A stretch of DNA of 64,000 nt from Chromatiales bacterium (ex Bugula neritina AB1) (GTDB lineage: Bacteria; Pseudomonadota; Gammaproteobacteria; Granulosicoccales; Granulosicoccaceae). A program made the translations under genes and the position numbers. This document shows positions 1 through 64,000 of the stretch, piece after piece. The notes beneath the pieces were generated by a model. The model was not told where the DNA came from. It saw nothing but the letters and a program-made list of their open reading frames with translations, and ran no database searches. Numbering within the stretch: position 1 is the first letter of the stretch; every line of letters begins with the position of its first letter. Location: the NCBI GenBank assembly GCA_001730015.1, contig MDLA01000080.1, positions 1-64,000 on the forward strand, written 5' to 3'.

Positions 1-1
1 C

Positions 2-796
2 AATCACTATCATTTGCTGGTGGGAACCCCAAGGGCCAATCTGGATCACATTATGCGCCATATCAACGGTATTTATACGCAACGCTATATTCGGTTAAAA
101 GGCACAAATGGACCCTTGTTTAAAGGTCGCTACAAGTCAATATTGGTTGATGAAGATGCCTACTTGCAAAAGGTTGGTCGGTACATCCACCGGAATCCGG
201 CAGAAGTTAAGGGGGCAACGGATAAGGTGCTAGATACATGTATCTGATCTAGCTATCTGGTCTATACAAATCGGGCAACAGCGCCGGATTGGCTGACCCG
301 CGAAATGACCTATCGGATGTTAGGGCGGCGAAACCGTTATGCCGGTTATCGAGCCTACGTGGCACTGGGAAGTGAGCAAGAATTCCTGCAGTTTTACAGC
401 AAAGGAAATTTGGCTGGTATATTGGGTGGGAAAACGTTCCGCGACGATATAAAAGAAAGGGAAGATGAGCTACGGGTGTCAGGTGACTTGTCTCAGGCAT
501 TGTCGGACCGACCTGGTTTGACGTCAATAGTCACAGCAGTAGCCAGAGTATTTAAAACGACACAAGTCGAAATAGTAAAAAATGAAAGAGGGCGGAATCC
601 ACAAGTTACAATTGCACGGCAACTGGCGGTGTACTGTTGCCAGCAACTGGGAGATCTCTCCTTACGGGAGATAGCAGAGAAATTCAATTACAGCAATAAG
701 GGTAGCGTATCAGGAGCGATAGCGGCGACGAAGCGGCGTTTTGAGAAAGGGGAATTGACCAGAGACTACAGGAGGGTGGAAAAGTTGCTGCAATAG
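2..796 (+). pseudogene. REP-associated (Y1/HUH) transposase, 5' truncated by window edge and broken by an in-frame TGA
   Basis: This is a single-strand transposase of the IS200/REP-associated (RAYT) family. The frame enters the window already open; codons 2-4 read HYH, the metal-binding HUH motif in its usual NHxHLLV setting. The segments GPLFKGRYKS and YIHRNP, also typical, follow. The ORF track splits it into 14-247 and 305-796, but both pieces and the gap between them are in the same frame. The only interruption is a TGA at 245-247, directly before SSYLVY, where the family has a conserved WSSY; TGG to TGA would explain it. The C-terminal part (roughly 600-740) resembles the DnaA C-terminal helix-turn-helix seen in one RAYT subgroup. 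Upstream sequence is missing, so further damage cannot be excluded. Confidence 0.85.
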
Positions 797-894
797 TAGC
801 GAGATAGCATAATAGGATTGACCCCTAAAATTTTCTTAAGTTGCTGCAATAGTAGCGAGATAGCATAATAGGATTGACCCCTAAAATTCTCTTC
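785..894. repeat. 55-bp tandem duplication at the 3' end of the transposase
   Basis: Two head-to-tail copies with a 55-bp period (785-839 and 840-894). The first 49 bases are identical, then they diverge. The first copy contains the last codons and stop of the transposase; the second repeats them outside the gene. Both contain GGATTGACCCCTAAAATT, which may be the element's 3' boundary sequence. A copying slip or a failed transposition at the element end would produce this. Confidence 0.9.
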
Positions 895-1005
895 GCTTCG
901 CCCCAATGCGAAAATTACACTGGCGTTATGCGAAAAAGTAGGACCTACAGTAAAATTCTGAACAATAATGTGTTTTATCAGAGATTGCCTTTAAAGTAAA
1001 AGGAT

Positions 1006-1215
1006 ATGAAAACAGCGAAAAAAAATAAAACAGGTTGTGATGAATGTGGGATTGCTTTTATCATCGGGTCGTCTCAAATGATAAGCGTTTGTCCCGAGTG
1101 CTCACACTATTTATATGGCTATGAGAAATGCCATCATTCGTTTGAAGATGGTCGGTGTGTTCAGTGTGGTTGGGATGGTTCAGTATCTGAATATATCAGT
1201 AATATAAAAAAATAG
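1006..1215 (+). CDS. small protein with two zinc ribbons, unknown role
   Basis: A 69-residue cytoplasmic protein with four cysteine pairs or near-pairs: C11-x2-C14, C29-x2-C32, C42 followed by two histidines, and C51-x2-C54. This reads as two small zinc-ribbon modules in tandem. The start is supported by an AAAGGA ribosome site a few bases before the ATG. There is no signal peptide or membrane segment. It stands alone between transposon remnants, is AT-rich and lysine-rich, and has no neighbour that suggests a partner. It may be cargo of the mobile region. I do not recognise a named family. Confidence 0.55.
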   Translation: MKTAKKNKTGCDECGIAFIIGSSQMISVCPECSHYLYGYEKCHHSFEDGRCVQCGWDGSVSEYISNIKK

Positions 1216-1366
1216 AGTGATTTCCGGAGTGTATAATGAATATTGTAAACTGGTTTCTGGTAACGCTACAGGTGCTGGTAAACTTGGATCGGGTATTGAC
1301 GTACCGCAGAACGAGTTGGGGGCCAGGCGCTAAGCAACAATTACTGTGGGGTACATTAGACCAATA
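1216..1366. other. intergenic stretch with a doubtful 43-codon ORF
   Basis: No recognised gene. An ORF from ATG 1236 to TAA 1365-1367 has a passable ribosome site (CCGGAG) but its product resembles nothing I know, and it stops exactly where the miniature element begins. A second frame over the same bases (ending in ELGARR and a stop) looks like the C-terminal scrap of a longer protein. Probably debris. Confidence 0.3.
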
Positions 1367-1367
1367 A

Positions 1368-1555
1368 ATCCCTGGCGTTGCATAAATTTCCGACCCAGAT
1401 CCGCTGCGTTTTTCTATAGCAGTATCTAAGGCGCTGTACTCAGATTTTCCAGAATATCAATTAGAATGACTAGGCTCAAAACAGTAAATACTCCGCAGTG
1501 CCTGTTATACAGCTCTATAAGCTCCTGAATTCGAATTTTATGCAACCCCAGGGAT
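1368..1555. mobile_element. miniature inverted-repeat element (family A), copy 1
   Basis: A non-coding element of about 188 bp. It starts ATCCCTGGCGTTGCATAAA and its end, read on the other strand, starts ATCCCTGGGGTTGCATAAA, so the terminal inverted repeats run about 19 bp with one mismatch. Inner parts also fold back on each other (AAGGCGCTG against CAGTGCCT). A diverged second copy lies at 3772-3959, in the same orientation. No clear target-site duplication flanks this copy (ATAA to the left, TATT to the right). Confidence 0.85.
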
Positions 1556-1594
1556 TATTCTCCTGGTATTGCTTCAGATGCTGTTGACCTTTAG

Positions 1595-1769
1595 CCCGCA
1601 TTATTCATGGTGTGGCGAGGATGTCGCGCCGACCTGATCTATTCACACCAAGGGGTTTCGCGATGGATTTTCTTCTCGCGTCGAATACTTACTGATATTT
1701 GTAAGAGAAAAGTTTCTCTGTGGAATCAAAGATCAAATGAGATTCTGTCATTCTCGTGAATAATGCGGG
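1595..1769. mobile_element. miniature inverted-repeat element (family B) with 4-bp target duplication
   Basis: A 175-bp non-coding element bounded by a perfect 13-bp terminal inverted repeat, CCCGCATTATTCA at the left and TGAATAATGCGGG at the right. It is flanked on both sides by the 4-bp direct repeat TTAG (1591-1594 and 1770-1773), the signature of a transposase-made insertion. It has no ORF of its own, so it would be moved in trans by a full-length relative. The terminal sequence recalls IS1380-family ends, but that assignment is from memory and should be checked in ISfinder. Confidence 0.8.
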
Positions 1770-1773
1770 TTAG

Positions 1774-2128
1774 GTGATAATAATTTCTTTGCTTGTTCAG
1801 GCTACATGTTTATCGATGGTTGAGGTGGCTTCTTTCTCCTTAAATCCTGATCAAATCAATAGCTGGGTGCTAAAATTGTAGTTTTTTGTATTTGCTTCTT
1901 TTTGGTTGATGCTGTTTCTTTATCTGCTCCATAAGGTTGGTTGTGGCCAGCTGCAGTCCAAATGACCTGGTGGGAACGGAAACAACATAAACGGGTTGGT
2001 CGGTACAGGTATTGTAAAAACAGCTATCAATGGGCATTGTCGGAAACAAGTTGCTGGTTGAAGTGGTTATAGTATAAGTTCATTCGATGAAATATGAATT
2101 GCTTCGATGGACGCCATAACTAATCCCA
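1774..2128. other. gene-less stretch upstream of the secreted protein
   Basis: I see no supported gene. A stretch near 1965-2070 reads in one frame as a short lysine/arginine- and cysteine-containing segment that could be a scrap of an IS transposase, but it has no start and is too short to classify. The promoter of the following secreted protein must lie here; I could not identify convincing -35 and -10 boxes. Confidence 0.4.
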
Positions 2129-2170
2129 ATGACTATAGACAATGTTCCTAAGCTAGTAATGCTGATTCTC

Positions 2171-3703
2171 ATGAAGTCGTTCATGGTGGCTAGTGCCCTC
2201 GTTTCGTCATTGACTTTACATGCGGCTGTTCCGTCTGCGATTGGCGGATCAAACTACGCCTGGTATGGCATTGACGAACTAGTCATCAGTAACAATGGTG
2301 ATCGAAACTGCAGGGAAAAGTTCGGCATTATTGCAAACTATCATCTTCCGCAGGTAAGAAGCACGGTCAGGCGACAGCTATCAATTATGTTTGATAACGG
2401 TCAAAGAAGACTGAGGGTGCCGATATATCATGCTACAGACCTGGCCAGCGGGACGGTACTGAATTCAGCGGGAGGAAACCTGCAGCAGCAGCCGCGCGAA
2501 AATCTCGCGCGGTTTCTTGCAGACATACAAGCAGCGGGTTTTCAGGAGGTACTCGTTGGATTTTTCCCGATCTCCCGAAGCAGCCCGAAGAACTGGTATA
2601 GGGAGTATGGTTCCAGTAACACGTCGGTTAAAACCTGGGCCTACAATTCTGCTGCTATGCAGGAGAACTGGAATCTGATTAAAAACCTTCGTCCGATCAT
2701 TGCCGGTGCCAATATTGACTACAAAATTGATTTACGCAATGAAGGTGCTGCTGCCTCCAGTCAGCCAATCGACAGACAATACGCCAGTGATATATGGTCC
2801 CTCTATAACGCTTCATTCGGCAAGCAGGATACAGTCGGTTTTTCGGTAGCAACCGGGTCGATTGCAGAAAATGCGAGCCCGGATTTAAGTGTTAAAGGAA
2901 ATCTGGCGGTGGACAGGTACAGGGTGATGAAGCAGGTTTACGAGGAGTCCGGTTATGGTGCACCTGTTGTGTGGGATTTTCATGCTTACGAATTCCTGAG
3001 CCATAAAATATCCAAAGTAGATGCCGCAATGACTGCGTCCGGTGATTACACCGATATCATTATAGGGGAAACATTTTACCAGGACTCGAACACACTATCG
3101 GCTATTCAAAGCATCACTACTAGCAGAAATATTCAGGCTATTTACGCATGGCCTGTAACTACGGCCAGGGGTTGTGATGGTCATGTGGATACGCCATTTC
3201 CGGCGGAATATTTGTACACGCCTGGTGAACTAATGCAAGCCACTGTATCTGCGATACCGAGCTCTTCGCCTCAACCTGTATTTATCCCGTTTACTGAACA
3301 GCCCGCGAATACGGCGCCAACTGCAGGTGCAGACGAACCGGCAGAAGGTAATCCAACGCAGTTCGTTTCTCAGTGTGCCTCTGGTGTGACAGATACTGAT
3401 GGTGATGGATGGGGTTGGGAAAATAACGCTAGCTGTTTCGTCACGCTGCCCGTGCCCTCTGGTGATGGAATTGGTAATATGGCCTCTGACAGTTCCATAC
3501 CGCTCTGTATTTCAGGTATTGCAGATTCGGACGGAGACGGTTGGGGATGGGAGGGCAATCGTTCCTGCGTGGTTGATAAACAGAGTAAGGCTCTAGAGGG
3601 CGGTTCAGAGTCTTTCATGATTCCTTACTGTGAGATGAACTATTCAGATACGGATGGTGATGGTTGGGGATGGGAGAAAAATTCCAGTTGCCTGGTCAAA
3701 TAG
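2171..3703 (+). CDS. secreted glycoside hydrolase-like protein with three C-terminal DxDGDGWGWE repeats
   Basis: The longest frame opens at 2129, but the ATG at 2171 gives a clean signal peptide (MKSFMVASALVSSLTLHAA), so I prefer it. Numbering from 2129, residues 40-370 look like a TIM-barrel glycosidase: a candidate acid/base in DLRNEG (E205) and a candidate nucleophile in IIGET (E314) are spaced as in clan A hydrolases. After a Pro/Thr-rich linker come three repeats of about 21 residues, each bounded by Cys and containing D-x-DGDGWGWE (416-436, 460-480, 501-521). Such repeats occur in polysaccharide-degrading proteins of marine bacteria and probably bind calcium and/or sugar. The substrate is unknown. 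The gene sits between two copies of the same miniature element and may have arrived by transfer. Confidence 0.7.
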   Translation: MKSFMVASALVSSLTLHAAVPSAIGGSNYAWYGIDELVISNNGDRNCREKFGIIANYHLPQVRSTVRRQLSIMFDNGQRRLRVPIYHATDLASGTVLNSAGGNLQQQPRENLARFLADIQAAGFQEVLVGFFPISRSSPKNWYREYGSSNTSVKTWAYNSAAMQENWNLIKNLRPIIAGANIDYKIDLRNEGAAASSQPIDRQYASDIWSLYNASFGKQDTVGFSVATGSIAENASPDLSVKGNLAVDRYRVMKQVYEESGYGAPVVWDFHAYEFLSHKISKVDAAMTASGDYTDIIIGETFYQDSNTLSAIQSITTSRNIQAIYAWPVTTARGCDGHVDTPFPAEYLYTPGELMQATVSAIPSSSPQPVFIPFTEQPANTAPTAGADEPAEGNPTQFVSQCASGVTDTDGDGWGWENNASCFVTLPVPSGDGIGNMASDSSIPLCISGIADSDGDGWGWEGNRSCVVDKQSKALEGGSESFMIPYCEMNYSDTDGDGWGWEKNSSCLVK

Positions 3704-3771
3704 TTCCCGCAAGTCTGAAAACAATGAGCAATACGCTGGTGACTCATGGCACGGTAGTGGCGATGAATTAA

Positions 3772-3959
3772 ACTCTGGTGGTGCATAAAATTCCGGCCCA
3801 GAACCGCTGCGCTACTTCTATAGCAGCATCTAAGGCGCTGTACTCGCTTTTCCTGAATATCATTTATAGTGACTAGGCTCAATCCAGTAAAAACTCCGTG
3901 CAGCGCCTTTTATACCGCTCTATAAGGTTCCGGACTCGAAATTTTAGCAACACCAGGGT
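3772..3959. mobile_element. miniature inverted-repeat element (family A), copy 2
   Basis: Diverged second copy of the element at 1368-1555. Shared blocks include GTGCATAAA/GTTGCATAAA, CTATAGCAG, ATCTAAGGCGCTGTACTC and GTGACTAGGCTCAA. Terminal repeats read ACTCTGGTGGTGCATAAAAT and, from the other end, ACCCTGGTGTTGCTAAAAT. TTAA lies immediately outside both ends (3768-3771 and 3960-3963), a likely 4-bp target duplication. The right end abuts the surviving coding sequence of a GMC oxidoreductase. Confidence 0.85.
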
Positions 3960-3961
3960 TT

Positions 3962-4528
3962 AACCGTGCGAAGCCGATCCTTGATCGCCCGGACATTCAA
4001 TCTATTCTGGCGCCGGGCTTTCGGCCGCAGCCTGCAAAGATGATGGGCTATGGACGTGACTGGGTTCTATCGGCAGTTTTGTTAAGGCCTGCGAGTCGCG
4101 GATCGGTGTCGCTCCCGAGTGCTGATCCACTAGCACCACCAGTGATAAATCCGGTGTTTCTTTCTTGGTCAGAGGTTCTCGAAATCCTGACTGATGGCTT
4201 GACCGAGGCGCGTCGAATACTCAGTGCATCGGTGTTTGAACCTATGCATGCTACTGAACGCTATCCCGGTGCTGATGTGCAATCGAGAGAGGCGTTGACG
4301 CAATACACCAGGCAATACGGGGCAACTATGTTTCATCCGATAGGTACTTGTAAGATGGGGAATGTTGAATGCGCTGTTGTTGATGCGAATCTGAAGGTTC
4401 ATGGTGTAGAGGGTCTTCGAGTAGTTTATGCGTCTATTATGCCGTCGATAATCGGCGGCAATACCAATGCGCCAACGATAATGATCGCTGAAAAAGCGGC
4501 TGATTTAATTAAGGCGGACATGCAGTAA
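3962..4528 (+). pseudogene. GMC-family oxidoreductase, C-terminal fragment cut by a miniature element
   Basis: The open frame runs from the edge of the miniature element (3962) to the stop at 4528; the ORF track begins at the internal ATG 4040. The product is the C-terminal domain of an FAD-dependent GMC (choline/glucose dehydrogenase-type) oxidoreductase. It contains the diagnostic HPIGTCKMG, then LKVHGVEGLRVVYASIMP, GGNTNAPTIMIAEKAADLI. About 350 N-terminal residues, including the FAD-binding GxGxxG fold, are absent, and no matching half lies upstream: the sequence left of the element belongs to the secreted glycosidase-like gene. So insertion was followed by deletion or rearrangement. It should be non-functional. 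Confidence 0.9.
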
Positions 4529-4999
4529 AAGTATCAGGGAATTTATGAAATATATATTCTTTACTTTTACTGTGAAAAATTCCAATTGGTCTCCTGTGGG
4601 CTGTTCTATAAATGGTTTCCTCCTACCCTGTTGGGAAAAATACTGTATTTCGTAAGTGCGGAAAAAGTAGCTATTTAGAAGGCAGTGACGTATGGTAAAG
4701 TGAAGTGAAATCAGTATAGAAACCGCATATATATAACGTGGTGTTATAAGAGAGGCGTGAATTTGTTGGCTGGAGGAATAAGGACTCTCTAAACATGCAG
4801 GTTATTACCATGCAGGTTATTGCATCGAATGCCACAGCACAGCCATTGTGCCGAGCACAAATTAATTGACTAACTTCGATTCAAATCTGACTCGACACGT
4901 TGTAGTTCCCCTGATATGAATGTATGTGCATGAAAGTATGTTTGTCCTGGTTTTGCTTTACGCCGCCAGTCAGCTGGCTAGAGATATCAGACTGAGCCA
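4529..4999. other. 471-bp gene-less leader region before the ABC importer
   Basis: No gene is supported. Two small structures are visible. TATAAC-GTGGT-GTTATA (4732-4748) is a short perfect hairpin or operator-like palindrome. ATGCAGGTTATT occurs twice close together (4795-4806 and 4811-4822), giving a 24-codon frame from ATG 4795; the GGAGGA upstream is too far from that ATG to be convincing. The promoter of the importer operon should lie here. Confidence 0.4.
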
Positions 5000-5776
5000 A
5001 TGACCGCGGCCGATGACTACGTAAACGCCGATTTTAAACTGCGCAATGTGTGCCGGCGCTGGGGTAGTCGTGTGGCACTAAATGGTGTAAATGTCGAGAT
5101 AGGCAATCGGGAAAAGGTTGCGCTAATTGGTCCTAGTGGCGGCGGGAAGTCAACACTCATTCGTTTGCTTGCAGGTGTGCTTCGTCCGAGTAGTGGAAGT
5201 GTTAAAGTCAACGGCAGTGATATCGCGGGCTTCAGCAGGAAACGGCTCAAGCTTCACCGACGGCGATGTGGAATTATTCAGCAGGGACATATGCTGGTCC
5301 CTCAGCTAAATGTTCATCAAAATGTTCTGTCCGGTGCGCTCAGTAACTGGCCCTGGTACAAAGTCGCGCTCGCCAGCATTGCGCACCTGGAGCGTCCGAG
5401 GGTCCAGATGTTACTGAAGTCGCTTGGGCTTGCCGACTATCAATGGGAAACAGTGCAAAACCTTAGTGGTGGTCAGATGCAACGAGTGGCTGTTGCCCGT
5501 GCATTGATTGCTGAGCCCAGTGTGTTGCTTGCGGACGAAGCGACGGCATCGCTTGACCCCACGACCGCTAGAAATGTAACTTCTCTCATAATCGATCAGG
5601 CAAACACGCGCAATACAACGCTTTTTTTTTGTACTCACTGGGTTGATTTAGTGATGCAACGAAGTGATCGAATTATTGGTATTCGAGACGGTCAGATTTG
5701 TCTTAACGCACCGCCCGGGCAGGTCAGTGATGAAGACCTCGAGTATCTTTATCGAGGAAGCGATGAACGCCAGTAA
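5000..5776 (+). CDS. phnC: PhnC-type ABC importer ATPase
   Basis: A 258-residue ATP-binding subunit of a phosphonate-type importer. Walker A is GPSGGGKST (44-52), the signature is LSGGQMQR (from 155), Walker B is SVLLADE (174-180), and the D-loop is SLDP; length is normal. It powers uptake through the double permease encoded next, whose start overlaps this gene's end by 14 bases, so the two are translationally coupled. The solute-binding gene follows, giving a C-E-D order. The family transports phosphonates, phosphite or, in a related group, probably selenate. No phosphonate lyase gene lies in the window, so the substrate is open. Confidence 0.88.
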   Translation: MTAADDYVNADFKLRNVCRRWGSRVALNGVNVEIGNREKVALIGPSGGGKSTLIRLLAGVLRPSSGSVKVNGSDIAGFSRKRLKLHRRRCGIIQQGHMLVPQLNVHQNVLSGALSNWPWYKVALASIAHLERPRVQMLLKSLGLADYQWETVQNLSGGQMQRVAVARALIAEPSVLLADEATASLDPTTARNVTSLIIDQANTRNTTLFFCTHWVDLVMQRSDRIIGIRDGQICLNAPPGQVSDEDLEYLYRGSDERQ

Positions 5777-7427
5777 CCCGGTTAACTGGCGTCGGAACGT
5801 GGTCTGGCTTGCCTTTGGGTTGTCGATCTATTTTGGTGCGAAATGGAACGATGTTGCTCTATCGGCATTATTCGATAGCCAGGGCATAAGCAATGCCGGG
5901 GATATTCTATCCGGTCTGCTGCAACCGGATTTCAGCCCCGACTTTCTCGGTCGAATTGTCTGGCTTTCACTGGAAAGTTTGCTCATCGGGATTCTCGGAA
6001 CCGTGCTCTCGTTGGTCATTGGGATCAGTATCGCGTTGATTGCGATCCAGGTTCCCGCTCTTCCGGATTCTCCAGACAACGAACACTACCTGCTTAGAGC
6101 CGCTGCCGGATTTGCACGCTGGTCGGCGCGATTTTTTCTCGGTTTGCTGCGTACCATACCGGAAATAGTCTGGGCTTATCTGTTCGTTCGATTGATTGGA
6201 TTGGGGCCTGGTGCCGCGGTTATGGCTATCGGTTTGACCGTCGGTGGATCGATAGGAAAACTCTACTCCGAACTCGCCGAAGCGGCGGCACCTGGTCCAA
6301 TACAGGCCTTGCGTGCTAATGGTGCTAATCGTTTTTCTATATTGCTTTTCGCTGTCATTCCGCAGGTTATCCGGCAATGGCTTGCCTACGGTTTGTTTCG
6401 TATGGAATGCAATATTCGCACAGGGACTATTCTGGGCGTGGTTGGCGCAGGCGGGCTAGGCGCCGAAATCGCATTAAGTATCCGGTACTTTGAGTTTGAT
6501 AAACTGGCGACTGCGCTGCTTGCGGTTCTATTGTTAGTAATTTTCCTGGAGTTTGTCAGTGCCTATCTAAGGAAAGCACCGCTGCGCTATACGATTGCGC
6601 TGATTGTTTGCGGTACCTTTGTTTCTGTGCTCTATCTGAAAATTCCCTGGATGGAGCTATTTACAGGCGATATAAATTTTATTGGTGAAATTGATATCTC
6701 CACGATCGCACCTGAATTTGTTACCCGCACATTATGGCTTGTGCTGGAAACTCTGGGTATGGCGTGGGTGGCGACTATGTCTGCCGCGATCATTGCATTT
6801 TTTCTGGCTCCGGTGGCGAGTGCAACGCTCTTTGGCAGTTCTTACCTGCCTGACACTTACACAGGCAGTCTGACAGACAAACTGGCGTCCTGGGGATTAC
6901 TTGGTGTGATGCGGTTGGTTCTGCAGTTTTTCAGAGCGATGCCTGAGCTAACCTTTGCGCTGGTATTTGTTGTCTGGGTAGGCCCGGGAGCGTTTGCCGG
7001 TATTCTTGCTATCGGTGTTCATAGCGTTGGGGTGCTGGGTCGTCTTTACACCGATATCTATGAAGAAGTTGAACCAGGCCCGCCACGTGCTCTGCAAGCG
7101 ACAGGTGCCGGTGTAACGGGAGTTTGGCTGTTTTCTGTATTGCCCCAGGTCAGTTCGCGGTTAATCGCTTACACCCTGTTTCGATTTGAAGTGAACATAA
7201 GGGCGACTGCGATGGTGGGTTTTGTTGGCGCCGGCGGTATCGGTGACGCACTACATACCGCAATCAGTCTGTTTCATTTTACCGATCTTGCCGTCTTGCT
7301 ATTAGTGTTGCTGGTTGTGGTAACACTGGTTGACATGGCGGGTGATCGAATCCGACGCAGGCTGCTTTCTCCACCTGGAGAAAAAGCAGCTGCCAGACCA
7401 CTTATAGAAACTACAGTGGTTGCCTAG
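5763..7427 (+). CDS. phnE: PhnE-type permease, two permease domains fused in one chain
   Basis: The ORF track opens at 5664, but the ATG at 5763 just inside the end of the ATPase gene starts the natural protein of 554 residues. It contains two PhnE-like permease domains. Each ends in the same conserved block: a loop rich in Glu/Ala/Pro/Gly (LAEAAAPGP and IYEEVEPGP), then FRxExNIR and GxVGAGGxG. The usual PhnE is a single domain of about 270 residues that dimerises; here both halves are in one chain, so one polypeptide could form the whole channel. At least ten hydrophobic segments are visible. It lies between its ATPase and its binding protein. Confidence 0.87.
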   Translation: MNASNPVNWRRNVVWLAFGLSIYFGAKWNDVALSALFDSQGISNAGDILSGLLQPDFSPDFLGRIVWLSLESLLIGILGTVLSLVIGISIALIAIQVPALPDSPDNEHYLLRAAAGFARWSARFFLGLLRTIPEIVWAYLFVRLIGLGPGAAVMAIGLTVGGSIGKLYSELAEAAAPGPIQALRANGANRFSILLFAVIPQVIRQWLAYGLFRMECNIRTGTILGVVGAGGLGAEIALSIRYFEFDKLATALLAVLLLVIFLEFVSAYLRKAPLRYTIALIVCGTFVSVLYLKIPWMELFTGDINFIGEIDISTIAPEFVTRTLWLVLETLGMAWVATMSAAIIAFFLAPVASATLFGSSYLPDTYTGSLTDKLASWGLLGVMRLVLQFFRAMPELTFALVFVVWVGPGAFAGILAIGVHSVGVLGRLYTDIYEEVEPGPPRALQATGAGVTGVWLFSVLPQVSSRLIAYTLFRFEVNIRATAMVGFVGAGGIGDALHTAISLFHFTDLAVLLLVLLVVVTLVDMAGDRIRRRLLSPPGEKAAARPLIETTVVA

Positions 7428-7505
7428 GGGTTGATAACAGACAGTATATCAATCCGTCAATTCCGCAAATTTTCAATGTAAAAATATTAGTAGGAGATTA
7501 GTAAT

Positions 7506-8375
7506 ATGTTAAAGGGCTTACGAAGAAGCATCATTGGAACGCTTGCAGTAGGTATTGCCTGTGTAGGTTTCACTACAGCTTTCGCGGCAGATATTGTTCG
7601 GATAACCGGAATACCCGATGAAAATCCGACTGAACTACAACGTAAATACAAGCCGATGGTCGATTATTTGTCAATGTCACTCAATGCAGAGGTTGAATAC
7701 GTTCCGGTAACCGATTACGGCGCGGCGGTTGCGGCTCTGGCTGCAGGGAAAGTCGATTTCGCGTGGCTGGGTGGTTTTACTCATGTGCAAGCGCGTATTA
7801 TGGCTGGTGCGAGTCCTGTTGTTATGCGTGATATTGATCGGCAATTCAAAAGTGTCATTATTGCTAATACAAATTCCGGTGTCGGAAGTACCGATGATAT
7901 CAAGGGGATGAAATTCGCGTTTGGCTCCAAGAGTTCCACCTCCGGACACCTGATGCCGCGATATTTTCTGGACACCTTGTATGGCATCGATGTAGAAAAG
8001 GATCTGGGTGGTAGTCCGGTCTATAGTGGGTCACATGATGCAACAGTGAAGGTTGTTGAATCGGGAAAAGTCGATGTTGGTGCACTTAACGCCGAGGTCT
8101 GGAATCGGATGTCAGAGTCGGGTGCTTATGATAAATCGAAGGTAGTGCTAATCGAGACAACCCCGGATTACGTTGATTACGTCTGGACAGCGCGCGACGA
8201 TATCGAGCCAGAGATGGTCGACAAGTTCCGGCAAGCGTTTCTCTCGCTCGACAATTCCAACACTGATCACCAGAAGGTACTGAAGCTTCAGGGCGCTGAA
8301 AAATTTGTACTTGCGGCTCCGGAAGATTTCGACTCGATAGAAGCAGTCGGTCGATCAACCGGCTTGCTGAAATAG
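7506..8375 (+). CDS. phnD: PhnD-type periplasmic substrate-binding protein (phosphonate/phosphite or selenate-like)
   Basis: A 289-residue periplasmic binding protein with a good ribosome site (AGGAGA) and a signal peptide ending near TTAFA. The mature start, RITGIPDENPTELQRKYKP, and later VPVTDYGAAVAAL and DFAWLGGFTHVQAR are typical of the PhnD family. The wording IPDENPTEL matches, from memory, the subgroup annotated as putative selenate-binding (TIGR04553) better than classical PhnD. SSTSGHLMPR is the conserved ligand-loop segment. It completes the importer with the two upstream genes. A strong hairpin follows its stop. Confidence 0.85.
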   Translation: MLKGLRRSIIGTLAVGIACVGFTTAFAADIVRITGIPDENPTELQRKYKPMVDYLSMSLNAEVEYVPVTDYGAAVAALAAGKVDFAWLGGFTHVQARIMAGASPVVMRDIDRQFKSVIIANTNSGVGSTDDIKGMKFAFGSKSSTSGHLMPRYFLDTLYGIDVEKDLGGSPVYSGSHDATVKVVESGKVDVGALNAEVWNRMSESGAYDKSKVVLIETTPDYVDYVWTARDDIEPEMVDKFRQAFLSLDNSNTDHQKVLKLQGAEKFVLAAPEDFDSIEAVGRSTGLLK

Positions 8376-8448
8376 AGTGATAAGATGTTGTGGAATAGTA
8401 TGATTTTATATTCAAGTAATTGAATTAAAATGCTTCTTGAAATTCGTC

Positions 8449-8479
8449 TGCAATTATGGAGATTTACTCCATAATTGCA
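8449..8479. terminator. perfect 13-bp inverted repeat downstream of phnD
   Basis: TGCAATTATGGAG, a 5-base loop (ATTTA), then CTCCATAATTGCA. The stem is perfect and lies 74 bases after the phnD stop. No run of T follows, so it is not a textbook intrinsic terminator; it could protect the 3' end of the mRNA or be a protein site. Confidence 0.55.
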
Positions 8480-8666
8480 TGTTGATATAACCCGGGCGGA
8501 GTGGATTGCAGCATAATTTGTAAAGTAAAATAGTAAGGATCTATAGCTCTGCAGTGAGCCATGCTTCCATTTTTTTATTGTAGGTTGTCGGCATCAATAT
8601 AGAATCAGAAATGTGAAAGTTGTGGAGCTGTTGTTGCCGCGTCCCTTGCCCTTGTTGTTGTGAGCC

Positions 8667-8750
8667 TGATCTGGTTTGTCTGAGCTGGCTTATCTGGTCT
8701 GGTTTATCTGGTCTGGTTTTTCTGATCTGGCTTTCCTGGTCTGGCGTAGC
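8667..8750. repeat. six degenerate tandem copies of a 14-bp unit in a gene-less stretch
   Basis: Six successive 14-base units matching roughly TGRTCTGGYTTWTC, ending 37 bases beyond the stop of the - strand transporter gene. Fourteen is not a multiple of three and no credible gene covers it, so this is a non-coding minisatellite. The remainder of the gene-less interval 8376-8787 holds only the inverted repeat listed separately. Confidence 0.8.
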
Positions 8751-8787
8751 TGAGAGGCTATTGTTGTGCTATAACGCCAGGCAGGGT

Positions 8788-9720
8788 TTAATCTTTTTGT
8801 GCCAGAACAACACCGGTTGCCAGTACGGCAGCGCCGATTGCCTGCATCCAGCTCCAGCTGCCGCCCAGTGCGAGTAAAATCAGCATTACATAAAACGGCC
8901 CGGCATTGAGATGGAATGATGCTACGCCTATACCCAGTTTGCCAACGCCGCTTATCCAGAATGTCTGAGAGAGCGCGAGTGACAACCAGGCATAGATCAG
9001 GAGCCAGCCCCAGTTTTCTGCGTTTAACGCGGCGGTTTGTGTGCCCGGTAAACCTATTGCTGAAAGCAACACATAAACCACAATGCAAAAACCTGCCATG
9101 CCGGCTGTTGTTACTACGGTCTGACCCAGTGGTTTCATAAATGGCAGTGATTTAACGGTGGATCGAGATCCCCAGGCGAAAATAGTGGCTGAAATTAATC
9201 CGAGTAACGCGCCTGAACCAAAGCTTGCATCATTAAGGTTCATGCCAGTGGCGAGAATGCCTCCGAGCAACACCAGGACAACGCCGCTCATGAAATATAG
9301 AGTGAGCTTTCTGCCATCCAGTGCAACCTCGATAGCAACAGCAGCCACAGGCATTGTTGCCGCAGCTAGAGCCGCGGTCACTGCATTTGTCATCGATTGC
9401 GTTACCAATAGCAATGTGGCTCCCAGGCCAAAGCCGAAAGATCCGATTCGTATGCCCGTGAGCCATGGTGCATAGAGGACTTTCCGCCAGCCTTCTATCG
9501 CAATCCATAGTGCAACAAGCAAACAGAATCCTAATGTGTTGCGAACAGCAATTAGAGAGAACACCCCCCAATCCGCCAGCAGCTTGTCAGCCGCTGGAAA
9601 CCCGAGTGCGAACAGAATGACCGCGCTGATGCAGGCGAGGTTGCCAGCTAAGGTGCTGGATGATGCCTGATCGGGCTCTGGTTGCTTTCCTGATTGAGAA
9701 GGGTGTGGTGATGAAGGCAA
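8788..9720 (-). CDS. DMT-superfamily (EamA) transporter
   Basis: A 310-residue inner-membrane protein with about ten hydrophobic helices arranged as two EamA halves, typical of drug/metabolite transporters that export or import small metabolites. A polar Ser/Pro/Gln-rich N-terminal tail of about 20 residues precedes the first helix (LACISAVILFALGFPAADKL). The frame opens with TTG at 9720 and there is no later ATG before helix 1, so the start is uncertain. It is divergent from the catabolic run beginning at 9959 and shares its 238-bp upstream region. It could move a substrate or product of that pathway, but the family does not fix the substrate. Confidence 0.85.
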   Translation of the reverse strand: MPSSPHPSQSGKQPEPDQASSSTLAGNLACISAVILFALGFPAADKLLADWGVFSLIAVRNTLGFCLLVALWIAIEGWRKVLYAPWLTGIRIGSFGFGLGATLLLVTQSMTNAVTAALAAATMPVAAVAIEVALDGRKLTLYFMSGVVLVLLGGILATGMNLNDASFGSGALLGLISATIFAWGSRSTVKSLPFMKPLGQTVVTTAGMAGFCIVVYVLLSAIGLPGTQTAALNAENWGWLLIYAWLSLALSQTFWISGVGKLGIGVASFHLNAGPFYVMLILLALGGSWSWMQAIGAAVLATGVVLAQKD

Positions 9721-9958
9721 TCTGTATACTCGTTGTGGTCCGTTATGGCAGGAGTTCGGGTACCAAGGGGAACGCCCGGTGGTAGAGTTTACTGCTTAAA
9801 GTACACCACTTCGGGTCGTGGTAAACTGGCTGCATAGGTTCAGGGACGACAGTTCTGTCGTTTCCGATTATCTGCAGTCGGGTTTCACAATGGTGTGTGC
9901 GAGTGAATACCGGAAGTTTAATTTAATATTGATCCAGCGTGTCTCTAAAGAGGGCCAG

Positions 9959-10714
9959 ATGAGTCGATTCAAGAACAAACGTGTATTAGTCACCGGTGGG
10001 ACACGTGGCATTGGCAGGGCTGCTGCGCTGGCGTTTTCATCCGCTGGCGCCAGGGTTGTGGTGGCGGGAAGCACAGCGCAATCGACTGCGGCAGCGGTTG
10101 CCGAATTTGATGATGCCAGCATTACCGGTGTGGCGGGTGATATAGGTAACGTTAACGATTGCAGGCGATTGGTGCAAAATGCGATCGACGAGTTGCAGGG
10201 TCTCGATATACTGGTTAACAGCGCGGGTGTATTTCAGCCAGCATCAATCGAGGAAACTGATGAAGATCTGTGGGATCGCATTATGAATATCAATGTCCGC
10301 GGCAGTTATTTCTGCTCGCGTGCGGCCGTGGAAACACTCAGGCAGAACCGGGGCTGCATTGTACATCTCGGGTCAGAATCCGGTGTGAATGGTTATGGTG
10401 GCAGTACCGCCTATTGTGCATCAAAGGGGGCCATCGTTAATCTGACACGGTCTATGGCTATGGAGCTGGCGCCGGAGATTCGTGTCAATGCGGTCTGCCC
10501 CGGAGTGGTCGATACCGATATGGCGCGCAGGGGCTTCGCGATAGATGGCGTTCAGGAAAAAGGCATTCAGCAACAGCGTGATAGCTATCCGTTAAATCGT
10601 GTGGCAACCGCTGACGAAATCGCTGCTTCTATTTTGTATCTGGCCAGCGATGATTCCCGCTTCATAACCGGTGAATCTCTCGTTATAGATGGTGGTGCAA
10701 CTGTTGGAAAATAA
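9959..10714 (+). CDS. short-chain dehydrogenase/reductase
   Basis: The ORF track opens at 9818, but ATG 9959, preceded by AAAGAGG, gives the normal 251-residue SDR. The cofactor site is TGGTRGIG (12-19), NSAG follows, and the catalytic Tyr-x3-Lys is in AYCASKGA with the Ser in GSESG. The C-terminus (FITGESLVIDGGATVG) is classical. It catalyses an NAD(P)-dependent alcohol/ketone conversion. The next gene starts five bases beyond its stop, so it heads the SDR / molybdoenzyme / aminotransferase operon. The true substrate is unknown. Confidence 0.9.
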   Translation: MSRFKNKRVLVTGGTRGIGRAAALAFSSAGARVVVAGSTAQSTAAAVAEFDDASITGVAGDIGNVNDCRRLVQNAIDELQGLDILVNSAGVFQPASIEETDEDLWDRIMNINVRGSYFCSRAAVETLRQNRGCIVHLGSESGVNGYGGSTAYCASKGAIVNLTRSMAMELAPEIRVNAVCPGVVDTDMARRGFAIDGVQEKGIQQQRDSYPLNRVATADEIAASILYLASDDSRFITGESLVIDGGATVGK

Positions 10715-10718
10715 AACC

Positions 10719-12806
10719 ATGGAAACCGTCAGAAAGCGGTCGGTATGTCCGCACGATTGCCCCAGTGTGTGCGCTCTGGATATCGAGGTACTTAACAACA
10801 GTACTATCGGCCGGGTCTACGGGGCGAAAGATCACCCCTATACCGACGGCGTTATCTGCGCCAAGGTATCTCGCTATGCGGAACGAGTGCACCACCCGCA
10901 GAGACTCATGTACCCGCTGATGCGAAAGCGTGGAAAATCAGTGCGCAGTAAGGCCGCATCTATAGGCGAGAGACCAGATCCTATAGACTACGAGCGGGTA
11001 AGCTGGGATGACGCACTCGATCAGGTAGCAGAACGATTCACTTCTATTATAGAGACTCACGGTAGTGAGGCAATCTGGCCCTATTTCTTTGCCGGTACGA
11101 TGGGGCTGGTACAGCGAGATGGACTGGAACGGTTTCGACGCGCTATAGGTGCCTCGCGCATGCACGCTACTTTTTGCACCACGTTGCCGGAAGCCGGGTG
11201 GGTGGCCGGTGCCGGCAAGCGTTCGGGCAGTGATGTGCGGCTCATGGAAAAAAGCGAGCTGGTGGTGATATGGGGAGGCAACCCGGTAAATACACAAGTT
11301 AACGTAATGAACTATATCGCCAAGGCGCGCCGTACAAGTAATGCCAAGGTCGTTGTGGTTGATCCCTACCGTACCCGAACCGCCGAAAAAGCTGATATGC
11401 ACCTGATGCTGAACCCCGGTACCGACGGCGCTCTGGCGTGTGCTGTTATGCACATTCTGTTTAGAGATAATCTGGCTGATCGCGAATACCTTGAGCAGTA
11501 TACCGATGTGCCTGGCCAGCTTGAACAGCATCTGCAAACGCGTACACCGGGCTGGGCTGCGGCAATTACCGGGCTCCCGGTTGAAGAAATAGAAGTGTTT
11601 GCAAAACTCTATGGCAGTACCAAGCGCAGTTTCCTGCGATTGGGCTATGGTTTCGCACGGTCCAGAAATGGTGCTGTTAATATGCATGCAGCCAGTTGTC
11701 TGCCGGCCGTTAGTGGTGCGTGGCGTGTGGAAGGTGGCGGGGCGTTATATGGTAATAAACATATTTACCCTCTTAATACGCGCCTGATACGTGGCGAAGA
11801 TATAGCCTGTAACACGCGAATAATGGATCAGTCCCGTATTGGTGAAGTGCTGTGCGGAAACCCGTCAGATCTGCAGGGAGGGCCTGCTGTTTCAGCCATA
11901 CTGGTACAAAATACCAATCCGGCTGTGGTAGCGCCAGACAGCAAACGCGTACTGCAGGGTTTACAACGTGAAGATTTGTTCACTGTTGTGCATGAGCAAT
12001 TCATGACGGAAACCGCAGCGCTGGCCGATGTGATACTACCAGCGACCATGTTTCTGGAACATGATGACATCTATACCGCCAGCGGCCACACCTTCCTGCA
12101 GTATGCCGGCAAACTAATCAATACACCTGGTGAGTGCCGCAGTAACCATCAGCTATTGCAGGGTTTGGCAGCAAGGCTGGGGCTGGAGCACGAAGGGTTC
12201 GATATGACTGAACGCCAGATTATAGATAAAACGATGGAAGAGTCCGGTATACCGGCTGTCGCTACCTGGTCAAGCGATGGCTACGATTGCACGCCATCGT
12301 TTGAAGACGCCAACTTCCTGAACGGGTTTCCCACTGACAGCGGCAAGTTCCGTTTTGCGCCACCGTGGGAGTCTCTGGGTAGTAACGGTGGCGGTATGCC
12401 GCCGCTGCCGGATCATTGGGACTCGATCGATAACCGCAGTGACGATTACCCGTTTCGATTGGTTGCGGCACCGGCCCGGCAGTTTTTGAATACCAGTTTT
12501 ACCGAGACAGAATCAGCGCGGCAGATGGAAGGCAAGCCGCTGGTGCGGATTCACCCTCATACCCTGTTGCAGCTGGGGCTTAAGTCCGGAGACAGAGTGA
12601 AGTTAGGTAATCAGTTGGGCGAGGTAGTACTCGAATGTGTTGCATTTGATGGTGTGCAGCTCGCCACGGTGGTAGTAGAGAGTATATGGCCTAATTATAC
12701 ATTCGAGCGCGGTGTTGGAATTAACGCATTAATTAGCAGTGAGCCAGGTAAGCCGGACGGTGGAGCGGTATTTCATGATACGGCTGTTTGGGTTCGAGGT
12801 GTCTGA
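10719..12806 (+). CDS. molybdopterin-dependent oxidoreductase with N-terminal [4Fe-4S] site
   Basis: ATG 10719 is preferred to the track's 10689, which lies inside the SDR gene. The 695-residue protein is of the DMSO-reductase superfamily (COG0243). The iron-sulfur cysteines are C10, C14, C18 and C47 (CPHDCPSVC and GVIC). Then come the Mo-bis-MGD domains (VIWGGNPVNTQVN, VVVDPYRTRTAEKAD, LVQNTNPAVVAP) and a C-terminal MoCo-binding domain with RQFLNTSF. No twin-arginine signal is present, so it should be cytoplasmic. No electron-transfer or membrane subunit is adjacent. The amino acid ligating Mo cannot be assigned by eye. Within this operon it might reduce or hydroxylate an aromatic intermediate; that is inference. 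Confidence 0.87.
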   Translation: METVRKRSVCPHDCPSVCALDIEVLNNSTIGRVYGAKDHPYTDGVICAKVSRYAERVHHPQRLMYPLMRKRGKSVRSKAASIGERPDPIDYERVSWDDALDQVAERFTSIIETHGSEAIWPYFFAGTMGLVQRDGLERFRRAIGASRMHATFCTTLPEAGWVAGAGKRSGSDVRLMEKSELVVIWGGNPVNTQVNVMNYIAKARRTSNAKVVVVDPYRTRTAEKADMHLMLNPGTDGALACAVMHILFRDNLADREYLEQYTDVPGQLEQHLQTRTPGWAAAITGLPVEEIEVFAKLYGSTKRSFLRLGYGFARSRNGAVNMHAASCLPAVSGAWRVEGGGALYGNKHIYPLNTRLIRGEDIACNTRIMDQSRIGEVLCGNPSDLQGGPAVSAILVQNTNPAVVAPDSKRVLQGLQREDLFTVVHEQFMTETAALADVILPATMFLEHDDIYTASGHTFLQYAGKLINTPGECRSNHQLLQGLAARLGLEHEGFDMTERQIIDKTMEESGIPAVATWSSDGYDCTPSFEDANFLNGFPTDSGKFRFAPPWESLGSNGGGMPPLPDHWDSIDNRSDDYPFRLVAAPARQFLNTSFTETESARQMEGKPLVRIHPHTLLQLGLKSGDRVKLGNQLGEVVLECVAFDGVQLATVVVESIWPNYTFERGVGINALISSEPGKPDGGAVFHDTAVWVRGV

Positions 12807-12815
12807 ACTAACACA

Positions 12816-14105
12816 ATGAAAGAGTCTAGCGCTGAACTCATGGAGCGGCGGGCTCGTCTGCTGGGTCCGAATGTCTCTACCTTCTATGAAGATCCCGTAC
12901 ACATTGTGCGTGGCGAGGGAGTCTGGCTTTGGGATGCGAATGGTCGAAAGTACCTTGACTGCTATAACAATGTGCCCCATGTCGGTCATTGCAACCCGAG
13001 AGTGGTTGAGGCAATCCATCGGCAGGCCAGTACGCTTAATACACATACGCGGTATCTGCACGAGGGGATTCTTGATTACATAGAGCAAATGACCGCTACA
13101 TTGGGCAACGATCTAACGAGTGCGGTCCTGACCTGTACCGGCTCCGAAGCGAACGACATTGCGCTGCGCATGGCAGAAGCGGTGACCGGGCGGCGCGGGA
13201 TAATTTCCACGGACGCAACCTATCATGGCAATACGGCACTGGTCAGCCAGTTAAGTCGTAGTCATGTAACCGAATTAGGGTTTGGGCTGGATCAGTATTT
13301 CCGTCATGTTGAAGCGCCGGATAGTTATCGTATCGAAGATCCGGACGGTTCTCGATTTGCCAGTCACGTGGCTCAGCAGATTGCCGGACTTGAACAGACA
13401 GAACACGGTTTTGCAGCGTTAGTTGTGTGCCCGTTTTTTCTGAATGAGGGATTTCCGTCTCAGACTGCCGGCTGGTTGCAGGCTGCCGCAAAGGTAGTTA
13501 AACAGGCTGGCGGGCTGTTGATCTGTGACGAGGTTCAATCTGGCTTTGGTCGTATCGGCACACATTTCTGGGCTCATCAAAAGCAGGCCGTGACACCGGA
13601 TATTGTTGTTCTGGGTAAACCTATGGCCAATGGCCATCCGGTGGGGGCTGTTGTTTGCGGCGCTGACACTATGGCGGCTTTCCGGACCCGGTATCGCTAC
13701 TTTAATACGTTTGGTGGAAATCCGGTGAGTTGCGCGGCTGCGGCTGCTGTGCTTGCTGAGCTGCAAGAGAAGAAGCTGGTGCTGCAGGCGAAGTTGGTCG
13801 GTGATCACGCGCTGGCTCGTCTTAAAGTACTTCAGAAAAAATTCGACGTCATTGGCGATATTCGTGGGTCAGGGCTGGTGTTTGGCGCTGAGATGGTTCT
13901 GGATCACAGTACGAAGGAACCAGCCAGTGACTTCACTAGTCGGGTAGTTAACGCGATGCGCCAGAACGGTATTATTCTATCTAGTCTGGGACGTTTTAAG
14001 AACACACTTAAAATTCGACCACCCATGCCGTTTTCGGTGGAGAATGCAGATCTGCTTTTCGATACCCTCGATCAGGTTCTGCATGAAACCTCGCTGCGTG
14101 TGTGA
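12816..14105 (+). CDS. class III PLP-dependent aminotransferase
   Basis: A 429-residue fold-type I aminotransferase of the class III (omega-amino acid / dialkylglycine / ethanolamine-phosphate lyase-like) group. Visible are GSEAND (109-114), CDEVQSGFGR with the cofactor Asp at 238, and the Schiff-base lysine K268 in VVLGKPMANGHPVGAV. The C-terminal domain ends in KIRPPMPFS. It begins nine bases after the molybdoenzyme gene, so the two are co-transcribed. Enzymes of this class move amino groups from amines or omega-amino acids to pyruvate or 2-oxoglutarate and yield an aldehyde, which fits the aldehyde dehydrogenase encoded downstream. The amine is not identified. Confidence 0.9.
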   Translation: MKESSAELMERRARLLGPNVSTFYEDPVHIVRGEGVWLWDANGRKYLDCYNNVPHVGHCNPRVVEAIHRQASTLNTHTRYLHEGILDYIEQMTATLGNDLTSAVLTCTGSEANDIALRMAEAVTGRRGIISTDATYHGNTALVSQLSRSHVTELGFGLDQYFRHVEAPDSYRIEDPDGSRFASHVAQQIAGLEQTEHGFAALVVCPFFLNEGFPSQTAGWLQAAAKVVKQAGGLLICDEVQSGFGRIGTHFWAHQKQAVTPDIVVLGKPMANGHPVGAVVCGADTMAAFRTRYRYFNTFGGNPVSCAAAAAVLAELQEKKLVLQAKLVGDHALARLKVLQKKFDVIGDIRGSGLVFGAEMVLDHSTKEPASDFTSRVVNAMRQNGIILSSLGRFKNTLKIRPPMPFSVENADLLFDTLDQVLHETSLRV

Positions 14106-14343
14106 AGGCGTATGAAATTGCAGTGTTATTCTTGCGCGTGGACCTCATCAGTATTAGGGTAGGGCGGGGCCGCTCAAGGCTGTTCCGATCGTGTATGTCA
14201 GTGGAGTATGCAACATTGAAGCATTTTGATTGCACTGGATAAATCCAGTTCGATAGCAACCGCAACCGGCTGTGTAAAACAACCACCAATGCCCTCGTTT
14301 AAAAAAACCGGCAATTCGCAAAATACCTGGAGGCACACACATC

Positions 14344-15849
14344 GTGGGCGCACTTGAACAAAATCTGGAAAAACTGAACCGCTATCTAGATCAGTTTAAA
14401 AAATCCGGGGTAATGAATCGTGTTGCAGGCAACGATGTCGCCGGCAGCGCCGGTGTTTTTCAGTCGACGTCCCCGGTAGATAAAAGCATCATTTGCGATG
14501 TCGCCCATGGTACTGCAGCGGATATAGACGCGGCGGCAAATTCGGCCGCACAGGCGTTCGCTGGCTGGCGTGATACGCCCGCGACCGAGCGCCGCAAAAT
14601 TCTGATCAGCGTTGCAGAAGCAATTGAGGCGCGTGCGGAGGAAATCGCTTTGTGTGAGTGCTGGGACACAGGTCAGGCGCTGCGATTTATGTCTAAGGCG
14701 GCGTTGCGTGGCGCGGAAAATTTCCGTTACTTTGCTGATCAGGTGGTACAGGCTCGAGATGGCCAGCATTTAAAATCCCCCACCTTGATGAACGTGACTT
14801 CCCGCGTTCCCATTGGTCCGGTGGGTGTTATCACGCCGTGGAATACCCCTTTTATGCTGTCAACCTGGAAGATTGCTCCGGCACTGGCTGCCGGTTGCAC
14901 GGTAGTACACAAACCTGCCGAGTCATCGCCGCTTACCGCACGGTTACTGGTTGAGATAGCTGAAGAGGCGGGGCTGCCTCCGGGGGTGTTGAACACCATT
15001 AACGGCTTTGGCGAAGAGGCCGGTAAAGCACTGTGCGAGCACCCGCTGATCAAAGCGATAGCCTTTGTTGGCGAAAGCCGGACCGGAAGTCTGATCGTCA
15101 GGCAGGGGGCAGATACGCTGAAGCGAAATCATCTGGAACTCGGTGGCAAGAATCCGGTGATAGTGTTTGACGATGCCGATCTGGAGCGCGCACTCGATGC
15201 CGTGATCTTCATGATCTACTCAATTAACGGCGAGCGCTGTACTTCGTCTTCGCGTCTGTTGATTCACAACACCATTCGCGAGGAGTTTGAAGCAAAGCTG
15301 GTAGAACGTGTGAATAAAATCAAGGTGGGGCATCCGCTTGATCCGGCGACCGAAATCGGGCCTCTGGTCAATGAGGAGCACTACAACAAGGTGACAAGCT
15401 ATTTTGATATAGCCAGAGAAGAGGCCACCATTGCAGCCGGTGGTGAGTCTCTCGGTGATGACGGGTATTTTGTGAAGCCGACGCTTTTTACCAACGCCAA
15501 CAACACCATGCGTATTGCCAGGGAGGAAATTTTCGGCCCGGTGCTTACCTCGATACCATTCTCTACAGAAGACGAAGCACTGGCTATTGCAAACGATACT
15601 GCCTATGGATTAACCGGTTATGTCTGGACCAGTGATTTAACCCGGGCGCTGCGATTTACCGATCGCCTGGAAGCGGGAATGATCTGGGTTAATTCAGAAA
15701 ACGTGCGGCACCTGCCAACACCGTTTGGCGGGGTCAAGTCGAGTGGCATCGGGCGTGATGGCGGTGATTGGTCGTTTGATTTTTATATGGAGCAAAAGCA
15801 TATCGGTTTTGCTACCGGCCAGCACAAGATTGCCCGCCTGGGCACCTAA
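14344..15849 (+). CDS. hpaE: aldehyde dehydrogenase, HpaE-like (5-carboxymethyl-2-hydroxymuconate semialdehyde type)
   Basis: A 501-residue NAD(P)+-dependent aldehyde dehydrogenase. Start is GTG 14344 with GGAGG 11 bases before it. Motifs: TPWNTPF, the general base Glu in LELGGKN (E265), and the catalytic Cys in INGERCTSSS (C299). In sequence style it resembles 5-carboxymethyl-2-hydroxymuconate semialdehyde dehydrogenase, and the next gene, 10 bases on, encodes the dioxygenase that makes that semialdehyde from homoprotocatechuate. The pairing supports hpaE. It could equally oxidise the aldehyde left by the upstream aminotransferase. Confidence 0.8.
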   Translation: MGALEQNLEKLNRYLDQFKKSGVMNRVAGNDVAGSAGVFQSTSPVDKSIICDVAHGTAADIDAAANSAAQAFAGWRDTPATERRKILISVAEAIEARAEEIALCECWDTGQALRFMSKAALRGAENFRYFADQVVQARDGQHLKSPTLMNVTSRVPIGPVGVITPWNTPFMLSTWKIAPALAAGCTVVHKPAESSPLTARLLVEIAEEAGLPPGVLNTINGFGEEAGKALCEHPLIKAIAFVGESRTGSLIVRQGADTLKRNHLELGGKNPVIVFDDADLERALDAVIFMIYSINGERCTSSSRLLIHNTIREEFEAKLVERVNKIKVGHPLDPATEIGPLVNEEHYNKVTSYFDIAREEATIAAGGESLGDDGYFVKPTLFTNANNTMRIAREEIFGPVLTSIPFSTEDEALAIANDTAYGLTGYVWTSDLTRALRFTDRLEAGMIWVNSENVRHLPTPFGGVKSSGIGRDGGDWSFDFYMEQKHIGFATGQHKIARLGT

Positions 15850-15859
15850 GGGGAACATC

Positions 15860-16843
15860 ATGCCAGTACCAGCGCCGAATCTATACCCGGACTTCAATAC
15901 AATCCGTTTGTCTCATGCGTATCTGAATGTCAGTGACCTGGCGGCATCAAAAAAATTCTACACGGAAATTCTTGGTCTGCAGGTGACAGATGAAACGGAT
16001 ACTCATCTGTATCTGCGTGCGATGGAGGAGCGTGGTCATCATTGCATGGTGCTACAGAAATCGGAGCAGCCAGGAACCGTTGAAGTGATGGGGTTTAAAA
16101 CGTTTGATGATAACGACCTCGACAAAGCCGAAGCTTATTTCAATGCCAAAGGCCGGCCGACTCAATGGGTCGAGCGTGCTTACCAGGGGCGCACGCTGTT
16201 GACGTCGGATAATCTGGGTATCCCGCTGGAGTTCTATCATCAGATGGGGCGCCTGGAGCCTATTCATCAGAAGTATGCGCTTTATCGTGGTGTTAAGCCG
16301 CTGCGGATTGATCACTTTAATTGTTTTTCAACCGATGTTGATGCATCGGTTGCGTTTTACAGTGATTTCGGTTTTCGTGTTACCGAATACACAGAAGATG
16401 AAGAAAGCAAAAAACTCTGGGCTGCCTGGCTACATAGAAAGGGCGGCGTACACGATATGGCGTTTACCAACGGAAACGGTCCGCGTATGCACCATGTTGC
16501 GTTCTGGGTGCCCACGCCACTGAACATTATTGATCTTCTTGATCTGATGGCTACCACAGGCTACGTTGACAATATAGAGCGTGGGCCGGGGCGGCATGGT
16601 ATATCCAATGCGTTTTTTCTCTATATTCTAGACCCTGATGGTCACCGGATTGAAATATACTGTTCAGACTACCAGACTGTTGATCCCGATATGGAACCGA
16701 TAAAATGGGATCTCACCGACCCCCAGCGGCAAACACTCTGGGGAGCAGCCGCGCCACGCAGCTGGTTTGAGCACGGCACAAATTTCGTTGGTGTAGAGCC
16801 ACAGGATTCCATGCTTGCAGCAAGCCCTATTATTGCGCCCTGA
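15860..16843 (+). CDS. hpaD: type I extradiol dioxygenase, homoprotocatechuate 2,3-dioxygenase-like
   Basis: The natural start is ATG 15860 (AAGGGGA before it); the track's 15725 runs inside the dehydrogenase gene. The 327-residue protein has two vicinal-oxygen-chelate domains. Metal ligands of the Fe/Mn homoprotocatechuate dioxygenases are recognisable: His in RIDHFN (H152), His in RMHHVAFW (H211 or H212) and Glu in RIEIYCSDY (E265). The acid/base His of the family fits H198 in GVHDMAF. It opens the ring of 3,4-dihydroxyphenylacetate or a close catechol next to the hydroxyl pair. It is coupled with the hpaE-like gene just upstream; later meta-pathway genes (isomerase, decarboxylase, hydratase, aldolase) are not in the window. 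Confidence 0.85.
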   Translation: MPVPAPNLYPDFNTIRLSHAYLNVSDLAASKKFYTEILGLQVTDETDTHLYLRAMEERGHHCMVLQKSEQPGTVEVMGFKTFDDNDLDKAEAYFNAKGRPTQWVERAYQGRTLLTSDNLGIPLEFYHQMGRLEPIHQKYALYRGVKPLRIDHFNCFSTDVDASVAFYSDFGFRVTEYTEDEESKKLWAAWLHRKGGVHDMAFTNGNGPRMHHVAFWVPTPLNIIDLLDLMATTGYVDNIERGPGRHGISNAFFLYILDPDGHRIEIYCSDYQTVDPDMEPIKWDLTDPQRQTLWGAAAPRSWFEHGTNFVGVEPQDSMLAASPIIAP

Positions 16844-16951
16844 AGAGCAATCGGGTATGTAACCGTTGGTGGCAAGCGGTTGCCGTGATCTATGGATCGT
16901 TGCAATGCGGATTGGCATTAATTTAAATATTGAAGAGCAACCGGTCACCTG

Positions 16952-17665
16952 ATGATTACGCTATATTATGCACCTGATAATGCGTCGTTGATTATCCGGA
17001 TCATTCTCGAAGAGCTGCAAGTGCCATATGAAACGGTTCTGGTTGATCGCAGCAGTTGCCAGCAAAACAGCGCTGAATACAGCAAGCTGAATCCCAAGCA
17101 GCTGATTCCGGTGTGTCTGCTAAACGGGGAGCCGGTATTCGAGACAGCGGCGATTGCGCTGGCACTGGCAGAGCAGCATCAGTCGGCACCGGGTACGGAG
17201 CTAGCGCCAACCGTTGACAATACGGCGCGGCCGCAGTTTTTAAAGTGGTTGTTTTTTATGAGCAATACACTGCACCCGGATTTACGTTTGTTGTTCTATC
17301 CGGAAAAATATGTCGGGCACAATGAAGCAGAGGTCAGTCGGTTCCGGGAAGCAACACGCCAGCGTCTGCTGGACAGTTTTACCATATTGAATACCCACTA
17401 CAGCGGAGTGTCTTCAGACTATTTATTCGGCGACAGTCCCTGCATTGTAGATATTTACATGGCTGTCTGCATGAGATGGGCGCAGTTGTATCCTGCATCA
17501 TCACCGGGGCAGATTCGATGTGATGATTATCCGGCCTTAAAGCGATTTATGCAAAAGCTGGAAATTCGCCATGCAGTTGTAAAGGCGTGCGAGGCGGAAG
17601 GAATTTCCGGTTTGCTATTCAGCGAGCCTGGCTACGCAGATCCGCCCGAAGGCTCGGCTACCTGA
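16952..17665 (+). CDS. glutathione S-transferase-like protein
   Basis: A 237-residue protein with a thioredoxin-like N-terminal domain (YYAPDNASLIIRIILEEL, then NPKQLIPVCLLNGEPVFETAAI with the conserved cis-Pro and glutathione-binding Glu/Thr) and an all-helical C-terminal domain ending in a GST_C-like DIYMAVCMRW. It is 108 bases after the dioxygenase gene and may be the last member of the catabolic run. GSTs near ring-cleavage genes often isomerise or detoxify intermediates. No strong ribosome site is evident before the ATG. Confidence 0.8.
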   Translation: MITLYYAPDNASLIIRIILEELQVPYETVLVDRSSCQQNSAEYSKLNPKQLIPVCLLNGEPVFETAAIALALAEQHQSAPGTELAPTVDNTARPQFLKWLFFMSNTLHPDLRLLFYPEKYVGHNEAEVSRFREATRQRLLDSFTILNTHYSGVSSDYLFGDSPCIVDIYMAVCMRWAQLYPASSPGQIRCDDYPALKRFMQKLEIRHAVVKACEAEGISGLLFSEPGYADPPEGSAT

Positions 17666-17737
17666 TTTATCTATATGGGTAGCGCTTCAGCTCAGGCGCA
17701 CAGGTAGTGTGCAGATAGCGTTCAGGGATATTCTAAT

Positions 17738-18862
17738 TTAACTGGTTTCTACAAAGAACTTTTTTGAGTTTTTCGGATTGCGGAATATCATCGGCTTTGT
17801 GTCTCTGGTTGTTGCCGCACTTTGCTTTATTGCGGCATCGACCAGGTGTCTGTTCGGTGATTTATCGCATACGGGGTCTGTTGCTGCTGCATCGCCAGTG
17901 AGCATAAATGCCTGGCAGCGGCATCCGCCAAAATCTTTCTCTTTCTCACTGCATGATCGACACGGTTCCTGCATCCAGTCGAAGCCCCGGAATTTCTGGA
18001 ATGCGTCTGATCGTTTCCAGATGTCGCTCATGCTCATGTCTTTTGCGTTGGGGAACTCTATGCCCGGTAGCTGGCGTGCTGAATGGCAGGGCAGTGTTGT
18101 GCCATCGGGTGTGACCAGCATGAACAAACTGCCCCAGCCGCTCATACACGGTTTCGGGCGGGTTTCGAAATAGTCCGGCACGACATAGAAAATTTTCATT
18201 GCATCGTTTTTCTTTTCGTCGCGAAAACGTGTGATGCAGGCTTCTGCTGATTCCAGTTGCTCACGTGTTGGCATTAGAACGTCGCGGTTGATAAACGCCC
18301 ATCCGTAGTACTGAGTGGTGGCAAGTTCAACGTAGTCTGCTTCGAGGCGGGTTGATAGCTCGAGGATGTCGTCAACCTGATCTATATTTTCACGGTGGGT
18401 TACAAAGCACAGCACCATCGGAAAGCCGTTGGCTTTGACTGCTCGCGCCATTTCGAGTTTGTGCTCGAAGGAATCGGTGCCGGCAATCCAGTTATTCAGC
18501 TCACTTGAACTTGCCTGGAAACTCACCTGTATGTGGTCTAGCCCGGCCTCTTTCAGGCCAGCCACCCGATCCGCTGACATGCCGATACCCGAAGTGATCA
18601 GGTTGGTGTAAAAGCCGAGTTTATGCGCTTCCCGGACAATGATTTCGAGATCTTTGCGTACAATCGGTTCGCCGCCTGAAAGCCCGAGTTGTGCAGCACC
18701 AAGTTCTCTGGCTTCACGCAGTATGCGGATCCAGTGCTCGGTATCCAGCTCGGCGCCGGTGGTGTTGGCAAAATCAACCGGGTTGCTGCAGTACGGGCAC
18801 TGCAGCGGACACTTATAAGTGAGTTCAGCCAGTAGCCACATTGGAGTGCTTACATCAGACAT
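17738..18862 (-). CDS. pqqE: PQQ biosynthesis radical SAM protein PqqE
   Basis: A 374-residue radical SAM/SPASM enzyme. The SAM cluster is C18-x3-C22-x2-C25 (CPLQCPYC). Auxiliary-cluster cysteines are clustered at the C-terminal end (PCMSGWG, LPCHSARQ, PCRSCSEK, GGCRCQAF). PqqE joins the Glu and Tyr side chains of PqqA, the first step of pyrroloquinoline quinone synthesis, with PqqD as peptide chaperone. Its start overlaps the end of pqqD by eight bases. It is the last gene of pqqABCDE and converges on the catabolic run, with 72 bases between the stops. Confidence 0.96.
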   Translation of the reverse strand: MSDVSTPMWLLAELTYKCPLQCPYCSNPVDFANTTGAELDTEHWIRILREARELGAAQLGLSGGEPIVRKDLEIIVREAHKLGFYTNLITSGIGMSADRVAGLKEAGLDHIQVSFQASSSELNNWIAGTDSFEHKLEMARAVKANGFPMVLCFVTHRENIDQVDDILELSTRLEADYVELATTQYYGWAFINRDVLMPTREQLESAEACITRFRDEKKNDAMKIFYVVPDYFETRPKPCMSGWGSLFMLVTPDGTTLPCHSARQLPGIEFPNAKDMSMSDIWKRSDAFQKFRGFDWMQEPCRSCSEKEKDFGGCRCQAFMLTGDAAATDPVCDKSPNRHLVDAAIKQSAATTRDTKPMIFRNPKNSKKFFVETS

Positions 18863-19118
18863 TGAGCCAGCCTTCGGCCGCAGAGGTCGTCAGGAAATCG
18901 AGAACATCCTGACGCAGATCTGCATCGGGGAATTTGCTTTCCAGTGTTGAAATTATCTGCTCGACGCTGTCTTCGCCGTTGATCAGTTCTATAATGGCAG
19001 CCGCGCTCTCACTGAGTACTTTCATGCCTTCCGGATAAAGCAGCACATGGCTGTTTTGTGCCGGTTCCCATTGAAAACGATAGCCGTTTGCCAATTTGGG
19101 TATGTTGCCTGTATCCAT
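18855..19118 (-). CDS. pqqD: PQQ biosynthesis peptide chaperone PqqD
   Basis: An 87-residue winged-helix RiPP recognition element. It starts PKLANGYRFQWEPAQ and contains YPEGMKVLSESAAAIIELI, the usual pattern for PqqD (length about 90). It binds the PqqA precursor and presents it to PqqE. Overlap with pqqE and a two-base gap to pqqC show tight operon packing. Confidence 0.95.
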   Translation of the reverse strand: MDTGNIPKLANGYRFQWEPAQNSHVLLYPEGMKVLSESAAAIIELINGEDSVEQIISTLESKFPDADLRQDVLDFLTTSAAEGWLNV

Positions 19119-19120
19119 GT

Positions 19121-19870
19121 TTAATCCGTTACTGGTGGGATTGAGTCGACGTTAAAGTAAGGCGGCATCTCTTTGATATAGGCGAGATACATGGCATCCA
19201 GCATAGTCCAGAGTACATCCAGTTTGAACTGCAGTATCTGCATTGCGCGATCCTGCTGCTCGCGGCTGGTAAAGTGTTCCAGCGTGATAGATAACCCATG
19301 TTCTACATCGCGGTGGGCTTCTTTTATTCGATTTTTAAAGTAGTCCAGACCCTGGTTTTCGATCCACGGATATTTATCCGGCCAGCTTGATATACGCTGC
19401 TTGTGAATGGTGGGTGCAAACATTTCGGTAAGTGAAGAACACGCGGACTCCTGCCAGCTGGAGGTTGCAACAAAATTCACGTAGGCATCGACTGCGAAAC
19501 GCACGCCGGGTAGTACCAGCGACTGGTTGATGACATCCTCCCGTTTAAGTCCGGTGGCCTCTGCAAGGCGCAGCCATACTTCAATTCCCCCTTCGCTACC
19601 CGGTGTTCCATCGTGATCTATAATTCGCTGTACCCACTGCTGGCGAATCAACCGGTCGGGGCAGTTTGCAAGGAAAGTGGCGTCCTTGCGCGGGATAGTT
19701 ATCTGGTAGTAATAGCGGTTAGCCACCCAGCCCTGTATCTGAGATTTAGATAGCTCTCCGTTGTGCATCATGACCTGAAAGGGATGATGAATATGGTATC
19801 GCGCGCCGAGTGAACGCAAATTTTTTTCAAACAGCTCTGCTGACCACGCGGTGTTGCGGTTTGTTGTCAT
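19121..19870 (-). CDS. pqqC: pyrroloquinoline-quinone synthase PqqC
   Basis: A 249-residue cofactor-free oxidase that performs the last ring closure and eight-electron oxidation to PQQ. Family features: [18 protein letters not shown] near the start, the segment [16 protein letters not shown], and [18 protein letters not shown]. Length is normal. It overlaps pqqB by four bases (ATGA type). Confidence 0.97.
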
Positions 19871-20781
19871 AGATCTATTTGCATTCCGTCTTCGGCGATT
19901 TCTATATCTTCAGCTGCAAGCGTTTTAGCCTGCTGTGAGTTGGGGTCGAGAATCGGGTTGGTGTTATTAATGTGGATTAGAATTTTCCGGCAGCTGAGGT
20001 CTTTAATTTCCTCGATCATGCCGCCCGGGCCGGATTGCGCCAGATGACCCATTTCCGAGGCCAGTTTGCTGCCGACTCCACGCGTTTGCATTTCATCGTT
20101 GGTCCAGGTGGTGCCGTCAACCAGCAGGCAATCGACGCTGTGCATGACATCACGCGTTTTCTGCTGCAGGCCGCCGAGCCCTGGTGAATAGAAAACCGAT
20201 TTTCCGGTTCCGCTGTCTCTGATGGTAATGGCGATGTTGTCTCCCGGGTGCGGGTCGTGACGATGCGGCGAATAGGGCGGTGCTTTGCTATCGATTACCA
20301 GAGGTTTGAATTCAAGGCCTTCTATGCCGGGTACGGTAAACCAGCTTTCATCGATCTCGATTTTGTGCCAGTCGACGCCGCAGTAATGTTCCAGCATGTT
20401 CAGTACGGGGAAACCGCTGGTGAGGTCGTTGTGTACCATTTGCGTGCAGTACAGGGGCAGCCGTGTATTGTGCTCTCGCAGGCTTAGCAGGCCGGTGGTG
20501 TGATCGATCTGGCTGTCCATCAGCATAACGGCGGTTATACCGGTGTCTCTGAGTGAGCGTGCAGGCTGTAACAATGGTTGTTCGCGTAGTTGCTGGCCGA
20601 TATCCGGAGATGCATTGACCAGAAGCCAGTTAAGGCCGTCGCTGCTTACTGCGATAGATGATTGGGTTCGCGGGATTGATTGTATGCGACCGGTGCGCAC
20701 TCCGCTGCATGTTTCGCAGTTGCAATTCCATTGCGGATAGCCGCCCCCCGCTGCGGAGCCAAGAACGAGTATTTTCAACAT
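19867..20781 (-). CDS. pqqB: PQQ biosynthesis protein PqqB (metallo-beta-lactamase fold)
   Basis: A 304-residue protein with the hallmark N-terminus [21 protein letters not shown], then [15 protein letters not shown] (metal site) and FYSPGLGG. PqqB is the iron-dependent hydroxylase that oxidises the cross-linked Tyr portion before PqqC acts. It is separated from pqqA by 247 bases, which is more than within the rest of the operon and holds a hairpin. Confidence 0.96.
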
Positions 20782-20980
20782 GTGTGGGTGCTTCGACGGG
20801 GTGATGCGGATTTCGAGGTGCCGGACAATTCCAGGAGCCTGCCCGAAATTGAATGATCTGCTGCGGATGCAGTCTTTTGGCCAGCTATTGTGATCGATTA
20901 AGCTGAATGTGAATAACTATTCGCCTAAATCGATCGCACTAACTGACTCAAAATTTCCTATATTCGCTACGATCCTCATT

Positions 20981-20998
20981 CTCGGGCAAGCTCCCGAG
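20981..20998 (-). promoter_or_regulatory. GC-rich hairpin between pqqA and pqqB
   Basis: CTCGGG, six-base loop, CCCGAG, 30 bases after the pqqA stop. A hairpin here could act as a partial terminator or RNA-end protector that makes pqqA message more abundant than pqqBCDE, as reported for other pqq operons. No T-run follows, so read-through is expected. Confidence 0.5.
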
Positions 20999-21028
20999 GA
21001 ATCGTCCGGTTCTGCTATTTCGTGATGT

Positions 21029-21100
21029 TTAACGGTTGTAGCAGTACATGGTGATTTCAAAACCCAGACGGATATCAGTTACAGTTGGTTTAGTCCACAT
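21029..21100 (-). CDS. pqqA: PQQ precursor peptide PqqA
   Basis: The ORF track shows this only as the tail of a 111-codon frame. The real gene is 23 codons long: ATG at 21098-21100 with GAGAGG placed correctly before it. The peptide begins MWTKPTVTD and contains GFEITMY. Glu15 and Tyr19 are the two residues that PqqE cross-links and that end up in PQQ; spacing and length match known PqqA peptides. It heads pqqABCDE. Confidence 0.95.
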   Translation of the reverse strand: MWTKPTVTDIRLGFEITMYCYNR

Positions 21101-21486
21101 AGGGAAATTTCCTCTCAGTTGTTGTGATCGGGAGTAGAATCTCTCGCCGATGAATGCAGCCAGAATGCTACATTGGTTAACAATACACAACTCGTCGCCA
21201 ATAATAAAGTATGAATCGCGGTGTGGTAACAGATGAACGCGCTTGCGTTGTCCGGCACGCTGCATGGGTGTCGGTGTGGGTATGTGCGCGCTTTTGTCGC
21301 GGTATTTGTAGTCGCGTTCGTTGAGCCAGAGATACGCTCTGCTCTGGCGGGGTACGACGTACAATTTAAATAGTCGAAAAATTGCAGGCAGCTGGCGTAA
21401 TATTATCAGCTATCGAACCAGTAGAGGGCTTTTGTCATCTTAACCAGAAGCATATATCAGTCGGGCGCCGGCAATGGGCGTGACCG
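21101..21486. other. divergent regulatory region between pqqA and the ABC exporter
   Basis: 386 bases with no supported gene. It must contain the promoters of pqqABCDE (- strand) and of the ABC exporter genes (+ strand). The long - strand frame that crosses it is an upstream extension of pqqA without family features. I found no clear -35/-10 pair or operator by eye. Confidence 0.5.
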
Positions 21487-22233
21487 TTGATCGATAGCAG
21501 TTGTCAGTCATTACAGGTGGAGCAGGTAGAGTTCAGCTACGGGAAAACGAAAGCGCTGAATGGCGTTTCTCTGCAGGTTCGCCCCGGTCGCTTCGTCGCC
21601 TTGCTCGGGGCAAACGGAGCGGGCAAAAGTACCTTATTCTCTATAGTGACCGGGCTCTATTCGGCGCATGCCGGTGGTGTGACCATCATGGGAAATGATC
21701 TGCGTTCAGCAACACTGAAAGCGCTCGCCTGTATGGGGGTGGTTTTTCAGCGCACCACACTTGATTTGGACCTGTCTGTTTTTCAAAACCTTCGCTACGC
21801 TGCCGAGCTTCAGGGGCTCAGCCGCAAGCATGGCAGGCAGAAAATAGCCGGGGCCATTGCACAGCACGGCCTGGCGGAATTTGAAGGTCGAAAGGTCAGC
21901 GCCCTGAGTGGCGGGCAGCGGCGTCGGGTGGAACTTGCGCGCGCCCTGTTGCACAGCCCGTCGCTATTGCTTCTCGATGAGCCGACCGTTGGTCTTGATC
22001 TGGGCAGTCGCGCAGAGTTTGTAGCGCATGTGAAATCGCTTTGCGAGGCACAGCAGACCGGGGTGTTGTGGGCTACCCACCTGATGGATGAGGTCGAACC
22101 TACCGATGATGTCTATATACTTGATAAAGGTGACATCGTAGCCAGGGGGGAGGTGCAGGCGTTGCTGACCGAGCATGGCGTGTCTGATGTGACTGCCCTT
22201 TACAATAAAGTTGTTAAGCGAAAAGTCTCATGA
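21487..22233 (+). CDS. ABC exporter ATPase of the PQQ-linked alcohol oxidation type
   Basis: A 248-residue ABC ATPase. Walker A is GANGAGKST, signature LSGGQRRR, Walker B LLLLDEPT followed by VGLD, and the switch His is in WATHLMDE. The frame opens with TTG 21487, directly preceded by an in-frame TGA; GTG 21517 is the alternative start, and neither has a strong ribosome site. It overlaps the permease gene by four bases. The pair resembles the ATPase/permease set recorded beside PQQ-dependent alcohol dehydrogenases (TIGR03864-like, PedABC region of Pseudomonas), and its divergent position to pqqA supports that link. What it exports is not established. Confidence 0.82.
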   Translation: MIDSSCQSLQVEQVEFSYGKTKALNGVSLQVRPGRFVALLGANGAGKSTLFSIVTGLYSAHAGGVTIMGNDLRSATLKALACMGVVFQRTTLDLDLSVFQNLRYAAELQGLSRKHGRQKIAGAIAQHGLAEFEGRKVSALSGGQRRRVELARALLHSPSLLLLDEPTVGLDLGSRAEFVAHVKSLCEAQQTGVLWATHLMDEVEPTDDVYILDKGDIVARGEVQALLTEHGVSDVTALYNKVVKRKVS

Positions 22234-23042
22234 GTGCTGCCCATGCATTTCGCTGTTTGCGGGGCGTTGTCACCCGTGAATCGCTGCGATTTATCAATCA
22301 GCGCGGCCGCTTTCTCTCTGCGCTGGTCAGGCCTCTTGTGTGGTTGTTTATTTTTGCCGCGGGTTTTCGTTCGGTGCTTGGTGTGTCGATCATTCCACCG
22401 TACGAAACCTATATTCTGTATGAAGAATATATAACGCCGGGCCTGCTCGGGATGATTCTGTTGTTTAACGGTATGCAGAGCTCGCTTTCGATGGTCTACG
22501 ACCGTGAGATGGGCAGTATGCGGGTGTTGCTGACGAGCCCGTTGCCGCGATGGTATCTGCTGCTGTGTAAATTAATAGCCGGTGTTGTTGTTGCCTCGCT
22601 GCAGGCGTATGTGTTCCTTGCGATTGCCTGGTTCTGGGAAATCAGGCCGCCGCTGATTGGGTATTTGCTGGTATTTCCGGCTTTGCTGTGTGGTGGCCTG
22701 ATGCTCGGAGCACTTGGTTTGCTGCTGTCGTCGTTTATCAAGCAGCTGGAGAATTTTGCCGGGGTGATGAATTTTGTTATTTTTCCGATGTTTTTTGCGT
22801 CTTCAGCGCTCTATCCCTTATGGAAAATTCTTGATTCCAGTGTCGCGCTGTACTGGATCTGTCGAATTAACCCGTTCACACAGGCGGTAGAACTGATCCG
22901 CTTTGCGCTGTATGGCAAAGTGCATTGGCTGGCTCTGCTGATTGTGCTGGCCTGCACAGTTATATTTCTTGGCGCGGCTGTTATTGGCTACGACCCGCTG
23001 AGAGGTTTTTTATCGCGCAAAGACGCCGGGCCGCCTCGTTAA
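22230..23042 (+). CDS. ABC-2 type permease, partner of the PQQ-linked ATPase
   Basis: A 270-residue membrane protein of the ABC-2 family with six hydrophobic helices. Motifs include VRPLVWLFIFAAGF at the first helix and YDREMGSMRVLLTSPLPRW, the conserved cytoplasmic loop typical of NodJ/DrrB-like permeases. It overlaps the ATPase gene by an ATGA junction, so the two products form one transporter. Confidence 0.87.
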   Translation: MSAAHAFRCLRGVVTRESLRFINQRGRFLSALVRPLVWLFIFAAGFRSVLGVSIIPPYETYILYEEYITPGLLGMILLFNGMQSSLSMVYDREMGSMRVLLTSPLPRWYLLLCKLIAGVVVASLQAYVFLAIAWFWEIRPPLIGYLLVFPALLCGGLMLGALGLLLSSFIKQLENFAGVMNFVIFPMFFASSALYPLWKILDSSVALYWICRINPFTQAVELIRFALYGKVHWLALLIVLACTVIFLGAAVIGYDPLRGFLSRKDAGPPR

Positions 23043-23125
23043 CTGCTATTCCGGATCAGTGCTTGCATTTTATTATTACCAAGGTAAAAATAATTAAATC
23101 AGGGTAATAAAAATGAAGAACGATC

Positions 23126-23734
23126 ATGTCTTTAACTAATGCCAGCCACATCGCCTTTCGCGACCGGCAATTACTGGCGACAGGTAACCTTTTAGCCGTC
23201 GCCACCGCAGTCAAACGCGAATCCGCGTCTCTGGCATCGATTCTTGTTTTTGCTCTCGACTCCGGCCGTCAGCTCGATCTGGATCTCAGTGGCAGTGATG
23301 CTGATCTGCAGCAGCGCTATGGTGAAGTTGTTGAATCCGCTGATTCGTCTGCCAGTGCAGCAAACATTGCTGCTGCCGCAAAACCAGGCCGCGGTCGAGG
23401 TCGCCCCAAACTGGGTGTGGTCGGGCGTGAAGTGACTCTACTGCCTCGTCACTGGCAGTGGCTCGATACGCAATCAGGCGGTGCGTCGGCGGCGTTGAGG
23501 CGACTGGTCGAGCAGGCCGCAAAAGAGAATTCTGCCAAAGATGCGATTCGTCAGTCGCAAGACTCGGCGCACCGGTTTATGACGGCTATAGCGGGTGATC
23601 TGCGCGGTTTCGAAGAGGCAATACGCGCGCTGTTCGCTTGTGACAAAGAAAGTATAAAGCGCCACATGGCGAGCTGGCCCGCTGATATTCGCGCCTGTGC
23701 TTTGCACCTGGCTTCGGGTATCTTTCCGAAATAG
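23126..23734 (+). CDS. DUF2239 family protein
   Basis: A 202-residue soluble protein. The middle contains an Ala/Arg/Gly-rich hinge (GRGRGRPKLGVVGREVTLLPRHWQWL) and the C-terminal half is helical (GGASAALRRLVEQA, then RFMTAIAGDLRGFEEAIRALF). This pattern matches DUF2239, whose function is unknown; the family's RGRPKLGVV...VTLLPRHW block recalls a nucleic-acid-binding hook. It lies 83 bases after the ABC permease and just before the pterin dehydratase gene, so all may share a transcript. Confidence 0.8.
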   Translation: MSLTNASHIAFRDRQLLATGNLLAVATAVKRESASLASILVFALDSGRQLDLDLSGSDADLQQRYGEVVESADSSASAANIAAAAKPGRGRGRPKLGVVGREVTLLPRHWQWLDTQSGGASAALRRLVEQAAKENSAKDAIRQSQDSAHRFMTAIAGDLRGFEEAIRALFACDKESIKRHMASWPADIRACALHLASGIFPK

Positions 23735-23791
23735 TTGTTCGTATTAGCAGTGAGCGGCGAAGCTTATCTGCCTGAACGAAAGAGTCTGATA

Positions 23792-24157
23792 ATGAAAAAT
23801 AAACCGCCGGTGTATAGCGAGCCGCAGATCACCCGACACCTGGAAGAAAAACTGCCGCACTGGTGGTTTGAGGACGGTTTGATTCAGCGAAGGTACAAAG
23901 TGAATGGCTGGAAGTCGAGCATTATGATTGCCAATGCGATTGCGCATCTTGCTGAAACGGCCTGGCATCATCCGGATCTGCATGTGAGCTTTTCGTCGGT
24001 TACCGTGACCCTGTCAACTCATACGGTAAATGGTATCACTGATCTGGATTTTGAACTGGCTGAGCGTATCGAAGCTTTTGTTCATTGGCAGCCTGATCAG
24101 AGCAGTTTGCCCGGTACGCCGGATAGCGATCGGCACCGCTACATTGTGTATGACTAG
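23792..24157 (+). CDS. phhB: pterin-4a-carbinolamine dehydratase
   Basis: Start ATG 23792; the track's 23735 lies directly after the DUF2239 stop. The 121-residue product has the family's active-site block AETAWHHPDLHVSFSSVTVTLSTHTVNGITDLDF, in which the HHP motif dehydrates 4a-hydroxytetrahydropterin. It usually recycles the cofactor of phenylalanine hydroxylase, but no such hydroxylase gene is in the window. The N-terminal KLPHWWFEDGLIQRRY corresponds to the LPGWxxxxGxLxRxF of other members. Confidence 0.88.
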   Translation: MKNKPPVYSEPQITRHLEEKLPHWWFEDGLIQRRYKVNGWKSSIMIANAIAHLAETAWHHPDLHVSFSSVTVTLSTHTVNGITDLDFELAERIEAFVHWQPDQSSLPGTPDSDRHRYIVYD

Positions 24158-24244
24158 ATTTTATATACGCTAAAACCGGCGCTCGGATGGCTCGACTATC
24201 CTGCTGCTGATATGAGCAGGGCTGGCTTGTCGGTTGTTTTGCTA

Positions 24245-25255
24245 TTACGCTGGTTGCAGCAGTGGCCTGGCATCTTTGAATGAGATCAGCCGACTGGCCT
24301 GCTCGTCCCACAGGGCGAGCGGAATGCACTTCAGGCTTTCGATGAATGTCAGTCGACCGACATCCTGTAGCTCCGGGTGTGTTTGCAGAACAGCCGGTAA
24401 CTTATGGAACGGAATGCGACTGGATAAATGGTGAACATGGTGAATTCCAATGTAGCCGGTTAGCCACATAATCGGCTTGGGTAAGTCGTAATAGGAGCTA
24501 CCGTGCAGCGCTGCGTGTTCGTGGGTCCAGCCGGGTTTTACATCCCAGTAGGTTTCGTCAAACTGATGTTGTACATAAAAAAGCCATACACCGATTGATG
24601 CACCCAGCGCCACGGCAGGCAATTGTATGAACAGGAAGGCGGTCCATCCGAAAAACTTGATCAGCACAGCGCAGAGGAGGATTATCCCGATGTTATTGCC
24701 CATTACGCTTACCCAGGCGGAGGGCTTGCCTGTCATACCTACCGGTAAACGGTGTCGCAGCAGGAACATGTAGGCTGGACCTGCCACAAACAATACAAAC
24801 GGGTTGCGGTAAAGACGGTAACGCAGCCGCCCGCCGAAGCTCAGGGCTTTATATTCGTTAACGGTGAGGGTATCTATATCGCCCATACCACGACCGTCAA
24901 GGTTGCCCGAGGTTGCATGGTGTGCGGCGTGCAGCTTGCGCCAGTAGTCGTAAGGGGTGAAGGTGAATACACCGAGAATTCGCCCGACCCATTCGTTTGC
25001 CGATTTTGAACTGAACATTGATCCATGGCCGCAGTCATGCTGGATTATAAACAGCCGGACCATAAGTCCTGCGGTCGGGATTAAAAGGGCAGCAACTGCA
25101 AGCCACGCGAGCGCGTTACCCGTTTGCAGCAGTGACCACATGATTAACCAGATAGCGACAAGCGGCACCACGGTAGCGATAATTTCCAGCACTGATCTGT
25201 TGTTATCAGCGGTTTTAAATGGGGCAAGTCGAGCCGACCACTTTTGCGTGTTCAT
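24245..25255 (-). CDS. membrane fatty acid desaturase
   Basis: The frame opens with TTG but the third codon is ATG (25253-25255), taken as the start: 336 residues. The three histidine boxes of the diiron membrane desaturases are present: HDCGH, HAAHH and HHVHH. Several hydrophobic helices flank them (IIATVVPLVAIWLIMW, LAVAALLIPTAGLMVRLFI). The enzyme introduces a double bond into acyl chains, which would adjust membrane fluidity in a cold or marine habitat. It lies downstream of and convergent with the pterin dehydratase gene. Confidence 0.88.
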   Translation of the reverse strand: MNTQKWSARLAPFKTADNNRSVLEIIATVVPLVAIWLIMWSLLQTGNALAWLAVAALLIPTAGLMVRLFIIQHDCGHGSMFSSKSANEWVGRILGVFTFTPYDYWRKLHAAHHATSGNLDGRGMGDIDTLTVNEYKALSFGGRLRYRLYRNPFVLFVAGPAYMFLLRHRLPVGMTGKPSAWVSVMGNNIGIILLCAVLIKFFGWTAFLFIQLPAVALGASIGVWLFYVQHQFDETYWDVKPGWTHEHAALHGSSYYDLPKPIMWLTGYIGIHHVHHLSSRIPFHKLPAVLQTHPELQDVGRLTFIESLKCIPLALWDEQASRLISFKDARPLLQPA

Positions 25256-25632
25256 ATCCAAGTGTGTAAGCCTGTTAATAGATGGATTTATACAGCGAGG
25301 TGAGTAGTTACGGAGACGTTAGTCAATTGGCGTACAACATTTACACCATGCGTGGTAGGCTGGTGCGTTCGAAGGACTGAGAACCTCTTCAAAATTTTCA
25401 GGGTAATGAATAGTCAAAGTGTTGGCGCTCAAATCGTTAGGGCCTTCTGGGCAAGACGGAACACAGGATACCAGCTTCACTGGAAATTGCCTTCCTTCTT
25501 CTCAAGAAAACCTATTCACCAATAGCGTAATTTGTACTCAAGCTGTCCGCGACCGGCGCGGGTCAGGTTCCGCCGGACAGATATGGCCGGGTTTTTACAA
25601 GGCGGGATTCGGTGAGTGGCACCGGGATGGGT
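25256..25632. other. gene-less interval between the desaturase and ccdA-like genes
   Basis: 377 bases without a supported gene. It holds the desaturase promoter and the 3' end region of the ccdA-like transcript. A 7-bp inverted repeat, CTGTCCG (25543-25549) with CGGACAG (25574-25580), enclosing GC-rich sequence, could terminate that transcript, although no T-run follows. Confidence 0.45.
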
Positions 25633-26346
25633 TTACACTGAGACGGACAGATCCTGCAGCCAGACAGGCATGACATCAAGCAGCCATGCATCGATGGCCT
25701 GGTTCCAGTGGAACAGCAGAGTAAAACCCACCAGCAGTAATGCACAGCCCATGATTGGCTTGGCCCATGGCATCCATTTCATCAGTCGATTCCTGCGTGC
25801 GGTAAGCAGTTCCCGCGAGCCGTACGAAAGCAACAGCAGAATAGTTGATACACCGATTCCGAAGCTGATCATTGTCAAGGTGGCCTGCATCAGGCCTTCG
25901 CCGGTTGCAGCCAGACCAATAGCGCCGCCGAGAGTCGGGCCGACACAAGGAGACCAGACAGCCCCGAGCAACAAGCCGATATAAAACTGCCCGGCGGCGC
26001 CCTGTGCTTTGACGTTGTACATGCGATTGTTTGCGCCTGAGGCCAGAGGCGCGGCTACTGTTGCCAGTTTTTCCTGAGCAACCGGAATAAGTAAGATAGT
26101 ACCGAATATGATCATCATGATAGCGGCGACACGATTGATCACCTCTTCACTGAGCCCGATCAGATGACCAAAAGCTGTCACCAGTACACCGACAACTGTG
26201 AAAGAGACCGTAAGTCCGACAGCCATATAGATCGGGCCATGCCGGTTGCCCTGAAATGCACCGGCAATAATCACTGGTAACAGTGGCAAGACACAGGGGT
26301 TGATCAGAGTTAGAACGCCAGCGAGCCAGGCCCAGAAAAATGTCAT
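25633..26346 (-). CDS. CcdA/DsbD-like thiol-disulfide electron transporter
   Basis: A 237-residue inner-membrane protein with six helices. The two conserved cysteine sites are visible, NPCVLPLLPV near the N-terminus and SPCVGPTLGGAIG in the fourth helix. CcdA-type proteins pass reducing power across the membrane to periplasmic thioredoxin-like partners, for cytochrome c maturation or disulfide repair. It is directly downstream of the sortase gene (31 bases), so it may help keep the sortase cysteine reduced. That link is inference. Confidence 0.87.
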   Translation of the reverse strand: MTFFWAWLAGVLTLINPCVLPLLPVIIAGAFQGNRHGPIYMAVGLTVSFTVVGVLVTAFGHLIGLSEEVINRVAAIMMIIFGTILLIPVAQEKLATVAAPLASGANNRMYNVKAQGAAGQFYIGLLLGAVWSPCVGPTLGGAIGLAATGEGLMQATLTMISFGIGVSTILLLLSYGSRELLTARRNRLMKWMPWAKPIMGCALLLVGFTLLFHWNQAIDAWLLDVMPVWLQDLSVSV

Positions 26347-26377
26347 TGCTTATACCGAGTTGAAATCAGGTGAATTT

Positions 26378-27028
26378 TTATAGACCATTGTATGCTTCAA
26401 AGTTCCCTGCGACGGCTTGTTGTGCGGCATCGGTTGTTGGATTTTTGTCGATTTTAGTGGCCAGCAGTTCTGCCTCAACCACATAGCGCAGTGGCCCGCC
26501 ACTGGTTAACGCATTAAACGGATAGCAGGTGACCAGCAACAGGGTTGCCTCCGGTGTGTCGCTGATGATCGACTCGGTGCGCGAATCGGCAATGTCAATT
26601 GAGGTAACGCGATAGCGGTGCCATTGGCGGTCGAGCCCTTGCAAGTCAATTACATCGCCGTTTTTAATGTGCTGCAAAGGTTTGAAGTGCGTGTCGCGGT
26701 GTCCGCCGATCAGGGTGACGCCACGATGCCCCGGTTGACTTGAACCGGTGGCCAGCCCGGGGCCGAATGCCAGTACATTGCCGGTGGCACCGCTGAGTAC
26801 CCAGGTCTGCAGGCCTAGTCGGTCAACATTTAATCTGGCGACCGGGTGAGTGTCTGCCCACGGCCACGGGCGAGCTTGCTGATCGGGGTCTGCCCAGGCA
26901 CGTTTTATCAGGTGCTGTGCGAGTTCGGCTTTACACAACATATAAGCGGCATCAGCTGCAGGCAAAGCGGCGCAAACAACAAGCGCTGCCATAACCAGTT
27001 TTTTCAATCGGTTTTTTAGAAGGTTCAT
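26378..27028 (-). CDS. class GN sortase (marine proteobacterial type)
   Basis: A 216-residue transpeptidase with an N-terminal membrane anchor (LVMAALVVCAALPAADAAYM). Catalytic residues: His110 in TLIGGHRDTHF, Cys168 in LLLVTCYPF and Arg181 in GGPLRYVVEA. Sortases are rare in Gram-negatives; this class is normally encoded beside a single target protein, as here: the target gene ends four bases before the sortase start. It would act at the outer face of the inner membrane. Confidence 0.92.
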   Translation of the reverse strand: MNLLKNRLKKLVMAALVVCAALPAADAAYMLCKAELAQHLIKRAWADPDQQARPWPWADTHPVARLNVDRLGLQTWVLSGATGNVLAFGPGLATGSSQPGHRGVTLIGGHRDTHFKPLQHIKNGDVIDLQGLDRQWHRYRVTSIDIADSRTESIISDTPEATLLLVTCYPFNALTSGGPLRYVVEAELLATKIDKNPTTDAAQQAVAGNFEAYNGL

Positions 27029-27032
27029 CGAA

Positions 27033-29186
27033 TCACCCGAGCTCCTGAACCTGCTGCAGTGTTGCCAGACTGAATACGATGGCCAAAACGGAAAAGATCA
27101 GGGTCAGCGCAAGCCGCAAGCCGATACCCAGCCCGCCCTGCGGGAAATGCATGGTATTGCCCGCCGGTATTATGGACGGTACGGCTGTTTTTGCGAGAGG
27201 CTCGATTGCGGGATCTCTGACCACCTCGTTTTCTACGGCCACAAGGCTGGTGTAGCGAGTTACCAGACCATAGTTAAGAGCTGTTTCGGTTACCTGTCGT
27301 TCTGTGTTGTTTTGGTCTGCGCCAAGCAACAGTCTGTTCTCGAGATCATCGATTTTTCGTCTTGCCCATAATTTATACAAGCCCTGGTCGCCGTCTGTCG
27401 AGCGGTTGTCATTATTTGGCTGCGGCGAGTCTGTGTGAGTCTGACTGGCCTTGACCTGCAGGCGTCTGCTCCATTGCCGACCACCATGGTTTCCACTGAT
27501 AACCAGATCAGCCGAACCTATTGCGTGCGGCCATCTGGCGTCGGCCAGAACCGGTTCTCCGGCATATAAATCGGGTGGGGTTGCCGGATATATTTCCGGC
27601 TTGGCAACGCCTTCCCAGTTCAGTGAAAGGTTTGTCAGTACCGGTCGTTCTAGCTTGTGGAACAACGCCAGCATTTTCTCCTGTACTTCGGTGTCGCGTG
27701 CGATATAGGTGTAACTGCCACGACCGATTTCGGCGGCTTTGCGCATGAACCAGGTGTTCGGCGCTGAGCCAATACCGATAGTAAAAAGACGGTTTTGACC
27801 CATTTTCTGCTGCAGCTGACGGAAAATGGCATCTTCATTACCCACGCTGCCATCAGTAACAAACACAATTTGCCTAATTGATCCGCTTTCGCCGCTGGAA
27901 GAACGGGTGTTGTCCAGTAGAGCGGTGCGCAGTGCTGTGGCGATCTCTGTTCCACCCTCGGCATATAGATTTTGCACCCACTGATTTGCGTAGTGGCGAT
28001 TTTCCTGGTTCGCAGCTTGAGCGCTGTGAAAAAGTGTTCGGGGTGAGTCGTTGAATTCGATAACGTTAAAGGTATCCGCAACACTCAGTCGGTTGATACC
28101 CAGCTGCAGTGCCTGGCGTGCCTGAATGATTGAATTACCCTGCATTGATCCGGAGGTATCGATAACAAAAATAACTTCGCGGCCAGTACTGACTTCGTTA
28201 AAGAATTCCTGCGGCGGGATCAACATGATGGAGGCAAAAGATTCGCTGCTGTCTGCGTCGGTCCGGTCCTGGCGAAAAACAGCCGCGTGCGGACTGCTAC
28301 CGTGTTTCGGGTACCAGTTGATTTCGAAGTCCCGATCCATAGGAACTCTCTGGTCGGTCAGAGACACCTGCCAGAGATTATCCTCTGCGGTGCTGACGAT
28401 TGAGTGAGACCGGCTTTCCACCCGTTCGAGCTCAATTCCGGAATCGATGGTGATAACTATTTCCGTCATATTCATTGTGGCGGATGCTGTCATCGGGGGA
28501 GTGATCTCGTCGGCATCTGCCACCAGATCGGTTGGCTCGGCCCAGCCGTTCGTCGCAACTTTATAGGACCCCTGTGCGTCAATTGCTGCGGTTGTGATTC
28601 CATTGCGCGGCTGCAGACGCTGCCCGGGCACGTAGCGTGGTGTTAGTGTCAGAGGGATGCGCTGGCTGAACACACCATCTGAATAGCGTGGGGCCGATTG
28701 GTAGGCGATAGCTATATCAACATTTTCCCCCGGAGGTATATTTGCAACGCGGGTGCTGAACAGATTGGCCCGTTGCTGTTCCAGCAAGCTTGTGCGCTGA
28801 CCATTGTTGCGCGCGGTCTGGTAGGTTTTTCTGGCCTTGTCGCGAGGCTGCAGCACGCCCTGTACAGTGCGTTCACCGATAGTCATTTCAAGCGAGTCTA
28901 TACTGGCGTTTTCAGGCAGCGGGAATACGTAAACCGCTTCCATCCAGGCGGAACTCTCATTGCGAAAGGACTGTCGTACCTGCACCCGTGTCGACATACC
29001 CGTTACCCGGGCATCGATGCTGCTGCTCACGGGTTGTAGCCTTGTGTAGTTGTCGTGACCCGCTGGTGTTGCCATCAGGCCCGATCTGTCTGCCGGATAT
29101 ACTTCGCTACCTATGGCGAATGGGTGTGACGATAAAAACAGGAACACAATACACAGGGTAATGGCAGTGCTGAGGTGATCTTTCAT
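27033..29186 (-). CDS. sortase target protein with VIT and vWA domains
   Basis: The track starts at 29210; ATG 29186 gives a tidy signal peptide (MKDHLSTAITLCIVFLFLSSHPFA) behind CCGGAACC. Numbering from 29210, residues about 55-185 form a vault/inter-alpha-trypsin (VIT) domain and about 345-515 a von Willebrand A domain with the metal site DTSGSM (351-356). A C-terminal hydrophobic helix (ALTLIFSVLAIVFSLATL) follows the likely sorting signal FPQGG. The family (TIGR03788-like) is the usual sole substrate of the adjacent sortase. The motif differs from the LPxTG usually quoted, and the tail lacks a cluster of basic residues. Its role is presumably surface display or adhesion. Confidence 0.9.
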   Translation of the reverse strand: MKDHLSTAITLCIVFLFLSSHPFAIGSEVYPADRSGLMATPAGHDNYTRLQPVSSSIDARVTGMSTRVQVRQSFRNESSAWMEAVYVFPLPENASIDSLEMTIGERTVQGVLQPRDKARKTYQTARNNGQRTSLLEQQRANLFSTRVANIPPGENVDIAIAYQSAPRYSDGVFSQRIPLTLTPRYVPGQRLQPRNGITTAAIDAQGSYKVATNGWAEPTDLVADADEITPPMTASATMNMTEIVITIDSGIELERVESRSHSIVSTAEDNLWQVSLTDQRVPMDRDFEINWYPKHGSSPHAAVFRQDRTDADSSESFASIMLIPPQEFFNEVSTGREVIFVIDTSGSMQGNSIIQARQALQLGINRLSVADTFNVIEFNDSPRTLFHSAQAANQENRHYANQWVQNLYAEGGTEIATALRTALLDNTRSSSGESGSIRQIVFVTDGSVGNEDAIFRQLQQKMGQNRLFTIGIGSAPNTWFMRKAAEIGRGSYTYIARDTEVQEKMLALFHKLERPVLTNLSLNWEGVAKPEIYPATPPDLYAGEPVLADARWPHAIGSADLVISGNHGGRQWSRRLQVKASQTHTDSPQPNNDNRSTDGDQGLYKLWARRKIDDLENRLLLGADQNNTERQVTETALNYGLVTRYTSLVAVENEVVRDPAIEPLAKTAVPSIIPAGNTMHFPQGGLGIGLRLALTLIFSVLAIVFSLATLQQVQELG

Positions 29187-29412
29187 AACGGTTCCGGCAG
29201 TAGTTTGCATGTACCGTTAGTTAACAGGGTAATGGTGGCATCGCGGGTTTTAAGCTGTGCTCAATCGGGATGAATTATGACGAAAAAAGGCAGCGTGCCG
29301 TGTTGCCGTTGATTGTTTACCCTGCTGCTCCGTCACTACTGACGCGTGTTCACCAGACAGGCATTAGTGTATCGTGAAATGTTGCACATCCTTTTGAGAG
29401 TACTGTGTTTAC

Positions 29413-30336
29413 ATGGTCAAACGCCTGATTCATCCGATTGCTGTTATCCTGCTCGCGCTGTTTAATTTAACTGCTGTAGCTGCCGTTGCCAGCGCCGAAA
29501 CCCGGGCCGGCGCGCAGATTCAGGGGCAGGCTGACTCGTCTGGTGATTCGTATATAGAAAAACCACGCTGGGAGGTCGGGGTTGCGGCGGCCGCCATCGG
29601 GGTTCCCGCTTACCCTTCATCTTCGGTTACCAATGATCGCGGTTTTGTCGTGCCCTGGTTTATCTACCGTGGCGACACGATCCGTCTGCGTGAAGGTGGC
29701 CTGCAGGTGATCGCTCTGGAAAATAAACGGCTGACTCTGGGCTTGTCTCTCGGTGGATCACTGAGCGCAAACTCCGATATCACTCCATTGCGTGAGGGTA
29801 TGCCGAATCTTGATTACCTGTTCGAATTCGGACCGCAGCTGGATTACCGGATCTGGGATCGCGAGCTGGGAGGTGGCGAGCGTTCCCGGCTTAACTGGCA
29901 GACTTCGCTCAGGGCTGCCGTATCCACTGATTTTTCAGCTTTTCGCTCACGCGGGCTGGTGCTGAGTTCTGAGGTGTCTTATCGTCGCGATAATATTCTG
30001 GGTACCAGAGCGACGGTGTTTCTGTCAGCCGGGCCAACCTGGGCAGCTGAGAAATTCATGGATTTTTTCTATCAGGTTGACCCGCAGTTTGTCACCGCGC
30101 AGCGTGCGGCATTTGATGCGGAGCCAGGGTATCTGGGGACAGATCTGGTTTTCGGTTTGAGTACGCATTTTAGCGAGCGTTTGCAGGGCTTTATTGGTTT
30201 GGGTACCAGTCTTCACGATGGAGCGGCAAACAACGACAGTCCGTTGTTCGAAGACAGTTCAACACATGCGGCAGTAATAGGGCTAAGCTGGCAGCTGAAA
30301 AAAAGCCGTCGCAGTGTTCGCGTTCTGGATGAATAG
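29413..30336 (+). CDS. MipA/OmpV family outer-membrane protein
   Basis: A 307-residue protein with a signal peptide ending near ASAET. Its mature part starts WEVGVAAAAIGVPAYPSS and continues with FVVPWFIYRGDTIRLREGG and LDYLFEFGPQLDYRI, the MipA/OmpV pattern. The family forms small beta-barrels or scaffolds for murein enzymes. It ends ALRLSWQLKK-like (VIGLSWQLKKS), as barrels do, although extra basic residues follow. It is divergent from the sortase target gene across 226 bases. Confidence 0.87.
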   Translation: MVKRLIHPIAVILLALFNLTAVAAVASAETRAGAQIQGQADSSGDSYIEKPRWEVGVAAAAIGVPAYPSSSVTNDRGFVVPWFIYRGDTIRLREGGLQVIALENKRLTLGLSLGGSLSANSDITPLREGMPNLDYLFEFGPQLDYRIWDRELGGGERSRLNWQTSLRAAVSTDFSAFRSRGLVLSSEVSYRRDNILGTRATVFLSAGPTWAAEKFMDFFYQVDPQFVTAQRAAFDAEPGYLGTDLVFGLSTHFSERLQGFIGLGTSLHDGAANNDSPLFEDSSTHAAVIGLSWQLKKSRRSVRVLDE

Positions 30337-30450
30337 TCGCCGCTGGACCACACGTGCACTCTTTAAAAGTGCGAAGCGCTGAATAAAGTACAAAGCGCCG
30401 GGCATTGGTTTATTGGGCATTGCTTATGACTATAACAGTGGAGTATTGCG

Positions 30451-32265
30451 ATGACGTGGCATCCGCATAAACTTGGCGAGGCGCTGAAGCAGAGTAATCA
30501 AAGCATTGAAATGCTGCTTACCCTCCTTAAAGACAGCAATGATACCACGCAAAAAGTTGGCTTGACCTGCGAGTTGATTATTGCTGTGTTCGATCAGTTC
30601 TATACGGAACTGTGTGCCTATCCAAGGCGGGCGCAAACAGCATTTGAACAGCGTGACCCCAACTCCTCTATTCTGATCAGTCGTGACCGACTGGAGCTGT
30701 ATAGTGAATATATTGAGTATTACACGCCCCTGTTGCTCGAGAGCTTTGAGGAAATAGGGCGGCTTGAAGCACTATGGGAAGCCTTTGAAGCGCGCTTTCT
30801 GCAAGAGATAGAGCACCGCTACGAAGCGGATATTGCTTTTAGTTTTGCCAACTCAATTGAGCGCAGAATTTATCAGGGTGAGTGGAAGCCGGTTGCCTAT
30901 TCTTTTTCACAACCTTCGATAGAGCGGGCGAAATCACGCGAGAGTGCCTATAGAACATTCGATATTAAAACTACTATAACGCAGGAGCAGATGGTAGAAA
31001 TTCTGGGTATTCCACAGCTGAATATTCCGTATATAAATCTGCATGCAGATGCGCAGAAAATTGTTGAACGCATTGAGCAGATAGCAAGGCTGGGTGAGTA
31101 TGACGATCAGCCGCTGTCGCGGGTGGATATACTGAAAGGAGGTTTCTTTCGCGATTTAACTGCGTTTATTGTGGGGCGGGTAGTTAAGTACGATGGAACC
31201 TTTGCACCGTTTGTCATCGCGCTTCTGAACGATGCCGAGGGATTGAGAGTTGATGCGTTTCTGCATAAAACGGCCGATGCGCATAATCTGTTGAGTTCAA
31301 CTCTGGCGAACTTTCATGTAACCAACGATTTGTACTACCAAACCTGTGTTTTTCTATATAGCATTATGCCAAAGCGTCCACTGGGGCTGCACTACAGCAC
31401 GATTGGTTTTAATCACGTGGGCAAAGTTGCTGTCATTGAGGAGCTGAAGTCGCAATTGCAGGAGTCAGGCTCGGTGCTTGCTTCATCGCCTGGTTATGAG
31501 GGTACAGTTGCTATAGGGTTTACTTTTGAAGCAAGTACCTATCACCTGAAGGTAATCAGGAACACACCAACAAAATCCTATAAATGGGGAGAGTTTGAGG
31601 GGATTGATGCAGTACTGGACAAATACCGTATTGTGCATCAGATTAATCGTACCGGTAGTATGGTAGACAATATTATTTACCATAACCTGAGGCTCCATAA
31701 AGATCTTTTCGCGGAAGATCTATTGCTCGATATTACAACCGAGGCCAGTGACAGTGTCAGTCTGCACGGTGACTATGTATTGTTTAAATCGCTGATCGTG
31801 CAGTTGAAAATTATTCCGCTACCGGTTTATTTTGATTCAGCCAGCGATGAACAGATCAAGAAAATTATTAATAACCTGGGCCACTGTATAAAAAATAATA
31901 TGGCGGCGAATATTTTTAACCGTGATCTGGATGCCCGCAATTACGGGGTCGGCCGCTACGACAAGGTCTTCCTGTTCGACTACGACGCGCTGGAACAGCT
32001 AACTGATATAAAAATTAGAACCAACCTCGATCGCATTGATGGTGAAGAAGATATCCCTGACTGGTATTTCGAAGATGGTGTTGTGTTTTTACCCGAGGAG
32101 ATCGAATCCGGCCTGCAACTGGAACATAGGGAGGCGCGACGGCATTTCCGGGATTTACATGCCGATCTTCTGACTGTCGATTATTGGCAAGGCGTGCAGG
32201 ATCAACTCCAGCAGGGCGAGGTCTTAGGGCTTCGAAGCTACCCGGAGAGCCGCAAGCTTGGCTAG
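30451..32265 (+). CDS. aceK: isocitrate dehydrogenase kinase/phosphatase AceK, divergent
   Basis: A 604-residue AceK (E. coli protein 578). The N-terminal regulatory part is less conserved; the kinase part is clear. Counterparts of the E. coli active site: the ATP-binding Lys in YHLKVIR (K367), the catalytic-loop Asp in RDLDARN (D492) with N497, and the metal-binding Asps in FDYD (D510, D512). The Lys that in E. coli follows four residues after the loop Asp is Arg here (R496). The ending DLHADLLTVDYWQ matches DMHADLFRADYW. AceK switches isocitrate dehydrogenase off and on to steer carbon into the glyoxylate shunt. Neither aceA nor aceB is adjacent. Confidence 0.88.
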   Translation: MTWHPHKLGEALKQSNQSIEMLLTLLKDSNDTTQKVGLTCELIIAVFDQFYTELCAYPRRAQTAFEQRDPNSSILISRDRLELYSEYIEYYTPLLLESFEEIGRLEALWEAFEARFLQEIEHRYEADIAFSFANSIERRIYQGEWKPVAYSFSQPSIERAKSRESAYRTFDIKTTITQEQMVEILGIPQLNIPYINLHADAQKIVERIEQIARLGEYDDQPLSRVDILKGGFFRDLTAFIVGRVVKYDGTFAPFVIALLNDAEGLRVDAFLHKTADAHNLLSSTLANFHVTNDLYYQTCVFLYSIMPKRPLGLHYSTIGFNHVGKVAVIEELKSQLQESGSVLASSPGYEGTVAIGFTFEASTYHLKVIRNTPTKSYKWGEFEGIDAVLDKYRIVHQINRTGSMVDNIIYHNLRLHKDLFAEDLLLDITTEASDSVSLHGDYVLFKSLIVQLKIIPLPVYFDSASDEQIKKIINNLGHCIKNNMAANIFNRDLDARNYGVGRYDKVFLFDYDALEQLTDIKIRTNLDRIDGEEDIPDWYFEDGVVFLPEEIESGLQLEHREARRHFRDLHADLLTVDYWQGVQDQLQQGEVLGLRSYPESRKLG

Positions 32266-32580
32266 TGCCCGTTCATAACCAGCGCTACTGCGGACCACCC
32301 AAGCACGCAATCTTTCACCGACTACATGTGGTCATTTAGATTGACTAAACACCCACATGTGGCAGGCGAAAACTCCCGCACCCGAGTGACCCTCGCTACG
32401 CCCCGGTTTATGGACCGGTATTGGCTGGCTTTACAGTTTTATTTGAGCTACTTCGAGCCAGCAAAAATTTGCCGGATAAGTCTGCTGGCGCAGTTGTGCT
32501 GCCGGGAGGCGCAATTGTGGTTGATACTGCCTGCGCTAAAGGTGTAAACAGGACGCTTGATTGCAGAACAGGGTTTTAAT
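32266..32580. other. gene-less interval between aceK and the GST gene
   Basis: 315 bases without a supported gene; the ORF at 32326-32547 has no ribosome site and no family features. The octamer ACATGTGG occurs twice (near 32324 and 32353) and is part of the palindrome CCACATGTGG at the second site, a possible operator. The promoter of the GST / Rieske run should lie here. Confidence 0.4.
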
Positions 32581-33186
32581 ATGCCACTCGTCTATGGAGA
32601 TATGGCTTCCGGTAATTGCTATAAAATTGCACTGTTGTTTTCACGGCTCGGTATCGAGCATGAGTGGCAGGGAACTCTGGTGGTGCACGGTGAAACTCGC
32701 ACCGAAGAATTTCGGGCACTAAACCCTGCCGGGCAGATTCCGGTGGTCGTGCTCGAAGATGGCACGGTGCTGACTCAATCAAACGCGATTCTCTATTATT
32801 TTGCCCGCAACACAGACTTAGTGCCGGCTGATCCACTGTTAATGACGCGAATGCTGGAGTGGCAGTTCTTTGAGCAATACAGTCATGAGCCGACAATCGC
32901 GGTCAGGCGCTTTATTCAAAAATTTCTGCAGATGCCGGCAGATCGGCGTGCAGAATACGCGCAGCTGGAAGAAGGCGGCTATCGTGCCCTGGGTGTTCTG
33001 GAGCGATGCCTGGCAGAGAATGATTTTCTTGTCGGCAGCGCGTATTCGCTGGCGGATATCAGTCTTTATGCATATACCCATGTAGCCGATGAGGGGGGCT
33101 TTGATCTGAGTTCATTCCCCGCAATTAACGGTTGGCTGGATCGAGTGCAGGGCGAGCCCGGCTATATTGGAATGAACAGTCGATGA
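32581..33186 (+). CDS. glutathione S-transferase family protein
   Basis: ATG 32581 (AGGG before it) is preferred to the TTG at 32557. The 201-residue protein has the GST N-domain (YGDMASGNCYKIALLFSRLG; NPAGQIPVVVLEDGTVLTQSNAI, with cis-Pro and Glu/Ser for glutathione) and a helical C-domain with SLADISLYAYTHVA. Its stop overlaps the ATG of the Rieske oxygenase (ATGA), so the two are co-translated. It may conjugate or isomerise a product of that oxygenase. Confidence 0.88.
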   Translation: MPLVYGDMASGNCYKIALLFSRLGIEHEWQGTLVVHGETRTEEFRALNPAGQIPVVVLEDGTVLTQSNAILYYFARNTDLVPADPLLMTRMLEWQFFEQYSHEPTIAVRRFIQKFLQMPADRRAEYAQLEEGGYRALGVLERCLAENDFLVGSAYSLADISLYAYTHVADEGGFDLSSFPAINGWLDRVQGEPGYIGMNSR

Positions 33187-34283
33187 GTAAGAGCCTGAAA
33201 GAACTTGTTGACGAGATTTCGGTTAATTGTGCGGGTAAGAATCAATCATTACCTGCAGCGTGTTATCACCGTGAAGATTTTCTAGCACTCGAAAAAGCAA
33301 AGGTGCTCAATGGCGGCTGGCACTGCCTCGGGCGGGCTGACGAAATTCCGGGTGAGGGTGATTTTTTCACGACAACGCTTCTCAATGAGCCGATGCTTGT
33401 TGTTCGTGGCGGCGACGGAGGAATTCGTGTGTTGTCGAATGTCTGCCGCCACCGGGCAGCGCCAGTGGCCAGCGGATACGGTACAGCCAGCGGATTTAGA
33501 TGCCCCTATCACGCGTGGACCTATGAGATTGATGGTCGCCTGCGCAGTGCACCACTGGTGGAAAAAAAGTTGTTGAAGAATTGCCAGTTGCCGGTGATAC
33601 GAAGTGAGTGCTGGGGAGGCTTTATATTTGCCACGCTGGACAGTTCGATTGAATCATTGCAGCACAGCCTGATCGGTCTCGAAGAGCAGATTCGAAACTA
33701 TAGAATGGAAAAGATGCACCATGTCGCGTATTTCGAAGAGACCTGGGAATGCAACTGGAAATCGCTGGTTGAGAATTTCATGGACGGCTATCATTTGTCT
33801 GTGGTACACCCGCAAACCCTGCGCCCGTTAACGCCTACCCGCTTGTGTCAAACGATGGAAAGCGGACCGGCGTTTACCGGCTATATAGCGAATTATGCTA
33901 AGTCGGCTCCGCTTCGCAAGCGGTATTCGAAATTGCTGACCGAAGATGAGAAACGCCAGTCGAAGCTCTTTTGTGTTTATCCGGCTATGGTCGCATCGAT
34001 ATCACCGGATACGCTGGTTTATCTCGCGCTGCAACCCGATGGCCCTGAACGGGTACGGGTCAAGTGGGGGCTTTCGGTGGTGGAAGCACGATTGTCAGCC
34101 AGAGAAAAACAGAGCCGCATTGAGAAGTGGCAGGCGATCAACGCGGAAGATCATGCTCTGTTGAGTTCATTGAGCCAGGGTCTGCAATCGGCTTTATATA
34201 CGGGCGGGGAGTTGGCACCGGCGAATCTTGAAGGTACAGTGAGTGATTTCCACGATTACCTGATTGCTGCTATTCGCCGTTAG
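33183..34283 (+). CDS. Rieske-type ring-hydroxylating oxygenase, alpha subunit
   Basis: The track opens at 33132, inside the GST gene; ATG 33183 is the coupled start, giving 366 residues. The Rieske cluster ligands are C88-x-H90 and C107-x2-H110 (CRHR, CPYHAW). The catalytic mononuclear iron site is in NFMDGYHLSVVHP (H204, H209). The protein hydroxylates or demethylates an organic substrate using electrons from a separate reductase, for which no gene is adjacent. The size and single-subunit layout resemble the choline/carnitine- or phenylpropionate-type alpha subunits, but the substrate cannot be named. Confidence 0.9.
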   Translation: MSKSLKELVDEISVNCAGKNQSLPAACYHREDFLALEKAKVLNGGWHCLGRADEIPGEGDFFTTTLLNEPMLVVRGGDGGIRVLSNVCRHRAAPVASGYGTASGFRCPYHAWTYEIDGRLRSAPLVEKKLLKNCQLPVIRSECWGGFIFATLDSSIESLQHSLIGLEEQIRNYRMEKMHHVAYFEETWECNWKSLVENFMDGYHLSVVHPQTLRPLTPTRLCQTMESGPAFTGYIANYAKSAPLRKRYSKLLTEDEKRQSKLFCVYPAMVASISPDTLVYLALQPDGPERVRVKWGLSVVEARLSAREKQSRIEKWQAINAEDHALLSSLSQGLQSALYTGGELAPANLEGTVSDFHDYLIAAIRR

Positions 34284-34320
34284 GGGTCGTTTCGATCCCG
34301 GGTAAAACAGGATAAATAGA

Positions 34321-35097
34321 GTGGTTGAGTGGCCAACGTTGTTAGCGGTGTTGCCGATAGTTCTGTTTTCCGGTTTTGTGCACGGGGCACTGGGGCTGGG
34401 TTTTCCTATGATTGCCACCCCGATAATTGCGATATTTCTGGACGTAAAGCTCGCCATCTTCATCACAGCGCTGCCGACGGCTGCAGTAAATCTGGCCAGC
34501 GTCTGGAGTGGTTCACCGTCGAGTACCACATTGCGTAAATACAGTCCGCTGGCCGGTGCCAGTCTGGCGGGCGCCGTTATTGGCTCTATTGTATTGGCAA
34601 CATCTGATGCAAACCCGTTCCGGTTGCTGTTGGCGCTGCTAATATTGTTCTTTCTATGGACAAGCCATCAGCAGCGCTGGCCGAAAGCATGGGTATTGAA
34701 TAATGGCTTGCTGGCTATGCTGCTGTTCGGCGTTCTGGGCGGGTTCTCGGCCGGTACCACCAATGTCGCGGTTGCTGTGCTGATTGTCTATTTTCTGACG
34801 CTGGAGGTGCCGCGCAATGAGTTGGTACCGGCGATGAATCTATGTTTTCTCCTCGGCAAGCTGTCGCAGATTGTGGTGTTTTTGTGGATTGGTGTTATTG
34901 GGTTTGGTTTTTTAGCATCCACCATTCCACTCACGCTCGGTGCCCTGGGGGCCTTATTTGTCGGGCAACGGCTGGGAAAATCTATTCCGCAGGAACGGTA
35001 TCGACGGATTCTCCGGATAATTCTGGCGGTATTGGCGGTGGTTCTGTTGGTGCAGTTTATTGCCGCGGTCAGCGGCAATGCGCTTTATGGCGTATAA
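34321..35097 (+). CDS. TauE/SafE (TSUP) family permease
   Basis: A 258-residue inner-membrane protein with about eight helices and the TSUP opening (GFVHGALGLGFPMIATPIIAIFLDVKLAI) and a repeated half (GGFSAGTTNVAVAVLIVYFLTLEV). Start is GTG 34321, 37 bases after the Rieske oxygenase, so it probably belongs to the same operon. The family moves sulfite, sulfoacetate or other organic anions; here it may carry the oxygenase substrate or product. Confidence 0.87.
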   Translation: MVEWPTLLAVLPIVLFSGFVHGALGLGFPMIATPIIAIFLDVKLAIFITALPTAAVNLASVWSGSPSSTTLRKYSPLAGASLAGAVIGSIVLATSDANPFRLLLALLILFFLWTSHQQRWPKAWVLNNGLLAMLLFGVLGGFSAGTTNVAVAVLIVYFLTLEVPRNELVPAMNLCFLLGKLSQIVVFLWIGVIGFGFLASTIPLTLGALGALFVGQRLGKSIPQERYRRILRIILAVLAVVLLVQFIAAVSGNALYGV

Positions 35098-35101
35098 AAA
35101 A

Positions 35102-35707
35102 CTACCATTCGGTGGTATCGGCAAATTTGATCATCCGCGGGGTGCGGTCACTATATTCCACAATACTGTGGCTACAGTTATCCATGTGCGGAAGTGCCCA
35201 GATATCATTCAACGGCCGGTTTGCGTAGTCGATCAGCAGCGATTTTAAAAATGCTCCGTGGCTGACGACCAGCACTTTTTCGGCGGTGCCATCGCATTCG
35301 TTTAGTATTTCGTCGATCGCATTGCGGGCGCGCTGTTGCAGTTGATGAAATGTTTCTGCGCCTTCAAGAGAAAATTTTTCAGGCTGATTGCGAAAATGGC
35401 CGGTTTCGATCGGGTATTTTTCGGTGGCTTCACTGAGCAATACACCTTCCCAGGGGCCAAGATGAATTTCCCTCAGCGACGGGCGGAAGTCTACGTGATC
35501 TATTTTGCCTTGCAGAATATTACTGGTGGTTTGCCGGGTGCGTGCGAGATCGCTTGAGTACACTCGATCAAATTCCGGCAGCTTGCCTACCAATGCTTTG
35601 GCCTGTGAAATACCCAGTTCCGACAGATCAGGATCAGAGGTGCCCTGAATACGAATTTCGGCATTCCAGGTAGACTGTCCGTGACGCACGAAGTGTAGTG
35701 TGGTCAT
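35102..35707 (-). CDS. histidine phosphatase family protein
   Basis: The frame is open from 35833, but the family begins at the ATG of MTTLHFVRHGQSTWN (35707), 201 residues. The phosphohistidine is in FVRHG (His9), the partner arginine in DLARTRQT, and the second His in LVVSHGAFLKS. Enzymes of this broad-specificity phosphoglycerate-mutase-like group remove phosphate from sugar phosphates, nucleotides or cobalamin precursors. It converges on the TSUP gene with only a few bases between stops. Confidence 0.88.
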   Translation of the reverse strand: MTTLHFVRHGQSTWNAEIRIQGTSDPDLSELGISQAKALVGKLPEFDRVYSSDLARTRQTTSNILQGKIDHVDFRPSLREIHLGPWEGVLLSEATEKYPIETGHFRNQPEKFSLEGAETFHQLQQRARNAIDEILNECDGTAEKVLVVSHGAFLKSLLIDYANRPLNDIWALPHMDNCSHSIVEYSDRTPRMIKFADTTEW

Positions 35708-35926
35708 TAAAAGGTGATCGCTCAATGGCTTTGACGGCAGTAGATGGTAGTTCGGTTGAGTTGTGGTAACAAGCCGATGGATGTAAGGCAATGTGTGTGA
35801 GCTGAGGCAGTCGCCTGAAATCGAATGTTGCAATTACCGGTGAAATTTGCACCCGTGCGACACGGCAGGTGTCAGAGCTGTTTGCTTCTGGCAGCATGAG
35901 GTGCAGATTTTTCTAAAGGATCAGTC

Positions 35927-37141
35927 ATGCAACCATTCGAAGGCATTCGCGTGCTCGACTTTACCCATGTACTGGCAGGTCCGTTCTGCACGTATCAGCT
36001 TGCTGTGCTGGGCGCTGAAGTGATCAAGGTTGAGTCACCGCATGAGCCCGACATGATGCGTGCGGAGTCGGCCAGTGAAGTGCTGCTTCGTCAACAGCGC
36101 GGCAGCCAGTATCTTTCGCAAAGCGCGAATAAAGCCAGTGTGGCCATAGATTTCCGTTCGCCGGAGGGGGCGAAAATACTTAGAAAGCTGGCGGGTAGCT
36201 GCGATGTGATCGTGGAGAATTTCAGGTCAGGCGTGCTGGCGCGTGCCGGTCTTGACTATGATTCACTTCGCGAGGCGAACCCGACATTGATCTACTGCTC
36301 GATGACCGGCTTCGGGCAGACAGGTCCGAAGGCCGGTCACCCGGCCTACGACAATGTGATACAGGCTTTTTCTGGTTTAATGGCGGCGACGGGCGATACG
36401 CAGACGGCACCTGTGCGTGTTGGGCCGCCGGTGCTTGATTACGGTACCGGTGCACAGGCGGCTTTTGCTATTGCCTCTGCATTGTTTCAGCGCAGCAGGA
36501 CCAGCACCGGGCAGTATATAGATGTCGCCATGCTCGACGCGGCGCTCATGCTGATGTCCAGCAATGTAGTCGATACACAGCTAAAGCAATCAGCGCCGCA
36601 ACCACCGGGTAACTCAAGTCTTTCGAATGCCGGTTACGCCTGCTTTGAAGCAAAGCAGGGGCTGATTATGATCGGTGCGTTTACCGCAAAGCAACTTGCA
36701 GATCTGTGGATGGTGCTGGATCAGCCGGAGCTGTCCGGCACGGCACTGACGCTGTCACGATCGCAGATTGAAAAACGCCTGACTCAGGACAGGCAACTGC
36801 TGTCGACGCTGCTGCTGGCGGAGACAGCGCAGGAGTGGGAGAACCGTCTGAACGATGCCGGCGTGCCCGCAGCCCGAGTCAGAACACTTGATGAAACACT
36901 GGCGCACCCGCAGGTCGGCTCTCGTGCCGTACTGCAGGAAGCGCCGGGTTTACCAGTACCACATGAACAACTGAAAGTGCCGGTGGCTGCTTTTTCCTAC
37001 GAGTATGGCGGGCCCGAAATTCAACACCATGGAGTAGCGCGTGGCACTCATACGCGAGAGGTTTTGCAGCAGCTGGGTATGGATGTGACAGAAATAGCGG
37101 CACTTGAAAAAGCCCGGGTGGTGGCATCGGCAGAGCATTGA
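35927..37141 (+). CDS. CaiB/BaiF (class III) CoA-transferase
   Basis: A 404-residue acyl-CoA transferase with a good ribosome site (AAAGGA). It starts with the family's IRVLDFTHVLAGPFCTYQLAVLGAEVIKVE; the catalytic Asp is D142 in PAYDNVIQAFSG. NPTLIYCSMTGFGQTGP and GVPAARVRTLDE are further hallmarks. It exchanges CoA between two carboxylic acids, the activation step in catabolism of many organic acids. The GST gene follows after 74 bases; no obvious substrate gene is linked. Confidence 0.92.
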   Translation: MQPFEGIRVLDFTHVLAGPFCTYQLAVLGAEVIKVESPHEPDMMRAESASEVLLRQQRGSQYLSQSANKASVAIDFRSPEGAKILRKLAGSCDVIVENFRSGVLARAGLDYDSLREANPTLIYCSMTGFGQTGPKAGHPAYDNVIQAFSGLMAATGDTQTAPVRVGPPVLDYGTGAQAAFAIASALFQRSRTSTGQYIDVAMLDAALMLMSSNVVDTQLKQSAPQPPGNSSLSNAGYACFEAKQGLIMIGAFTAKQLADLWMVLDQPELSGTALTLSRSQIEKRLTQDRQLLSTLLLAETAQEWENRLNDAGVPAARVRTLDETLAHPQVGSRAVLQEAPGLPVPHEQLKVPVAAFSYEYGGPEIQHHGVARGTHTREVLQQLGMDVTEIAALEKARVVASAEH

Positions 37142-37215
37142 AGGCGTGTGTAAAAACTGCAGCTTTTGTACACAGGTGATAGTATCAGTGGCTTCTACAC
37201 TTTTCGGAAAAGAAC

Positions 37216-37851
37216 GTGATCGATCTCTACAGCTGGACCACCCCGAACGGGCGTAAAGTATCCATAATGCTCGAGGAGTGCGGGCTTGAATATGAAACCC
37301 ATGCTATCGACATAACCACCAACAAAGATCAGTTTGAGCCGGCGTTTTTAAAGATAAGTCCGAATAATCGCATTCCGGCAATCGTTGATCGTGATACGGG
37401 TACCACGATGATGGAGTCCGGTGCAATTTTGTTGTATCTGGCAGAAAAAACGGGCAGATTTTTGTCCACCGAGCCTGCAACTCGCTGGAAGACTATTGAA
37501 TGGCTGATGTGGCAGATGGGCGGCCTTGGCCCTATGGCGGGTCAGACGCATCATTTCGTCAAGTTCAATCAGGGTAAGTCGGCCTATGCAGAAGAACGTT
37601 ATACAAAGGAAACCCGTCGGCTTTATGGCGTGCTTGATCGGCAACTGGCAGACAATGAGTATATAGCCGGTGATTATTCAATTGCCGATATGGCAACCTG
37701 GCCATGGATTTCCAGATTTGAATGGCAAACCATGGATCTTGATGAATTCGCTAATCTGAAACGGTGGTATATAGATATAGCCAATCGGGAAGCGGTACAG
37801 CGCGGCTACCATGTGCCAAAATTCACGATGGATATTCCGATGCCGTCGTAG
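37216..37851 (+). CDS. Nu-class (YfcG/YghU-like) glutathione S-transferase
   Basis: A 211-residue GST with start GTG 37216 behind GGAAAAG. The N-terminus IDLYSWTTPNGRKVSIMLEE contains the TPNG element of the E. coli YfcG/YghU group, whose members reduce disulfides with glutathione. NRIPAIVDRDTGTTMMESGAIL provides the cis-Pro and Glu/Ser glutathione contacts, and the C-terminal SIADMATWPWISR is usual. Confidence 0.9.
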   Translation: MIDLYSWTTPNGRKVSIMLEECGLEYETHAIDITTNKDQFEPAFLKISPNNRIPAIVDRDTGTTMMESGAILLYLAEKTGRFLSTEPATRWKTIEWLMWQMGGLGPMAGQTHHFVKFNQGKSAYAEERYTKETRRLYGVLDRQLADNEYIAGDYSIADMATWPWISRFEWQTMDLDEFANLKRWYIDIANREAVQRGYHVPKFTMDIPMPS

Positions 37852-37871
37852 CGCCCGTGCTTCTGGTGTGA

Positions 37872-37919
37872 CTTCCAGATGCTGTTGCTTCCAGATGCTG
37901 TTGCTTCCAGATGCTGTTG
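37872..37919. repeat. three perfect tandem copies of a 16-bp unit
   Basis: CTTCCAGATGCTGTTG three times without mismatch, followed by a broken fourth unit (CTTCGAGA). It lies 20 bases after the GST stop, between it and the convergent TSUP gene. There are no spacers, so it is a minisatellite and not a CRISPR array. Confidence 0.95.
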
Positions 37920-38002
37920 CTTCGAGAGGCTCAGGTTCGATCCAATAGAGCTTCTATCGCAGCTATAGGCAGCTGCCATGGAAAACCCGGATCGGGCAGG
38001 CG

Positions 38003-38605
38003 TCAGGTGGCAAACCATCGGCTGAGAAAATAAAGTGCGCCGATCACCATGACAACTTCCAGTAAAACGGTGTGCACCCTCAGGGAAGTTTTGCGTACAA
38101 TCTTTCTGCTTATATAGTGGCCGGGAAAGGTACAGATACCCATACCTATACCTATCGCAATGAGTTTTGGTGTTAAAAGTGGTGAAAAACCAAACGCGAT
38201 CGATTTGATCGTGTTGAGTAAAAAACCTTGCACAGCTAGCGTGGCAATTAAGGTTTCACCGATGACACCTGCGCCGAGAAGTACCGGGCCTAGAATTAAT
38301 CCGACGCCGAAACTTGCGCCGGATAGAAATCCGTATGGAACCGCCACAACTCCGATGGCCGAGCGGGGCATCGCGATTTTTCTGCCTTTCAGCAGCCGCC
38401 TGAGCGGAATAGTGATTAGCAGCAGAATGCCGAGAAATAAACCGACCGCCGCTTCCGACAGACTGACATAGGTAAATACGCCAATCAGTATAAACGGAAA
38501 TGCACAAGTGAAAAGCAGTGCGAACACTTTCCAGTCGACTGAGCGCCGAAACAACCAGGCCCTGGAGCCGTGTGAGATCACCATGGCAACGGATACCAGT
38601 GGCAC
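38003..38605 (-). CDS. TauE/SafE (TSUP) family permease, N-terminus without a standard start codon
   Basis: The track's frame starts at GTG 38605 with 200 residues and lacks the first TSUP helix. The same frame stays open upstream to a TGA at 38753-38755 and encodes TPLIILYLAIASLLTAVIHS and GGFAGALLLSIVIAPAIGLKL, the expected first helix and loop. That extension has no ATG, GTG or TTG. Either translation starts at ATC/ATT/CTG, or the start codon has been lost, or 38605 is used and the protein is short. The rest (ILLLITIPLRRLL, LSGASFGVGLILGPVLLGAGV) is regular TSUP, about seven helices. Confidence 0.75.
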   Translation of the reverse strand: MPLVSVAMVISHGSRAWLFRRSVDWKVFALLFTCAFPFILIGVFTYVSLSEAAVGLFLGILLLITIPLRRLLKGRKIAMPRSAIGVVAVPYGFLSGASFGVGLILGPVLLGAGVIGETLIATLAVQGFLLNTIKSIAFGFSPLLTPKLIAIGIGMGICTFPGHYISRKIVRKTSLRVHTVLLEVVMVIGALYFLSRWFAT

Positions 38606-38777
38606 GGTTAGTTTTAGACCAATAGCCGGCGCTATGACTATAGATAAAAGTAAGGCGCCGGCAAAGCCACCGATACTGTGTATTACAGCCGTTAGCAGTG
38701 AGGCAATTGCCAGGTAGAGAATAATAAGTGGTGTGATAGTGTTGATCCCGAATCAGCTGTTATCCTGGAAAGTGTTT

Positions 38778-39299
38778 CTAGAACGGCAGACACAGCTGCT
38801 GGCGGTTTTCCAGTTCCAGTAAAAAATTTTTCGTTGGCAGGCCTCCACCGAAGCCGGTTAACGTGCCGTCGCGGCCGATGACACGGTGGCAGGGGATTAT
38901 GATCGGGATCGGGTTTCGCCCATTTGCATTGCCGACAGCGCGCACCGCTTTGGGGTTATCAATGGCATTTGCTATTGAGCCATAGGAAACGGTTCTGCCA
39001 TAGGGTATATCGATCAGGGCTTGCCATACCTGCTGTTGGAATGCCGTTCCGACCGGTGCCAGTGGCAGATCAAATGTGGTGAGTTCGCGATCGAAGTACT
39101 GGTCCAGCTGAGCTGCAAGTGCGCGGAACGGTTTTGTGGATTCGCGCCACTTTTCATTCACCGAAACTTTTGTTCCCTGGCCTGCGGGAAAGGCGATGTG
39201 GGTGATTGCTTCATCGTTGCCGGCGCACAGCAGCTTGCCAACCGGAGATTCATACCAGCAGTAGCTGTCTGTTGTCGGGTTCAGTTGATCATCGATCAT
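38778..39299 (-). CDS. ogt: methylated-DNA--protein-cysteine methyltransferase
   Basis: A 173-residue suicide repair enzyme. The acceptor is Cys137 in IIIPCHRVIG; the DNA-binding helix is in TVSYGSIANAIDNPKAVRAVGNANGRNP, with the arginine finger. It transfers the methyl group from O6-methylguanine to itself. There is no Ada-type N-terminal zinc domain, so Ogt is the better name. It is divergent from the SDR gene at 39572. Confidence 0.93.
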   Translation of the reverse strand: MIDDQLNPTTDSYCWYESPVGKLLCAGNDEAITHIAFPAGQGTKVSVNEKWRESTKPFRALAAQLDQYFDRELTTFDLPLAPVGTAFQQQVWQALIDIPYGRTVSYGSIANAIDNPKAVRAVGNANGRNPIPIIIPCHRVIGRDGTLTGFGGGLPTKNFLLELENRQQLCLPF

Positions 39300-39571
39300 A
39301 GCGAATCTGGTGGTCGGTCGAGGTGGTTAATAAAGTTGCGTACAGGTGATTGCAGTTTTCAGGGCGGTGAGTCGCCATTGGTAATTCTGCGCACAATTTT
39401 GAGTTGTACGACATAACAAGGGGGATAGTAGAATACCGGGGTATTTTTTTAAACCGTACCGGGCATTAACAAATCAATAGATGTCTGGATGACAGCGCGT
39501 GGTAAATTTCCGGTGCCGTTACCGAACGCGTGTATTTTGTTGTGAAAATTTAATTGTAGAAGGATACTTTA

Positions 39572-40480
39572 ATGTCTATTTCCTATGTTGATCGTGTGGC
39601 GATTGTCACTGGCTCAGGCAGTGGCCTGGGTCGATCGCATGCGTTGCAGCTGGCGGCTCGGGGTGCGAAAGTTGTGGTCAATGATTTCGGCGGTAGCCGC
39701 GACGGCACCGGCGGTTCGGCCGGTGCTGCAGAGCAGGTGGTCAGCGAGATCAAGGCGGCCGGTGGTGAGGCTATTGCCAATTTTGCGAATGTTACCAGCG
39801 ACGCCGAAGTGCAGGCAATGGTAGAGCAGACCATGGATACCTGGGGTCGTGTGGATGTTCTGGTCAACAATGCGGGAATACTGCGCGATAAGTCGTTTGC
39901 CAAGCTGCAGGGTGACGATTGGCGGGCCGTTGTTGATGTTCATTTGAATGGTGCGGCCAATTGCAGTCGGGCTGTGTGGCCTGTTATGCGTGAGCAAAGC
40001 TATGGTCGTATTGTGATGACAACCTCTACATCCGGTATTTATGGAAACTTTGGTCAGGCAAACTACGGGGCGGCTAAAAGTGGCGTAGTGGGATTGATGA
40101 ATGTACTGCATATTGAGGGAGAAAAATACGATATCCGGGTTAACTGCCTGGCGCCGACTGCGGCTACCCGCATGACAGTAGACGTCATGTCTGAGGAAAT
40201 GCTGGAATCGCTGGCGCCGGAGCATGTGACACCGGCAGTCTTGTTTCTGGCTTCTGAGAACGGACCCAAGCGCACGGTTTTGCTGGCAGGTGCCGGTTGC
40301 TTTACCGTTGCAAAATTGATTGAGGCCGAAGGTATTTACCTCGAAGAGGAAAACAGAACACCCGAGCAAATAGCAGAGAAATTTTCACAAATGTGCGATC
40401 TGTCCAACGCACGGGAAATGATCACCGGTAGTGAGCACGTGGAGAAGATTCTCTCCATGGCCAGACAAAACAAGCACTAA
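39572..40480 (+). CDS. SDR of the (3R)-hydroxyacyl-CoA dehydrogenase (MFE-2-like) group
   Basis: A 302-residue SDR with a good ribosome site (AGAAGGA). The cofactor motif is TGSGSGLGRSHA (from about 14), then VVNDFGGSRDGTGGS, an insertion characteristic of the N-terminal domain of peroxisomal multifunctional enzyme 2 and its bacterial homologues. NNAGILRDKSF and the catalytic Tyr/Lys in ANYGAAKSG follow. It should oxidise (3R)-hydroxyacyl-CoA. Unlike MFE-2 it has no fused hydratase. The nitroreductase gene starts 22 bases later. Confidence 0.88.
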   Translation: MSISYVDRVAIVTGSGSGLGRSHALQLAARGAKVVVNDFGGSRDGTGGSAGAAEQVVSEIKAAGGEAIANFANVTSDAEVQAMVEQTMDTWGRVDVLVNNAGILRDKSFAKLQGDDWRAVVDVHLNGAANCSRAVWPVMREQSYGRIVMTTSTSGIYGNFGQANYGAAKSGVVGLMNVLHIEGEKYDIRVNCLAPTAATRMTVDVMSEEMLESLAPEHVTPAVLFLASENGPKRTVLLAGAGCFTVAKLIEAEGIYLEEENRTPEQIAEKFSQMCDLSNAREMITGSEHVEKILSMARQNKH

Positions 40481-40502
40481 GCTAAATTCTTAAGGACTAA
40501 CA

Positions 40503-41198
40503 ATGACCCACCCGGATTTATCTGGTTCTGCACAGACAGTTACCGATGCGGTTGTCACCCGACGATCACTGCGTGCCTTTACCGCGCAAGCCGTCGACGA
40601 TGACGTACTGAAGGCTATTTTCGTCAACGCAGCCCGCGCTCCCAGTGGCACCAATATGCAGCCCTGGCGTGTGCATATTCTGAAAAACGACGGATTGGCT
40701 AAGGTTAAAGCCAGCGTACTTGAAGCATATGATGCAGACGTGCCGTTTGAGGCGGAGGAGCCTTATTACCCGGATAAGTTCTTTGAACCCTATCTGAGTC
40801 GGCGGCGCAAAGTCGGCTGGGATCTCTACAGCCTCATGGGTATAGAAAGGGGCGATAAGCAGAAAATGAAGGCTCAGCATCGCCGCAACTTTGAATTCTT
40901 TGATGCTCCGGTCGGGGCCGTTTTCACGATTCACCGCGATCTGAATACGGGAAGCTGGCTGGACTACGGAATGTTTTTGCAAAATGTGATGCTGCTGGCC
41001 AGAGAAGCCGGCTTGCACACGTGCCCGCAAGCTGCATTCTGCGGATACCACAAAGCGATTCGAAGTGCGCTGCCGCTGGATCAGGTCGAGGTGGTTGTGT
41101 GCGGCATGACTATCGGCTATGCGGATCTGAACGCCATCGAAAATACACTGCAGACGGAACGTGCATCTTTTGAAGAGTTTGTGACGGTACACGGCTAA
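40503..41198 (+). CDS. nitroreductase family protein
   Basis: A 231-residue flavoprotein. The N-terminus RRSLRAFTAQAVDDDVLKAIF and RAPSGTNMQPWRVHIL bind FMN phosphate; GLHTCPQAAFCGYH and VVCGMTIGYAD complete the fold. It reduces nitroaromatics, quinones or similar compounds with NAD(P)H. Co-transcription with the upstream SDR is likely. Confidence 0.9.
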   Translation: MTHPDLSGSAQTVTDAVVTRRSLRAFTAQAVDDDVLKAIFVNAARAPSGTNMQPWRVHILKNDGLAKVKASVLEAYDADVPFEAEEPYYPDKFFEPYLSRRRKVGWDLYSLMGIERGDKQKMKAQHRRNFEFFDAPVGAVFTIHRDLNTGSWLDYGMFLQNVMLLAREAGLHTCPQAAFCGYHKAIRSALPLDQVEVVVCGMTIGYADLNAIENTLQTERASFEEFVTVHG

Positions 41199-41209
41199 TC
41201 GGGAAACCG

Positions 41210-41242
41210 GTCCGGGGGCTTGTCACCTGACCGGGCCCGGAC
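41210..41242 (+). terminator. possible hairpin after the nitroreductase gene
   Basis: GTCCGGG (41210-41216) pairs with CCCGGAC (41236-41242), 12 bases past the nitroreductase stop. No T-run follows, so termination is only a guess. Confidence 0.35.
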
Positions 41243-41380
41243 AGTCAGCGATTACCGTTTACCGGCGGTGCTGCCGGATTCTGAATGGCAGCCGTCGGTT
41301 GCTTAGCGGGTATAGCTTCAGACGCGAGAGTGCTTTGTGATAGATTGAGATTCTGGAAAATCATCTGGAACAACTCAGCT

Positions 41381-42853
41381 ATGAAGCGTACATTTTCGAT
41401 ACTTTTTGCGGTTTTCATGATCTGCTGCGGGTCTGCAAGCGCAGCCCGAACCGATCTTGTTCTCGGTATGCAGCTGGAGCCACCAAATCTTGATCCGACC
41501 GGCGCGGCCGCGGCAGCAATAGACGAAGTCGTGTACGCCAATATTTTTGAAGGCTTAACCCGTTTTGCATCGGATGGCAGCGTTATCCCCGCGCTGGCGA
41601 AGTCCTGGGAGATCTCCGCTGACGGCCTGACCTATACATTTGCTCTGCAATCCGGTGTTAAGTTCCACAACGGTAGCCTGTTCGATGCCACCGATGTGAA
41701 ATTTTCACTTGACCGTGCACGCTCGGAGAATTCCACCAACGCGCAGAAGCAGTTATTCAGCGGAATCACTGCGGTAGACGTAGTGGATTCAGAAACCGTT
41801 TCGCTGACACTCGACAAACCCAACGGTGCTTTGCTGTTCAATCTGGCGTGGGGAGACGCTATTGTATTATCACCTGATTCCTTTGATAAAGCGAAGACAG
41901 CTCCGGTGGGAACTGGTCCGTTTGTCTTTAGCCGATGGGTACAGGGCGATCGTATAGAGATTACTAAAAATCCGGATTACTGGGGTGAACCAGCAAAGCT
42001 GGATAAAGCGACGTTTAAATTTATATCTGAGCCGACAGCAGCGTTTGCTGCATTGATGGCGGGCGATGTTGATGTTTTTCCGGTGTTTCCTGCCCCTGAA
42101 AATCTGGCGCAGTTCGATGCCGATCCGCGTTTCACCGTTGTAGTGGGTTCAACAGAGGGGGAAACTATCCTATCTATAAACAATAAGCAACCACCGTTCG
42201 ATGATAGGCTGGTACGTAAAGCAGTGGCTCATGCGATTGATCGAGAGGCTATAGTTAATGGCGCAATGTTCGGTTACGGCACACCTATCGGTACCCATTT
42301 CGCGCCGCATAATCCAGCCTATGTCGATCTGACAGGAAACTCCAGCTACGACCCTGAGAAATCGAAGGCGTTGCTGATAGAGGCGGGATTGGCAAATGGT
42401 TTTACCACCACTTTGAAGTTGCCACCGCCGTCTTATGCACGCCGCGGCGGGGAAATTATCGCGGCGCAATTGCGTGCGGTTGGTATCAATGCCGAAATCA
42501 GCAATCTTGAGTGGGCGCAGTGGCTGGAGCAGGTGTTTCGTGGCAAAGATTTTGGACTGACTATTGTTTCCCATACCGAGCCGATGGATATAGGGATCTA
42601 TGCCAAGCCGGATTATTATTTCCAGTACGACAACGCCGATTTCCAGCAGTTGATTGCTGATCTGGATGCCGAAGCAGATGCTGATCAGCGTATGAAGATG
42701 ATGCGCCAGGCGCAGCAGATAATCTCTGAAGACTACGTTAACGGTTATTTGTTTCAGCTGGCGAAAACGGGGGTGGCGAATGCCGATATTGTCGGGCTGT
42801 GGGAAAATTCCCCGACCCAGGCCAATGACCTGACTGCGGTTCACTGGAAATAG
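41381..42853 (+). CDS. dipeptide/oligopeptide-type ABC importer substrate-binding protein (SBP family 5)
   Basis: Start ATG 41381 gives a clear signal peptide (MKRTFSILFAVFMICCGSASA); the track's 41285 adds an unrelated extension. The mature 470-residue protein has the family's EPPNLDPTGAAAAAIDEVVYANIFEGL, WEISADGLTYTFALQSGVKFHNG and KNPDYWG. The CC near the cleavage site could also be a lipobox variant, but a plain peptidase cut at ASA is more likely. It feeds the permeases and fused ATPase that follow; the solute could be a peptide, or another amphipathic compound. Confidence 0.9.
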   Translation: MKRTFSILFAVFMICCGSASAARTDLVLGMQLEPPNLDPTGAAAAAIDEVVYANIFEGLTRFASDGSVIPALAKSWEISADGLTYTFALQSGVKFHNGSLFDATDVKFSLDRARSENSTNAQKQLFSGITAVDVVDSETVSLTLDKPNGALLFNLAWGDAIVLSPDSFDKAKTAPVGTGPFVFSRWVQGDRIEITKNPDYWGEPAKLDKATFKFISEPTAAFAALMAGDVDVFPVFPAPENLAQFDADPRFTVVVGSTEGETILSINNKQPPFDDRLVRKAVAHAIDREAIVNGAMFGYGTPIGTHFAPHNPAYVDLTGNSSYDPEKSKALLIEAGLANGFTTTLKLPPPSYARRGGEIIAAQLRAVGINAEISNLEWAQWLEQVFRGKDFGLTIVSHTEPMDIGIYAKPDYYFQYDNADFQQLIADLDAEADADQRMKMMRQAQQIISEDYVNGYLFQLAKTGVANADIVGLWENSPTQANDLTAVHWK

Positions 42854-42881
42854 CCTGGCCGGGTAGACTCTGCACTAGCCT

Positions 42882-43826
42882 GTGCTTCGCTATATTCTGA
42901 AACGGTTATTGTCTCTGGCACTGACGCTGCTGGCAGCGAGCCTCATTGTATTTCTTTTTATTGAGGTGGTGCCGGGTGACCCTGCCAGCTATATGCTCGG
43001 TCTTAATGCGCAGCCGGAAACGGTTGCCGCACTGCGCCGGGAGCTGGGGTTAAACGAATCGAAGCCGGTGCGCTATATTAACTGGATCAGCGGCCTGTTC
43101 ACCGGTGACTTTGGTATTTCCTATACGTATCGCACATCGGTATCAGAGATGATTGCAGATCGAGCGGTGATCTCTCTGCCTCTGGCTTTATATGCGCTGG
43201 TGTTATCGACCCTGATCGCCTTTCCAGCCGGTGTTATTGCGGCTACCCGGCGCGGTTCAGGTGTCGATGTGTCTATCATGAGCTTTTCGCAGCTGGGGGT
43301 GGCAATACCGAACTTCTGGTTTGCGATGATTCTGGTCACTGTGTTTGCGATAAATCTGCGCTGGTTTTCAGCCGGCGGTTTCCCGGGTTGGGAGAGCGGT
43401 TTTTTCAGTGGTATGAAAGCACTGACTCTGCCTGCTATTGCGTTAGCGTTGCCACAGGCATCTATATTGGCGCGGGTTATGCGCTCGGCGCTTCTCGACA
43501 CCCTGGGTGAAGATTTCATTCGAACTGCCCGTGCCAAAGGTTTATCTGTGCGGCAGACACTCTGGCGACATGCGCTTCGCAATGCATTGATCCCAGTGCT
43601 GACAATTATCGGATTGCAGTTTTCGTTTCTATTGGCAGGCGCGATTATTATCGAGAATGTGTTTTTTCTTCCCGGACTGGGGCGACTTATTTTTCAGGCA
43701 ATATCGCAGCGTGATTTAATTGTTGTTGAAAGTGTCGTGATGTTATTGGTCTGTGCGGTTGTTGTGGTTACCTTTATCGTTGATGTTGCCTATGCGCTGG
43801 CAGATCCGCGATTGCGTTCTCGCTGA
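42882..43826 (+). CDS. DppB-type ABC permease
   Basis: A 314-residue inner-membrane permease with six helices. Start is GTG 42882; the first helix is LLSLALTLLAASLIVFLFIEVVPGDPA, the typical DppB opening with the VPGDPA element. The coupling loop TARAKGLSVRQTLWRHALRNALIP is intact. It pairs with the next gene, which begins one base beyond its stop region. Confidence 0.92.
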   Translation: MLRYILKRLLSLALTLLAASLIVFLFIEVVPGDPASYMLGLNAQPETVAALRRELGLNESKPVRYINWISGLFTGDFGISYTYRTSVSEMIADRAVISLPLALYALVLSTLIAFPAGVIAATRRGSGVDVSIMSFSQLGVAIPNFWFAMILVTVFAINLRWFSAGGFPGWESGFFSGMKALTLPAIALALPQASILARVMRSALLDTLGEDFIRTARAKGLSVRQTLWRHALRNALIPVLTIIGLQFSFLLAGAIIIENVFFLPGLGRLIFQAISQRDLIVVESVVMLLVCAVVVVTFIVDVAYALADPRLRSR

Positions 43827-43827
43827 T

Positions 43828-44652
43828 ATGCAAAGCCATCGTAATCTTGTTGCCGGTGCGGTACTGGCTCTGATTTTTTTTACAGCGGCGGTTGTATCGT
43901 TACTGTGGACACCATTTGATGTCGCTGAGCTCGATATAGCCAACAAGCTGAAGAAACCCGGTGATGCTGTGTACTGGTTTGGTACGGATCATTTCGGGCG
44001 CGATATCCTGTCGATGATCATGGTAGGTGCCAGAACCTCTCTGGCTGTCGCGCTGGTCGCGGTGGGCATCGGTATGCTGTGTGGTGTGCCTCTCGGATTA
44101 GCAGCAGCTGCAAGGCACGGCAGCTGGCTTGATGAATTTATCATGCGCAACAATGATCTGGTGTTTGCGTTTCCGGCGTTGCTGATTGCTGTCATGATTA
44201 CCGCTGTATTTGGTCCCGGTGCAGTGAACGCTATAATTGCTATCGGAATTTTTAATATTCCCGTGTTTGCCCGTTTGACTCGAGGCGCTGCTCTTAGTTT
44301 GTGGAAGCGGGATTTTATTCTAGCGGCAAGAGTCGCTGGAAAATCGGCACCGAGAATTTCGCTTGAGCATATTCTGCCGAATCTGCTCAATCTGCTGATT
44401 GTGCAGGGGACCATTCAATTTTCCCTCGGAATACTAGCCGAGGCGGGTCTTTCCTATGTCGGGCTGGGTGCGCAGCCACCGACCCCGAGTTGGGGTCGAA
44501 TGCTGGCGGAAAGCCAGACCATGATCAGCTTCGCACCGCATCTGGCGTTATTTCCGGGGCTTGCTATTGTTCTGACCGTATTAGGTTTGAATCTGTTTGG
44601 TGACGGACTCAGAGACTACTTTGATCCGCGGATCAGGCGCGGCAGTCGATGA
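43828..44652 (+). CDS. DppC-type ABC permease
   Basis: ATG 43828 lies one base after the DppB-type stop and gives 274 residues; the track's 43753 is inside the previous gene. Features: FGTDHFGRDILSMIMVGARTSL, the coupling loop LAARVAGKSAPRISLEHILPNLLN and AQPPTPSWGRMLAES. Six helices. Its stop overlaps the ATPase start (ATGA). Confidence 0.92.
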   Translation: MQSHRNLVAGAVLALIFFTAAVVSLLWTPFDVAELDIANKLKKPGDAVYWFGTDHFGRDILSMIMVGARTSLAVALVAVGIGMLCGVPLGLAAAARHGSWLDEFIMRNNDLVFAFPALLIAVMITAVFGPGAVNAIIAIGIFNIPVFARLTRGAALSLWKRDFILAARVAGKSAPRISLEHILPNLLNLLIVQGTIQFSLGILAEAGLSYVGLGAQPPTPSWGRMLAESQTMISFAPHLALFPGLAIVLTVLGLNLFGDGLRDYFDPRIRRGSR

Positions 44653-46235
44653 CTCTTTTGCGCGTTGAAAATCTTCAGCTATCAATAAATTCAACTCAGG
44701 TTTTACGAAATATAAATTGCACTCTTGAGTCCGGGAAAATTCTCGGGATTGTGGGGGAGAGCGGTTCGGGCAAGTCGATGACGGCGTACTCGATCATGCG
44801 TCTGCTACCACGGGGGTCTGTGGCTTCCGGATCGATCACTCTGGATGGCAGCGAACTCGGGGCACTGACGGAAGCGCAGATGTGCGGTATTCGTGGCAAC
44901 GATATAGGCATGATATTCCAGGAGCCGATGACTGCGTTAAATCCGGTACAGACCATTGGTGATCAAGTAGCCGAGACTGTTCGTATTCACCGTCGGGTCA
45001 GTCGGGTGCAAGCCCGGAACATAGCAGCAGAGACTCTGGAGCGGGTTGAGCTGCCCAATTCTGAATTTCCTTTGACACGCTATCCGCATGAATTATCCGG
45101 TGGGCAGCGTCAGCGTGTTGTTATTGCGATGGCAATTGCGTTGCAGCCGCGTTTGCTGATCGCCGACGAGCCGACAACTGCTCTCGACGTGACAACTCAG
45201 GCGCGAATTCTTAGTTTGCTTAAGCGGCTGGTGTGTGAAGATAATATGGCGTTGATCCTGATTTCGCACGATCTGGCGGTTGTGGCGCAGACCACCGATT
45301 CGATGGTCATTATGCGACACGGGGATGTAGTTGATTCGGGACCGGCGAAAAATGTATTCAATGAACTGAAACACCCTTATACACGGCAATTGTTTGAGGC
45401 CTCCGGTCATGTCCCGATACGCTCGTCGCTGGCATCCCGACAGGAAATTCTGTTACAGGTGCAAGGTGTGTCGCGTGACTACCAGACCGCGCGCAAAACA
45501 TTTTTCTCAAAGCCCGGCGTTTTTCGAGCGCTTGATCGGGTGAGTTTTGATCTTTATCGAGGTGAAAAGCTCGGCCTTGTTGGTGAGAGTGGCTGTGGTA
45601 AATCAACGCTGACTCGTGCGATTCTCGGTTTGGATGCTTGTCAGGAAGGCTCGATTACCCTTGCCGGTGAGTCGATAAAAGCCGGCCAGCTGATGCCCCG
45701 GCCCGTACTGCGCAAGATGCAAGTGGTATTTCAGGATCCCTATGGCTCGTTTAATCCACGCCATAAAGTCGGGCGTTTGGTGTCGGAACCGTTTTATATT
45801 CTTGATCATCCGCCGCGGGGAAAGGCACGGCGGTCGGCGGTGGCTGAGGTGCTGGAAAGTGTCGGATTACAGGCTGACGACGCCGACAAGTACATCCATG
45901 AGTTTTCCGGTGGACAGCGGCAGCGTATTGCTATTGCCCGGGCGCTGATAACAAAGCCGCAGCTGATCATACTCGATGAAGCGGTGTCGGCACTCGATGT
46001 TTCTATAAGAGCCACCATTCTGGATCTGCTGGCTGAGTTGTCGGCTGACCATGATTTAGCCTATCTTTTCATTTCACATGATCTGACGGTTGTGCGGGCA
46101 GTGACTGACCGGGTATTGATAATGAAAGACGGAGGTATTCTGGAGCACGGTGATACCGAGAGCGTTTTTGCCAAGCCGCGCCACCGTTACACACAAGAAT
46201 TGATTGCTGCCGCTCCATCGCTCAGTTGTCTCTGA
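44649..46235 (+). CDS. fused double ABC ATPase, DppD-DppF type
   Basis: A 528-residue chain with two complete nucleotide-binding domains. First: GESGSGKSM, LSGGQRQR, LLIADEPTTALD. Second: GESGCGKST, FSGGQRQR, LIILDEAVSALD. Separate DppD and DppF proteins are usual; this fusion is also common in Proteobacteria (GsiA/YejF-like). The second Walker B has EAVSALD, as in DppF. It completes the binding protein / two permeases / ATPase operon. Confidence 0.92.
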   Translation: MTLLRVENLQLSINSTQVLRNINCTLESGKILGIVGESGSGKSMTAYSIMRLLPRGSVASGSITLDGSELGALTEAQMCGIRGNDIGMIFQEPMTALNPVQTIGDQVAETVRIHRRVSRVQARNIAAETLERVELPNSEFPLTRYPHELSGGQRQRVVIAMAIALQPRLLIADEPTTALDVTTQARILSLLKRLVCEDNMALILISHDLAVVAQTTDSMVIMRHGDVVDSGPAKNVFNELKHPYTRQLFEASGHVPIRSSLASRQEILLQVQGVSRDYQTARKTFFSKPGVFRALDRVSFDLYRGEKLGLVGESGCGKSTLTRAILGLDACQEGSITLAGESIKAGQLMPRPVLRKMQVVFQDPYGSFNPRHKVGRLVSEPFYILDHPPRGKARRSAVAEVLESVGLQADDADKYIHEFSGGQRQRIAIARALITKPQLIILDEAVSALDVSIRATILDLLAELSADHDLAYLFISHDLTVVRAVTDRVLIMKDGGILEHGDTESVFAKPRHRYTQELIAAAPSLSCL

Positions 46236-46467
46236 CAGCGTCGCCCGGAGGTGGAACTTTTTGGTGAACTGTGTCTTGTTTTTAGCGTGAAACGGATTGT
46301 CTTTATGGCATCTTTCAGGGGATTTCCAGTTTAATCAGTTGTTTAAACTCAAGCTTGGTTGTGCATGGTCGTTGTGAATTAATAACTAGAGATAACGGAA
46401 TATAACGGTAACTTACGCTCTTGCTGTGTTTGGGCACCACTCGCGCTTTCTCACTATTGGCAATCAC

Positions 46468-48747
46468 ATGGACACCACTGTATCCCGTCTCGAATCAATT
46501 CGTCAAAGTCAGAATGAATTGCTCTACAAAGGAATAAAATTTTCGGCCATAGGGACCTTTGCTGCCGCATTTGTTGTTGTTTTCACCTTTGGCCCGGTGT
46601 CGAGCCAGTTCGCCGCCTGGATGTGGTTCGGACTTATCACGCTTGTCTATGGCGCGCGCTTAGTCGACTCCTATTTATTTCATCACTCGAAAACGGCCGG
46701 GCAGAACATCCGCCAGTGGCAGCGGCGCTTTAATTTCGGTGCTTTCAATTCCACCTGTGTCTGGGCCTCGGCAATGTGGCTTATTTATCCGCAGGATCCG
46801 GCCTACCAGGTGTTATTGATTCTGGTGCTCGGTGGTGTGGCCGGAGGTGCACTTGCCTCATTGCCCTATGACAAAGCGATCAGCAATATATTTCAATTCG
46901 TTATTCTGTTGTCCGTGGAGACACGGCTGTTAATGGAAGGAGATAAATTCTCACTTCAGCTTGCGGTGTACAGTTTGTTTGTGTTTGGTTTTTTATTGAG
47001 CTGCGGGCGTCAGGTGGGAAAAAACTATACTGACTTGCTGCGCCTGAGACAGGATTCGCAAGAGACCAATTTAACGCTCATCCGTACCACCGAGCGTATG
47101 GCGCGTATGGGGTATTGGCAATGGGATCTTCGCTCCGATAGTTTTCAGCTTTCAGAGAATCTCGCTCGAATGTGGGGTTTTTCGAGTCGTACAGTCAAAC
47201 AGAGTGAATGGCTCTCCAGAGTACACCGGGATGACGTGAACCGGGTTAAACGGGTGATGACTGCCGGCCAGGAGCTCGCCGGTGAGGCTGCTATCGAATA
47301 CCGCATGCTTGGGCCGGCCAGCGGTGTTTATCACGACATGAACCAGATTACTAAGAGTATCAGTGAAAGTACCGGTGAGACCTTTTTACTGGGTACGGTG
47401 CAGGATATTACCGAGCTCAAATCAGCTGAACATAAAATCTATAAAATGGCATACTATGACGAGTTGACCGGGTTATCAAATCGTAGTCATTTTCAGGAGC
47501 AGTTACGCCAGCAGATAAAGCAGGCTGAGCGCCGGCGCGAAATGTTTGCCGTCGTCTATATAGACCTTGATGACTTCAAGGGAGTTAATGATTCATACGG
47601 CCACGAATGCGGTGATCGCTATCTTAGATCATTCTCGGATCACCTTAGGCGGTCGGTGCGTGGTAGTGATCTGATCGCCCGGCTTGGCGGCGATGAATTC
47701 TGTGTGGTGCTAAACGATGTTAAAGATCGCGCGCAGGTGACTCGTACTATAGAGCGTTGTTTTGAGTACACGAAGAAAACTGTTGAGATTGGTAATCATC
47801 GAATTAATCCGAAGCTGAGTGTGGGTATCTCACTGTATCCGGACGATGCCAATGAGGCGGATGATTTGCTTAAAACAGCAGACATGGCAATGTATTCGGT
47901 CAAGCAAAATGGCAAGCAGTGTTATGCGTTTTATCATACACAAATGGCTTCGGATACCGTTGAGCGTGTGAAAATTGAGGCGAGCTTGCGAGAAGCCGTT
48001 GAAAATGACGAATTTGAACTTTGGTATCAGCCCAAGGTGTCTATGCCGGACTGTCGGCTTAGCGGTGTTGAAGCGCTAATTCGCTGGCGGCATCCCGAAC
48101 GCGGTCTGGTGCCCCCCGATCTTTTTATCAGCACGGCCGAACGTGTGGGCATGATCGGTGAGATTGGCGAGTGGGTGTTGCAGACTGCCTGTCGGCAACA
48201 GCAGCTGTGGAAGGCTCAGGGACATAACCTGCAAATGGCAGTGAATATATCCGGAAGTCATTTCATCGCCGATGGATTTAGCGACTTTGTATTAGAAAAC
48301 CTCAGCGCATATGGTGTTCAGCCGGGTGAGTTGGAAATTGAAATTACCGAGAGTATGACACGTGACCCGGAGCAGCACGGTCGAATCAGCAGAGCGTTGC
48401 GCAGTGCCGGAGTAAGAATTGCCATTGACGATTTCGGTACCGGCTATTCATCGCTTTCCGTTTTGGACAAGCTAGAGGCGGATACGTTGAAAATCGATCG
48501 ATCATTTATTTCCGGTCTGCCCGGAGATGACTCCTCCAAACTACTGGTGCAGGCGATCATGGAGCTGTCGTTAGGCCTGGGCTACGATGTCGTTGCTGAA
48601 GGTGTTGAGACGTACGAACAGCTGGATTACCTGAGTTCACTGAAGTGCCCCTACATACAGGGGTACTATTTTAGCAAGCCGGTAGTAGCCAATGAGATAC
48701 TGGCAATGATTGACGGCTTCGGCTTTAAAGATAAACTGGCTGCTTAA
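46468..48747 (+). CDS. membrane-bound PAS-GGDEF-EAL cyclic-di-GMP enzyme
   Basis: ATG 46468 is preferred to the GTG 46426. Of 759 residues, about 20-190 hold five or so membrane helices forming a sensor, 210-320 a PAS domain (RMARMGYWQWDLRSDSF), then a GGDEF domain with an intact RLGGDEF near 406, and an EAL domain with intact EALIRW near 535, DDFGTGYSSLS and KIDRSFI. Both synthesis and breakdown of c-di-GMP are thus possible from the motifs; which dominates cannot be told. It stands alone, with a 232-bp upstream region. Confidence 0.9.
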   Translation: MDTTVSRLESIRQSQNELLYKGIKFSAIGTFAAAFVVVFTFGPVSSQFAAWMWFGLITLVYGARLVDSYLFHHSKTAGQNIRQWQRRFNFGAFNSTCVWASAMWLIYPQDPAYQVLLILVLGGVAGGALASLPYDKAISNIFQFVILLSVETRLLMEGDKFSLQLAVYSLFVFGFLLSCGRQVGKNYTDLLRLRQDSQETNLTLIRTTERMARMGYWQWDLRSDSFQLSENLARMWGFSSRTVKQSEWLSRVHRDDVNRVKRVMTAGQELAGEAAIEYRMLGPASGVYHDMNQITKSISESTGETFLLGTVQDITELKSAEHKIYKMAYYDELTGLSNRSHFQEQLRQQIKQAERRREMFAVVYIDLDDFKGVNDSYGHECGDRYLRSFSDHLRRSVRGSDLIARLGGDEFCVVLNDVKDRAQVTRTIERCFEYTKKTVEIGNHRINPKLSVGISLYPDDANEADDLLKTADMAMYSVKQNGKQCYAFYHTQMASDTVERVKIEASLREAVENDEFELWYQPKVSMPDCRLSGVEALIRWRHPERGLVPPDLFISTAERVGMIGEIGEWVLQTACRQQQLWKAQGHNLQMAVNISGSHFIADGFSDFVLENLSAYGVQPGELEIEITESMTRDPEQHGRISRALRSAGVRIAIDDFGTGYSSLSVLDKLEADTLKIDRSFISGLPGDDSSKLLVQAIMELSLGLGYDVVAEGVETYEQLDYLSSLKCPYIQGYYFSKPVVANEILAMIDGFGFKDKLAA

Positions 48748-48826
48748 GCCGTTAATGCATGCGTGACGGCTGTTTGATTTGTCAAATAAAGTCTTGTTTT
48801 TAATGCTGTATCGGAGGTGAGAAAGT

Positions 48827-48883
48827 ATGTATTATCAGGGACGAAAGCATTGTGGCCAGAGATTTAAAGCCCTTATCAGTTAA
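48827..48883 (+). CDS. possible 18-codon leader peptide with strong ribosome site
   Basis: Too short for the ORF track. ATG 48827 follows GGAGGTGA at an ideal distance and the frame ends at TAA 48881-48883. The peptide starts MYYQGRKHCGQRF. A second strong ribosome-like site, AGGAGGTG (48890-48897), comes just after the stop, but the next real start (GTG 48915) lies too far from it and uses a weaker AAGGAAAA. The arrangement suggests a leader that controls the radical SAM gene, or a small protein gene. Coding status is unproven. Confidence 0.4.
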   Translation: MYYQGRKHCGQRFKALIS

Positions 48884-48914
48884 CGCAAAAGGAGGTGCAG
48901 CATAAGGAAAAATA

Positions 48915-50414
48915 GTGAAATCAACCAGTACCCGCTCTACCAGGCAAAACACCTCTAATTTCAGTCCATCCGAAGTAAACAGTTTCATCGAGCGCGAAAG
49001 CAGTAGGCGCCAGTCGAACAAAGTGTTGCATGGTCACCCTTCACCCATGCACTGGAAGCCTTTTTCAGAGCCTGTCCAGACTCTGCTGGAAAAACGCGCT
49101 GACTACGCTCGTAGCAGCGATTTTTCAGTAAATTTGTATGTAGGAACTCCCTTTTGCCTTAAGACCAAGCCGGCCCGTTGTGGGTTCTGCCTGTTTCCCA
49201 GTGAAGACTATCGGGGCAATTCCGGCGTTGAGAGTTATCTCGATATTCTTGAACAGGAATTCGAGATGTATAAGCCCTATTACGGCAGGGACAAACTCTC
49301 CAGTATCTACTTCGGCGGTGGCACTCCGAATCTGTATCGACCGCAACACTATGGCCGGTTAATGGGATTTGTCGACAAGCTCTATGAAGGTGTGCCGGAC
49401 GATATCGAAATAACACTCGAAGGCATACCGCAGTTGTTCAACGAGGAAAAGATCAAAGCGATCAAGGAAGCCGGATTTAACCGTATCAGTATGGGAGTCC
49501 AGCAGCTCAATGAGGATCTGATCAAGTACAGCGGCAGAAAGCAGACACGGCAGCAGGTATACAACGCGCTTGAGAATTGCCACAAGTATGATCTGGTCAG
49601 TAGTATCGATCTGATCTACGGTTGGCCTGAGCAAACCATGGAAGACATGCTCGAGGACCTCAGGATTGCGGTTGATGCCGGTGTGCATCACCTCACCCAT
49701 TATGAGCTCAATGTTGCCGGCCGTAGCGATTTTGCCTCCAAGGCTAAACGAGACCTGCTACCGAGTATTCAAACTAACAAAGAGATGTATCGTCGGGCCA
49801 AAGAGTATCTGCATTCACAGGGCTTTGAGCAGGAAACAGTGTACGACTGGAAGCGCAAACCCGAATCAGATGAAAACCAGCGTGCGCATCGCTATGACTA
49901 CGAGCACAACATGCACGACTTTGTGCGTCACGAACAAGGTGACATCAGGCAGACTCAACAGGTTTGCGGTATTGGCTTTTCGGCGGTTAATTTCCATGTA
50001 AACGGAGTGGATAAGGAAACCGATAGCTGGATTTACATGAACCACACCTCTCTGGAAAAGTACGTCGGGAAGATGTCACGTAAAGAGTTTCCGGTAGACC
50101 GTGGCTTTCACTACAACCAGCACGACGTGAAACTGGCGTGGCTTTTTCAATCCATGCAGACGATGAAAATCGATTACGTCGATTACCGCCAGATATTCAA
50201 TGAAAATCTACTCGACACCTACTCTGCGGTGTGGACCGATATAGACAAGCGCGGCTGGATAAAAACTACTGATCGCGAGTTGCAGTTTGTTGATGACGGT
50301 CAATATTACATACCGATGTTGCAGGCTCTGGTCGCAAGTAAAAGACTCGCGCAGATCAGGGATGAACGCAAGCAGTCACTGCAGAATATTGAGGTTGTGA
50401 CTGAGATCGGGTAG
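48915..50414 (+). CDS. HemN-like radical SAM protein with CX7CX2C cluster motif
   Basis: A 499-residue protein, start GTG 48915 (an in-frame TAA just upstream excludes earlier starts). The fold is HemN/coproporphyrinogen-oxidase-like: IYFGGGTPNLY, the GGIP-like ITLEGIPQLF, FNRISMGVQQLNEDLIKYSGRKQT and SIDLIYGWPEQTMED. The cluster motif is C81-x7-C89-x2-C92 (CLKTKPARCGFC), where HemN has CX3CX2C. The C-terminal HemN-type domain is present. It may be a haem-utilising or methyltransferase relative, not the oxidase itself. The alpha/beta hydrolase gene follows eight bases later. Confidence 0.85.
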   Translation: MKSTSTRSTRQNTSNFSPSEVNSFIERESSRRQSNKVLHGHPSPMHWKPFSEPVQTLLEKRADYARSSDFSVNLYVGTPFCLKTKPARCGFCLFPSEDYRGNSGVESYLDILEQEFEMYKPYYGRDKLSSIYFGGGTPNLYRPQHYGRLMGFVDKLYEGVPDDIEITLEGIPQLFNEEKIKAIKEAGFNRISMGVQQLNEDLIKYSGRKQTRQQVYNALENCHKYDLVSSIDLIYGWPEQTMEDMLEDLRIAVDAGVHHLTHYELNVAGRSDFASKAKRDLLPSIQTNKEMYRRAKEYLHSQGFEQETVYDWKRKPESDENQRAHRYDYEHNMHDFVRHEQGDIRQTQQVCGIGFSAVNFHVNGVDKETDSWIYMNHTSLEKYVGKMSRKEFPVDRGFHYNQHDVKLAWLFQSMQTMKIDYVDYRQIFNENLLDTYSAVWTDIDKRGWIKTTDRELQFVDDGQYYIPMLQALVASKRLAQIRDERKQSLQNIEVVTEIG

Positions 50415-50422
50415 GCTCTGGT

Positions 50423-51277
50423 GTGGCCTGTGTGAAGCAATTTTTCACTACTAATGGAAAGGGAACGCGTATCGGATTGCATTGCGTTCCCGCCGAAGGG
50501 GCTTGTACCGGTTCGGTGGTGCTGGCTCATGGAACGTTTTCAAATCACCGTTCCTGCCGTGGGCTTGCCCGTCATTTGTCCCGTTGTGGTTTCAATTGCT
50601 GGCTGCTCGATTTTCAGGGGCACGGAATAAGCGAAACTCCCCGCATCGAACCCGACTTCGAATCCATGTGTCTGGCAGATACCGCTGCCGCGATTGATTA
50701 CGTTGCAGCAGATTCAACTGATGGAAAAACCTGGTGGATCGGACACAGTGGTGGCGGGCTGGCTATACTGATGTATCTTGCTCGAGACCCGCACCGGCAA
50801 AGCAGGCTTCATGGTCTGATTACGCTTGCGAGCCAGGCAACTGAAGCCGCCGCTCCGCTTTCCAATCGCGTGGCGATACGCATGGCGTCGCTAGTGACAT
50901 CAGTTTTGCGAGTAGCACCTGGCAGATTGTTGAAGCTGGGCCCCGAAAATGAGTTTGCGGCAGTGATGCAGCAATGGTATCGCTGGAGCTTGTCGGGCCG
51001 TTGGGAGGGTTCAGACGGCTTTAATTACCTTGAGGCACTGAAAGGGGTAACGGTGCCGAGTTTTAGCCTCGCTGCGGCTGCAGATAATTTCATTGCTCCG
51101 CCAGCGGGTTGCGAGAAAATTCATCGTTGTCTTGGCGCTGTCGATAAAACGTACCGGCTATGTGGCTTGCACGCCGGTGACAGGGAAGACTATTCGCACG
51201 CGAGAATTGTAAGCTCCAGAAATGCCTCTGTTGATATCTGGCCCCGCATAGCCGAATGGCTTCACAGCAGAGCGTAG
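50423..51277 (+). CDS. alpha/beta hydrolase
   Basis: A 284-residue hydrolase, start GTG 50423. The oxyanion segment is LAHGTFSNHRSC, the nucleophile Ser is in WWIGHSGGGLA, a D is in AADNF and the catalytic His is in LHAGDREDYSHARI. It is a soluble serine esterase/lipase-like enzyme. Eight bases after the radical SAM gene, so co-transcribed and perhaps functionally linked. Substrate unknown. Confidence 0.87.
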   Translation: MACVKQFFTTNGKGTRIGLHCVPAEGACTGSVVLAHGTFSNHRSCRGLARHLSRCGFNCWLLDFQGHGISETPRIEPDFESMCLADTAAAIDYVAADSTDGKTWWIGHSGGGLAILMYLARDPHRQSRLHGLITLASQATEAAAPLSNRVAIRMASLVTSVLRVAPGRLLKLGPENEFAAVMQQWYRWSLSGRWEGSDGFNYLEALKGVTVPSFSLAAAADNFIAPPAGCEKIHRCLGAVDKTYRLCGLHAGDREDYSHARIVSSRNASVDIWPRIAEWLHSRA

Positions 51278-51310
51278 CTCCTTTGCGCAAGCGATTTCCG
51301 TTATTCTGAT

Positions 51311-51862
51311 CTACTCACTGACCGGGCTGACTGCCGGTGCCGGGGGGAGTGTAGATTTAGTGTCATTGATGTGATTGGTAATATTAGTGAAGAAAATCGT
51401 GCTGACGACCATCGCTAAATCAACCAGATTAGCGTCTGTCAGTCCAGCTGTTCGCGCTTTGGCGATTTGACCGTCTTCGAGTGGTCCCGGCGTGCGAAAG
51501 AACGAGCGTACGATCGAGGTAATGGCATTTAACCGTTTGTCGTCAGTCTCGCGACCTTCACGAATAGCTTTTCGGGTTTGAGTATCCAGACCTGCTTTGC
51601 GCGCTTTCATTGTATGGGTTGAAAGACAGTAGTCACAACGAGTCAGCTGGCTGACCAGCAACTTGATCGATTCGATATCGCGATCGGCCAGTGACCCTGC
51701 GCGCAAGCTTTCTTCCATTATCAAATACGCCGAAAGTGCTTCTTCACTGTTGGCAAATTGCCTGTACACATCGGCAATTTGACCGCTGACACGTGTTGGT
51801 TCCAGTTGCCTGATCAGATTGGCAGACAGTTCGTCGTCAGTAAGTGATGCAAGGCGTGGCAT
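51311..51862 (-). CDS. carboxymuconolactone decarboxylase / AhpD-like peroxidase family protein
   Basis: A 183-residue all-helical protein. The redox motif C76-x2-C79-x3-H83 (RCDYCLSTHT) is the AhpD-type alkylhydroperoxidase site, so antioxidant disulfide chemistry is more likely than decarboxylation. It converges on the hydrolase gene with 33 bases between stops. Confidence 0.88.
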   Translation of the reverse strand: MPRLASLTDDELSANLIRQLEPTRVSGQIADVYRQFANSEEALSAYLIMEESLRAGSLADRDIESIKLLVSQLTRCDYCLSTHTMKARKAGLDTQTRKAIREGRETDDKRLNAITSIVRSFFRTPGPLEDGQIAKARTAGLTDANLVDLAMVVSTIFFTNITNHINDTKSTLPPAPAVSPVSE

Positions 51863-52009
51863 ATTAGTCTCGGCGAGGTGCAGAAGCTCAAAAGTATACG
51901 GCTTATAGCGGCTGCCGGTGTTACCGGTTTTACCGGACCGGGGTCAGCCTGTATTTGATGTCATTCGATCAGCGGTGATTGCGGGTTCCCGAAGGAATCC
52001 GGCTGGCTG

Positions 52010-53098
52010 TTACTCGCTGGAGTTGAAAGGTCGGATTGTTGTAGTGTGCATATAGCCTCGCTGTGGATTTTCTTCGATTGTTTCAACTTCAATCCAGCGA
52101 CTGTCGCGGTAGTTGATAACGCTGACGACAGCGCCTATATCAAGTGTTCGCACGATATCGCTGTCGCCATTGGGCAGGACACGGATATTGCTCCATTGCA
52201 GTTGAACAACCTGCTGTTCCGCTGGTGGCTCAGCAGGCGGTAAAAGATTTTCCGGTGCCAGTTGAATCTCATAGCGTGGAAGTCTGATTTCAGTTGTGAT
52301 GTTTTCGGTTGTGATGCTTTCATAGGCATCTGACGCAACCAGCGCGGCCGGAATTTCAGCCAGTAATTCTGTTGCGTTATCCACGGGTTCGATCTCGATT
52401 GCCGGGGGCGGGTTATCATTCACAGAGACGAGAGGTGGGGTGTCGAGGTCGCTGCAATCAGCCGGCTTTTTACATTTCAGTTGACTGGAGTAGTAGACTT
52501 TGCGCACCGCTTTGTCGCCGTAGCCGTCCATCTGCACGATATCAACCTTGGACAATTCCGGAAAAGAGGAAACAATCAGGTTAAACGTCAGTAGTGACAA
52601 CACAATTACCCCGGCGGTTAACGTCGCATACTTTTTAAAGCTGTTGCTGCCTTGAAGTGGTTTAGCGTCGGTAAAATCGGCCGCACTGAATGCCCCGGGT
52701 CTATACGCCCGGGATCCTGTAGCGTCTATGCCGCTTTGATAGTACCGCCCGCTATTCTGGTCGTATTCTTCGTAGTAACCGGATTCATGATGATCATCCA
52801 GCGGTATGTTTTCTACTGAATTGTGGTGGTAATCGTCGGACCCGGCGTAGTGATCCGGTTCGCCAGCGTAGTAGCGCGATTCATTGTGGTATCGAGGCCA
52901 CTCAGATTCGACGTAGTCTGAGTCGGGGTACTGCGCACGATCAGCGGGGTAATTAGCGGGTGTTGTTTCGTACGTGGCGTCCGGGGTGTGATCGCGGCGG
53001 TACTCCCGCGGATAACCGTGGTAGCGCTGAGTAGCACCGCTACCGTCAACAGGGTCGTCGTCCCAGTCGGAATGGTTTTCTGATTGGTGTGCACGCAT
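52010..53098 (-). CDS. single-pass membrane protein with acidic Tyr/His-rich N-tail and C-terminal SH3-like domain
   Basis: A 362-residue protein of unknown role. Residues 1-150 are of low complexity, rich in Asp, Glu, Tyr, His and Ser (many DYxxS/YY pairs), and cytoplasmic by topology. One membrane helix follows at about 157-179 (YATLTAGVIVLSLLTFNLIV). The periplasmic part has one Cys pair (CKKPADC), a linker, and an SH3b-like domain at about 297-358 (SNIRVLPNGDSDIVRTLDIGAVVSVI, RWIEVETI). The layout suggests a cell-envelope protein that binds peptidoglycan outside and something basic inside. No named family recognised. Confidence 0.7.
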   Translation of the reverse strand: MRAHQSENHSDWDDDPVDGSGATQRYHGYPREYRRDHTPDATYETTPANYPADRAQYPDSDYVESEWPRYHNESRYYAGEPDHYAGSDDYHHNSVENIPLDDHHESGYYEEYDQNSGRYYQSGIDATGSRAYRPGAFSAADFTDAKPLQGSNSFKKYATLTAGVIVLSLLTFNLIVSSFPELSKVDIVQMDGYGDKAVRKVYYSSQLKCKKPADCSDLDTPPLVSVNDNPPPAIEIEPVDNATELLAEIPAALVASDAYESITTENITTEIRLPRYEIQLAPENLLPPAEPPAEQQVVQLQWSNIRVLPNGDSDIVRTLDIGAVVSVINYRDSRWIEVETIEENPQRGYMHTTTIRPFNSSE

Positions 53099-53346
53099 TG
53101 AGTTAACAACTCCACTGGTTCAGCTGCCTGGTATCCTTACTGACGGGTTGGCTGAGATTTTTCTTGATAGATACAGTATGGCAGTGAAACACAAATTAAA
53201 TAGTAAACATCGTATCCAATTTTAGTGTGATTCTTATGGTTATGTTTTTGTGCATTTTAACTACGAGGCTAACGGCGGCGCCCGGTTGAACTTTAGTGTG
53301 TCGGAAACTCGAAAGTTGTTGTTTCATTAACTCGTGATCTGGATTG

Positions 53347-56247
53347 TCATTCGACCCCGTCGATTTTATGCAGTGGTTGGTAAAGTGTCTTTCCGTTTTT
53401 GAAATCCGACAGTCTGGCGATTGCCTTATATGACGGGAATCTGGCGGGCGTCGAATCTGTTGCTGCACTGCCTTCGTTGTAGCTCACTATGCGCCCGGCA
53501 GTTTTTTCGATAAAGAGTGTTCGATAGAGTGTGACAATTTCTTTTTTAGTCAGCGTTTTAACAGCGGCGGAAAAACGTTCGGTAGCATCAAAGATGTAGT
53601 CTTCTCTGTACAGAGCGCTCCAATACCGGGCGGTGCGTTCACTGAGACGTTTGTCTGTTTGTTCAACTTGTCCGATTAGCGCCTCGCGATGTCGTTCGAA
53701 TTCATTGGAGTCCATAGTCAGTAAGGTTTTTTCGAATCGCACCAGGAACTCTTCAATGGCTGCCAGCTGTTCGCCCGGCCCTGTGGACGGTGATTGCAGG
53801 GAAAGCACAATTGAAGGTACCTGCTGGATATCGATACCATAGGTAAAGACAAAGTATCCGAGCTGCTGCCGTGTTCGTAAATCGTCATAGAAAGGCTGGG
53901 TCAGTATTTGCCGCAACAAGGCGAAGCGTGCTCTGCTGGCGCGGTGTCTTTCAATGCCTTGCCAGTACACAGCAATTGAAGAATCCGGGTGATCTATATC
54001 CAGTTGACGAACAAATTGTTGCGTCTGCGGTACTTTGACCACCAGGCTACCGGTAACCTGCGCGGGAGTCGCATCTCTGGCAAAAGCGTGTTCGAGAATC
54101 GCTGTACGTTTTAAGGTCTCGTCAGCACTGATATTGCCGTGTGAAAGGGCGATGATACGGATCTCTTTAAACAGTTGTGCTACAAATTCGCGTAAATCTT
54201 CAGGCGTGATGCTGTTCAATTCCGCGATTCTCTGAGTTTCTGTAAAGTAGGGCTCGATGAGCAGTTTTCGAATTTCGCTGCCAACCCGCTGGTAAGGTGC
54301 TTCTTTGGCGTAATTTTCAATCTGGTCGATAAGTTCCCGACGGACCTGTTCAAATTTATCCGTTGTAAATTCAGGTTTTAGCATTGCTGCAACCAGTTTT
54401 TCCAGCATGATCCGCTGCCCGTCCGTGTAGCCGGACAGCCGGATGCCAAGACCGCGTGTGTTGAATGACAAGTTATATCCGAGACCTGCAAGATTTGCCG
54501 GATAGGAAAATTCATTGAGTTGCTCGTTTACCAGTTCTACATACAGGCTGGTCAGTACCCGCGAACGTGCTGTGGCATTGGCTGCGGGTGTCTGGATACT
54601 TGCGTTGAGGTTGGCACGTGGCACGCCGAACGATGAATCGGTCCGATGCCAAACCTCGATTTTATCGGTGTTACGCAGGTTTACCGGATCACTGTTTACG
54701 TCAGTCAGAAGGGTCAGGTCTTCTGGCAGAAATTCGTTGGGAACCGGAAATGATATTTCTGCTGATGTTCCGGCGTTCTTCCATTTTTGCAGAACTTCAG
54801 CCGGTATGGGATTGATACTGTACGGGGTGTCGTACCAGTCTGTTATCAGCTCGGTTTCGAGGTGCGGTGCCATGACTATCAGCTGAAGATTGTCCGGTAC
54901 CAGGTGCTGTAATACTTCATTAATACCTTCTGTATCGAAGTGACTGCGCCGATACGGACCGGAGATGAGTTTTTCGGTTGGCCAGTCCTGCGCGCGACTG
55001 GCCAGGGCTCGAACTATAGCACTGGCACTTGCTTGCTCCTGATATCGAAAAGACAATTCATCCAGCATCTGTGATTCTTTATAGATCCATTCAGGCAGCC
55101 CGCTTTCGCGTACCATATTTATACCGCGAAATACATAGGTCACAAGTTCATCTATAGAGTTGACACCAGCTTCAGTCAGACCGATGGTTACGTCAAACGT
55201 AGCGGCTCCACGGATCTCTGTGCCACTGCCCGCCGACAGGCTGTTTGCCCAGCCCTTGAGTTTTAATGCCGATAGCAAACTGTTTTCACCTTCATGTCCG
55301 AGGATGTTGCCGATATAGGATTTTGGACGTGTGAAGCGATGTTTTTCCCGTTTCGGGATCGGGAAGGTCAACGTTAGAAAACGCTGATCCTTGAGCGGTG
55401 TAATATTCATCCGGGACGGCAAACTCTCAGGCTTAAACAGAGGTATTTTAAAAAACTGCCGTTCTGCATTGCGGTTTGGCACCTGTGTGAAGCGGCTTCT
55501 AACCCATTCTTCCAGCTGATCCAGGGGTTCCTGCCCGAGTATCGCCAGTGACATAATGTTTGATGAGTAGTGTTCATTATAAAAGCGAATAAGCTCGTCG
55601 CGTATGTCGGAGTCCTCGCGATCATTCAGGGTCTGTAAATTCCCGGTCGTGAAGCGTGACATGGGGTGTGACTGGTTATATCCGCGTTTACGAGCGGACC
55701 AGTAGCGCAGGCCGTCCTCTTTTTGCTTGCCGGTGAATTCAGAATGAACTGCATTTTTCTCTCTTTGAACCAGATCTGCGGTAAAGAGTGGAGCAATAAA
55801 AAATTGCGCAAATTGATCAAGGGCGGGCTCGAGGTGATCGGCTTCGATGGTAAAGTGATAGTTGGTATTTGAATAGCTGGTGTAGGCATTGTTCGAACCG
55901 CCATGACTGCGGATGAATTGAGCGTAGCTTCCGGCTTCGGGGTACCTTTTTGTACCGAGAAACAGCATGTGCTCTAGAAAATGAGCGAGACCTTCACGGT
56001 CTGAGGGGTCGCTGCCAGCTCCCACGGCGACATCCATTGAAGCACTGGCAGTCTCGGCTGCCGAATCATGAATCAGCGTAACAAGCATGCCATTGTCGAG
56101 TGTAAGGGCGCGATAGGAGCGGGGGTCGTTTGGACTTTTTTCAATCACAGCGGCAGTGCCATTGTTCAGTAAAACAGCGGATAGAGCGAACAATGCCAGT
56201 GTAGACCGGCCGATCGTACGAAGCGTGTAGAAACAATGGTTGTCCAA
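53347..56247 (-). CDS. M16 family (pitrilysin-like) zinc metallopeptidase
   Basis: A 966-residue periplasmic peptidase. Start is TTG 56247, behind GGGAG; no ATG precedes the signal peptide (LALFALSAVLLNNGTAA). The inverted zinc motif HxxEH is H89-FL-E92-H93 (LAHFLEHMLFLGTKRYP), and the third ligand is in KNAVHSEF. Length and the two M16 halves with C-terminal FVFTYGIDIQQ agree with protease III. It degrades small peptides. It is divergent from purL. Confidence 0.93.
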   Translation of the reverse strand: MDNHCFYTLRTIGRSTLALFALSAVLLNNGTAAVIEKSPNDPRSYRALTLDNGMLVTLIHDSAAETASASMDVAVGAGSDPSDREGLAHFLEHMLFLGTKRYPEAGSYAQFIRSHGGSNNAYTSYSNTNYHFTIEADHLEPALDQFAQFFIAPLFTADLVQREKNAVHSEFTGKQKEDGLRYWSARKRGYNQSHPMSRFTTGNLQTLNDREDSDIRDELIRFYNEHYSSNIMSLAILGQEPLDQLEEWVRSRFTQVPNRNAERQFFKIPLFKPESLPSRMNITPLKDQRFLTLTFPIPKREKHRFTRPKSYIGNILGHEGENSLLSALKLKGWANSLSAGSGTEIRGAATFDVTIGLTEAGVNSIDELVTYVFRGINMVRESGLPEWIYKESQMLDELSFRYQEQASASAIVRALASRAQDWPTEKLISGPYRRSHFDTEGINEVLQHLVPDNLQLIVMAPHLETELITDWYDTPYSINPIPAEVLQKWKNAGTSAEISFPVPNEFLPEDLTLLTDVNSDPVNLRNTDKIEVWHRTDSSFGVPRANLNASIQTPAANATARSRVLTSLYVELVNEQLNEFSYPANLAGLGYNLSFNTRGLGIRLSGYTDGQRIMLEKLVAAMLKPEFTTDKFEQVRRELIDQIENYAKEAPYQRVGSEIRKLLIEPYFTETQRIAELNSITPEDLREFVAQLFKEIRIIALSHGNISADETLKRTAILEHAFARDATPAQVTGSLVVKVPQTQQFVRQLDIDHPDSSIAVYWQGIERHRASRARFALLRQILTQPFYDDLRTRQQLGYFVFTYGIDIQQVPSIVLSLQSPSTGPGEQLAAIEEFLVRFEKTLLTMDSNEFERHREALIGQVEQTDKRLSERTARYWSALYREDYIFDATERFSAAVKTLTKKEIVTLYRTLFIEKTAGRIVSYNEGSAATDSTPARFPSYKAIARLSDFKNGKTLYQPLHKIDGVE

Positions 56248-56511
56248 ACAGTATCTCCCGGTCGGGGTTGCCGCACCGTGCCATCAATGGCTCAGGTATA
56301 GTCAAGAAAAAATTTTGTTATATAGGTGTCAGACGGTGAGAATACAAGCGAGGGCACTTGATTGAGCTGCCCGGTATGATGTTCGTTGCTGCTGATTTTT
56401 CATGTGTAATGCCGTTGCGATTTCGCTGATAACTGCGGCGCAGCCGGTGCGTTTTCGATCAGCCGGTTTTCAATGACTGCGCTGTGGTTGTGGCATAATG
56501 GCGTGTAGATA

Positions 56512-59500
56512 ATGCCTTCCCACTTCCCTTTTTCTCCAACTGATCAGGAATCTCCACTCATGCAGGTGCTGTTTGGCGATCGTGCACTGTCGACTTTCCG
56601 GCTAGAGGCGTTTCTTCAGGAATGTCGCGCCCGGGCTATACCGGTCTCGAAGATCGATACGCGTTTTGTGTATCTGATCAATGAGGGGCCAGGCGAAGCA
56701 CGTGTCGATGAAGACCGTCGATTGCGCGAATTGCTGCAGGCACAGCCTGACAGCGAAATACGCATAGACCGGTTGGTGATACCACGTGCCGGTACGTTAT
56801 CGCCCTGGTCGACTAAAGCCACCGATATCTGCCACAACTGTGGCCTGCACAATATCAGGCGCGTCGAAAGGGCGGTTGCCTGGCAGATCGATGGTGCCCG
56901 GGTCGATCTGCACGCATTGCATGATCTGATATTTGACCGCATGACCGAAATGGTTTTGCCTTCGCTGGAAAAGGCAGGCATTGTGTTTGAGCAGCATGAT
57001 CCCGCCCCGCTGCAGCATATTGATGTTCTGATTGGTGGTGCGGATCAGCTAGCCGTTGATAATCGGCGTCTCGGCTTTGCTCTGTCTGCCGATGAGATCG
57101 ACTATCTCGTGGGGAACTATAAGGCGCTTGAGCGTAACCCGACTGATGCAGAACTGATGATGTTTGCACAGGCTAACTCGGAACACTGTCGGCACAAAAT
57201 ATTCAATGCGGACTGGGTAGTCGACGGAATAGCAGCTGATGCTTCGTTGTTCGATATGATTCGCGAAACGCATAAGGCGCAACCGCAAGGGACTCTGGTC
57301 GCCTATGATGATAACGCTGCGGTGATCGAAGGGTATGTTGGAGATCGGTTTGCGGCTAACCCTGATACGTATTTATATGAAGCGGTTCGAGAGCCAGTAA
57401 ATATACAAATCAAGGTCGAGACACACAACCATCCCACGGCGATAAGCCCGTTTGCAGGAGCGGCGACGGGAGCTGGAGGAGAGATTCGGGATGAAGGTGC
57501 AACCGGCAACGGGGCGCGACCAAAGGCGGGGATTTGCGGTTTCAGTGTCTCTAATTTGCGCATCCCGGAGTTTCAGCATAGCTGGGAGCAAAGCGCTGGT
57601 AAGCCGGATCATCTGGCATCGGCACTGGATATCATGCTTGAAGGGCCTATTGGCGCTGCAGCGTTCAACAATGAATTCGGCCGACCGAATCTAGCGGGAT
57701 ATTTTCGAACGCTGGAAGTACAGGTGCCGCTGCAGCCTGGCGCACAGTGGCGGGGATACCACAAACCGATAATGATAGCCGGCGGCTCAGGCAATATTCG
57801 ACCCGGCAATACCTTTAAAAAACCGGTACCGCCGCATAGCGTTGTCGTGGTTCTGGGCGGGCCCGCCATGCTGATAGGTCTGGGCGGCGGTGCTGCTTCG
57901 TCTATGGCGAGCGGGCAAAGCGACTCCTCTCTTGACTTTGCATCTGTTCAGCGCGGTAACCCGGAGATGGAGCGGCGTTGTCAGGAGGTGATTAATCAAT
58001 GCGTGGCACTGGCGGAATCGTCACCGGTGTTGTCGATGCACGATGTCGGTGCCGGCGGTTTATCAAATGCACTGCCGGAACTTATGCACGATGCCGGGCG
58101 GGGTGGACGGTTTGATATACGACGCGTGCTGAACGATGAGCCCGGGATGTCGCCGATGGAGCTCTGGTGTAATGAATCGCAGGAACGCTATGTTCTCGCT
58201 ATTGCTGAAGATAAGCTAGCGCAGTTTGAGTCAATTTGCACCCGAGAACGTTGCCCTTATGCGATTGTTGGTGAGGCGACAGAAGCACAGCATTTATTGG
58301 TGAGTGATACCTTGCTGGGTGAAGTTCCGGTCGATATGTCGCTTGATTTGTTATTAGGCAAGCCGCCGAAACTGACGCTCGATGTTGCTCGACAAAGCTA
58401 TTGCGAAAAGTCGCTTGATTTTGCGGGTGTTACCCTCGATGAAGCTGTTGATCGGGTGTTTAACTGTCCGGCGGTGGCGGCAAAGAATTTTCTAATTACG
58501 ATTGCTGACCGTAGTGTTGGCGGGCTGGTGCATCGTGATCAGCTGGTAGGGCCCTATCAGATGCCGCTGGCGGATGCGGCAATTACGCTGTCAGATTTTA
58601 ACGGGTATTCTGGTGAATCTATGGCGATGGGCGAGCGCTCTCCACTCGCCATGATCAGCCCTGAGGCGTCCGGCCGGATGGCAGTAGCAGAGGCCCTGAC
58701 TAACATGATCAGCTCGGCGGCCGGAGATATTAAACAAATTAAGCTGTCAGCAAACTGGATGGCAGCCAGTGGGCATGGCGGAGAAGATGCCGCCCTTTTT
58801 GATACGGTCACTGCCGTAGCACGGGATTTTTGTCCGCTGCTGGGTATTTCGATTCCTGTAGGCAAAGATTCATTGTCTATGCAGACAGTGTGGCAGCAGC
58901 AAGGGCAAACGGAAACTGTCTCTGCTCCGTTGTCTTTAATTATTACCGCCTTTGCACCGGTTAAGGATGTACGCATGGCAAGAACGCCGGAGCTGAAGGT
59001 GACCGCGGATGACAGCGTGCTGCTGCTGATCGATCTGGGTATGGGTAAGGACCGGCTGGCAGGTTCCGCGCTGGCTCAAGTGTTTAATCAGATTGGTCAT
59101 GAGTGCCCTGATATCGATGATCCCCTGAAGCTTCGTGCTTTGTATACCTGCATGCAGGAACTGATGCTGCAGGAGTTGATTCTTGCATGCCACGATCGCT
59201 CTGATGGTGGTTTGTTTACCACAGTGGCCGAAATGGCGTTTGCGGCGAATACCGGTGTTGCACTTTCTCTAAAAGCGAATCGGAACGGAGCGCTTGGCAA
59301 TCTATTCGCTGAAGAAGCCGGTCTGGTCATACAGGTGGAGCGAGCAGCACTGGCAGCTGTTGAGCTGGCATTCCGACAGCACGGACTGGCAGAATGCGTA
59401 TCGCAGATTGGAGTGCTCAGCGGCGATTCAGAATTCAGTGTCCGTATAAACGACGAGCCGGTTTATAGAAAACCGCTTGCTGAACTAAAGCGTCAATGGT

Positions 59501-60411
59501 GGGAAACCAGTTATCGCATGCAGCGTTTGCGCGATAACCCGGTTTGTGCCGATGAAGAATACCAGGAGGTTTGTCGGCGCGATGATCCGGGTATCAGCCC
59601 GTATCTAACATTTGATCCCCGTAATTCGGGCCCGGTGTATACGGGGTGCCGACCCAGGGTTGCCATTTTGCGAGAGCAGGGTGTTAATGGCTATCTGGAA
59701 ATGGCCGCAGCGTTTGACCGTGCCGGATTCGAGTGCCGTGATGTACACATGACTGACATAATAAACGGCTTGTGTTCTCTTGAAGAATTCTCGGGGCTGG
59801 TTGCCTGTGGCGGTTTTTCCTATGGCGATGTGCTCGGTGCCGGAGGTGGCTGGGCACATACAATCCGCTATAATCCGGTAGCGGCAGATCAGTTTAACCG
59901 TTTTTTTCAGCGTCCGGATGTATTTGCGCTGGGCGTTTGCAATGGATGCCAGATGTTTTCTCATCTGAAAGCGTTTATACCGGGCGCATCGGCCTGGCCG
60001 TCTTTCAAGCGCAATAAATCGGAGCAGTTTGAATCGCGATTATCGACGGTTCTGGTTGAACGCTCGCCGTCTATATTGCTGACGGGTATGGAAGGATCGA
60101 AAATTCCTGTTGTCGTGGCGCACGGTGAAGGTCGGGTGGATCCAGCAGCACAGACCGACAAGCCCGTAGTGACGCTGCGCTATGCAGATAACTTCGGAAA
60201 TATTTCTGAGACTTATCCGGCCAACCCGAATGGCTCGCCGAACGGCGTAACCGGACTATGCAGTGAAGACGGCCGGTTTAATATCATGATGCCGCATCCG
60301 GAGCGGGTGTTCCGTACAGTACAGAATTCATGGCATCCGGCATCGTGGGGCGAAGATGGTCCCTGGCTGAAGATGTTCCGCAATGCACGCTATTGGGTGG
60401 CCAATATCTAG
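56512..60411 (+). CDS. purL: phosphoribosylformylglycinamidine synthase PurL (single-chain)
   Basis: A 1,299-residue enzyme combining the synthetase and the glutaminase, the large form of gammaproteobacteria. It converts FGAR, glutamine and ATP to FGAM in purine synthesis. Visible: the N-terminal PurS-like region, [61 protein letters not shown], and the glutaminase with the nucleophile Cys in [12 protein letters not shown]. No PurR box was seen upstream. It converges on the next gene with 55 bases between stops. Confidence 0.97.
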
Positions 60412-60466
60412 ACACTGTTTTTTTCACTGATTTTTCACTGATCCGGTTTTTCAGCGATCCAGGAGA

Positions 60467-62638
60467 TCACAGAGATTTTATCCGGGCTGGTGAGTCGAAG
60501 CTTGACTCACTGTCGAGATATCGGCGAATAGTGGGTATATCGATTTCCAGACGTTCTATAGATACCCTCAGCCACTCGGCCGTGGCTGCGACTGTTTCGC
60601 GGGATAACCCTTTGCCGACAATATGGTGGTAGATGCGATCATCGTATTCCTGCTGGGACAGCGATACGACAGGTGATTGCATCGACATGGCGGCAGCAGA
60701 TTTTTCCAGCATGGCGTACGGTGTCAGGCTTACATCTGTTACATTTTTCTGCAGATAGCGCTGCCACTGATTGACTTTATCGTGAAACTTAACTGCTGTT
60801 TTTACTGTATTAGCCAGATTGGTTTCCGAAGATACAAACATCGGGATCAGGGTGGTTAGTTTATGCGCTGAGGTAGCAGCTGGGCGCAACGCTGGTGTGA
60901 GGCTGTTGAAATCCCGCTGAAATGAAGGCCAGTGTTCAATCAGTCGGCTGACCAGATGCGAAGAGTCGAGCTCATACGATAGGTTGCGGGCAAAGTTTAC
61001 TACTGAATCCAGTCGCTGCCAGTTGCTGTTTACACCGCGAAACAGATTGCCAAAGCAGCGCTTGTAATACACGTCGTTTTCAAAGAGCTCCGAAAATTTG
61101 AGGGTTTTAGACAGTTCAGTCAGTGATTCCAGGTCTTTGTCCGTCACTAGTCCATTGTGGGTCTTCAGTATCTCGTTGAGCTGTCGCCTGGCTCTGAAGT
61201 AGGCCGGGTTTGTCAGTTGAGATTCCTGCTCCCGCTTTGCAATAATTTTGATCAGGCGCGCCAGAGAGCGGCTATTCGGCACTGCGCTCAAGTGAAACAA
61301 CTCGCGGGCAGTCTCCATTTGGTGTTCTATAGATGCGGCTTGAATTTTAGCTTTCTGCAGTAGCAACCGGGTGTCGGGGTCGGCATGCATGGAGATCGCG
61401 TGATGCTGCATCTCAGGGGGTGCATTGTTAATACGACTGTGTGATTTATAGAGGTTAACAAGTAAACCAACCGTTTGTTCGCTGGAATTAAAATGGCGTT
61501 TGAATTCGCTTTGCTCGCACAGATTTTCAATGTCTGCGGCCATTCGTCTGACGCGTTCAGGCAGTTTATAGATATGCTGGAGTCGCCAGTAGCCCAGGCC
61601 GATTTCGGTTAGCCATTGAGCACACTTGAGCGACTTCTCTAAATTTTCTCCGTGCAGATCGGGATCTCGAGCTAAAAGTGATTCGCTCGAAAGCCCCTGT
61701 TCTTTGGTGCCGGCGAAACTTTGCAATGCAGCTGATAGCTGATCACCGTCTATAAAACGCAGCATGCGGATGGCCAGTTGCGCATTGAACTGATCCGGGG
61801 CAGGCGGCATGGGCTGAAATTCTGTTCCCGGCCGGGTTCTGGCAAGCTCGAGATCCAGTCTCTCGTCAGGCGATATATCGGTTAACACATCTGATTGCAG
61901 AGTAAACAGACCGGTATTTGCGCTGATTCGGCATTGAAGTGTTGCGTGCAATTTGCGGCTGAGCGCACGCAGGAAATCTCGCATGTCGGCTGCGGTATCG
62001 AAAGGTTCTATGATCTGCTCGACATGGCTGTCGCAGGATTCGGCGATATGTGGATTCAGCCTGAGTGAGCCTTGAGTGTAGCTGACGGTATACGGGCTTC
62101 CACGTCCCCGCGAACGGTCTATTGTCACTGGTATTAAGAGTAACGGGATGCGTTTTTTCTGACCCTGGCGATCTATGGTTACGGCGAACCCTGCGGCAAT
62201 GTAGAGCGAATACCGGATAGCCGGGTTATCGGGCGACGTTTCCATTTGCAGCTTTCTGCATTGCTGCGACAGCGTGCGGTCATCGTGCCGGGTCTGCAGG
62301 TAGCGAGCGCTGTTGAGCGCTTTGGAGCTGGCATCGCCGCTGCTGTCTGGTGCCTGAGGTAGCAGATGAACCGGGTTTCCTCGGGTTACTAATTCACGAT
62401 AGACCTCTACGCAGGAAATTGGGTTTAGCTGTACATCCGCGTTGCTGGAGTTCCAGTTTTTCAGCATGCTGCTCCGCAGAACGCGTGTTTGCTGCTGATC
62501 CGTATCAGTGCCGTCGGTGTTGATAGCGGCTTCAACCACGTCGATTGCTTCTTCCTGACGGGGCAGATCACCCGACCATGAGTCTGATGCTTCGTGGGCA
62601 GGCGATGGTGCAGTTGGGTATTGCGCTGTAAGTGTCAT
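60467..62638 (-). CDS. DUF4011-like protein without a helicase domain
   Basis: A 723-residue soluble protein. Residues about 75-205 resemble the N-terminal region of DUF4011/DUF3320 superfamily-1 helicases: YLQTRHDDRTLSQQCRKLQ, YSLYIAAGFAVTI, RIPLLLIPVTIDRSRGRG and SLRLNPHIAE (the usual PLLLxPVxLxR...LNPxL). After this, residues 290-723 are mostly helical, with no Walker A GxGKT, no DEAD/DExx box and no nuclease motif, although the normal family continues into an ATPase. It is convergent with purL and divergent from msrP. Function unknown; it may be a regulatory or targeting module that acts with a partner. Confidence 0.7.
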   Translation of the reverse strand: MTLTAQYPTAPSPAHEASDSWSGDLPRQEEAIDVVEAAINTDGTDTDQQQTRVLRSSMLKNWNSSNADVQLNPISCVEVYRELVTRGNPVHLLPQAPDSSGDASSKALNSARYLQTRHDDRTLSQQCRKLQMETSPDNPAIRYSLYIAAGFAVTIDRQGQKKRIPLLLIPVTIDRSRGRGSPYTVSYTQGSLRLNPHIAESCDSHVEQIIEPFDTAADMRDFLRALSRKLHATLQCRISANTGLFTLQSDVLTDISPDERLDLELARTRPGTEFQPMPPAPDQFNAQLAIRMLRFIDGDQLSAALQSFAGTKEQGLSSESLLARDPDLHGENLEKSLKCAQWLTEIGLGYWRLQHIYKLPERVRRMAADIENLCEQSEFKRHFNSSEQTVGLLVNLYKSHSRINNAPPEMQHHAISMHADPDTRLLLQKAKIQAASIEHQMETARELFHLSAVPNSRSLARLIKIIAKREQESQLTNPAYFRARRQLNEILKTHNGLVTDKDLESLTELSKTLKFSELFENDVYYKRCFGNLFRGVNSNWQRLDSVVNFARNLSYELDSSHLVSRLIEHWPSFQRDFNSLTPALRPAATSAHKLTTLIPMFVSSETNLANTVKTAVKFHDKVNQWQRYLQKNVTDVSLTPYAMLEKSAAAMSMQSPVVSLSQQEYDDRIYHHIVGKGLSRETVAATAEWLRVSIERLEIDIPTIRRYLDSESSFDSPARIKSL

Positions 62639-62936
62639 AAATTCAAACTGTCGGTTTATGGTGCATGTTTTGTCGTCATGCGATCGAACGCTACAATGAG
62701 ATTAGCAGCCCGCTGCAAAACAACAGGCAAACTCGGGTAGCAAAGTGGATTTTTTTCATCACACCGTTGCTGTTAATGTATTGGCGCGCTTGCCTGGCCC
62801 GGCTTGTGTTAACAAGAATCGTGCGCAACAGGGCGGCAAATTTCCAGAATGTTATAAAGTTGTTATGTAACTGTTAGATTTTTTCGGGCATATCTGGTCG
62901 ATAATAAGGGCGGATATCGATAAGAGCGGAGTCGTC

Positions 62937-63917
62937 ATGCCAATCACCTTTAAAGCCGGTAATAAAATCAACTCTTCAGAGATAACACCGGAAGAGGTTT
63001 TTAATCGTCGTCGTGAATTTCTTTCCGCCGCAGGCTTTACGATGGGAGCGGCAGCCATCGGGATATCACCCTGGTCTGATGTCGGGGCAGCGGTGCCGGA
63101 ACTTGGCGCGATATCACAGTGGTCCGGCTCGACCACGGAGAAGCAGACGCCCTGGACTCAGGCGACCACGTATAACAACTTTTATGAATTAGGTACGGAT
63201 AAAGGTGACCCTGCCAGAAATGCAGATCGTCTGGTGACAGATCCCTGGTCTGTTGAAATAGAAGGAGAGTGTGGCAAACCCGGTACCTACACCCTTGAGG
63301 ACATACTAAAGCCTCATGCCAATGAAGAGCGCATTTATCGATTGCGTTGTGTTGAAGCCTGGTCGATGGTGATCCCCTGGGCAGGATTTCCTCTGGGTGA
63401 TCTGCTAAAGCGATTCGAGCCCAACAGCAAGGCTAAATACGTTCAGTTTCAGACTATTATTGATAAGGAACGATTACCCGGTCAGCGCTATCCAGTGTTG
63501 CAATGGCCCTATGTCGAGGGCCTGCGTATAGACGAAGCAATGCATCCACTGACCTTAATGGCCGTTGGCATGTATGGCAAAAATTTACCCAACCAGAGTG
63601 GTGCTCCATTGCGACTGGTTGTGCCATGGAAGTACGGGTTTAAGAGTATTAAATCGATTGTTCGAATTAGCTTTGTTGAGAAACAACCTGATACCAGCTG
63701 GAATCTATCAGCCCCCAGGGAATACGGATTTTATTCCAATGTGAATCCTGACGTAAGTCATCCGCGCTGGAGTCAGGCAAAAGAACGTCGGCTCGACGGT
63801 GACACCAAAGGATTGGCCGCGCTATTCAGCAAAAAACGTGATACAGAGATGTTCAACGGATACGCCGAAGAGGTAGCCGGTTTGTATACAGGTATGGATT
63901 TGAAGACTAATTTCTAA
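62937..63917 (+). CDS. msrP: MsrP (YedY) periplasmic methionine-sulfoxide reductase, catalytic subunit
   Basis: A 326-residue molybdopterin enzyme that repairs oxidised methionines in the periplasm. The twin-arginine signal is [11 protein letters not shown] (from 24). The Mo ligand Cys138 is in [25 protein letters not shown]; the remaining YedY blocks ([52 protein letters not shown]) are intact. Good ribosome site (GCGGAG). Its usual membrane partner msrQ is not seen in the 83 bases left. Confidence 0.95.
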
Positions 63918-63948
63918 TCTGGTATGAGGATTGTAGCGAGGAGGTAAC

Positions 63949-64000
63949 TTACTGAGTAAGTTCTTTCAGATCGATGGTGGCCGGCAGAGTCATATTATTT
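63949..64000 (-). CDS. probable 3' end of a convergent gene
   Basis: On the - strand the last 52 bases read as an open frame ending in TAA (63949-63951) with product ending LPATIDLKELTQ and codons typical of this genome. It is more likely the tail of a convergent gene than part of msrQ; a start of msrQ on the + strand (non-standard CTG 63952 after GAGGAGG, or ATG 63974) is the competing reading. Too little sequence to name. Confidence 0.35.
   Translation of the reverse strand, partial: NNMTLPATIDLKELTQ

Follow-up and report, generated by a model that had tools for sequence, protein, structure and literature searches.

The window, a stretch of 64,000 nucleotides, encodes a protein of 723 amino acids (60467..62638, minus strand, ATG start) that, judged from profile comparisons, is a DUF4011 helicase cut down to its two accessory modules, with RecA1, RecA2 and the C-terminal nuclease gone. 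We hold with high confidence that this motorless short form is a conserved variant of the DUF4011 helicases, both in its identity and in its conservation. It is an ordinary chromosomal gene of one family of marine bacteria.

Two accessory modules of a helicase

The DUF4011 domain (PF13195) occupies residues 55-200 (62039..62476, minus strand; E = 2.1e-7, 31.5 bits against a gathering threshold of 22.2) and is also matched by all 27 aligned homologues of the protein (E <= 0.01; best E = 6.9e-15), so that the assignment of the N-terminal half to DUF4011 by the sequence-only reading is borne out. That reading had also proposed a profile comparison with the DUF4011 helicases, and here the family of short forms was matched to them by hhalign (probability 98.8, E = 1.3e-16, 197 columns). 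The protein is the only DUF4011 copy in its own 7.4 Mb assembly. The reported lack of an ATPase motif extends to the family, since neither Walker A ([AG]x4GK[ST]) nor motif II (hhDE[ASCH]) was present in any of the 25 short-form homologues scanned. The MTES_1575 nuclease, which is found at the C-terminus of each of four full-length DUF4011 helicases scanned (4/4), was absent from the 723-aa protein in a Pfam scan.

The remainder of the protein includes a junction region (residues about 235-305; 61724..61936, minus strand) and a helical arm (residues 306-664; 60647..61723, minus strand). The arm aligns to positions 805-1164 of the 1,903 positions of the anti-phage ProA model (NCBIfam NF058533; E = 7.8e-11), although the score of 40.1 bits stands against a cut-off of 1,500, and the motor, the nuclease and the long N-terminal extension of ProA are missing from the short form. 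Residues 351-664 match positions 494-810 of PDC-S37, a PADLOC candidate defence protein of 1,550 positions (E = 1.5e-17), which was recovered by 26 of the 27 aligned homologues. When 48 family genomes were searched, the short forms covered PDC-S37 from about 24 to 228 and again from about 494 to 788 (810 in the 723-aa protein), whereas the part from about 229 to 490, where motif I lies, was skipped and nothing was matched past about 810. The junction, which has no Walker A, hence takes the place of the RecA1 segment with motif I in the full-length helicases.

The position of the arm was mapped on helicases taken from other genomes and from viral contigs. Among full-length DUF4011 helicases with both motifs and a match to the C-terminal part at i-E < 0.01, this match has Walker A on its N-terminal side and motif II on its C-terminal side in eight of eight, and the match to the N-terminal part (DUF4011) precedes Walker A in every full-length helicase in which Walker A is present. 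The clearest case is the protein of locus L096, in which positions 244-691 of the family profile are colinear with residues 361-810, with Walker A at residue 141 and motif II at about 1047. Reversed-sequence controls gave best i-E values of 0.058 for the N-terminal part and 1.2 for the C-terminal part. By these alignments the C-terminal half is a homologue of the long helical insertion that separates motif I from motif II in DUF4011 helicases; the short form thus keeps the insertion typical of this SF1 group while lacking Walker A and motif II. Because the arm is the helicase's own insertion, the protein equals such a helicase minus RecA1 and RecA2. The C-terminal helical domain that had been noticed before is real and conserved, but ProA, PDC-S37 and L096 show that it is no separate addition.

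The same two modules, in the same order, are found in Hhe (NCBIfam NF042953, a DUF4011 domain-containing anti-phage protein of about 1,800 aa). In addition, Hhe carries both RecA halves, including motifs I and II, and has an MTES_1575 nuclease at the C-terminus; the short form lacks all of these, and the Hhe model gave no reported match to the 723-aa protein at E <= 1.

In both fold and sequence, full-length DUF4011 helicases most resemble the UPF1-like SF1 helicases (UPF1, senataxin, Sen1 and IGHMBP2). In structures of UPF1, domain 1B stands before motif I and domain 1C between motifs I and II. When a segment of a DUF4011 helicase from a viral contig was modelled (pLDDT 69.7, pTM 0.46), its top PDB folds in Foldseek were senataxin, UPF1, Sen1 and IGHMBP2 (E 5e-3 to 6e-2, low TM-scores). 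The modules kept by the short form, which is no helicase, correspond in position to 1B and 1C; the equivalence that we infer is positional only, and DUF4011 in the helicase model is alpha/beta with no evident 1B barrel. A sequence search of the PDB with the short form gave no match, and an AlphaFold prediction of the 723-aa protein from a two-row alignment was unusable (pLDDT 35).

Conservation and origin of the short form

The short form was found in 35 of 57 genomes searched, all 35 belonging to one family, and the combined searches place it in about 45 of the 48 genomes of this family, almost always as a single copy (L002 and L004 of G013:C7 are one contig of 163,611 bp and were counted once). 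Its length is about 660-756 aa, apart from a few shorter ORFs at contig ends. Seven pairs of short forms gave pN/pS values of 0.11-0.24, and dN/dS was 0.06-0.09 in two pairs with unsaturated synonymous sites; by these ratios the gene is under strong purifying selection, conserved and in use. In a tree of the DUF4011 part, one branch separates 25 short forms from 26 full-length helicases (support 95/85). Because these 25 short forms lie on one side of the branch, a single origin is the simplest reading.

In a wider sampling, DUF4011 is present in 19 of 274 genomes of the class and in 50 of 399 of the phylum. No other convincing stand-alone form was seen in about 640 genomes sampled from class and phylum, a sampling that is not exhaustive. 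Outside the family the DUF4011 ORFs are long or, in the shorter cases inspected, belong to split helicases in which DUF4011 is still followed by Walker A. The PADLOC searches scored the best candidates per genome in the class and up to eight per genome in the family. Two exceptions among the shorter DUF4011 ORFs, a 336-aa ORF with no motor following (L158:943-1950, plus strand; G284:C55) and a 251-aa ORF in G643, are probably remnants. No viral relatives of the short form appeared in a search for them. In a literature search by name, PDC-S37 was not mentioned and DUF4011 was named only rarely.

Since the helicase-defining regions (RecA1 with motif I, and everything from motif II onwards) are missing, one might suspect an artefact of assembly or a helicase gene that is truncated or in decay. 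Real split helicases elsewhere keep Walker A after DUF4011, however, and we regard this explanation as having a negligible chance; it is ruled out by the occurrence in about 45/48 genomes at the same length and mostly at the same locus, by strong purifying selection and by descent in one lineage. The earlier suggestion of a new, cut-down family is upheld by the same counts.

Within the family, full-length DUF4011 helicases have a sporadic distribution and were detected in about 7 of the 48 genomes (G001, G002, G013, G028, G034, G406 and G017, the last as a piece of the full-length type at a contig end). One of the full-length helicases of the family adjoins a type I methyltransferase. A full-length Hhe (L098:2097-7661, minus strand; G013:C228) scores 2005 bits against the curated cut-off of 2000, in a genome that also carries the short form. 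Since Hhe shares both accessory modules with the short form and occurs above its cut-off in this genus-mate, the short form could act on Hhe/ProA helicases as a regulator or a dominant-negative inhibitor, or it could counter phage inhibitors of these helicases as an immunity protein or a decoy. This possibility seems quite improbable, as about 38 genomes of the family keep the short form with no detectable full-length DUF4011 helicase and as the gene lies in a housekeeping locus rather than a defence island.

Genomic neighbourhood and the search for a motor

In the window, the short form is convergent with the conserved gene purL (FGAR amidotransferase; 56512..60411, plus strand; Pfam GATase_5 and FGAR-AT), 55 bp away, and divergent from an msrP-like molybdopterin oxidoreductase gene (62937..63917, plus strand; Pfam Oxidored_molyb), with 298 bp between the start codons. 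With this arrangement it has no operon partner in the window. The msrP-like gene is followed, beyond the window, by one for an msrQ-like Ferric_reduct protein. The usual gene order in the family begins with purL, in some genomes followed by a HAD hydrolase gene, and continues with the short form, msrP, msrQ, mdh, nrdR, ribD and a gene for a proteasome-like protein. A search for homologues of about 720 residues and their neighbours, as proposed from the sequence alone, thus found forms of the same length mostly at the purL/msrPQ locus. The adjacency to purL and msrP pointed out at that stage is indeed common in the family, but msrP is not universal: in L063 and L064 it is not adjacent to the short form, so the link to msrP is not essential. 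The site is a mostly fixed housekeeping locus and no defence island; sporadic spread and defence-island context, the signs of a defence system, are not seen for the short form, which is near-universal in the family. The proteasome-subunit-like protein conserved in the locus across the family is exemplified by L067:17792-18376 (plus strand; 194 aa, E = 1e-5), and an M16 insulinase-type metallopeptidase of 966 aa lies beside purL (window:53347-56247, minus strand).

Two genera, g3 and g6, carry an additional gene (354-360 aa) that lies immediately upstream of the short form on the same strand and encodes the arm alone (360 aa at L064:8654-9736 and 354 aa at L063:8029-9093, both minus strand; arm matches with E = 4e-33 and 1e-31 in g3 and g6). 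Neither arm-only protein was matched by any Pfam model, and the g3 protein was matched by no PADLOC model. The existence of arm-only genes in two genera indicates that the arm can be maintained apart. A third arm-type copy, not at the purL locus, was observed at the end of a contig (L100:1-1158, minus strand; G015:C48).

What the protein lacks is precisely the motor, and the tandem arm genes of g3 and g6 hint at a multi-subunit assembly; both observations might point to a split helicase whose RecA motor is supplied in trans by a partner encoded elsewhere in the genome. Profile searches of the window's own genome for three families gave no ProA or PDC-S37 helicase and a single AAA_12 (UPF1-like) helicase (L144:1026-4511, minus strand; G000:C141), which at 1162 aa has its own motifs I and II. 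Moreover, no helicase is near the short form or conserved in its neighbourhood at the loci compared, and only about 7/48 family genomes contain a full-length DUF4011 helicase. The partner elsewhere that had been considered from the sequence alone accordingly gains no support, and we judge a split helicase improbable.

A putative ATP-free clip or adaptor

We favour, at about an even chance or slightly less, the reading that an anti-phage SF1 (UPF1-like) helicase of the DUF4011 type gave rise, by loss of its motor and domestication, to the short form, which may act as an ATP-free clip or adaptor, a mechanism that we infer from the retained modules. In UPF1-like helicases, 1B and 1C project from RecA1 and jointly form the grip on nucleic acid, which is no longer bound when 1C is lost (PMC6138625). 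The short form has lost RecA1, RecA2 and the nuclease but keeps DUF4011 and the long helical arm, which, as the positional counterparts of 1B and 1C, would supply a grip surface without ATP. This surface, or inherited protein contacts, would hold a nucleic acid or nucleoprotein complex, to which the short form would recruit other factors or from which it would block them. Its role would be a cytosolic housekeeping or regulatory one, not that of a defence effector.

The pI of the short forms ranges from about 5 to 9 across the family and net charge differs from genus to genus, which disfavours a general nucleic-acid clamp. The lack of charge conservation would also suit a pure protein-protein scaffold, in which the arm and DUF4011 are kept for protein binding and never touch nucleic acid, as would the separate arm gene in g3 and g6, since a module for dimerisation or an adaptor could be expected to occur on its own. 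However, the gene has no consistently co-located partner and its neighbours are unrelated housekeeping genes; we consider such a scaffold somewhat unlikely in itself, if nearly as likely as the clip or adaptor. The fullest version of the clip or adaptor reading, in which the motor was stripped once, the remainder became a housekeeping gene fixed throughout the family as an ATP-independent nucleic-acid clip or adaptor, and the protein forms a complex with the arm-only protein in two genera, is more doubtful and is put forward only as a speculative scenario.

DUF4011 is common in anti-phage helicases, and the two-module protein together with the arm-only genes provides a natural case of separation of function. 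The short form would hence reveal what the accessory parts of these helicases do without ATP hydrolysis, and it is likely to be an example of a defence gene turned into a housekeeping gene.
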